DNA from: Basidiobolus meristosporus CBS 931.73
Lineage: Eukaryota; Basidiobolomycota; Basidiobolomycetes; Basidiobolales; Basidiobolaceae
Assembly: GCA_002104905.1 (NCBI GenBank)
Contig: MCFE01000791.1
Span: forward strand, 1-36,094
Length of the DNA stretch: 36,094 bases
Direction of reading: 5' to 3'
In this document: in pieces, positions 1 to 36,094 of the stretch
Numbering within the stretch: position 1 is the first letter of the stretch
Layout: every line of letters begins with the position of its first letter
Notes under the pieces: generated by a model
What the model was told of the DNA's origin: nothing
Databases searched by the model: none
The model's input: only the letters and a program-made list of their open reading frames with translations
Translations under genes and position numbers: made by a program

Positions 1-19
1 TTGGATGTGCTCTGCCTTT

Positions 20-147
20 TAGAACCTTCCAGGACATTCTTGGCATATTTTTAGCTCATAGTGATGTCATCAAGAATTCCACTGATGCCAAGAACCTTCT
101 AGAACCTTGTCATTACTAATCACTTTGCAATCAGGAAAAGTATTTAA
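20..147 (+). promoter_or_regulatory. LTR-like promoter with heat-shock-element motifs
   Basis: A perfect three-part heat-shock element (GAA-nn-TTC-nn-GAA) lies at 92-104, and a second with a weaker third part (GAA-cc-TTC-ca-GGA) at 22-34. A TGATGTCATCA palindrome (CRE/AP-1-like) sits between them at 62-72. A TATA-like TATTTAAG follows at about 140-147, and then a pyrimidine-rich stretch like a retroelement R/U5 region. That the block is an LTR promoter is inference from this order; no second copy is present in the window to define LTR ends. Confidence 0.4.
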
Positions 148-982
148 GGGAAAGCAATCCCTCATCAATCAATCATCCCTTCTATCAGTAACACTTCTCC
201 CTTATTGATTAGCAGTTGATCACTGCACCTACCTTTAACAGTTACACCTCAGACTTGCCATCAAGGAGCTTTTCAGGGTAGTGCACAAGACACACAGAGG
301 CCTTTGAAGACACTTGGAGCATCTTGGAAGCTAGAGAAGCAGGAGCTTTTACTATAGTGACATATTGACAAAGATACCAGCAGTTTAGACACAGAGGTTA
401 TTGCACCCATCAGACACCTCACACACCTTGAGTTGTATAGCTTCTCCCAGGAGTACCTCTACACCCCCACAGCAGAAATACTTATTGAGTGGTGGATTTC
501 AATGGAGCTACTTGTTGAGTGTGGGGTTGGGCTTAATGTTAGTGTAGGGTATAGGGACTTGTATAGGTCAATATAATTGACAATTGAGGTACAACTGAAG
601 TTTCAACAGAAATAAATCAGTTTGTATGCATTAAAAGTAAGAGAAATGGTTGAGTCAGGTGGTAAGGAGTGTGAAAAGAGGCAATAGCCAATCAATGCAC
701 ACAAATGTAGGAGGTGATAGAGTGTCCAGGATCAGAAAGTGATAAAATTGGCAAAGCACCAATCAAAGGCCACTTATGTATTGTTGTGATGAAAAGTTCA
801 ACTAAGTTTTTTGTGAAATCTGTGGTGCAATTATTTTTTGATAGTCTTTGCGCAGTGTCCTGATGGGATCAATACCTCTCAGCCATGGGACTTTAAATAT
901 GTGATGGCCTTTGGATGAGATCATCACAACAATTTTTGATAAGTAGTTGCCACAGCTGGGTACCTGAAATATAGGGTTAGGG
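148..982. other. No recognisable gene; probable retroelement remnant
   Basis: The stretch continues from the LTR-like promoter. No open frame with family resemblance was found on either strand. An open frame on the minus strand (802-987) has no ATG start. The stretch ends in TAGGGTTAGGG (972-982), directly before a truncated copia LTR. Confidence 0.4.
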
Positions 983-1145
983 TACACATGCTCTTAGGAT
1001 CTTCTAAGCATACTTTATGTACTTATCTTGCCAAGACAATGTAAAAGTATGAATAACACTTTCCATTTGACAAATCTTCAAGTCAAAACCACATAATCTA
1101 CTTGTTTTCCCACTCACTTCCAATATCTCCAAGACTCTTACAACA
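983..1145 (+). mobile_element. Ty1/copia LTR fragment (3' part)
   Basis: The sequence matches the last ~160 bases of the better preserved LTR at 1322-1731, including the shared CACATGCTCTTRGGATC core and the CAACA terminus at 1141-1145. It is truncated at its 5' side next to TAGGGTTAGGG. Its variants (for example the AACACTTTCC stretch) are shared with the inverted LTR at 1822-1997 rather than with the neighbouring LTR, so the two probably come from one subfamily. Confidence 0.65.
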
Positions 1146-1310
1146 GATATTAGGCACCAATTCATACATGTAGCTGTAGAGAATAGCTTAGCTAACTTAG
1201 TTTACTTTCCTACAGATGAAATGATTGCAGTCATATTTACCAAACAATTGCCTAGGGACAAGTTTGAATACCTTAGGTCAAAATTAGGACCAGTCAGTAT
1301 GAGTATTTAG
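1146..1310 (+). pseudogene. Ty1/copia Pol C-terminus (RNase H end), remnant
   Basis: An uninterrupted 54-codon frame from 1146 to the TAG at 1308 encodes the C-terminal tail of copia polyproteins: the (K)HIDIRxHFIRE-like segment reads DIRHQFIHVAVEN here, followed by PTDEMIAVIFTKQLPRDKFE and LRSKLG. Everything upstream (gag, integrase, RT) is missing and an LTR fragment is fused directly to it. The purine-rich TTGAGTGGGAG at 1311-1321 after the stop is the expected polypurine tract in front of the 3' LTR. Dead fragment. Confidence 0.8.
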
Positions 1311-1321
1311 TTGAGTGGGAG

Positions 1322-1731
1322 TGTTGTAGAAGTTTGTAATTCCACCTAAATAATCACCCAACTTAATCACTTAGATCATTACCTTCAAATTCTAGAGAAT
1401 ACTGACCAAAATCCTTGTCAGGATTTATTTAGAATATTTTCACCAAAATGTCAGGTACCCAGAACATTAGAATTACATGAGTCATTCAAACAGCCTCAAA
1501 CCTTGCACACATGCTCTTGGGATCTCCCTAAGCCTATTGTACGTGTTTGTTATGCCAAGGCCATGTAAAAGTACAAATACTACTTTTACATTGAATCAAT
1601 GAATAAGTGAAAACTACACAATCTGCTTGTTCTCCCAATCACTTCCAATTTCCCCAAGACTCATTCAACAAAAATAACATAATCTACTTGTCTTCCCAAT
1701 CACTCCAAATATCTCCAAGACTCTTGCAACA
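1322..1731 (+). mobile_element. Ty1/copia LTR, near complete
   Basis: It begins TGTTGT directly after the polypurine tract and ends GCAACA, giving TG...CA ends with short inverted repeats. The length is 410 bp because its last part contains a partial internal duplication (the CTTGT..TCCCAATCACT..CCAA..TCTCCAAGACTC segment occurs twice). Related LTRs lie at 983, 1822, 15954, 16425, 17232 and 17609. No convincing target-site duplication is visible. Confidence 0.75.
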
Positions 1732-1821
1732 ATTAGATCCATCCAAGTTTTCAGCAGAGGGAAAATTTCAGTAATATCAATTGTGGACATCAGGGAGAGT
1801 GACATCTTAGGGCCCTGAGCT
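1732..1821 (+). repeat. Copia leader-like spacer between oppositely oriented LTRs
   Basis: The spacer starts with ATTAGATCC directly after the LTR, where a primer-binding site would lie. It shares scattered blocks (TTAGATCCATC, TTTTCAGCA, GTGGACAT, GAGAGTGACA) with the spacer at 17441-17608, which sits in the same LTR(+)/LTR(-) arrangement. Confidence 0.5.
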
Positions 1822-1997
1822 TGTTCAAGAGTTTTGGGGAAAATGGAGGCAATTGGGCAAACATATGGAGTAGGTGGTTTTCACTTCATGATTTATCAAA
1901 TGGAAAGTGTTATTCATACTTTTACATTGTCTTAGCAAGACAAGCATATAGAGTATGCTTAGAAGATCTCAAGAGCATGTGTGCAAAGTTTGGGCTG
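1822..1997 (-). mobile_element. Ty1/copia LTR fragment, inverted
   Basis: The reverse complement matches the 3' ~175 bases of the copia LTR. It begins TGTTC and runs through TTTTCACTTCATGATTTAT and CATGTGTGCAAAGTTT. The outer part of the LTR is missing. Confidence 0.65.
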
Positions 1998-3142
1998 ATA
2001 ATGGTGCAGATGGAGTTAAAGGCACTTGGTTTATCCCATCCCATCAGTAGGCAGCACTCTTGCATGGAGGAGTCTTCTCCCTGGGTTCAATCTGTTCACC
2101 ATGGGCAAAAGGTAGGAGGTGGGGTTGTTGGAGGTATCATGGGCGGCCAACTCGGGGCCCATAACCTATCCAATGTGGTGGAGGGAACTTGGAAGTCGAG
2201 CGGGGCATCATGAAGAATGTACGATTTCCCACTTGGAGAACCGCGAAATTGAAATGAGATGCGTCGGTGGGAACTCCGTGGATGCGATGACCAGAACGAT
2301 TGGGGGGAAGGATCCAGGAGGCAGTGTGCGAAGTGTGGGGTGTTCAGTCAAGTGCCAGAAGGGTTCGGCGACTCCCGGTATATTCGCCATCTCCATGAGC
2401 GAAGGAGTAAGCTCCGTGCGAAATCACGTTCACAAACACCAGTTTCAAACTAACGGAACCACCGCATCCGAAACATCCGAATAATCAGGTGTGAGACCAA
2501 TTGGTTGCAACTGGATGCATTCGCCAAATCAAAGAAGCCTGACCCACCTTCCCCCCCCGCTACCTATCCAGCCGAAAGGTTCACACGATCCGATCGAAGT
2601 CACCTCGTCTAGGTTATCTGAGGATAAAATCCACCGGCGTCGAGCTCGGGCCACTGCATCTTCCAGCAATCCACGTGCATGCATGAGCGGCTAACACCCT
2701 GGCAGTCACCTCACAACTCCACCAATCACCTGGATGTTCACACCAGCCGGTATCAACCCGGGACAACCAACGAGGTTTGGTTTCGTCGGAAGTTCTCATC
2801 CGTCAAGTAAATACTCACCAAGGCCCACCCAACCAACACTCGGACCCTGTTTGGGCCATCACTCACCTCACACCCAAGAATCCGCCTCATACGTTGATCG
2901 ACTGGTGCGGGGAGGGGGGTAAGGGACAAGGAGACTGACGCTGACGCTGTCGCAGGGGTTATCTATGCGTTGGTGAGATTTATTTCAATAAAATGACCGG
3001 GCAGTAAAAGACAAAGGCATGAATGGGATGATTGCAATGAAAATGACTACGTCTATGCACTCGTGAAGAATGCCTCTCCGCGGGAGGGGGGAGGGGGAGG
3101 AGGGAGACGGATCCTACCCTGCCCTCCCCTCCTAGAGGGAGT
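1998..3142. other. 1.1 kb without a recognisable gene
   Basis: GC content rises here relative to the retroelement remnants. Several open frames of 60-120 codons overlap on both strands, but none has family resemblance, and the longest (2119-2484) starts at GTG. On the minus strand an AATAAA at about 2977-2985 may be the poly(A) signal of the CAP gene. Confidence 0.4.
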
Positions 3143-3616
3143 TTAGGGGCACACAGGGCCGGAGTAGCGCCCGGGAAGGGTGGCGAAGCCTTGGGTCCAA
3201 TAGTATCCCGGCTGACCCAAGGCGACCCCCATATGGGTGAACTTGGGATTGAGGATGTTCTTGCGATGGGGCGGCGAGTTCATCCAAACGTCGAACACCT
3301 CCTCCTCGGTGGTCTGCCCCCTGGCCACGTTCTCCCCGTACTGCTGCCACTGCAGGCCGTGTTCTTTGATCGCCTTGTCCATGGGGGAGTGGTCGTACCG
3401 GTCGTGGGTCATGCTCTGGTACTCCGCCTGCATGACCGAGTGACGGTTGCACACCTCGTTGAGCTCCGTACTCAACACCAAAGGCCGCATCGACCTGGAC
3501 ACCCGCTCCTGATTGACCAGGCAGATCAGTCGCTCGGGAGAGAACGCGCTCACGGACAGGACGATGCTGAGGAGAACAAGGAGGATGGAACGGAGGGAGA
3601 CGATTTGCAAATACAT
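3143..3616 (-). CDS. Secreted CAP/SCP (PR-1-like) domain protein
   Basis: The predicted protein has 157 residues. A hydrophobic signal peptide (about 1-24, ending VSA-F) is followed by one CAP domain filling the rest. Family landmarks, in order: an LVNQER helix near the domain start, an MTHD segment carrying the first cavity histidine (about residue 71), a YGENVA segment, then WMNSPPHRKNIL with the second histidine, MGVAL, and a YWTQGFA strand. CAP proteins bind sterols, lipids or metal in that cavity; a role as secreted effector or wall protein is inference. The open frame extends 13 codons upstream, but only to a GTG. The ATG at 3616 is preferred: a TATA box lies 57 nt upstream, and the signal peptide then starts properly. 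Domain assignment is strong; the physiological role is unknown. Confidence 0.88.
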   Translation of the reverse strand: MYLQIVSLRSILLVLLSIVLSVSAFSPERLICLVNQERVSRSMRPLVLSTELNEVCNRHSVMQAEYQSMTHDRYDHSPMDKAIKEHGLQWQQYGENVARGQTTEEEVFDVWMNSPPHRKNILNPKFTHMGVALGQPGYYWTQGFATLPGRYSGPVCP

Positions 3617-3672
3617 ATTTCGTAGATGGTCGAGAGGGTAGTGGTTGTGCTTCACTGACCCGCGTGCCCAGC

Positions 3673-3679
3673 TATATAT
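3673..3679 (-). promoter_or_regulatory. TATA box of the CAP gene
   Basis: An ATATATA stretch lies 57 nt upstream of the ATG at 3616 on the minus strand. It is too close to the upstream GTG at 3655 (about 18 nt) for that codon to lie in the mRNA. Confidence 0.5.
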
Positions 3680-4121
3680 CGATTTCCTAACGTCCCCTTA
3701 ATGCATGATCCAAGCGGGTTCCCGCTGAGATGGATCTACCTCTGTACCGTACATCACATGCCGTGCTCTCCTTCACCATGCAAACCCCTGGTGTCTGATT
3801 CGCTCCAGACGCTGGGTCGATCTAACGAGCAAAAACCTGGGTGATACCTGATCGAGGGTCACGTGAGAATCGATGAGGTATCCGAATTTGGGTGACAACA
3901 GACCAACCCATCCAGATGGATGGAGCACAGAACATCAGGCAAAATGAGTAGGCTATTAACGGGTTTATTTCTATGTACATCTATGAAGGTCGTTGTTGAG
4001 CAGTAATGGTACAGTTTAGATCTAGAAAAGCGAGATGGTTTATCGGAACAGCAGCAGCGAGGCGGTGGTATGGTGGGGGATTTTTTACACTCTAATCAGG
4101 TTCTCCGGCGCAGACGGGCGG

Positions 4122-4391
4122 TTAGGATTTGGGCTCCGTCTTGAGGAAAGATTGCAAACTTTCGTCTAGCAGGAAGGCGATCTTAGCGTATTCCGCCTTC
4201 TCTTCCACAGTACACTTGCTCAAGGACGACGGGGCCAGGAAGGTCTCCAGCTCGCTCAACGATTTTTGGTACGAGTCAGACCGGGTGAAGTAAGAGGTGG
4301 GCTTGGGGGAGGGGAACTCCTCCTCAACAGGGCTTGGTGGGCTGGATTGCTGCCGTCTCAAAGACTTCGAAGTGAACAAACGCATTGGCAT
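4122..4391 (-). CDS. Small hypothetical protein, 89 aa
   Basis: An intact ATG-started frame of 89 residues. The N-terminus is basic and Ser/Pro-rich (MPMRLFTSKSLRRQQSSPPS), followed by an acidic/proline stretch and then a helical C-terminal half (about 35-85) with heptad-like leucines, ending FLKTEPKS. A TATAAAT motif sits about 110 nt upstream (near 4504) and an AATAAA about 155 nt past the stop (near 3965), both on the minus strand, so it looks like a complete transcription unit. The basic N-terminus could be a mitochondrial presequence, but this is a guess. No family recognised. It lies between the CAP gene and a 2.1-kb gene-poor stretch, same strand as both neighbours. Confidence 0.5.
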   Translation of the reverse strand: MPMRLFTSKSLRRQQSSPPSPVEEEFPSPKPTSYFTRSDSYQKSLSELETFLAPSSLSKCTVEEKAEYAKIAFLLDESLQSFLKTEPKS

Positions 4392-6543
4392 GTTATATGA
4401 GTGTTGGTAAATAGGCTTGGTAATGGTAGGTGGGTGCAGGGATTTGCTGGGATGCGTTCAGAGCCACGCGTGGTTAACCCATAGTTCGAGACCGCGCCCG
4501 GAATTTATACTCTCACCACCCAGCACCCCGACCTATCTAGAAAATCCATTGGTAATGTGCTCATCGTCTACTTAAGGAAAATGACCAAAATAACCTGGGA
4601 AGATACACCCATATTTAGCTAGGCTGATATCTCTGCACTCTCCGAAGAATTATTGGTTGAGCTGTTTGATGGTACGCCATCTGATTGGCAGATAAGCATG
4701 AGCAACAGAACCACCCAACTCCCGCCAGAACATTGTTCCAACTAGGAAGCAATTCGTCAACTACCAGTCGCTTAAAGGTATAGACGTGCGGTTGGTAACC
4801 AGTAATCAGAGGGAACTCAGAGGCGGTAACCAATCGGTAACGATGATCTGAATACCATCACCAAGGTGAAATTGAGTTTTAAAGATAACTGTAGGTTGGC
4901 TTCAAATTTGGAAAATCCTGGTCGCGGGATTCAAGAAATCTTGAAAGAAGCTCACCAAATTGGGAACGCCCCTGGGTACCTGCCAACTAGTCAGTGTATG
5001 GATGTACGAGCTATGATGGATGATTACCGATCACCTTGTAGGTAACGCAAGGTGGTATGGCACTATGATGTGAGCGAAGCCAAGACGAGGGAATGTTGCT
5101 GGGAGCTATGGCATCATGTCCGACCATTAGCAAGACCGAATTCCCAGAGGATCCCTCTTTCTAGTCGAAAGTCCTCACTCTGCCAGGGAGGTTCCAATTC
5201 TCTGGATCTCCTTCCATATTCGGGAGGAGGTCTGGGATTCGAAGGAACCAAGGGAACCATATATCTTACGCATTAAGAAAGAGGCGATTGGGTGCTCCGT
5301 ATTAGGTAAACACCGCTTGGGTTTTGCCACCTGTCGAGGGGATGGTTGGATGACTAATACTTGTTGTGGCTAGCAGGGGGTTTTTTTTCTTCCCTCAAAC
5401 CTGGCCGCATTCGTATCGATGATTTTCCATTTTAGAACGGGCCCTCACATGATGCTGGCCTCCAAGTTCACATGTGATTTCACCTCACACACACGGCTGT
5501 TTTCGGATTCACCTCATCACGTTGGTCTGCTGAGACCACTTAGGCTTTGCTCGTACTTGGACGTCAGCATCTGCTATTTGCTCCGCCCGTTGGAACGGTT
5601 GGCCATCACCCTAACGTGCTCTCTCTGGTATTCGGTGAAGTGGGATGCTAGGTGGCTAGGACGCAAATAGATTGCTCAACCATTTATTCCCAGATAATCA
5701 TATCCGAGTGACTGGGGTGGAGGGGATGGCGAGGATAGACATGGTGATAACGAAGTATTATTGATAAGTGATCACCATCACTGATAGTGGTTGAACCTCA
5801 AGAATGTTTTGTAAACTAGTGATGTATCCAATTTCGGATGGCACATCTAACCCCAAGCATCGAATATTTCTTGTCCTCCCCCTAAACGTGACTTATCCTA
5901 GTCAAGTCGACCCCAAGGGAGTTTAGGTTAGGCTAAGCTGATGAGTAGAAAGCATATTACTGAGTGCTGTGCAGAAGCAGGTTTGACTGCGCATGTGGTG
6001 GTGAGGTGGGATAGCAGCACATGGACATGCTTAGCACGCCTCTTGGAATATCCCGCACTATCATTCAGGTAGCTACCTCCTAGAATCGTTGAGTCCCAGG
6101 AAACGGTCACTCTACACCCAGCTTAAACTAAGGAGGAATACCGCAGCATCCCTTCCCCCACTCAATCTCAATCCCATGGCTACTTACCAGCTTCCAAAAA
6201 AGTCAACGCGAGGGTGGATTTCAAAGCACCTGCTCACCGAGTACCTGCCCATCCGAGTTCACACTTTTCCGAGCATCTGGCTTAAGCTGACCAGATTGGT
6301 TTGAGGGATCCGATCCCGTTATCAGTGGAAGCATTCCATCCGGGAGATCGATCCCCCGAGCGAAGGGAATGGAATGAATTCTTCTCTTATCAGCAGGATA
6401 TCTGACCAAGCGGTAGACACCTCCTTGACCAATCCGATCACAGGGCAACGGGTGTTCTCGCGATACGTGGTGTTTATTATTTGTACACAATTTAGGGAAG
6501 TCAATGGATACATCCATTCTTAATCACAATTACGAATTGTCGT
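4392..6543. other. 2.1 kb without a confidently recognised gene
   Basis: Short open frames exist on both strands, but none shows a family motif, and those checked start at non-ATG codons or are broken by stops. The plus-strand translation near 4625-4745 and 4865-5045 has protein-like composition interrupted by stops, possibly an old pseudogene. The last ~80 bases hold the ATPase 3' UTR with a minus-strand AATAAA at about 6473-6478. Confidence 0.4.
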
Positions 6544-9500
6544 CTAGAGATATTTTTTGGCCCGGAACCGCTTGAGGTGAAGGGACGAGCAGATCACGGT
6601 CACGGAGGAAAGGACCATGGCCAACCCGGCGAGCTCTGGGGGGAATGGCTGCAACCATAGGGGATAGAACACGCCAGCGGCTACCGGGATGGCCAAGAAG
6701 TTGTAGAAAAAGGCCCACGCGAAGTTGTACCGGATTCTGCGCAGTACTTTCGCAGAAAGGTCGAGCATGGTAAGAAGCGAGATCAGGTTGGGGGTGTTAA
6801 GGATGATCGAGGCGGCTTCGATGGCGATGTCGGTGCCGGAGGATGGGGAAATACCTACGTCGGCTTGGGCCAATGCTGGGGAGTCGTTGATACCATCTCC
6901 CACCATGGCCACCACGGCGTTTCTATGGTTGGGTATTCCATCGCGTAACCATGGGAAGTAGCGCCCTTTGAATGTACGAGCGGGGTTGATAGAAACACCC
7001 TGGGTTTGCAGAGATGCCACCTTGGACGCTTTCTCTTCAGGCACGACCTGAGCCATCACTCTTTCCGGCTTAATGCCGATTTCACGAGCGATCGCGGTAG
7101 CGGAGATACGATGATCGCCAGTAAGCATCCACACTTGAATCCCGCGCTTCTCGAGCTCACGAATGATCTCGGCGGTATGCTCACGAGGACGATCGGCAAC
7201 ACCAAGGGTAAGTACGATGAACCCATTGATGGCGACCTGCACGATAGAGGCGCCAGTGTTTTGGAATGCTTCTATCTCCCGGTCCTCGGTTTGTTTGTCC
7301 GTCACCGAGCTGGCATACTGGCTCCCGATAGATGTGATCCATCCAGGGCTTCCGATTTGAATTGTGAGCGAGGCAAATTCCAACTCCGACTCTTGACCAT
7401 CGTTTCCAGAATAGATAAACCCGGGGAAGACCTTGGCCTCTGACCCGCTGGCCACATTAATCACTGCCTCTATTCCCTTGCCTGGAACCTCTTGGCAAGA
7501 CTCGACCTCGAATGGAACCACGGATGAATAGTCAGCTGGCAGATTGCCATCACTAGGCTGCTTCTCGGAAGCCTTTTTGTGATCACCAAGGGGCGCAATA
7601 ATATCGGTAGCATACTGCACAACGGCGCGAGCCAAGGGATGCTCCGAGCCGCTCTCAAGCTTGTGGACCAGTTCCCATAAAAGACGCTCGGCATCGGAAA
7701 GAATCAGTGTTTTGGAGTCATCGTCAGATCTCTTCTCCGTCTGAACGGGGCACTGGGGCCGTAGGTGATCCTGTCTGAGCTCAGATACATCCTCACCCCG
7801 CTGACAATTGGCTTACCGATGGTCAGGGTTCCGGTTTTGTCGAAAACAATGGCATCAAGTCGGTTGATCATCTCCAAGGCCAAACCACCGCCTTTGATCA
7901 AAATCCCGTGCTTCGCGGCAACACCGGTCCCCACCATAATGGCTGTGGGGGAGGCCAATCCCAAGCCACAAGGGCATGCGATGACCAACACGGTGATGGC
8001 AAACCACAGTGCGAAAACCCCTGGGGAGGTCTTCTGCTTGGTGATCCATTCAGAGGGAACATGTCCTGTATATCCCAGCGCGCACCAAAGAACAAAGGTT
8101 ACAATCGCTAGAGCGACAACTAATGGAACAAACACTCCAGAGAGCATGTCCGCCAGCTGCTCCATTGGTGCCTTCTTTGCAGACTGTGCGTCCTGGACGA
8201 GCTTGATGATGCGGGAGAGGGTGGTATCGGCTCCGACTTTTTCGGCGATGAAGTAGACGGGGGATGTCAAGTTCAGGGTGGCAGAGATGACTCGGTCGCC
8301 ATTCTCGGCGCTCTTTCTGACCGGGATGGATTCGCCGGTGATGGTGGATTCATCGAATGTGGATGTGCCATGGTACAGTGTTCCATCGCAAGGGATACGC
8401 GTTCCTGGGTTGACCTTGAGTATATCTCCCTGCTGAACAAGAGCAAAATCGATCTCTTCTTCCTGGGCGTTTTCGATAGGCTGTCCCTCCTTGATGGTCA
8501 CCAGAGTGGCGGTCTCTGCCTGGAGCTCCATAAGCTTACTGATGGTGTCGAAGGTTCTTCCCTTGGCGTGGGCTTCGAGAAACTTGCCGAAAAGAATGAA
8601 AGTGATCAGGTAGATGGTAGTGTCGAAAAACTGATGTCTCTCGGAGGAGCTTTTCTCGACGATGTTGGCGATGCATGTCCCGACGGAAGCAAAGTATGCC
8701 ACGCCAGTGCCCAAGGAAACAAGCACATCCATGTTGGCGGTATGCGCGTAGCGCAACGATTTGTAAGCCTTGCGGTAGAATGGCCAGGCGAGGACGAATT
8801 GAACCGGGGTAGCCAGGATCCACATAACGAGGAAGGATACACTGAGTCCGGGGCAAACTTCGGAGGCAAAGGCTCTGCGGACTCGGTTTTCCTTCGATAA
8901 TGCAACGTCGAAGATAATTCCGATGATGAAGGCGGGGATAGCAAAGCTGAGTGCCCAGAGGAAGCGGATAAGAAGAGAGCGAGTTTCATGAGCGTGACGC
9001 TCTTGAATGGATGGCCCCTTGGTGCTGGGCTGAACAATAGTGGCCTCGTATCCCAGATCCGAGATTAGCTCCACAAGGGTGCGTGGGCCCACCTTTGTGG
9101 GATCATGGACCACCACACCAGACTGCATCAGAAGGTTGATCTGACAGGAGATGATGCCATCGTGCTCCCGAAGGTTGGATTCTATACTATTTACACAGGA
9201 AGAGCAGGTCATGCCAGTGATGTTCAGATTGGTGGTGAGGGTGGTGCTTTCGCCGGACTCCGCTTTATCGGACGGGTCGTTTTCCTGGATGCTCTCCCAT
9301 TGTAGATCGACCAGGTCATAACCGATGTTGGAGATGGATTCTTCAATGAGTTTTCCTAGTGCTTCTTGGTCCTCGTTGGCGAAGACCGCCACTCCACGGC
9401 CAGTGAGTGCGCTGACACTGATGGAGCCCTCAACAATGGTTTCGATCGCCGAGAGGGCTTTCTCGGTGGTTTTCACGCAGGAGGAGCAGGTCATCCCCTC

Positions 9501-10136
9501 GATTTGCATGGTGGCACGGCTCATGGTGATCGTACTCTTGTTTGCTTTCTTTTTGTTGATAATCTCCCATTGCAGATCGACCAGGTCATACCCGATGTTG
9601 GAAATCGCCTCCTCGATGATCTTTCCGAGGCTTTCCTGATCCCCATTGGTGAACACGGCCACGCCGCGACCTGTCAATGCGCTGACGCTAATTGTATCCG
9701 GAAGTATAGATTCGATGGCGGTCAACGCCTTTTCCGTGGTTTTGACGCATGAGGAGCAAGTCATCCCCTCGATCTGCATGACAGCACGATACTCCAGAGA
9801 TTCCTCGCTCTCTGTGGGCAAGCTGCCTGTGTTCTGGGTTTGGTTGGGGATTATCTCCCACTGGAGATCGACCAAGTCGTAGCCGATATTTGAAATGGAC
9901 TTCTCAATAGCCTTGCTTAACCGCTCGCGATCATCTAGTGTGAAAGTGGCTACTCCGCGGCCAGTCAATGAGCTGACGCTGATGGAGTCGACGAGGATTG
10001 AATCAATCGCTGCCAAGGCCTTTTCGGTGCTTTTGACGCAAGACGAGCACGTCATCCCCTCTATTTGCATGATGGCTCGATATAGGAAACTCTGGTCAGG
10101 TTGAGTAACCTTGATACTCTGTAGCTCTGAAGACAT
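6544..10136 (-). CDS. CCC2: P1B-type Cu(I)-transporting ATPase (CCC2/ATP7-like), one intron
   Basis: Pumps Cu(I) across a membrane, by family knowledge into the secretory pathway for cuproenzymes. Two exons (10136-7797 and 7740-6544) joined across a 56-nt intron give 1178 residues. Four N-terminal HMA domains each carry GMTCSSC (metal cysteines at about 30/33, 127/130, 217/220, 311/314). Then: transmembrane helices, the actuator TGES (about 600), the CPC metal site in the membrane (721-723), the phosphorylated DKTGT (Asp 766), the SEHPL nucleotide-site histidine (about 814), TGD (987), GDGINDSP (about 1061-1068) and two final helices with the YN and MxxSS residues typical of Cu(I) pumps. The first ATG in a transcribable position is at 10136; the longer frame starts at GTG and includes the TATA box. 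HMA 1-3 are near duplicates. The exact orthologue name is by similarity only. Confidence 0.93.
7741..7796 (-). other. Intron in the Cu-ATPase gene
   Basis: The first open frame runs out after the DKTGTLT...VSG segment and the frame shifts. A GTGAGG donor at 7796 and a TTCAG acceptor at 7741 remove 56 nt. They join VSG to TEKRSDDDSK and restore the frame through SEHPL. No strong branch site is seen. A frameshift is a less likely alternative because the splice sites fit exactly. Confidence 0.8.
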
Positions 10137-10228
10137 GCCAGTGTATGTGTGAATGAAGAACTTGGATGAATGAGGTAATGGTGCTGTAATGGATGCTAAA
10201 TTGAATGTAGGCCGGGATGTTCTGGTGA

Positions 10229-10235
10229 ATTTATA
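10229..10235 (-). promoter_or_regulatory. TATA box of the Cu-ATPase gene
   Basis: TATAAAT on the minus strand, 93 nt upstream of the chosen ATG. Confidence 0.5.
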
Positions 10236-10447
10236 TCGCACCGGGTGTTGTGGAGCTTACCCGATTTAGTATTACCGAGCAAAGTCAAAAAACCTGAGGA
10301 ATTTCTGTTCCTGGATTGAGGATCTTCGGCGAGGGCGCGAATTCAGCCATTGGCCAATTGTACCGGTTTTTTTAACCATCTGTCTCAACTCTGCCATCTT
10401 TTTGGGACCTAGAATATCCAAGCAGAAATAGCGCAGCTGATGATTCG

Positions 10448-10505
10448 ATGGGCATCCTTACAATGCCCATTTACAGCCCAGGATTTCCCATTGATTTGAA
10501 ATGGG
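10448..10505. promoter_or_regulatory. Cluster of inverted repeats upstream of the Cu-ATPase
   Basis: ATGGGCA and TGCCCAT form a perfect 7-bp inverted repeat with a 9-nt spacer (10448-10470). Right after it CCCATT and AATGGG pair around 7 nt (about 10487-10505), nested inside AGCCCA...TGGGCT. The cluster is 310-370 bp upstream of the ATG. Operator function is speculation. Confidence 0.3.
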
Positions 10506-11420
10506 CTGAAAAATAACAACCACACTTCCGGATTAGGCATCGAGAAATGGGCAGCATTGCTTTTCAGTTCTAGAAGACTTCCTCAAAAGCGGCCAAAATC
10601 CCGCACTCTTTACTCCATATATCTTAGCCATACGATGTTCAAGTTAACCTAACCTTAAACCAACGGTGTTGCATTAAACGTGAGCTATTTTTGCTTCTAC
10701 TTTGGTAATTGGCCAAACAAATGGGCCGATTTTCAATGACACGTATTCATGGATTTCGCCCCCTTTTTCAGTGTTCTCGTTGACGAAAATACGCAAGGGG
10801 TCTCAGGCCGGAGTTTCCCGGTTACAAGCAAAACGGGCGCGACAAACGCTGCGAGAAAAGCAGTTGTACTTCGCGAAGTCTGGTATCGCGGCTTCCACGG
10901 GTTTAGGGGTTTCTTGCGCCCTTGACTTTGCGCCCATCTGTGCTAGATGGAAGCTGCCCTTTGTGATTCGTATCCACAATGGCTCATGGTTGTTTTCGAT
11001 GAATAGGCATCTGATCTTGCAACAGCAGCGGTGATTCGGATTTGGTTTGATTCAATGGGGAAATATCCTTGCGTGAGGATTACAGAATAAGCCTGATCTG
11101 GTTGACACCCACGGCTCACGTGATCTGGACACCTATGACTTCACAAGTAATAGATTAAGTTACACTACACTGGATGATTTTGGGTTAGCTGATCTGGTCA
11201 CTGGTTCCTAATCATCACGAGATTTTGCGTCCAGTTCGGTAAACCCAACATTAAATTCATAGATTCCGGACACTTCGGAAAATCCAGCATTGAATTCATA
11301 CATTTCGGAGTCTACGGACTATCACGTCACTCCGGTATGACATCTTCGACGTGCAAGCATCCGTCCCAATATGTTAAGCTTATTACGCTCAGTTCGTACG
11401 CGCATGCAAATTTCTGTAGC
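10506..11420. other. Divergent intergenic region
   Basis: This lies between the ATPase promoter and the mitochondrial-protein promoter. An open frame at 10702-11034 starts at TTG and resembles nothing. A 39-bp imperfect direct repeat beginning TTCGG occurs twice at 11235-11312. Confidence 0.4.
11235..11312 (+). repeat. Two imperfect 39-bp tandem repeats
   Basis: The units 11235-11273 and 11274-11312 both begin TTCGG and share an AACATTRAATTCATA-like core. They lie about 180-255 bp upstream of the mitochondrial-protein ATG. Confidence 0.5.
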
Positions 11421-11427
11421 ATATAAG
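11421..11427 (+). promoter_or_regulatory. TATA box of the mitochondrial repeat-protein gene
   Basis: ATATAAG, 63 nt upstream of the ATG at 11490. Confidence 0.5.
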
Positions 11428-11489
11428 CTGGCTTCACTCGTCCATGACAGCTCATCAAGTTCCCAGCCTAGTTCCAATCCCATACAACA

Positions 11490-12973
11490 ATGTTTCGCCC
11501 ACTACCATTGACTCGCTCGTTGGCCAAGGTTTCAGCTACCCCAGTTAGAGGTTTCTCTTCGGTAGGCATACTGCATAGATCCTGATTGATCCAACTGTGT
11601 TTCAAGATACTGATCCAAGATTCATTCAACAAGGCCCGTTCAGCCGCTCCACCCACATCTAACCAAATGAGCCATGTTCTCGCCGGTTTCGCTGGTGGAA
11701 GTGCTGTCGCAATCGGAGGTAAGAGCTTCACTAAGTTTAAAATTCCTTCTCTCTTCGGAGTACGGTCTAACCTTATCTGTGTGTAGGGTACGGATGGTAT
11801 AAGTACTCTGGGGCCAAGGAAATCGTAGCCAAGACGCAGAACTCTCTACAAACTATTCAGGACGTTCAGGCCAAAATACCCCCACCAGGTGTGCTGGTGA
11901 ATGTCGTGAAGGGCTTTATGGGTCCTTTACTCGTCTCCGTTCCAGGTGCTCAGGGCCTGCTTGATCATATCCAGAAGCTAGAAGATACCCATGGCCCAGA
12001 GATCCAAAAGCTCTGGCACGATACCGTCAAGGAGGTATCCGATTTGACAGCTAATGGATGGGATGAGGATTCCACCAAAAATGCCACCGAGATCATCAAG
12101 CAGAGCATCGATCGTGTCCAAGAATTGGCCAAAAACATTGCTGGTGACGCGAGCGAACAGTTGTTGAGTACCTTCCCTCAAGTCAAGGATGCACTCGGAG
12201 GAAGCATTGAAGAACTGAAAGAGCTTTCTGGAAAAGGTGGCGATGAGGCCAAGGAGCTCCTTTCCAACACATTTTCAAAAATGAAGAAAATCCTCGACGG
12301 AGGAATGAACGAAAACACCATCGAGGAAATCAAGAAGTTGATCGACGAAAACAAACAGGAGGTGAAGAAGCTGGTTAACCAAGCGGGAGAGCTAGCTTGG
12401 GATAAAGGAATTGCGCTTGCCGGCCCGTTCCTCGATAAAATGCCAGAGGTAAAGAAGGAAGCTGAAAAGGCAAAGGACTTACTGTCTGAAGTCTCCAAAG
12501 AGCATGGCCCACAGTTGATGGATATGGCCAACGATCTTATGTCCCAGCTAAAGAAAATCTCGGAGAAGGGTGTAAACGAGGAGACTATCAAGGAAGCCAA
12601 AACTCTGGTGGAGAAGAAGTTATCGGAGCTCAAGGGCCTAAAGGGGGGGGTTAAGCAGCAAACCTGGCAAAAGGCTGAAGAGCTGGCAGAACCAGTTTTA
12701 AAAAAGGTTCCCGAATTAAAGCAGGTGGTAGATAAAAGCATCCCTGAAATGAAGTCTATTGCCGAAAGAAAGGGTCCTGAAGCATTCAAGATCATCAAGG
12801 ATACATACGCTGATATCCAAAAGATCGCTGAGAAAGGAGCCAATAAGGAGACCATCCAAGAAGGAAAGGAGTTGTTAGAAAAGAGACTCGAAGAGCTCAA
12901 GAAACTTGCTGATCAAGCCAAACAGGAGGGGGAAAAGGTAGGCAAGGAAGCCCAAAGAGAAATCAAAGAGTAG
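11490..12973 (+). CDS. Mitochondrially targeted membrane-anchored helical-repeat protein, three exons
   Basis: Exons 11490-11561, 11634-11718 and 11787-12973 (introns 72 and 68 nt) give 447 residues. The N-terminus (MFRPLPLTRSLAKVS, then PVRGFSS) is arginine-rich and free of acids, a typical matrix/inner-membrane presequence. One hydrophobic Gly/Ala-rich segment (about 38-55, HVLAGFAGGSAVAIGG) is followed by YGWYKYSGAK. The remaining ~350 residues are Lys/Glu-rich amphipathic helices in four tandem repeats starting near residues 121, 203, 292 and 381, each opening with HGPE-, GGDE- or GPEA-like turns. I recall similar presequence-TM-helix proteins as conserved in fungi but cannot give a function. 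Intron 2 has a CTAAC branch site 16 nt before its AG; AATAAA follows the stop at about 12992. A shorter start inside exon 3 would need GTG, which supports the spliced model. Confidence 0.85.
11562..11633 (+). other. Intron 1 of the mitochondrial repeat-protein gene
   Basis: GTAGGC donor and CAAG acceptor, phase 0. It joins the presequence to the transmembrane exon; an in-frame TAG inside the intron makes removal necessary. Confidence 0.7.
11719..11786 (+). other. Intron 2 of the mitochondrial repeat-protein gene
   Basis: GTAAGA donor, CTAAC branch site at 11767-11771, GTGTAG acceptor. Removal joins ...VAIG to GYGWYKY. Confidence 0.85.
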
Positions 12974-13957
12974 AGCTTACCATATATGTAAAATAAAATC
13001 ATGTATCATATATATGACTTGATCGATTTATATGGAATGGGCTACTCAAACGGGACGCTCGGCACGAGGCAAATAAGAGAAATCGTACTGAACTAGACTG
13101 ACTGACAAATATAGCATTTACTATTCGAAATATTGATCTGTAGCAGATCGAATGAAGCAACTGTTTTCCAGTCGAATCACTGCCCAACAGGGTATCAAGA
13201 TCCCCATTGTATCGATGTTCTCATGGATGGTGATGAGCACTAAAGCAGTGTAAAGGCAGATTTCTGAAACACTGATGACTGGTTCCTTTCCATGATGGCT
13301 GCGTTGTATATACAGAGCACTGTTTCAAAGAAGCGTTATGTTAGTGAAGCGTATAGCTACTTAAGTGTGAGTGTAGATAATGTGGAAGTCATAGGGTAGA
13401 TTCGGGGTGGCAGCGGCTGTTACTGCATGAATGTGTTCAAACTAATATACGTCTTTACACGTGCAACGTTTATTGTGTTACTTGATATTTATTTGTAGGA
13501 AATTGTGAGTGCATGCTATTTCGTTCTATTGTTTCTGGTCTCTAATTTCCTCATTAAATCACAACCGAGTCTTGCCTATTTTCTATGCTTTCCTTTTGAC
13601 CTAGGTTTCCACTTCACGCTGTAGCAAAATACCGATTCCACTCTCGCTATATCCGTACCTGCCTAGAGATTGGATGAGCAGATAGTCATCTGCCAGGCCA
13701 CACTGGAATTTTACAACAGAGTTGTTGTACCTGTTGTTTTGTTATATATGCGGGTTAGACTGTCGGTAACCATCCTACTAAGCAGCCCTCGAAAGAATTC
13801 CTATGGTTTATCAACAGTATTGCTCAATACTACCTTCTGGTTGGCTACCACATACGTATGAATAAAATAAAATTGAGGTTTGCCTTCGAGGGAAATTTCA
13901 ATATGTCCCTGATTTATCTTGGCTCCCATAATTGCAACCTACTATGAATCCGCAGGA
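12974..13957. other. About 1 kb without a gene
   Basis: After the poly(A) signal at about 12992 the stretch is AT-rich and shows no family-like open frame. A 63-codon frame at 13670 starts at TTG and is not supported. Confidence 0.5.
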
Positions 13958-13965
13958 TTTATAAG
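13958..13965 (+). promoter_or_regulatory. TATA box of the U6 snRNA gene
   Basis: TTTATAAG, 27-34 nt upstream of the inferred U6 5' end, the position expected for RNA polymerase III U6 promoters. Confidence 0.7.
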
Positions 13966-13991
13966 TGATTTAGAATTCACACGTTTGTCAA

Positions 13992-14017
13992 GTTCTTCGG
14001 GACCTCTGACACTTGAA

Positions 14018-14048
<31 letters not shown>

Positions 14049-14107
14049 GGCCCCTGCACAAGGATGACACGTAAATCTTGAGTGGACACCTCTTCGGAGG
14101 ACATTTT
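13992..14107 (+). ncRNA. U6: U6 spliceosomal snRNA
   Basis: U6 pairs with U2 and the 5' splice site and forms the catalytic core of the spliceosome. The 5' stem-loop (GTTC-TTCG-GGAC) is at 13992-14003. The invariant ACGATACAGAGAAGATTAGC (with the ACAGAGA box) spans about 14027-14046, followed by ATGGCCCCTGCACAAGGATG of the internal stem-loop. A second tetraloop hairpin (CCTC-TTCG-GAGG, 14089-14100) precedes the T run. The gene is uninterrupted, unlike the intron-bearing U6 of some fungi. The exact ends are inferred from the first stem and the terminator. Confidence 0.95.
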
Positions 14108-14111
14108 TTTT
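14104..14111 (+). terminator. RNA polymerase III terminator of U6
   Basis: Eight consecutive T residues directly follow the U6 3' hairpin. Confidence 0.85.
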
Positions 14112-14561
14112 GTACACCAATCTTTAAACAAGATTATCTGCCAAAAAGCTGCATGCCCTATGTTGCAAGATAGCAATGACTATTCCACTAAAATCCGAAT
14201 TGCAGAAATAATGTTTCTGCGATTACTCAACCAACATTTGGAACACCGTCCGATACGGCCGGCATCTATTTCTCCATATCCCTGGTCTTAGCTAAAAGTT
14301 ACGGTTTGCACGTACTCAGTTTCTTCCAGAGCATTCTCGATCCCAGCGCCTCAGTCCAGTCTAGCTCATTCCTGCTATGCACTCAAGGTCCGTGGCGTGA
14401 CTCGAACGCATATGTTATGCTAGATTGCTTATAAACACAGAAATCAATTGGCTGGATTTTAAGGCACGACAGGCGAAGCTGTATCATTAATACGATGATG
14501 ATATGAAGCGTTCGAGATGAACAAAGCGACTACATAAGTCCATGCGAACACCGATGGTACC
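14112..14561. other. 450 bases without a gene
   Basis: Nothing coding is seen. A weak box-B-like TCGATCC at 14338-14344 could serve as a downstream U6 promoter element, but the match is partial. Confidence 0.3.
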
Positions 14562-15027
14562 ATGGCGGAAGTGATACTCTTGGACATTCGGGCGACACTA
14601 CCTATCATGGCTGGGTTTGTTCAACAGCTATATGTCATCAATGGAGTCGCCGATGTCTCGCTAGATTTTGTTTAGAGACTGCAAACAGAAGACAGAGATG
14701 CGGCTACCATTCGTGTATACGAGAACGAGTCACTCTTGGTGAATCTCTGTGTGGGAATCCAAGGAGGATCTATTCAACTTCATCTACCGATCGGATCACA
14801 GGCATGTCTTGAAGCAACGACGACAGTGGTTTGAACGCTGGCAGGGCCCTTATACAGTACTTTGGTGGGTCAAACGAGGACATATTCCTACCCTTCAGGA
14901 GGCAAAGGAGCATCTGGGATATTTGGCTCAACATGGAGAGTCTCTTTATGCCTTTTCCTTTGCTATTCCTTCCCTCCGCCTTCCGAATGACCACCATTTT
15001 GTAGGGGGGAATATTAAATCAGTATAG
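14562..15027 (+). pseudogene. DUF3291 family protein, broken by a stop and a frameshift
   Basis: The translated pieces follow the DUF3291 pattern, a small dimeric alpha/beta-barrel-like family of unknown function. From the ATG at 14562 comes an IMAGFVQQL segment, then DFV and an in-frame TAG at 14673 where the family has tryptophan (TGG to TAG), then RLQ...IRVYENESLLVNLCV. The frame shifts within TGTGTGGG near 14750 and continues as WESKEDLFNFIYRS, HxxVLKQRRQWFERW, VLWWVKRGHIPTLQEAKEHL and AFSFAIP to a stop at 15027. The C-terminal half (14752-15027) is uninterrupted. Both lesions disable the gene unless one is a sequencing error. No introns are needed to explain it. Confidence 0.75.
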
Positions 15028-15403
15028 GTGGCAAATGCTTGACAAGGTTGTTTACCTGGAGGTAGCCCAATATAGGTTACATCCACCTTAACTCAGATCT
15101 GTGCTACGGATGATGATGATTCTGTCGGATTGAATCCATATAGTAGCAAGAAGACCATTGCTCACGTGGGAATTTAAGGTGCAAAAGAGACCGAAAGAGT
15201 ATCTGCAAATCGACAATGCATTTAGATTAACCCAGTATTAGAGGGGAGGTGTCTGGGAATACATAACTAAGCCTTCAGGTTCAAACTACCTATCTAGTAG
15301 TCGAGGAATTCATTCCAAGATACTATGGAGTTGTTTATTTCGTCCAAGTTTACGAAAATACTGTTGATGAGGTAGTAGCCAACCGCTCTCGATCTCAATT
15401 CAG
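15028..15403. other. 375 bases without a gene
   Basis: No supported frame or RNA. Confidence 0.5.
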
Positions 15404-15822
15404 ATGAAAAACTTCCCTCTTCCCATAGCCCTTCTCGTCTGTTTTACCTGGGCTACCGAGGCTCTACAAGAGCTTGATAAGTAGCAGCCTTGGGAAGCAA
15501 ACACGATTACTCCCACGTGGTCTTCAATACTCCGGCTGAGGGAGCTCATTGGAGACCTGGTAGGGTTGTTACTCTTGGTTGGGAGCTGAGGGAGGATTGC
15601 GGCCTTAGTTGTGACTCTGCCACTACGTATGACCTCAGGCTCTACAACAACTTGGAGTATTCTATTGCCAATGGTGTGCCTCTAGTCAAGGACACTTTGC
15701 ATAGGACCATGGTTGAGAACCTTAGTAACCAAACCTTCATATATGAGTGGAAGGTCCCAAGTATCGGTACACAAGGAGTCAATCCCAACCTCTATTGCAT
15801 TAGAGTTAATTCCTCTTCATAG
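15404..15822 (+). pseudogene. Small secreted Kre9/Knh1-like protein, frame disrupted
   Basis: The ATG at 15404 opens a clear signal peptide (MKNFPLPIALLVCFTWATEA), but this frame stops at the TAG at 15482. The downstream frame, open from about 15490 to 15822, encodes roughly 110 residues with the beta-sandwich pattern of Kre9/Knh1-like N-terminal domains: VVFNTPAEGAHWRPGRVVTL, a central YDLRLYNN strand and a final YEWKVPS...NLYCIRV strand. These domains occur in secreted or GPI-anchored wall proteins. The two parts lie in different frames, and no GT-AG intron of plausible size joins them, so I read it as a frameshifted gene; a sequencing error is possible. No C-terminal GPI signal is seen. 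Confidence 0.6.
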
Positions 15823-15953
15823 CAATAAGTCACCCAAATCAATAATTGGTATGAATAAAAGCATATACAGCCTGAGATGAAGATAGTTCCTTTTTAGTGC
15901 ATGCTATTCATTTATTTGGCATGGCATGTATGCTGATCTGATTAAAGTATTAC

Positions 15954-16309
15954 TGTTGTAAGAGTCTCGGAGGTATTGGAAGTGATTGGGAGAGCAAGTA
16001 GATTATGTGGTTTTCACTTGATCATTTATTGAATGTAAAAGCAGTATGTATACTTTTACATGGTCATAACATAACAAGCACATAGAATATGTTTAGGAAG
16101 ATCCCAAGAACATGTGTGCAAAGTTTAGGGCTGTTTGCACAACTTATCTAATTCTCATGTTCTGGGTTCTTGATATTTTGGTGAAAATATTCCAAGTAAA
16201 TCCCCACAAGGAATTTGGTCAGTATTCTCGAAAATCTGTAGGTAATGATCTCAGTGACTAAGCTAGGTCATTATTTAGGTGGAATTACAAATTTGCAGCA
16301 CTTTCAACA
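15954..16309 (-). mobile_element. Ty1/copia LTR, inverted, near complete
   Basis: On the minus strand the element runs from TGTTG (16309) to CAACA (15954), ~356 bp, matching the LTR at 1322-1731 without the latter's internal duplication. The few extra bases at its 5' end (the AGCACTTT stretch) are particular to this copy. Confidence 0.75.
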
Positions 16310-16424
16310 GTCTACACCATTAGAAATCCTTTAATTGTAGAAAAACTGAAGGCCAAGCTCTGCCCACAGCTTCCAGGGACCCTTCTTGGAGCATTCCCTA
16401 ACAGGGGTTTTGCAAAGTTCCTCT
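16310..16424 (-). mobile_element. Short sequence between two copia LTRs
   Basis: A 115-bp stretch lies between two minus-strand LTRs. It could be a remnant of internal retroelement sequence, but no motif confirms this. Confidence 0.3.
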
Positions 16425-16773
16425 TGTTGTAGGAGACTTGGAGATATTGGAAGTGATTGGGAGAACAAGTAGATAACGTGGATTTCACTTCATGATTTAT
16501 TAAATGTAAAAGTAGTATATATACTTTTACATGGTCTTCGCATGACAAAATTGTAGAATAGGCTTAGGAAGGTTCCAAGAGCATGTGAGCAATGTTTAGG
16601 GCTGCTTGGACAACTTATATAACTTTCATATTCTGGGTTCCAGATATTTTGGCAAATATATTCCAAGTCAATCCTGGCAAGGAATTTGGTCAGTATTCTC
16701 TAAGATTTGTAGGTAATGATCTCAGTGACCAAGTTAGGTGATTAGTTAGGTGGAATAACAAATTATCACTACA
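16425..16773 (-). mobile_element. Ty1/copia 3' LTR, inverted
   Basis: About 349 bp, beginning TGTAGTG after the polypurine tract (16774-16784) of the pol remnant and ending CTACAACA. It belongs to the pol remnant at 16785-17174. Confidence 0.8.
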
Positions 16774-16784
16774 CTCCCACTCAA

Positions 16785-17174
16785 CTAAATGTTCATACTG
16801 ACTAGTCCAAATTTTGACTCAAGATATTCAAACTTGTCTATAGCTAATGGTTTGGTAAGTATGTCTGCAATCATTTCATCTGTAAGACAGTAAGATAAAT
16901 AAACTAAGCTATTTTGTATGGTTTCACGTATGAAATGATGTCTGATGTCTATGTGCTTAGTTCTGACATGAAATGTTGGATTTCTACCAAATTGTATACA
17001 TCCTTAATTATCTTGAAATAAGGTAATATGCGTTGTTTGACATAAGCTTAAATCTTTAAAAAGCTTCCTTAACCACATTGCTTCTTTTGTAGCTTTGCAG
17101 GCTGCCTTGTACTCAGCCTCTGTGGTAGAAAGTGTTATGGTTGGCTGCTTACTTGAATTCCATGAAATTGCTCC
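16785..17174 (-). pseudogene. Ty1/copia Pol C-terminus (RNase H), broken
   Basis: Minus-strand translation gives copia RNase H signatures: SWNSSKQPTITLSTTEAEYKA, then KEAMWLRKL, TKHIDIRHHFIRE, LTDEMIADILTKPL and DKFEYLESKFGLV, ending at TAG just before the polypurine tract. A TAA at 17014-17016 interrupts the conserved Asp-Asn-Gln segment. The 5' side is cut off near 17174. Better preserved than the copy at 1146-1310. Confidence 0.85.
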
Positions 17175-17231
17175 TTAACAGTAAAGAAAGGTTTATCCTG
17201 TGGTGGATCTTCTGTATTCTAAATTTTGTCC

Positions 17232-17440
17232 CAGAACATGAAAATAAAATATGTTGTTCAAACAGCCTCAAACTTTGCACACATGCTCTTAGGACCCCCC
17301 TAAACCTATGCTATGTGCTTGTTATGCAAGACCATGTAAAAGTATAAATACTACCATTACAAGCAATAAATCATGAAGTGAAAACCACATTATCTACTTG
17401 TTCTACCAATTACTTCCAATATCTCCAAGACTCTTATAGC
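17232..17440 (+). mobile_element. Ty1/copia LTR fragment (3' part)
   Basis: Matches the LTR from its CCAGAACAT segment to the CCAAGACTCTTATAGCA end, opposite in orientation to the adjoining pol remnant. Confidence 0.65.
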
Positions 17441-17608
17441 ATTTTTCACCCATGACAATATCTCAAAGGCCTCTTTCCTGTAGCAGTATCTTTATCTTCA
17501 CCTTGCACACTTGGTGGTTAGATCCATCTCACTTTTCAGCATAGGGAGATATTCAAGTAATAGCAGTAGTGGACATTGCAGAGAGTGACAGATTGGGGCT
17601 CATGACCT
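17441..17608 (+). repeat. Copia leader-like spacer, second copy
   Basis: Shares GTTAGATCCATC, TTTTCAGCA, GTGGACATT and GAGAGTGACA in the same order as 1732-1821, again between a plus LTR and a minus LTR. Confidence 0.5.
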
Positions 17609-17955
17609 GTTCTGAGGGACTTGGAGATATTGGAAGTGACTGGGAGAACAAGCAGATAAAGTGGTTTTCACTTATTAATTTATTGAATGTGAAAGTAGTA
17701 TTTACACTTTGATATGGTCTTGGTATAACGAACACAAAGAGTAGGTTCAAGAAGGTCCCAAGAACGTGCATGAAAGTTTCAGGGCTGTTTGGACAACTCT
17801 GAGAATTTTAATGTTCTGGGTACCAGCTATTTTGGTTAAATGTTCCAAGTAAATCCCAACAAGGAATTTGGTCAGTATACTCTAGAATTTGAAGGTAATG
17901 ATCTATGTGACTAAGTTAGGTGAATATTCATGTGGAATTATAAATTATTACAACA
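17609..17955 (-). mobile_element. Ty1/copia LTR, inverted, full length
   Basis: Runs TGTTG...GAACA-type ends on the minus strand (CAACA at 17951-17955, TGTTC at 17609), 347 bp. Confidence 0.75.
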
Positions 17956-18600
17956 CCTCTCAGAGTAGAAATATCTCACTTAACCTCAAAAAGTACATAT
18001 CATGTAATTCTACTAGTTCTCCAAATTACTTCCAATACTCCATAGAGTCTTGCAATACTTTTGTTATACTTTCTTGTGGACACCATACCCATGATTGGAT
18101 ATGCTTGCAAGAAAGCCAGCATATGATAGTACATATCTCTTGTTAAGATAAATCTTTGAGAATTCTGAGCAAATTTCTTGGAGGGATTTACTTGATAATC
18201 TGAATATGCTATTGTGCCGAATTTCAACCAATTTTCCTGCACCGTTGAGAGTGTGGGTGCTGGCAAAACCCGCATATGCGTGGCACATCTTCACTAGATC
18301 TGGTCCGAACCGATTCAGTGTCCAGCCATTTCCAAATGATTATTCGAGTTCAACCTGTGGATATTCCCAATCCTTTAAATACACAGGACATCTGATTTGC
18401 CAGGAGAGTTCAAACATCGCTTCATATATACAAGCTAGGATTGAGAGTAACGAATATGCGTTTAAGACCGTATTCATCTGCTGCACGAGGGTCTCGTAAC
18501 ATGCTACAACTTACGTAATGATGGGCATGACCGCTGATGATAATCAGGGAGGTCTACAGAAACCACTATTCTTTACTATGACACTTGGTATTGCATTCCG
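17956..18600. other. Degenerate LTR-like sequence and left edge of the killer array
   Basis: About 17990-18060 resembles a diverged copia LTR 3' end (plus orientation, ending TCTTGCAATA). The rest holds no supported gene; from about 18525 the downstream repeat of killer-toxin copy 1 begins. Confidence 0.4.
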
Positions 18601-18661
18601 GATTGACTTTATTTCAAGGTAACTGCTCTCGCCAATTGGATAAGCCCACAGCAATCATGAT

Positions 18662-19060
18662 TTAGCTACAGTTCCCAACATAGTTGACAGTCAGCTCGCC
18701 ATGGTTGACGTCATTATCCCCAGGATAGCCCAGTGGCACACTGCCACACACATTGCAGCCATGGTTCTGCAATTCGTGGAGTAGTGAGCATGCCTTGGAG
18801 GCAGAGATGGAGCTGCCGGTCTTCTGGGTGAAGGCGGCAATGCCACCAAGGATATGGCAGTTGGTTGCGATTCTTACCCCGGGTCCATAGATGTTCCCAC
18901 CAGGAAGACTGCAGACCTTAGCCACGAGTTGGTTCAGACTATTCCCAGTGGTGGCGCATTCACTACTCCCACGGCAATTGATGCCAAGGGCGTCGACCTG
19001 AGTCAAGAGCACCATGCTAAGGATGGCGGTGATTCCAGCAGTAACGGTTGAGGCTTTCAT
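18662..19060 (-). CDS. Kp4-family killer toxin-like secreted protein, copy 1
   Basis: An intronless gene for 132 residues. A signal peptide (about 1-24, ending VDA) precedes a mature domain of about 108 residues that matches the Kp4 killer-toxin family in its N-terminal GINC segment, cysteine pattern, and the HGCxVCGS and LTVNYV segments. Mature cysteines are at 29, 35, 50, 68, 91, 102, 105 and 131: eight, against the ten I recall for the viral prototype. Family members block calcium uptake in sensitive fungi and plants; that this protein does so is not shown. The TATA box (19110-19116) is 50 nt upstream of the ATG and AATAAA (18608-18613) about 50 nt past the stop. This copy has Thr at residue 11. 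The frame is intact and presumably expressed. Confidence 0.9.
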   Translation of the reverse strand: MKASTVTAGITAILSMVLLTQVDALGINCRGSSECATTGNSLNQLVAKVCSLPGGNIYGPGVRIATNCHILGGIAAFTQKTGSSISASKACSLLHELQNHGCNVCGSVPLGYPGDNDVNHGELTVNYVGNCS

Positions 19061-19109
19061 GTCGAAGTGCGGCTATCGGTTGATGGTCTTTGAGAGTCGG
19101 GACAGCACC

Positions 19110-19116
19110 TTATATA
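19110..19116 (-). promoter_or_regulatory. TATA box, killer-toxin copy 1
   Basis: TATATAA at 50 nt before the ATG, within an upstream block conserved in all five copies. Confidence 0.65.
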
Positions 19117-19249
19117 CCCAAGCCATTGCCAACAGACTGGGCATAGCCCACGCCTTGACGGCTTGCTGGTGGATGGACTGCATTGACGAAAATCATATAC
19201 AAAATAGGCGCGGCAGGAAGTCGAGTGTTTTTCCGTTCCATGTCACCTA

Positions 19250-20777
19250 GGTGCATCTTTTGTGCGACAAGTGAGCTTTATCACCCACAAGACCATCCGG
19301 ATTGAGGTGGTCTACTGGGGAGGCTGACCCGAACACCATCAATAGTGGTGCAGTATCCACCCCCACCCCCATATATCACTGGTCAAGCATACTGCTATTC
19401 ATTGGGCTTTTCGAGATGAATTGTGTAGCCTGGCCCTAAATGTGCCATTCCTCTCCCTACTGGAGTGTTCAGCCTGATGTTATTAGTAATCCAGGACTCG
19501 GTTCAGCTATTGAGCACTAAGAGATCAGCTTTGCTCTCGGCTATTATTTCTAAATATGTAATGGCGCACCATACCTCAGCTGCTCTCAAATGCGATAACT
19601 AGCCTACCCAGATCCTTTACTACCTAAATGCATATCTCATACACTGAAGTAATGATGGGGAAATTCCTCAAAGTTTCAGGTTATAACCGTTAAGTGGGAA
19701 AGTATCATCCATACCCTTTGAACTCTTAGATTCTAGGGTACTGGGATATTTGAATAATGGCCTATTACCGTGTTAGTTATCGAATTTGAGTCTTGGTCTT
19801 ACTTGACAGTTTCCTTCTTATTAGCTGGGAGACATTTACTCAGGAGAAATGAACCGAAAATTCTTTCTATTGGAATAGTAATATATGCAGAGGTAAGTTG
19901 TTGTGTAATCAGTGATGAAGATTACCGAAGTTGTATGGGATAGAGCTAGACATCGAGCCGTAATTTTCTGGCTGTGTACTAAAATGAAGATAAAATTCAC
20001 TGTCATGGTACCCTAAGAGATACCAAAGAAAGGTGCTTTTCTTCAACAAGAATCCCGCTTTAGGGGGCCTTAAAGTACCAAAGGTAAAGGCGATTGTATG
20101 TCTGTAGAATTCTGGCTTCAATAAAATTACATTGTCAAATGGATTAGATTGCAAATCATTACTTGATTGCGGTCAGGTACAAACTAGGTGAAGCGGGTAA
20201 AGCCGTTTGGCGTGTATTCAAGTCATATAACCAGAGGATCGCTGCCATTACTTTCTATCTTGTATAGCAGATACTAAGGAATCCCAAGGGTATAAAATCC
20301 AATGTCTAGTCATACACCAAGTTGTCGCATATTGCAATCGCCCAGCACTTGTATTAGCAAAGTGTTTATTTTCGTAAATCCGGACCGCATCTCTGTTGGC
20401 GTGGGCCCCAAACAAGTCATATGGGCAATTTTTTCGGAAAGAATGGGGTTTTCCGTGGTCTAAATAACAGTAGAAGTAGATGCTCTGCCTCATATGGCGC
20501 AAACCGAGTGACAGAAAAAGTGGATTTCGGTTGGGTGTTTTGATCCGAACTGAACAAAGAGAGTGGGGGATCGGTAAATACATTAAAAATCAAACATTGA
20601 AGAGTTCCGCTCGACGTTTACGACAATCGTGAATGTGAGCCAACTATGTGAATTTGCGTATCGATACTTCAGAGATACGGCTGTGATTGGTTCGCTACAG
20701 TGGAACGTTAGTGGTTTTTATGTGATACAGGGCGACCTAACCACTTCGACTCTTATGCATTGCTGAGGAAATGCTGG
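19250..20777. other. Spacer between killer-toxin copies 1 and 2
   Basis: The first ~350 bases are repeat-unit sequence shared with copies 2 and 4 (for example GGGCTTTTCGAGATG...GTGTAGCCTGGC). The middle is unique. 20620-20760 is a diverged block that recurs before copies 3, 4 and 5. The minus-strand frame 20248-20583 starts at ATG (111 codons) but resembles nothing; it is noted only as a possible relic. Confidence 0.45.
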
Positions 20778-21030
20778 GTACAATTGGCATTTTAAGACTT
20801 GTTCTGTTGATAGACTTATATAGGACCATTGTGTGACCTTGTTCATATGCTGGATAAGGGCCTCGCAATATACTACAACCTACCTAATGCTGGGCATGAC
20901 TGCTGATGATAATCAGGGAGGTCTACAGAAACCACTATTCTTTACTATGACACTTGGTATTGCATTCCGGATTGACTTTATTTCAAGGTAACTGTTCTCG
21001 CCAATTGGATAAGCCCACAGCAATCATGAT

Positions 21031-21429
21031 TTAGCTACAGTTCCCAACATAGTTGACAGTCAGCTCGCCATGGTTGACGTCATTATCCCCAGGATAGCCC
21101 AGTGGCACACTGCCACACACATTGCAGCCATGGTTCTGCAATTCGTGGAGTAGTGAGCATGCCTTGGAGGCAGTGATGGAGCTGCCGGTCTTCTGGGTGA
21201 AGGCGGCAATGCCACCAAGGATATGGCAGTTGGTTGCGATTCTTACCCCGGGTCCATAGATGTTCCCACCAGGAAGACTGCAGACCTTAGCCACGAGTTG
21301 GTTCAGACTATTTCCAGTGGTGGCGCATTCACTACTCCCGCGGCAATTGATGCCAAGGGCGTCGACCTGAGTCAAGAGCACCATGCTAAGGATGGCGGCG
21401 ATTCCAGCAGTAACGGTTGAGGCTTTCAT
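21031..21429 (-). CDS. Kp4-family killer toxin-like secreted protein, copy 2
   Basis: Same 132-residue architecture as copy 1 (signal peptide, eight-cysteine Kp4 domain). It differs by Ala at residue 11 and by Thr for Ser at residue 86, the only copy with that change. TATA box at 21479-21485 and AATAAA at 20977-20982 are at the same offsets as in copy 1. The upstream leader has two private substitutions, but the promoter block is otherwise the same. Intact frame. Confidence 0.9.
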   Translation of the reverse strand: MKASTVTAGIAAILSMVLLTQVDALGINCRGSSECATTGNSLNQLVAKVCSLPGGNIYGPGVRIATNCHILGGIAAFTQKTGSSITASKACSLLHELQNHGCNVCGSVPLGYPGDNDVNHGELTVNYVGNCS

Positions 21430-21478
21430 GTCGAAGTGCGGCTATCGATTGATGGTCGTTGAGAGTCGGGACGGCACC

Positions 21479-21485
21479 TTATATA
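21479..21485 (-). promoter_or_regulatory. TATA box, killer-toxin copy 2
   Basis: TATATAA, 50 nt upstream of the ATG. Confidence 0.65.
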
Positions 21486-22018
21486 CCCAAGCCATTGCCA
21501 ACAGACTGAGCATAGCCCACGCCTTGACGGCTTGCTCGTGGATGGACTGCATTGACGAAAATCATATACAAAATAGGCGCGGCAGGAAGTCGAGTGTTTT
21601 TCCGTTCCATGTCACCTAGGTGCATCTTTTGTGCGACAAGTGAGCTTTATCACCCACAAGGCCATCCGGATTGAGGTGGTCTGCTGGGGAGGCTGACCTG
21701 AACACCATCAATAGTGGTGCAGTATCCCCACTCACCCTCATATAATACTGGTCAAAAATACTGCTATTCATTGGGCTTTTCGAGATGGATTGTGTAGCCT
21801 GGCCCTAAATGTGCCATTCCTCTCCCTACTGGAGTGTTCAGCCTGATGTAATTAGTAAGCCGGAACCTGGATCTGCTGTTGCTCTACCTGTAGTTAGGTT
21901 TGCCCCGGCTATTATTTCTAAACATGTGATCATGGATCAGGAACTGACTATTCCACAATGTGATGGGATGCTCTATCCGATCATTTACAATCTTACTTTA
22001 TATTGCATATTCTGAACC

Positions 22019-22042
22019 ATATAATAATAATAATAATAATAA
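22019..22042 (+). repeat. (TAA)n microsatellite
   Basis: Seven ATA/TAA units at the right edge of the copy 2 duplicated segment. They are absent from the copy 4 segment at the matching place, so the duplication boundary coincides with the microsatellite. Confidence 0.8.
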
Positions 22043-22800
22043 AGGAATTCATCCAAGTTTCATATTAACGCATCTAAGTGAAGAAATATCATCATTTTCT
22101 TTTGAGCTCTGGGAGCCCATGATATATGGTTACTAGAGTATTTAAAGATTGACACGGTTACCCAGTTTGTGTTTGAGTCTGTGCAGCTAATTCTGCTTCT
22201 ATAGCACAGCTAGCCATCATAACACAGTAATTTTGTTCAGATTAGAGCTTAGCAAAGTCGATATACGAGATCCGGAGTTTTGATCGCAGCGCAGAGAGCT
22301 TGGCATCCAGGCCAAACAATATTATTACATAGAGAAAAGCCAAGGCAAACTGGTGTTGTCAGACAAAGCTGGGCCGTGTAGCCGTAGGGATCAGCAGTAA
22401 TGGCAGCTTCATTTAAAATCAATGCAGAAGTTTGAATATTATTTTTCAGCCAGTGTTGACGATGCTGAAGCAAGTTAGAAAGTGACAGATTGGCAAATGC
22501 TGCATAATAAAATCATAGAGCAGTTCGACTCAACTTTGGCGAGAACAATAAATTCGAGTGGTCTAGATAATTTTGCGTTTCGATGTTTCAAAGAGACGGC
22601 TGTAACTGGTAAATTACTGAAGAATGTTGGTGGTTTTCATGTGATACAGGGCGATCTAATCACCTTGGCACACATATATTGCTGAAAAAATTCTTGTAAC
22701 CCGAATGTACTACAGCTTGAGTAATGCTGGACATGACCACTGATGAAAATTAATCAGATCTACAGAAACCACTTTCCTTTAATACTCCACTTGGTATTGC
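22043..22800. other. Spacer between killer-toxin copies 2 and 3
   Basis: No supported gene. The block at about 22485-22690 (GCTGCATAATAAAATCATAG, then GATACAGGGCGAT) is homologous to blocks before copies 2, 4 and 5. Confidence 0.5.
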
Positions 22801-22867
22801 ATTTCAGATTGACTTTATTTCAAGGTGACTACTCTCGCCAATTGGATAAGCCCACAGCAATCATGAT

Positions 22868-23266
22868 TTAGCTACAGTTCCCAACATAGTTGACAGTCAG
22901 CTCGCCATGGTTGACGTCATTATCCCCGGGATAGCCCAGTGGCACACTGCCACACACATTGCAGCCATGGTTCTGCAATTCGTGGAGTAGTGAGCATGCC
23001 TTGGAGGCAGAGATGGAGCTGCCGGTCTTCTGGGTGAAGGCGGCAATGCCACCAAGGATATGGCAGTTGGTTGCGATTCTTACCCCGGGTCCATAGATGT
23101 TCCCACCAGGAAGACTGCAGACCTTAGCTACGAGTTGGTTCAGACTATTTCCAGTGGTGGCGCATTCACTACTCCCGCGGCAATTGATGCCAAGGGCGTC
23201 GACCTGAGTCAAGAGCACCATGCTAAGGATGGCGGCGATTCCAGCAGTAACGGTTGAGGCTTTCAT
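22868..23266 (-). CDS. Kp4-family killer toxin-like secreted protein, copy 3
   Basis: Same 132-residue secreted Kp4-type protein; its amino-acid sequence is identical to that of copy 4. TATA box at 23316-23322. It carries the CCC (Pro) and GTA (Val) synonymous variants shared with copy 4, but the CGC (Arg) variant shared with copy 2, a mosaic state. Intact frame with conserved promoter and 3' signals. Confidence 0.9.
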   Translation of the reverse strand: MKASTVTAGIAAILSMVLLTQVDALGINCRGSSECATTGNSLNQLVAKVCSLPGGNIYGPGVRIATNCHILGGIAAFTQKTGSSISASKACSLLHELQNHGCNVCGSVPLGYPGDNDVNHGELTVNYVGNCS

Positions 23267-23315
23267 GTCGAAGTGCGGCTATCGGTTGATGGTCTTTGAG
23301 AGTCGGGACGGCACC

Positions 23316-23322
23316 TTATATA
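23316..23322 (-). promoter_or_regulatory. TATA box, killer-toxin copy 3
   Basis: TATATAA, 50 nt upstream of the ATG. Confidence 0.65.
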
Positions 23323-23528
23323 CCCAAGCCATTGCCAACAGACTGAGCATAGCCCACGCCTTGACGGCTTGCTGGTGGATGGACTGCATTGACGAAAATC
23401 ATATACAAAATAGGCGCGGCAGGAAGTGGAGCATTTTTCCGTTCCATGTCACCTAGGTGCACCTTTTGTACGACAACTGAGTTTATCCACACCAACATCC
23501 CTACATGACTGGTTAATTGCATTGCTAT

Positions 23529-23559
23529 TCATATATATATATATATATATATATATACA
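23529..23559 (+). repeat. (AT)n microsatellite
   Basis: About 15 AT units. Homology of the copy 3 unit to the other units becomes poor around this tract. Confidence 0.85.
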
Positions 23560-24470
23560 GCATAGCCCTAAGCTCACTACACAACTCACTACCGTAGTGT
23601 TGAGCCGATGTGCATGGCGATCCAGGACTCGGCACTGCCATTGCGCACTAAGAGATCAGTTTTGCTCCCGGCTATTATTTCTAAGTAAGTGACAGCACAC
23701 CATGCTTTTTCTGTTTTAGAATGCGATAGCAAGCCTCCCCACAGCCTTGACTACCAGATCGCCTGTCCAATATTCTGAAGCAATCATTGGAAAATTCATG
23801 CAAGTTTCAGATTATCACCAATACCATTCGAACTCTTGAATTGCAGGTTACATAGGCAATAAAGCGGTTAAAGACTGACTTGGTTGCTGTTTTATAAAAT
23901 AAGTTGAGCTTGAAACACTGCTAGACATAGTCGGAGCAAGAAGAGCCAGTAGAAGCAAGCTCAAAAGGCAGTAGCAACGACTCATCACCCTAAATTATTT
24001 AAGATATTTGAACTAATTTATATCACTTCATTGTATTGTAGATGTAAAATCAATGGCATGAGACTTTAAATATGTACTCACAGTATATAGACAGCAAAGG
24101 TGGATTCCACAAAAGAAAGGCGTTAAAATGTGCGACTCTAACTGGTTACTATCATGGACGAATCGGGGAGTGTTTAGGAATCGGCTTTGTATATGAGGCT
24201 ACTAGCCATATTTGGCGATTATGGCGCATGGTGAGCTACCTTTCCTCATACATAGCCTCCGCATGGACCAAACCAAATGCCAGACAGAGCGGGTCTAGGT
24301 CAGGTGATTCGATCCCGACGATCGTAAGACAACGCTGTATCAGCAAGTACTTCAAAATATTAAAGTTTTCAGAGATTTGACTGTGATTGGCACATTATAG
24401 TGAAAGACTAGTAGTTTTCATATACTGCATACTGATCTACCCTCCTGGGTATTCCTGAGGATATATCGAG
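23560..24470. other. Spacer between killer-toxin copies 3 and 4
   Basis: 23620-23700 is repeat-unit sequence (GATCCAGGACTCGG...ATTATTTCTAA) shared with copy 1. The rest is largely unique. A plus-strand ATG frame (24072-24380, 102 codons) overlaps the degenerate shared block and has no family resemblance, so I do not call it a gene. Confidence 0.45.
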
Positions 24471-24722
24471 TACAATTTGCATTTTAAGACTTGTTCTGTT
24501 GATAGACTTATATAGGACCATTGTGTGACCTTGTTCATATGCTGGATAAGGGCCTCGCAATATACTACAACTTGCCTAATGCTGGGCATGACTGCTGATG
24601 AGAATCAGCCAGGTCTACAGAAACCACTATTCTTTACTACGACACTTGGTATTGCATTCCGGATTGACTTTATTTCAAGGTGACTGCTCTCGCCAATTGG
24701 ATAAGCCCACAGCAATCATGAT

Positions 24723-25121
24723 TTAGCTACAGTTCCCAACATAGTTGACAGTCAGCTCGCCATGGTTGACGTCATTATCCCCGGGATAGCCCAGTGGCAC
24801 ACTGCCACACACATTGCAGCCATGGTTCTGCAATTCGTGGAGTAGTGAGCATGCCTTGGAGGCAGAGATGGAGCTGCCGGTCTTCTGGGTGAAGGCGGCA
24901 ATGCCACCAAGGATATGGCAGTTGGTTGCGATTCTTACCCCGGGTCCATAGATGTTCCCACCAGGAAGACTGCAGACCTTAGCTACGAGTTGGTTCAGAC
25001 TATTTCCAGTGGTGGCGCATTCACTACTCCCACGGCAATTGATGCCAAGGGCGTCGACCTGAGTCAAGAGCACCATGCTAAGGATGGCGGCGATTCCAGC
25101 AGTAACGGTTGAGGCTTTCAT
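24723..25121 (-). CDS. Kp4-family killer toxin-like secreted protein, copy 4
   Basis: Same 132-residue secreted Kp4-type protein, identical in sequence to copy 3. The 5' leader has a one-base deletion (GTGCGCTATC for GTGCGGCTATC), so the TATA box (25170-25176) is 49 rather than 50 nt from the ATG. Although its flanks match copy 2, three of its coding-region variants match copy 3 instead, suggesting conversion of the gene body. Intact frame. Confidence 0.9.
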   Translation of the reverse strand: MKASTVTAGIAAILSMVLLTQVDALGINCRGSSECATTGNSLNQLVAKVCSLPGGNIYGPGVRIATNCHILGGIAAFTQKTGSSISASKACSLLHELQNHGCNVCGSVPLGYPGDNDVNHGELTVNYVGNCS

Positions 25122-25169
25122 GTCGAAGTGCGCTATCGGTTGATGGTCTTTGAGAGTCGGGACGGCACC

Positions 25170-25176
25170 TTATATA
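25170..25176 (-). promoter_or_regulatory. TATA box, killer-toxin copy 4
   Basis: TATATAA, 49 nt upstream of the ATG. Confidence 0.65.
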
Positions 25177-25710
25177 CCCAAGCCATTGCCAACAGACTGA
25201 GCATAGCCCACGCCTTGACGGCTTGCTCGTGGATGGACTGCATTGACGAAAATCATATACAAAATAGGCGCGGCAGGAAGTCGAGTGTTTTTCCGTTCCA
25301 TGTCACCTAGGTGCATCTTTTGTGCGACAAGTGAGCTTTATCACCCACAAGGCCATCCGGATTGAGGTGGTCTGCTGGGGAGGCTGACCTGAACACCATC
25401 AATAGTGGTGCAGTATCCCCACTCACCCTCATATAATACTGGTCAAAAATACTGCTATTCATTGGGCTTTTCGAGATGGATTGTGTAGCCTGGCCCTAAA
25501 TGTGCCATTCCTCTCCCTACTGGAGTGTTCAGCCTGATGTAATTAGTAAGCCGGAACCTGGATCTGCTATTGCTCTCCCTGTAGTTAGGTTTGCCCCGGC
25601 TATTATTTCTAAACATGTGATCATGGATTAGGAATTGACTATTCCGCAATGTGATGGGATGCTATATCCGATCATTTACAATCTTATTTTATGTTGTATC
25701 CTTTGAAACC

Positions 25711-27180
25711 ATGTTGTGTTACAGGTCTTGAAATACTCCCATCTTTAAGTGTAGGGATAGCTGAACTGGTAGCAATGTGCATCAGCCTGATTTTCGGGAC
25801 TGCGGAACTATACGAACTAGATTGAGCGGGAACAGTAGTATGCTATAATGATACAATAATCGATCGAGCCTGAGGTGCCGTCAGGCGTGATTGGATGATG
25901 AATGGCCCGGAAAGCCAGGTCTATAGGGTCAGCAGGATACCGATGTCGTTGCATGATACTTGCAACAAACAGCTGGGGGGGGGGTGAAGAAATCCTCTGT
26001 AAGTGATTAGCTGCATCTTAAGTCGTCAAGTACCATATTTGGGTAATATGACAGATGTCTAGACATGCTCTTCTGATTAACAAATACCCATCAACGACCA
26101 GTCAGAATTAACTAATAATCTACAACAGGCATTGACCACCCCGCAAACCATTGAACAACACCCGTCTTCATTAAATCAGGTTATTGCGTTTGCCAGCCAC
26201 GACGAAATAACCATTGGAAATTCTCGAATGTTTGACGAAGTTGAACATGAACACATTTACCCGTTGATCATGGCTTTATACCTACTCACAATATGGGGAA
26301 CAAGACTAAAAGTAATCCACCATCACATCCCTTTCTCTAAAAAGATGTCTATAACCGTATTCCAACGCAAATTCACAATCTACCTCAGCCCATGCCAACA
26401 TATGCAACGATACAAATACAAACAAACCAACTTTTAGCGAGATATGAAATACACAGACCGGAATAGTACTGACCCAAAGTGATTACACACACACATCAAC
26501 CACGATGAAACAATAGTACACCTGATATAAATCACACCAACCAAACCCATAATAAACAATGGCCATCTAAGCTCTTCTGATTAAGAAACAGCCTCCCCAT
26601 TTACCCAAACCAAGCAGCTTACAATCCACAATATTCTTGATCGATTATTTCATAAGAGCTCATGGGAGACAGAAAAAGTTGGATAGTAAACGTTGTTAAG
26701 TTAGGCGCTGAATCAATGCTGTATAGCAAATATAAATTCTGAAGAAATGTAGAACAGTTGAAATCACTAACTCTGAGCAATATTCCCTCGTACATAACCA
26801 TGGCACGAATCGAATTAAATACAGGAAAAATTTTGTTCTGTTGGGTGACTCGATCCCATCCGAAGAAAACGGCAGATCAGCGAATGCTGTAGAGTAAAAT
26901 CATCGGAGAGTTCGACACGCCATATTTGACAACCATGCATTCAAGTGAAAAATACGATTTTGGTTTCAATGCTTCGAAGATATGGCTGCGATTGGAGCAT
27001 GACTTTGGCATATTAGTAGATTTGATGTTTTACAGGTTGATAAAGTGGGCTCAGGGCATGTACATGACATAAAAGGCTGGATATAATTGGCAAGCAATCC
27101 ACATGACCCGGCTTATTCTGTTGATAGGCTCTGTGGGGCAGTGCATGACCTTCTTCACATGCTGGATGAGGGTCTCGTAA
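25711..27180. other. Spacer between killer-toxin copies 4 and 5
   Basis: Holds a 10-G run near 25975, a compositionally odd A/C-rich insert flanked by 14-bp direct repeats (26067-26584), and at 26840-27040 the degenerate block found before other copies. No supported gene; the plus frame at 26132-26437 starts at TTG. Confidence 0.45.
26067..26584 (+). repeat. A/C-rich segment bounded by 14-bp direct repeats
   Basis: GCTCTTCTGATTAA occurs at 26067-26080 and 26571-26584. The segment between is poor in G on the plus strand, unlike its surroundings. It could be an insertion or a degenerate element; no coding domain was recognised. Confidence 0.35.
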
Positions 27181-27342
27181 CATGCTACAACTTGCGTAAT
27201 GCTGGGCATGACTGCTGATGAGAATCAGCCAGGTCTACAGAAACCACTATTCTTTACTACGACACTTGGTATTGCATTCCAGATTGACTTTATTTCAAGG
27301 TGACTGCTCTCGCCAATTGGATAAGCCCACAGCAATCATGAT

Positions 27343-27741
27343 TTAGCTACAGTTCCCAACATAGTTGACAGTCAGCTCGCCATGGTTGACGTCATTATCC
27401 CCGGGATAGCCCAGTGGCACACTGCCACACACATTGCAGCCATGGTTCTGCAATTCGTGGAGTAGTGAGCATGCCTTGGAGGCAGAGATGGAGCTGCCGG
27501 TCTTCTGGGTGAAGGCGGCAATGCCACCAAGGATATGGCAGTTGGTTGCGATTCTTACCCCGGGTCCATAGATGTTCCCACCAGGAAGACTGCAGACCTT
27601 AGCCACGAGTTGGTTCAGACTATTTCCAGTGGTGGCGCATTCACTACTCCCACGGCAATTGATGCCAAGGGCGTCGACCTGAGTCAAGAGCACCATGCTA
27701 AGGATGGCGGTGATTCCAGCAGTAATGGTTGAGGCTTTCAT
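27343..27741 (-). CDS. Kp4-family killer toxin-like secreted protein, copy 5
   Basis: Same 132-residue secreted Kp4-type protein. It has Ile for Val at residue 6 (signal peptide) and Thr at residue 11, the latter shared with copy 1 at the opposite end of the array. TATA box at 27791-27797 and AATAAA downstream at the usual offsets. Its upstream flank diverges from the other units after about 200 bp. Intact frame; the copy nearest the retroelement array. Confidence 0.9.
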   Translation of the reverse strand: MKASTITAGITAILSMVLLTQVDALGINCRGSSECATTGNSLNQLVAKVCSLPGGNIYGPGVRIATNCHILGGIAAFTQKTGSSISASKACSLLHELQNHGCNVCGSVPLGYPGDNDVNHGELTVNYVGNCS

Positions 27742-27790
27742 GTCGAAGTGCGGCTATCGGTTGATGGTCTTTGAGAGTCGGGACGGCACC

Positions 27791-27797
27791 TTATATA
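27791..27797 (-). promoter_or_regulatory. TATA box, killer-toxin copy 5
   Basis: TATATAA, 50 nt upstream of the ATG. Confidence 0.65.
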
Positions 27798-27929
27798 CCC
27801 AAGCCATTGCCAACAGACTGAGCATAGCCCACGCCTTGACGGCTTGCTGGTGGATGGACTGCATTGACGAAAATCATATACAAAATAGGCGCGGGAGGAA
27901 GTACAGGATTTCTGCGTTTCATGCCACCT

Positions 27930-28498
27930 AAGTGCACCTTTTGTACGACAAACGCGCTCTATTACTCACTAGACCATTTCCAATCACCTAACCCTATGGA
28001 GACTGATCCGAGTGTCACTAATGGTGATGCGGATTCAACATTTACTTCCCTACCGTTCGAGATGAGTTGCATACACTAATCCTATGCGCGCTATTCCATT
28101 TATTGCTGAAGATTTTAGCCTGATATAAATAGTTACATAGAACTTAATTTATATTGTGGCATATGTTTTGGCTGGTATCTCTGGACATATATTGGGGTAC
28201 CACACCCTTTCTATGGGGCAAGCAAGGTATACCGCTTTCCTTAATACTCTATATTAAACTGCTACGCTAGTTTCCCACTAATTATGTCTTTATGAATTAT
28301 CATGCGGCATTGGCTGGGGTAAATCCGGCACTGTTTGAATCAATTGAGTTAATCTGCTATAGGAATAAGTTTATCATCTATACCTCAGTGGAGAAAACAA
28401 ATGTTTGTTGGTTTGAAGTAGAATTTTTGGATACTGCCAACCCTGGTTTAATTAAACAAGCTGATGTAGTCTGTTAATTGTTGGTGCTGACAGCACAA
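27930..28498. other. Unique sequence between killer array and retroelement array
   Basis: Degenerate continuation of the killer repeat unit to about 28080, then AT-rich unique sequence. A short plus-strand ATG frame (28292-28477, 61 codons) has no recognisable domain. Confidence 0.45.
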
Positions 28499-28511
28499 GG
28501 GTTGGGGGGGG
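28499..28511 (+). repeat. Telomere-like G-rich tract at the left edge of the LINE array
   Basis: GGGTTGGGGGGGG joins unique sequence to the 3' tail of LINE copy D. It is a degenerate TTAGGG/TTGGGG form of the tract present at every array junction. Confidence 0.5.
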
Positions 28512-29113
28512 AGACAGTCACTAACAGGTGAAATCTTAATTTCAGTTGAAACAAAGAAGCCAGCCCTATTGTTGTAGGTTTGATATAAAGGTGTGTAGGT
28601 GAGAGGAATTTGTAGTAAGTTAATAAGGAGAGAAGATAGTTCTCAAGTGTTCAAGACACTGCTCAGTGGAAAGGGGGGTGGCAATAGAGGTAAGAATGAC
28701 TTGTGAACAACATTAATAAGGGGAATATGATCAGGATTGATATTCATCATAAAGGGGGTGTGCTGTTTCAGATATTGCTGCCAAAGGTCTGTCAAGTACC
28801 TCAGGTAGGCTAGCTTGGCTTTTATGACTGCAGAATATAATAAGCAAATTTCTTGACTTCAGGATCTCCAAGTATAGTTCAACAGCAGGAGCCAGGTAAA
28901 GTGTGGTGTGTTCTCTTCCATGTCTTAATCAGTGGGTTGTTGCAGTGGTGAAGTCTGAGATATAATCTGGTTCTAAGGTAGAGAAGTCTGATCTTATAGG
29001 GCATAAACCCAAAACAATCCAGAAACAGAGACCTGACAAGGAGGGTGAGAGAGGTACTGGAGAAGCATTGCAACTTGGACCAAAGCAGATTTCTGTCAAC
29101 TGAATCAAAGGCC
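28512..29113 (-). mobile_element. LINE copy D, 5'-truncated and internally deleted
   Basis: On the minus strand the copy starts in reverse-transcriptase motif A (AFDSVDRNLLWSKLQ), runs to LLVRSLFLD, then jumps directly to FGFMPYKIRLLY and continues to the 3' tail. Compared with copy F about 600 bp, including the FADD catalytic box, are missing. It ends in the AAAGATTTCACC-type tail and a C-run tract. Dead. Confidence 0.85.
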
Positions 29114-29131
29114 TTAGGGTTAGGGTTAGGG
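29114..29131 (+). repeat. Perfect (TTAGGG)3 at LINE junction D/C
   Basis: Three perfect telomere-type repeats lie between the 5'-truncated end of LINE D and the 3' tail of LINE C. The G-rich strand reads left to right. Confidence 0.9.
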
Positions 29132-29237
29132 GGAGGGAAAGTCACCAAGTTGGTGAAATCTTTATTTGAGTTAAGAACTAATCTAAGTACAAATAAAGAA
29201 GCCAATTAAGAGGTCTAGAACCTCTCTAATAAGTAAT

Positions 29238-31979
29238 CTAATTTATGTTTTTTTCATCTCTAATGTTTGTTTCAGCAAAGTAAAGCTCATCAGGGGTAAA
29301 TATGAAATTCAAGAGTTTTGGGGGAAGTACAAATTGTAGATGTTTGTGATCAATATAATCCAAGACTGGAGCCCAGCCTGGGATTAGGTGCAGTAGGAAA
29401 GGTGTGTGGACTTGTAAGTAGCTCTGCCACATAGATCTTAGATGGTCCTGAGCCAGTAGTCCTGGTTTCTCAGCTTTTTGAAGTTTTGAAGCAAGCTGTG
29501 TTACTACAGCAGAGCCAACCTGGGTGTGCCAGCAAGAAGATTTCAGGGAGGAGTTAGATTTAAGCCATTGTTTGATGGAGAGGTTATGTGATTTCTGAAA
29601 TTTGACTAGGAAGGAAGCACATAGATAGACCATTTGGATTTGGTATGGGTAGAACCCAAAAGCTCCACTAGTTGCATGGATATAGGGAGATACTGGAAGA
29701 TAAGGTACCAAGGATCTGATACACTGATGGAGAAATTTATCCAGGTGGTGAAGTTCTCTGGAGGTTAGGGGTATAATGTGGAGACCAAATTCAAGTACTG
29801 GCAGTACATACTGCTTCAGAAGTATAGGGATTGTTTGAATTGGAGTGTCTGGAGTGACTACTACCAGAAGCTTTTTGAGAGCCTTTTGGGCAAGATGGAT
29901 CCTATTATTCAGGTGGAGCTTTGAGTCAATCCCATGTTGACAAAACGGCAGACCTAGATACATTGCAGTTTGTTGTGGCAGAATGCTAGTGTTCTGTATA
30001 GTTGTAGTGCACCCAATTGGGACTGTCTTGGAAATTGAGAGTGAGAGGTTGTTGGCAGCCAAGTACTTCTTAATGATGGCAGAGTCTGCTATGGGATTAG
30101 GAGTAGCAATCTTGATATCATCCACATAGAGAGTTAGTAGTGGATAGGGAGAGTCTGGTGAGGGGCCTTTTGGAAATAAAGAAAAGTTGTGTAGGTATAT
30201 CACAAATAGTAAGGGACCTAGTACAGATCCTTGGACTACTCCATTTGGAACCTCATAAGTCTTGGATGTGCAACTTGGATGCCAAATTTTGGCTGAGTTC
30301 TCACAAAATAGAGAACATACAAGAAGGGTCATTTGTAGTGTGGTAACTGCTAATAGCTTTCTCCAAAGCAGAGCTCTGTCCACAGAGTCAAAGGCTTTAG
30401 TAATGTCAAACAGAATGGTTGGCTATGAGAATTGAAGTGAATGATCATGGCTTAGCACTACAGCCATATCCAAGGAGAGTTTGGGCAAGAAGCCAAGCTG
30501 TGAAGGATGGAATGGATATAGTTGAGATTGCAAGGATCTTGCTATTATAAGCTCAAAGATTTTCTGGCAGGTTGGTAGGAGTGAAACTGGCCAGTAAGAA
30601 CCTGGGAGTGAGTGTTTCCCCTTCCCTTTGTATAAGGGTATTACATTTGCCTGTGACCAGGCCTTTGGGGTAGTCAATTGTTGGGCACAGATAGAGTAGA
30701 ATGGGATAAGTAAGTGACTCATTTTGGAGTAGCACACTCGGAGTAGATTTTAGGTAATCAAGTCATGTCCAGGTGCAGTATTTGCAGGAAGCTTCTTCAA
30801 AATTTTCTCCAGAAGCTTGGCTGAAATCAAAATTGGAGATGTTGGACTGCTGGATATGGTACCAGTATGGTAGAAAGGAGGAGTGGGATGCACGGATGAA
30901 TCAAAGAATATAGGGGCCAGTTTGTCTGGTGATGGTATACTCCTTGCTTGTGGTCTCATGGCTTTGTATACTCTTGATATGGACCTTGTGGTGGCATTCA
31001 TATTTACTAAGGGCAAGGTATCCATGATATGAGCCCATAATCTAGTATGCTCAGTAATCTGTAGTGACTTGGAGTAGGAGATTGCGCTTTCCAGGAGGTT
31101 CTGTGTTTTTGGGTTAGGGAAACATAGGTAGCTGGAATATAAGGCAGAAATGATGGATTTCCATTTAAGTTGGTTTGCAGATGGCTTTTGGTAGCACTTG
31201 GTAGGCAGGGCCAGACAGCCAGTGATTATGATGAAATGCTGGTAAAATAGCCATAATGCATTTATATCATCATAAATCCATGTAGGTAAGCTGGGAAATG
31301 CATATTCTGTAAGCAAGGATAGGTAGTTGGCAAAGTCCTGTGTCTGTGATACTGAAGCTTTGGCTGGCAGGTTTGTAAATGGCTGAAGAAGGGTGCCAGT
31401 TGGTAGGGTTTTTCTGGCAGAAATGATAATATGTATTGGCTTGTGATCAGATTTCTCTAGTGAACCACAGCTTATATCCTCTGGAATGCTTGTAACCTGG
31501 TGGATGTACTGTAAGGCAGCTGGAGTAGCTGTTACCCAGTCAACACAACGTTGAGCTTGCTGAGTGTTTACAGTGACCAGATGGTTTTGTTGGAGGAACT
31601 TTGTAAAGTGCTCCTCTTGGGTCCTAAGTCTGGATGAAATAGTGGTGATATTTTCAGGGTGGGGAATATTATATCTCCCACTACCATACAAGGGATTGAT
31701 GAGCTGTTAATGAACTCTGATGTGGCCAAGAAAATTGCCAGTGTTATGGAGTTAGACAGAGATGGAGGGAGATAGATAGTAATGGCTACTATTAGTTGGA
31801 AGTGTTAGAGCATAGCAGTAATACTCATAGATGATGGATACATTTGCTGAGGGTGCAAGCTTAGAAGATGAAAGAGCAATGAGTGCCATTGAGTGAGCTG
31901 GAAATTTTGGGTGAGCAGATGAATATGCATTCAGTCTAGAGGGAAGTTTTGGCAACTTAACATCAATTAGTAGGAGCAA
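29238..31979 (-). pseudogene. LINE C ORF2: APE endonuclease plus reverse transcriptase, broken
   Basis: Pieces in three frames. The endonuclease part has a degenerate VVGDI (GDFN-like) box and a clear SDHKPI box (in the piece 31691-30750). Reverse transcriptase begins around TAPGHDLI, then VIPLYKGKGKHSLPGSYWPV (30737-30423). A stop (LQFS*) precedes FDITKAFDSVDR, after which a 381-codon open frame (30383-29238) carries NGVVQGSVLGP and the catalytic YVDD, and runs through the thumb and C-terminal region. No RNase H domain was seen. The clade is not assigned. Confidence 0.85.
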
Positions 31980-32064
31980 GGAATATTCCTTTTTCAGTAA
32001 GTTTTCTAATTCAGCTACTGTTGGAGTGATGGAGTTGCAATTGAGCTAAGAGTATGTTCTGTAG

Positions 32065-32600
32065 TCAGGCAGACTCTGAGGTTGCCTGTTCCTGCTGAAA
32101 CTCTTGCACTGCCCTTTGTAAATTTCCAGAATTATTCCACAACTCTTCAAATGGAGCTTGTGTAATGTCTTTCAGGATTCTAATTGCTTCCTCTTTCAAG
32201 AAGTAGGCCACATCATAGGTTGGAGCCTGTTTCTTAATGGCAGCAAAGAATAGCCATAATTGCCATGTGAGCTGGGGCTTGTTGAATATTCCTGGCTCAG
32301 TGTCCATTGACTCTGGTGGAATGATTGTGAATTTGGTAGGCACCCAGTTAAGATTTTTTGCCAGATACTTAGTCAATGCAGTGGAGACGTTTCTGTCTAC
32401 AATCATTTCTAGGATCTTTCCTCTTCTCCAAGCTAGGTTAACAATTTTTGAAGTGTCATTATTCAGAGAGTAGATGTACGTCTGATGTTTGATATGGTAG
32501 TCCATGGAACATTGGCAAAGTATAGCCAGGACCAATTCTGGAGCTGAGGTAAGTTTGCTGGAGGCTTATAGGTAGACTTCCTGGCAGGTTGTGTGGCAGG
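32065..32600 (-). pseudogene. LINE C ORF1 (Gag-like), 5'-truncated and frameshifted
   Basis: The frame ending at 32065 has SKIVNLAWRRGKILEMIVD, which aligns with SKIVNMRF...LEVVLDKS of element A. Upstream, a second frame gives WSWLYFANV, matching WAVCYFANV of A, so a frameshift lies near 32465. No zinc knuckle is visible in the remaining part. Confidence 0.6.
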
Positions 32601-32624
32601 CTTTAGTGTTCCAAGGTAGCAAGT

Positions 32625-32633
32625 TGGTTAGGG
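32625..32633 (+). repeat. Telomere-like tract at LINE junction C/F
   Basis: TTGGTTAGGG, then more Gs, between the truncated 5' end of LINE C and the tail of LINE F (TTAGGG at 32628-32633). Confidence 0.6.
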
Positions 32634-34270
32634 GGGAGACAGTCACCAACAGGTGAAATCTTTATTTCAGTTGAAACAAAGAAGCCAGCGCTACTGTTGT
32701 AGCTTTGATACAAGAGTGTGTAGCTGAGGGGAATTTGTAGGTAAGTTAATAAGAAGTGATGATAGTTCTTCAGTGCTCAAGACACTGTTCAGTGGAAGGG
32801 GGGTAGCAAGAGAGGTAAGAATGACTTGTGAACAACATTAATGAGGGGAATGTGATAAGGATTGATATTCATCATAAAGGGAGTGTGCTGCGGCAGATAT
32901 TGCTGCCAAAGGTCTGTCAAGTACTTCAGGTAGGCCAGCTTGGGTTTTTCTGACTGCAAAATATAGTTGAGCAAACTCTTGACTTCAAGATCTCCAAGTA
33001 TAGTTCTCCAGCAGGAGCCAGGCATGTAGTGTGGTGTGTTCTCTTCCAGGCCTTAATCAGTGGGTTGTTGCAGTTGTGAATGTCTGAGATATAATCTGGT
33101 TCTACGGTAGAGAAGTCTGATCTTATAGGGCATAAACCCAAAAGCACCAAGAATAGCATGTCTGTAGGGGCATTCAGGCAAATGAGGCACCAAGGAGGTA
33201 ATGCACCATACTGCAAACTTGTCAAGCTTAGTGCAGTCTCTAGAAGTAAGAGAGAGAAGCGGTAAGCCAAATTCCAGGACAGGGAAGACAAACTGCTTGA
33301 GTAGAAGGAGGCAGCTGGGTGCTGAAGTTGTAGGAGGAGTAACAGCCAGTAGCTTGTGGAGTGCCTGTCTTGCCAGGATAATTCTCTTCTTCAGGTGTGC
33401 TCCAGAGTCTAGTCCAGTAGGAAGGAAAGGAAAGCCAAGATATGTAGCAGAAACCTGAGCAGGTAGAGTGGAGTTCTCCAAGTTGATGGGAGAGCCCAAA
33501 GGTACTGTCTTTGCAATGGAAAGCTGGAGATTATTCTTCTGCAGATACTGGTGGATGGTCTGGGAGTCTTGTTGCACATTGGAGGAGGATATTCTGATGT
33601 CATCAGCAAAGAGAGTAACCAGGCAGTCAGCTGAGAGTCTTGGGAAGTCATTCAGGAAGATGGCAAACAGTATAGGACCAAGCACAGAGCCTTGAACCAC
33701 TCCATTAGGAACTGAGAACACAGCTGATTGCTCACTTGGGTGCAGAATTCTTGCTTGTGGATCCAGAAACAGAGACCTGACAAGGAGGGTGAGAGAGGTA
33801 CTGGAGAAGCATTGCAACTTGGACCAAAGCAGATTTCTGTCAACTGAATCAAAGGCCTTAGTAATATCAAACAGAACAGAGGGATACTTGCACTGGAGAG
33901 AGTGATCTTGGCTAAGTATGACTGCATATTCCAAGGAGAGGCCAGGAACAAAGCCAAACTGTGCAGGATGAAACTTGAGGGAGTCAGAGTAGAGCTCCTG
34001 AGCAAGCAGAAGCTCAAACACCTTTCTGCAGGTGGGCAGCAGAGATATTGGCCTGTAGGAGCTAGGATCCAGGTGCTTTCCTTTACCCTTGTACAGTGGC
34101 AGAACATTTGCAAAGACCATTCCTCAGGAGTAGAAAGCTGGGCTGAGCATTGCTGAAACAGTGGAAGCAGAAGTGCAGACATGGCCTTGGTACTAGTCTT
34201 CAGAAGCTCATAAGAGATTGTGTCCACACTTAGGTGTAGTATTATAGTAAGGCTAGAAAGTTAGAGAGCA
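32634..34270 (-). mobile_element. LINE copy F, 5'-truncated within reverse transcriptase
   Basis: A 1.6-kb 3' portion of a LINE of the same family as B and D. It begins near the start of the reverse-transcriptase domain and ends in the shared tail. Confidence 0.85.
32789..34240 (-). pseudogene. LINE F reverse transcriptase, frameshifted
   Basis: A 355-codon frame (34120-33053) has KGKGKHLDPSSYRPISLLPT, FGFVPG, motif A FDITKAFDSVD, NGVVQGSVLGP and the catalytic FADD box, so most of the polymerase core is intact. The N-terminal part (TISYELLK...STPEEWS) is in another frame because a T is missing near 34120. The C-terminal part (NNPLIKAWKRTHHT...) is in a third frame after a base insertion near 33078 relative to copy B. 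Not functional as it stands. Confidence 0.85.
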
Positions 34271-34280
34271 GGGGTTAGGG
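34271..34280 (+). repeat. Telomere-like tract at junction F/SINE
   Basis: GGGGTTAGGG followed by GGG joins the truncated 5' end of LINE F to the SINE tail. Confidence 0.6.
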
Positions 34281-34800
34281 GGGAGGAAAGTCACCAAGTG
34301 GTGAAATCTTTATTTACTTATGACAAGTATCTAAAGAAGCCAAGTTAATCTGAAGTAATTCCTAGAAAGCTAGGTCTGAGAGATATCTTCCTGGTAAGCC
34401 AGGTCTGAGAGTTGAGAAGCTGAGTGGTACTATATTTCCTAGTTAGCTAGGTCTGAGAGAGGTTTCCTGGAAAGCCAGGCCTGAGAAGTGAGAATCTGAA
34501 TATATCTGAGCTAAGTTATACTGGTTTGCGGTAGCTGAATTGTGGCCGGAATGGCCAGTAGACTGGGGGAACTGAGATGAATTTCTGGGCAATCACTGGC
34601 CAAATTTACTAGGCAAATCTGACCAATTAGCATTTCAAGGATTTCAGCCAATCAGAGCCTTTACTTTGCCTGATGGTTGATCAAGCCATCTCCCAATGAG
34701 CACACATCAATTTATTGATCAAATTTTGCTGGATCCAGGATTTGAACCCACAACCATGGGTATGGAAGGGTTAGGGATAACCACAAGGCTAAGTGTTCTT
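34281..34800 (-). mobile_element. tRNA-headed SINE with LINE-type 3' tail
   Basis: On the minus strand, a box A-like TAGCCTTGTGG (34791-34781) and a perfect box B GGTTCAAATCC (34748-34738) are 43 nt apart, as in a tRNA. A unique body follows, then four hairpin repeats (34361-34479). The tail GGCTTCTTTA...AAATAAAGATTTCACC-ACTT-GGTG is shared with the neighbouring LINEs. The element is about 520 bp and codes for nothing. It looks full length. Sharing the tail implies it is mobilised by the LINE machinery (inference by analogy with known SINE/LINE pairs). Confidence 0.75.
34361..34479 (+). repeat. Four covarying mini-hairpin repeats in the SINE
   Basis: CCTAG-AAAG-CTAGG (34361-34374), CCTGG-TAAG-CCAGG (34390-34403), CCTAG-TTAG-CTAGG (34438-34451) and CCTGG-AAAG-CCAGG (34466-34479), each followed by a YCTGAGA motif. 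The 77-bp pair unit is duplicated. Confidence 0.85.
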
Positions 34801-34808
34801 GGTTAGGG
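34801..34808 (+). repeat. Telomere-like tract at junction SINE/B
   Basis: GGTTAGGG and further Gs join the tRNA-like 5' end of the SINE to the tail of LINE B. Confidence 0.6.
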
Positions 34809-35337
34809 GGGGAGACAGTCACCAACAGGTGAAATCTTTATTTCAGTTGAAACAAAGAAGCCAGCGCTACTGTTGTAGCTTTGATACAAGAGTGTGTAGC
34901 TGAGGGGAATTTGTAGGTAAGTTAATAAGAAGTGATGATAGTTCTTCAGTGCTCAAGACACTGTTCAGTGGGAAGGGGGGTAGCAAGAGAGGTAAGAATG
35001 ACTTGTGAACAACATTAATGAGGGGAATGTGATAAGGATTGATATTCATCATAAAGGGAGTGTGCTGCTGCAGATATTGCTGCCAAAGGTCTGTCAAGTA
35101 CTTCAGGTAGGCCAGCTTGGGTTTTTCTGACTGCAGAATATAGTGAGCAAACTTCTTGACTTCAGGATCTCCAAGTATAGTTCTCCAGCAGGAGCCAGGT
35201 GTTGTGTGATGTGTTCTCTTCCAGGCCTTAATCAGTGGGTTGTTGCAGTTGTGAAGTCTGAGGTATAATCTGGTTCTAAGGTAGAGAAGTCTGATCTTAT
35301 AGGCATAAACCCAAAAGCACCAAGAATAGCATGTCTG
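34809..35337 (-). mobile_element. LINE copy B, short 3' fragment
   Basis: A 0.53-kb 3' end closely matching 32634-33160 of LINE F. Its frame (KIRLLYLRTRLYLRLHNCNN...INPYHIPLINVV...) is open to the stop at 34867 and covers the LINE C-terminal region only. Confidence 0.85.
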
Positions 35338-35348
35338 TAGGGTTAGGG
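35338..35348 (+). repeat. Telomere-like tract at junction B/A
   Basis: TAGGGTTAGGG between the truncated 5' end of LINE B and the tail of element A. Confidence 0.7.
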
Positions 35349-36094
35349 GAGGGAAAGTCACCAAGGTAGGTGAAATCTTTATTTGATTTCAGACAAGTCT
35401 AACTACAAATAAAGAAGCCAGCTGGGAATAGAAGATTCCCAAAGTAAACACTAAGTTGAATATGAATAAATCTAAGCTAAAGTTAAGGCAGTATCCCAGA
35501 GTACACTGGAGTTCAGGTTCATGGGGGAGTGAAGTAGATAAGCTTGAGAGATATAATAATCTTTGAGGAAGTGGGTAACAGCAGGTGAAGGGGAGTTTTT
35601 GATAAGTGAAGTGAATCTTGAGAGCAGAGATTCCTCTAATGAGAAGGTCTTGTAAACTGGAGAATCAGGAAACTCTTTAAAGGCATGGTCAGTAGGTTCC
35701 CAGTAAAACTGGTCAGAGACATTTTGAGAGAATTGTTTAGCAATACTTTTGTCAAGTACTACCTCCAGAGTGTGATGGTTGATAAATCTCATGTTAACAA
35801 TCTTGGATAAATTGTAACCTTGTTGCTTGAGATACATCCTATGCTCAGATATAGGAATAAACTCCACATTGGCAAAGTAGCAGACAGCCCAGTCAGTAGC
35901 AGGAGGCAAATCAGAAGTGGCAGGAAACTTTCTTTTAGTCTTGGGAGGAGCAGCAGGATGTCTTGAGGAAGCAGGAACAGACTTTTTGACAGCTTCAGAG
36001 TAGGAAGAGTGAGCAGGAGCAGATGATTCTTGGGGAGTCTTGTTGGCAGGAAGAGTTGGCACAGGGACAATAGATTCTTGCAGATCAGAGAAGG
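35349..36094 (-). mobile_element. Element A: ORF1 followed directly by the LINE 3' tail, partial
   Basis: The window ends inside it. Its 3' UTR (GGCTTCTTTATTTGTA...CAAATAAAGATTTCACC...GGTG) matches LINE C, but the stop of an ORF1-like frame lies only ~125 nt before the end, with no ORF2 between. Confidence 0.75.
35472..36094 (-). CDS. ORF1/Gag-like protein of element A, 5'-partial
   Basis: The open frame continues past the right edge of the window, so the start is not visible; the internal GTG at 36062 is not a credible start. The visible ~206 residues have a Ser/Pro/Ala/Lys-rich, probably disordered N-terminal part (SAPAHSSYSEAVKKSVPASS). A compact segment follows (WAVCYFANVEFIPISEHRMY...SKIVNMRF...LEVVLDKS) that aligns with ORF1 of LINE C, then a helical C-terminus ending in DTALTLA. 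By position and similarity it is the nucleic-acid-binding ORF1 of the LINE family. No zinc knuckle is visible in this part. It is the only uninterrupted retroelement frame in the array, suggesting a younger insertion. Confidence 0.65.
   Translation of the reverse strand, partial: FSDLQESIVPVPTLPANKTPQESSAPAHSSYSEAVKKSVPASSRHPAAPPKTKRKFPATSDLPPATDWAVCYFANVEFIPISEHRMYLKQQGYNLSKIVNMRFINHHTLEVVLDKSIAKQFSQNVSDQFYWEPTDHAFKEFPDSPVYKTFSLEESLLSRFTSLIKNSPSPAVTHFLKDYYISQAYLLHSPMNLNSSVLWDTALTLA

Follow-up and report, generated by a model that had tools for sequence, protein, structure and literature searches.

Telomere retroelements are known from scattered lineages, and the general kind that concerns us here is already represented by MoTeR, FoTeR, TRAS/SART, HeT-A/TART, Zepp and GilM. 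The HeT-A/TART/TAHRE arrays of Drosophila hold their 3' ends inward and show 5' truncation, and elements of the CRE type carry C-terminal restriction-like endonuclease motifs (CCHC and PDx12-14D). The eel LINE/SINE pair UnaL2/UnaSINE1 shares a 3' hairpin, and its copies scatter through the genome. In the fungus Magnaporthe oryzae, MoTeR1 and MoTeR2 form arrays of autonomous and short elements with 5' ends facing the chromosome end; the same report finds telomere seeds, 1-7 nt long, in 17 of 23 truncated MoTeRs and describes MoTeR relics with TTAGGG on both sides and arrays copied between ends by recombination (PMC7367193). MoTeR and the FoTeRs are grouped with the CRE elements and are described as having a restriction-like endonuclease domain (PMC12857005). 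HeT-A, as described in PMC4700185, codes no reverse transcriptase (RT) and depends on another element. SART and TRAS are reported to insert in opposite orientations (PMC10088271), SART1 ends in poly(A) (PMC7265360), and Zepp of Chlorella, GilM/GilT of Giardia and Athena of rotifers are listed as telomere-associated retroelements (PMC10088271).

The window analysed here is an entire contig (C1081, 36,094 bp) of Basidiobolus meristosporus, an early-diverging fungus of the phylum Basidiobolomycota, whose assembly comprises 89.0 Mb in 1311 contigs. An earlier note on this DNA had described six head-to-tail elements in the order D, C, F, SINE, B and A, all on the minus strand, and the array is present as claimed, both by reading of the sequence and by element boundaries set with BLAST (Table 1). 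The boundaries of F, B, D and A were set against copies from other parts of the genome, and those of C and the SINE against the window's own copies. Allowing up to 3 mismatches, the tail motif GGTGAAATCTTTATTT is present six times in the window, on the plus strand only, against a chance expectation of 0.57. TTAGGG-like 12-mers (up to 2 mismatches) occur 13 times over both strands against 3.0 expected, part of them belonging to the array. The 5' truncation claimed for D, C, F and B stands, with the correction that D is a 5'-truncated and also internally deleted copy of LINE F, a composite of F 1-511 (91% identity) and F 1129-1229 (100%) with no tail between the two pieces; the SINE retains a common 5' end. 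The tails had been said to adjoin the next body directly, which fails between the truncated F and the SINE, where some 44 additional bp resemble, by eye, another subtelomeric repeat that lies distal to the arrays in L004, L006 and L008. A TTAGGG-like tract does occur at the array junctions, the one on the 3' side of D being a degenerate GGGTTGGGG tract that reads GGGTTGGGGGGGG at 28499.

Table 1. Coordinates of features in the window, and of scored element copies elsewhere that lie beyond 12 kb from the outward contig end
Feature	Position	Strand	Remarks
Element D	28506-29014 + 29017-29117	-	array base; BLAST to F of contig C212
Junction tract TTAGGGTTAGGGTTAGG	29114..29130	+	D/C junction
LINE C	29131..32627	-	5' truncation inside ORF1
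C RT frame	29238-30422	-	RVT_1, 4.5e-12
C frame with PHPEN and SDH motifs	30750-31706	-	resembles F endonuclease part, by eye
C ORF1, 3' part	32065-32565	-	
LINE F, 5'-truncated	32631..34229	-	F 1-1598 of 4564, 98.7%
F RT frame	33053-34123	-	RVT_1, 4.9e-26
Scrap of ~44 bp between truncated F and SINE	34230..34273		
SINE	34280..34802	-	5' end common to other copies; LINE-type tail
Element B, 5'-truncated LINE F	34807..35342	-	F 1-537, 99.4%; own 3' tail present
Element A, ORF1-only	35347..36094	-	frame 35472-36092 runs off contig
Shared 3' tail cores	28527, 29152, 32652, 34300, 34828, 35369 (span 28527..35384)	-	
Copies beyond 12 kb	C466:103352, C1202:59290, C424:311140, C424:308147, C1201:251313, C558:96493, C193:13514, C726:57803		sizes of C424, C1201 and C558 interpolated

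We consider it likely that the array is the work of a telomere-targeted LINE/ORF1-only/SINE system, in which shortened chromosome ends are extended by attachment of elements and then healed by telomerase. The families are linked by a common 3' tail in which a C-run comes after AAATAAAGATTTCACC-loop-GGTGAC; the loop has 4 to 6 nt. Its stem is constant in an alignment of four families and a fifth tail; both sides of one stem pair are changed in a divergent copy (L007), and one pair is broken in the window's D tail. The tail pattern has 1522 exact matches in the genome (1399 forward and 123 reverse), and its backwards control has none. The earlier note proposed that an RNA ending in CCCTAACCC could pair with a TTAGGG 3' end. 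Variation in the G-run, together with junction tracts that range from 0 to 5 repeat units, suggests that the RNA itself terminates in the C-run behind the hairpin, the TTAGGG being contributed by the target.

Mixed head-to-tail arrays of these families lie at contig ends with their 5' ends outward. We scored 40 A tails of 572 candidates, 45 SINE pieces of 434, 40 C pieces of 186 and 114 F RT matches of 1045, leaving three partial A hits (two on C350 and one on C771) out of the location count. Contig numbers follow the alphabetical order of the scaffold numbers, which are themselves ranked by length; because all 52 contigs whose size is known exactly conform to this rule, the unknown sizes were interpolated from it. 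On contigs of at least about 40 kb, 182 of the 192 copies scored are no more than 10 kb from the end toward which their 5' side points, where about 18 are expected (A, 28/31 against 2.5; SINE, 36/38 against 3.6; C, 28/30 against 3.2; F, 90/93 against 9.0). On contigs of any size the count is 221 of 239 (A, 36/40; SINE, 42/45; C, 36/40; F, 107/114), with 18 copies at more than 10 kb. Among the 100 tail matches listed first of the 1522, which come from contigs C1 to about C96, 85 are at most 10 kb from the outward end and all 100 are within 25 kb, a result that bears out for the tail the claim of a system attached to chromosome ends; on the 11 contigs above about 100 kb, 37 of 37 listed tails are within 25 kb, with about 4.5 expected. 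This concentration at chromosome ends in a single orientation is that of telomere-targeted elements. Long-read contigs can fold back at their ends, and an assembly artefact or a chance arrangement of repeats would accommodate the few reversed copies on the small contigs C193 and C217; it is nonetheless extremely improbable as an account of an orientation rule that extends over those 221 scored copies, the 100 first-listed tails and more than 100 contigs. Separately, C726 holds a reversed interstitial array with its own base in other DNA.

The array had also been read as building toward a chromosome end on the right, with TTAGGG repeats to be found there. The window contig stops inside A and therefore has no telomere itself; in the sister arrays L001, L002, C2 and C212, and likewise at L046, L049 to L053, L055, L057 and L059, an element is followed by TTAGGG that runs to, or nearly to, the contig end. 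For a sample picked independently of the elements, we went down a list of 100 of the 111 TTAGGG array starts in the genome and kept every fifth. Nineteen of these 20 are at a contig end, and 15 of the 19 telomeres sit directly on an element (F in nine cases, A in three and the SINE in three); of the other four, one has a SINE and C no more than 200 bp away, and the remaining three lack these elements. Terminal TTAGGG tracts at 19 contig ends measure 116-297 nt, with a median of 204. A telomerase RNA-binding domain scores over the cut-off in two pieces at C880:173109-173423, the second piece having one internal stop that is possibly an intron. Because a telomerase domain is encoded, the retroelement system probably works beside telomerase and not instead of it.

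A full-length F on C212 encodes an ORF1 of 502 aa, counted from its Met, and an ORF2 of 922 aa, and then meets terminal TTAGGG. ORF2, scanned without its last 16 residues, matches Pfam RVT_1 at 2.2e-25; its best solved relative is LINE-1 ORF2p (3.7e-13), as for a LINE-type RT, and the F RT aligns over 42% of its length, at 98% identity, with a protein of B. meristosporus CBS 931.73. F has in addition an endonuclease-like domain with a weak match to PF14529 (3.4e-4, below the cut-off) in which GDLN, VDW and SDH are kept, and three relatives with 54-57% identity across this part keep GDxN, VDW and SDH. By eye, the APE-type residues Asn, Asp/Asn, Asp and His are in place. The usual QE(T) position reads IDV in F and in the two relatives that cover the site (P0121 and P0122), a change of Glu to Asp. 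A motif search of 906 of the 922 aa of F ORF2 found no CCHC, and its sole PD...D match precedes the RT. The corresponding frame of the window's LINE C gave no Pfam match above the cut-off.

Element A encodes a protein of 242 aa, intact in 13 copies, in which no RT was seen and which is 35% identical to the C-terminal part of F ORF1 (E 3e-21). The protein is under purifying selection, with a pN/pS of 0.27 over the 13 intact copies (44 synonymous and 38 other variable codons). Tandem units of 101 bp are present at the 5' end of A. On its RNA strand the SINE has an exact B box, GGTTCAAATCC, at position 55 and, under a loosened pattern only, an A-box-like TAGCCTTGTGG at position 12, at a tRNA-like spacing; ARAGORN made no tRNA call in it, and all of its Rfam matches were below threshold.

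What separates the elements within an array is short. Across 90 element junctions in 37 loci (L083 having been removed as a duplicate of L049 on one contig), the telomere tract, the last GGG counted, is 10 nt long at the median and reaches 30 nt at most; 74 of the 90 tracts do not exceed 12 nt, and 82 include at least one TTAGGG. In the other eight the strict tract is shorter than TTAGGG, most of them with TTAGGG-like bases just upstream, and nearly every tail is adjoined by telomere-like bases. The A junctions (37 of the 90) are biased toward carrying a repeat because the query for A loci begins with one; the 53 junctions of F, SINE and C, which are free of this bias, have a median tract of 8 nt and the same maximum of 30. 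End attachment is supported overall, in agreement with the earlier note, with the qualification that plain attachment to a normal telomere is insufficient: the tracts inside arrays have about one-twentieth the length of the terminal tracts, which implies that elements are added where few repeats remain and requires either prior shortening of the end or insertion at the base of the tract.

Insertion at the base belongs to the main rival explanation, endonuclease-mediated and target-primed insertion into proximal telomere repeats of the TRAS or MoTeR type, which we regard as unlikely. The TTAGGG strand would be nicked in its first few repeats, the RNA copied there and the distal TTAGGG left as the cap, so that repeated insertion at the base would give arrays. 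Several observations suit it. The relatives of F conserve the endonuclease-like domain (GDxN, Asp and His are retained, and Asp occupies the expected Glu position in F and in the two relatives that cover it), and such a domain would be superfluous for an element primed from the chromosome end; the orientation fits an element primed from a G-strand nick; telomere-like bases stand beside almost all tails; and the short inner tracts are equally compatible with cutting near the base of the telomere. However, nicking anywhere in a 200-bp tract predicts long and variable inner tracts, against the 12 nt or less of most junctions, so that a strict specificity for the base would be required. Moreover, none of 31 GGGTTAGGG motifs inside element bodies (16 SINE, 15 LINE) is interrupted by another element, and short duplex TTAGGG by itself therefore probably does not serve as the target. 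A further 40 motifs in A were excluded from this count because three cut points of A fall just outside its GGGTTAGG motif and the rule for calling the A motifs uninterrupted is loose.

The outer ends of buried elements bear more directly on healing by telomerase, which our preferred reading invokes. We could place the upstream body on a reference for 61 junctions, omitting 29 of the 90 that match none of the four references. Twelve of the 61 are at a recurrent 5' end (ten SINE, one F and the window C, which is counted there while being its own reference), and 49 are scattered truncations. At these 49, homology with the following repeat averages 1.84 nt and is at least 1 nt in 40, where random placement gives a mean of 0.38; with three recurrent A ends removed the mean is 1.80 (n=46), a value reached in none of 2000 simulations. 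Twelve true telomere starts found through A give a mean of 1.83, with at least 1 nt in nine of them; without four recurrent ends the mean is 1.38 (n=8), with at least 1 nt in 5/8 (chance 0.007), the terminal sample being small in either form. The 20 telomeres sampled above were omitted from this count because the pattern used to find them fixes the starting phase and hence samples a single phase class. Because seed homology at the inner junctions resembles that of real telomeres, these junctions look like former chromosome ends healed by telomerase. Template jumping, in which the RT, on leaving one RNA, would continue in a single event at the 3' end of a second, with the TTAGGG carried at RNA 3' ends, would also produce homology at junctions, short tracts and the mixing of families within one array. 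It is very unlikely nevertheless, given the similar seed homology at true telomere ends and the variation of the tracts from 0 to 5 units.

Existing arrays could also have been multiplied mainly by recombination or break-induced replication between ends, with little present retrotransposition. Such copying is described for MoTeR arrays (PMC7367193), and the reversed interstitial array on C726 and a telomere-flanked internal scrap on C1202 show that rearrangement has taken place here. Truncation points, however, vary between junctions: the mapped cut points of F are all different and those of A nearly so, three of the latter lying just outside the GGGTTAGG motif of the 101-bp unit. A recurrent outer end is seen for the SINE (ten mapped junctions), F and A; an ORF2 frame of exactly 922 aa is open in 32 of the 114 F matches listed; and selection maintains the A protein. 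We therefore consider multiplication mainly by recombination to be quite improbable.

The scrap on C1202 is a 143-bp piece of A within a dispersed repeat, with TTAGGG on either side, and it is the one internal copy for which an empty site could be read. Three copies of the repeat that have no A piece (L088-L090, among the 40 scored matches) have neither TTAGGG nor a duplication, and they show that two bases are missing from the filled site; these are related repeat copies and not alleles. Insertion with a target-site duplication was thus not seen at this sole readable case, in line with the lack of such duplications anticipated by the earlier note, and the scrap looks like a break patched with telomeric DNA.

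Under the system that we prefer, the autonomous LINEs F and C would supply ORF1 and an ORF2 with RT, F contributing also its endonuclease-like domain, and A and the pol III-type SINE would borrow the LINE RT by way of the shared 3' hairpin tail. A chromosome end would shorten to a few repeats and then receive an element, whose RNA would be reverse transcribed outward from the TTAGGG 3' end of the G-strand. Copying in this direction would leave 3' ends inward and 5' ends outward; conversely, with the 3' end inward, as in the regular copies, first-strand synthesis would start at a TTAGGG 3' end, and a chromosome naturally terminates in such an end. Whether full length or broken back, the outer end so formed would be healed by telomerase through a few nucleotides of homology, grow to about 200 bp of TTAGGG, shorten again and take the next element. 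More tentatively, and with appreciable doubt, we raise the possibility that a telomerase-bearing fungus has independently evolved an economy like that of HeT-A/TART, in which shortened ends directly receive copies of an autonomous LINE, an ORF1-only helper and a pol III SINE. If so, a SINE transcript would extend chromosomes and telomerase would only finish the cap.

TRAS has the same orientation as the Basidiobolus arrays. Like the TRAS/SART elements of Bombyx and other insects, the Basidiobolus LINEs are aimed at telomere repeats; unlike them, they have inner tracts of about 10 nt and junctions without poly(A), none having been found between 3' end and telomere repeat at the junctions inspected. 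With HeT-A/TART the system shares an ORF1-only partner, A, and differs from HeT-A/TART/TAHRE of Drosophila, which lacks telomerase, in having a telomerase domain and TTAGGG caps, so that telomerase is not replaced here, as well as in the missing poly(A) and the participation of a SINE. That SINE shares the hairpin of the LINE tail, as UnaSINE1 does with UnaL2, and unlike the eel pair its scored copies are at chromosome ends. Zepp, GilM/GilT and Athena belong to other lineages and are likened to the present elements by description. The likeness to MoTeR and to the FoTeRs of Fusarium oxysporum is that of fungal telomere elements with shared ends, short inner TTAGGG tracts and seeds (PMC7367193, PMC12857005); unlike these, F shows no C-terminal restriction-like motif and has an APE-type endonuclease-like domain before the RT, and the Basidiobolus system has a separate ORF1, a SINE and at least four families.

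Neither a telomere-restricted SINE nor a paper on Basidiobolus telomere elements was found among the open-access records listed, subscription journals being outside the scope of the search. Most sampled chromosome ends of this telomerase-encoding fungus are occupied by LINEs that carry an RT, by a conserved ORF1-only element and by a SINE. With sequencing alone one could ask how the labour is divided between telomerase and the addition of retroelements, and whether the tail by itself can aim a SINE at chromosome ends. The A protein has a relative in Basidiobolus ranarum, at 49% identity over 67%, which suggests that the origin of the system may lie further back than a single species.

The flank at 28060-28510 of the window has no second copy in the genome. 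On the inner side of the array the contig encodes a heavy-metal ATPase and a CAP protein; it also holds five KP4-like genes that are nearly identical to one another, an assignment for which one gene of the five was checked against Pfam.

Across the whole assembly, four consecutive copies of TTAGGG occur 7428 times in the forward orientation against 81 in reverse, placing telomeres almost entirely at right contig ends; the number of telomeric ends is, by rough estimate, a few hundred. At the base of the window array, element D (window 28506-29117) consists of two joined pieces of the LINE F, 91% and 100% identical to it, with the 617 bp between them missing and the second piece devoid of the tail. 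This structure could reflect an internal deletion accompanied by conversion, or else a template jump. On another contig, C2, the array begins beside an open frame that by eye resembles an integrase-bearing retroelement, as if the chromosome had broken at that place.

The ORF1-only element A varies in its number of 5' 101-bp tandem units, which resemble promoter monomers. They are also comparable to the VNTRs that the telomere retroelements of Fusarium oxysporum (FoTeRs) carry (PMC12857005).

A fifth tail family, found at locus L042, shares the hairpin of the other families and differs from them in its flank. At L008, TTAGGG links the array to another repeat. The last unit of the KP4-like tandem stops ~500 bp short of the window array.

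Features of the arrays and their surroundings (L, loci extracted from contigs of the same assembly; C, contigs)
Feature	Location	Strand	Remark
101-bp tandem units, 5' end of element A	L054 2400-3103		
Fifth tail family, flank GGGGGATGATCATCACCAAAGGGTGAAATC	L042 225-260 and 2035-2095		
Five near-identical KP4-like genes, tandem, adjoining array	window 18662-27753	-	Pfam on one gene
Further repeat on the distal side of arrays, GGTGTAGGTGTTATAGTAAGGGCTAGG...GGGGGTCTGGGGGACGCAGTCCCC	L004 1-100; L006 2560-3103; L008 1-380; window 34230-34273 (resemblance by eye)		
Start of C2 array, beside open frame resembling integrase-bearing retroelement	L064 (C2:258500-260000)		by eye
Inner F-SINE array, reversed	L065 (C726:57000-60500)		~10 kb from right contig end
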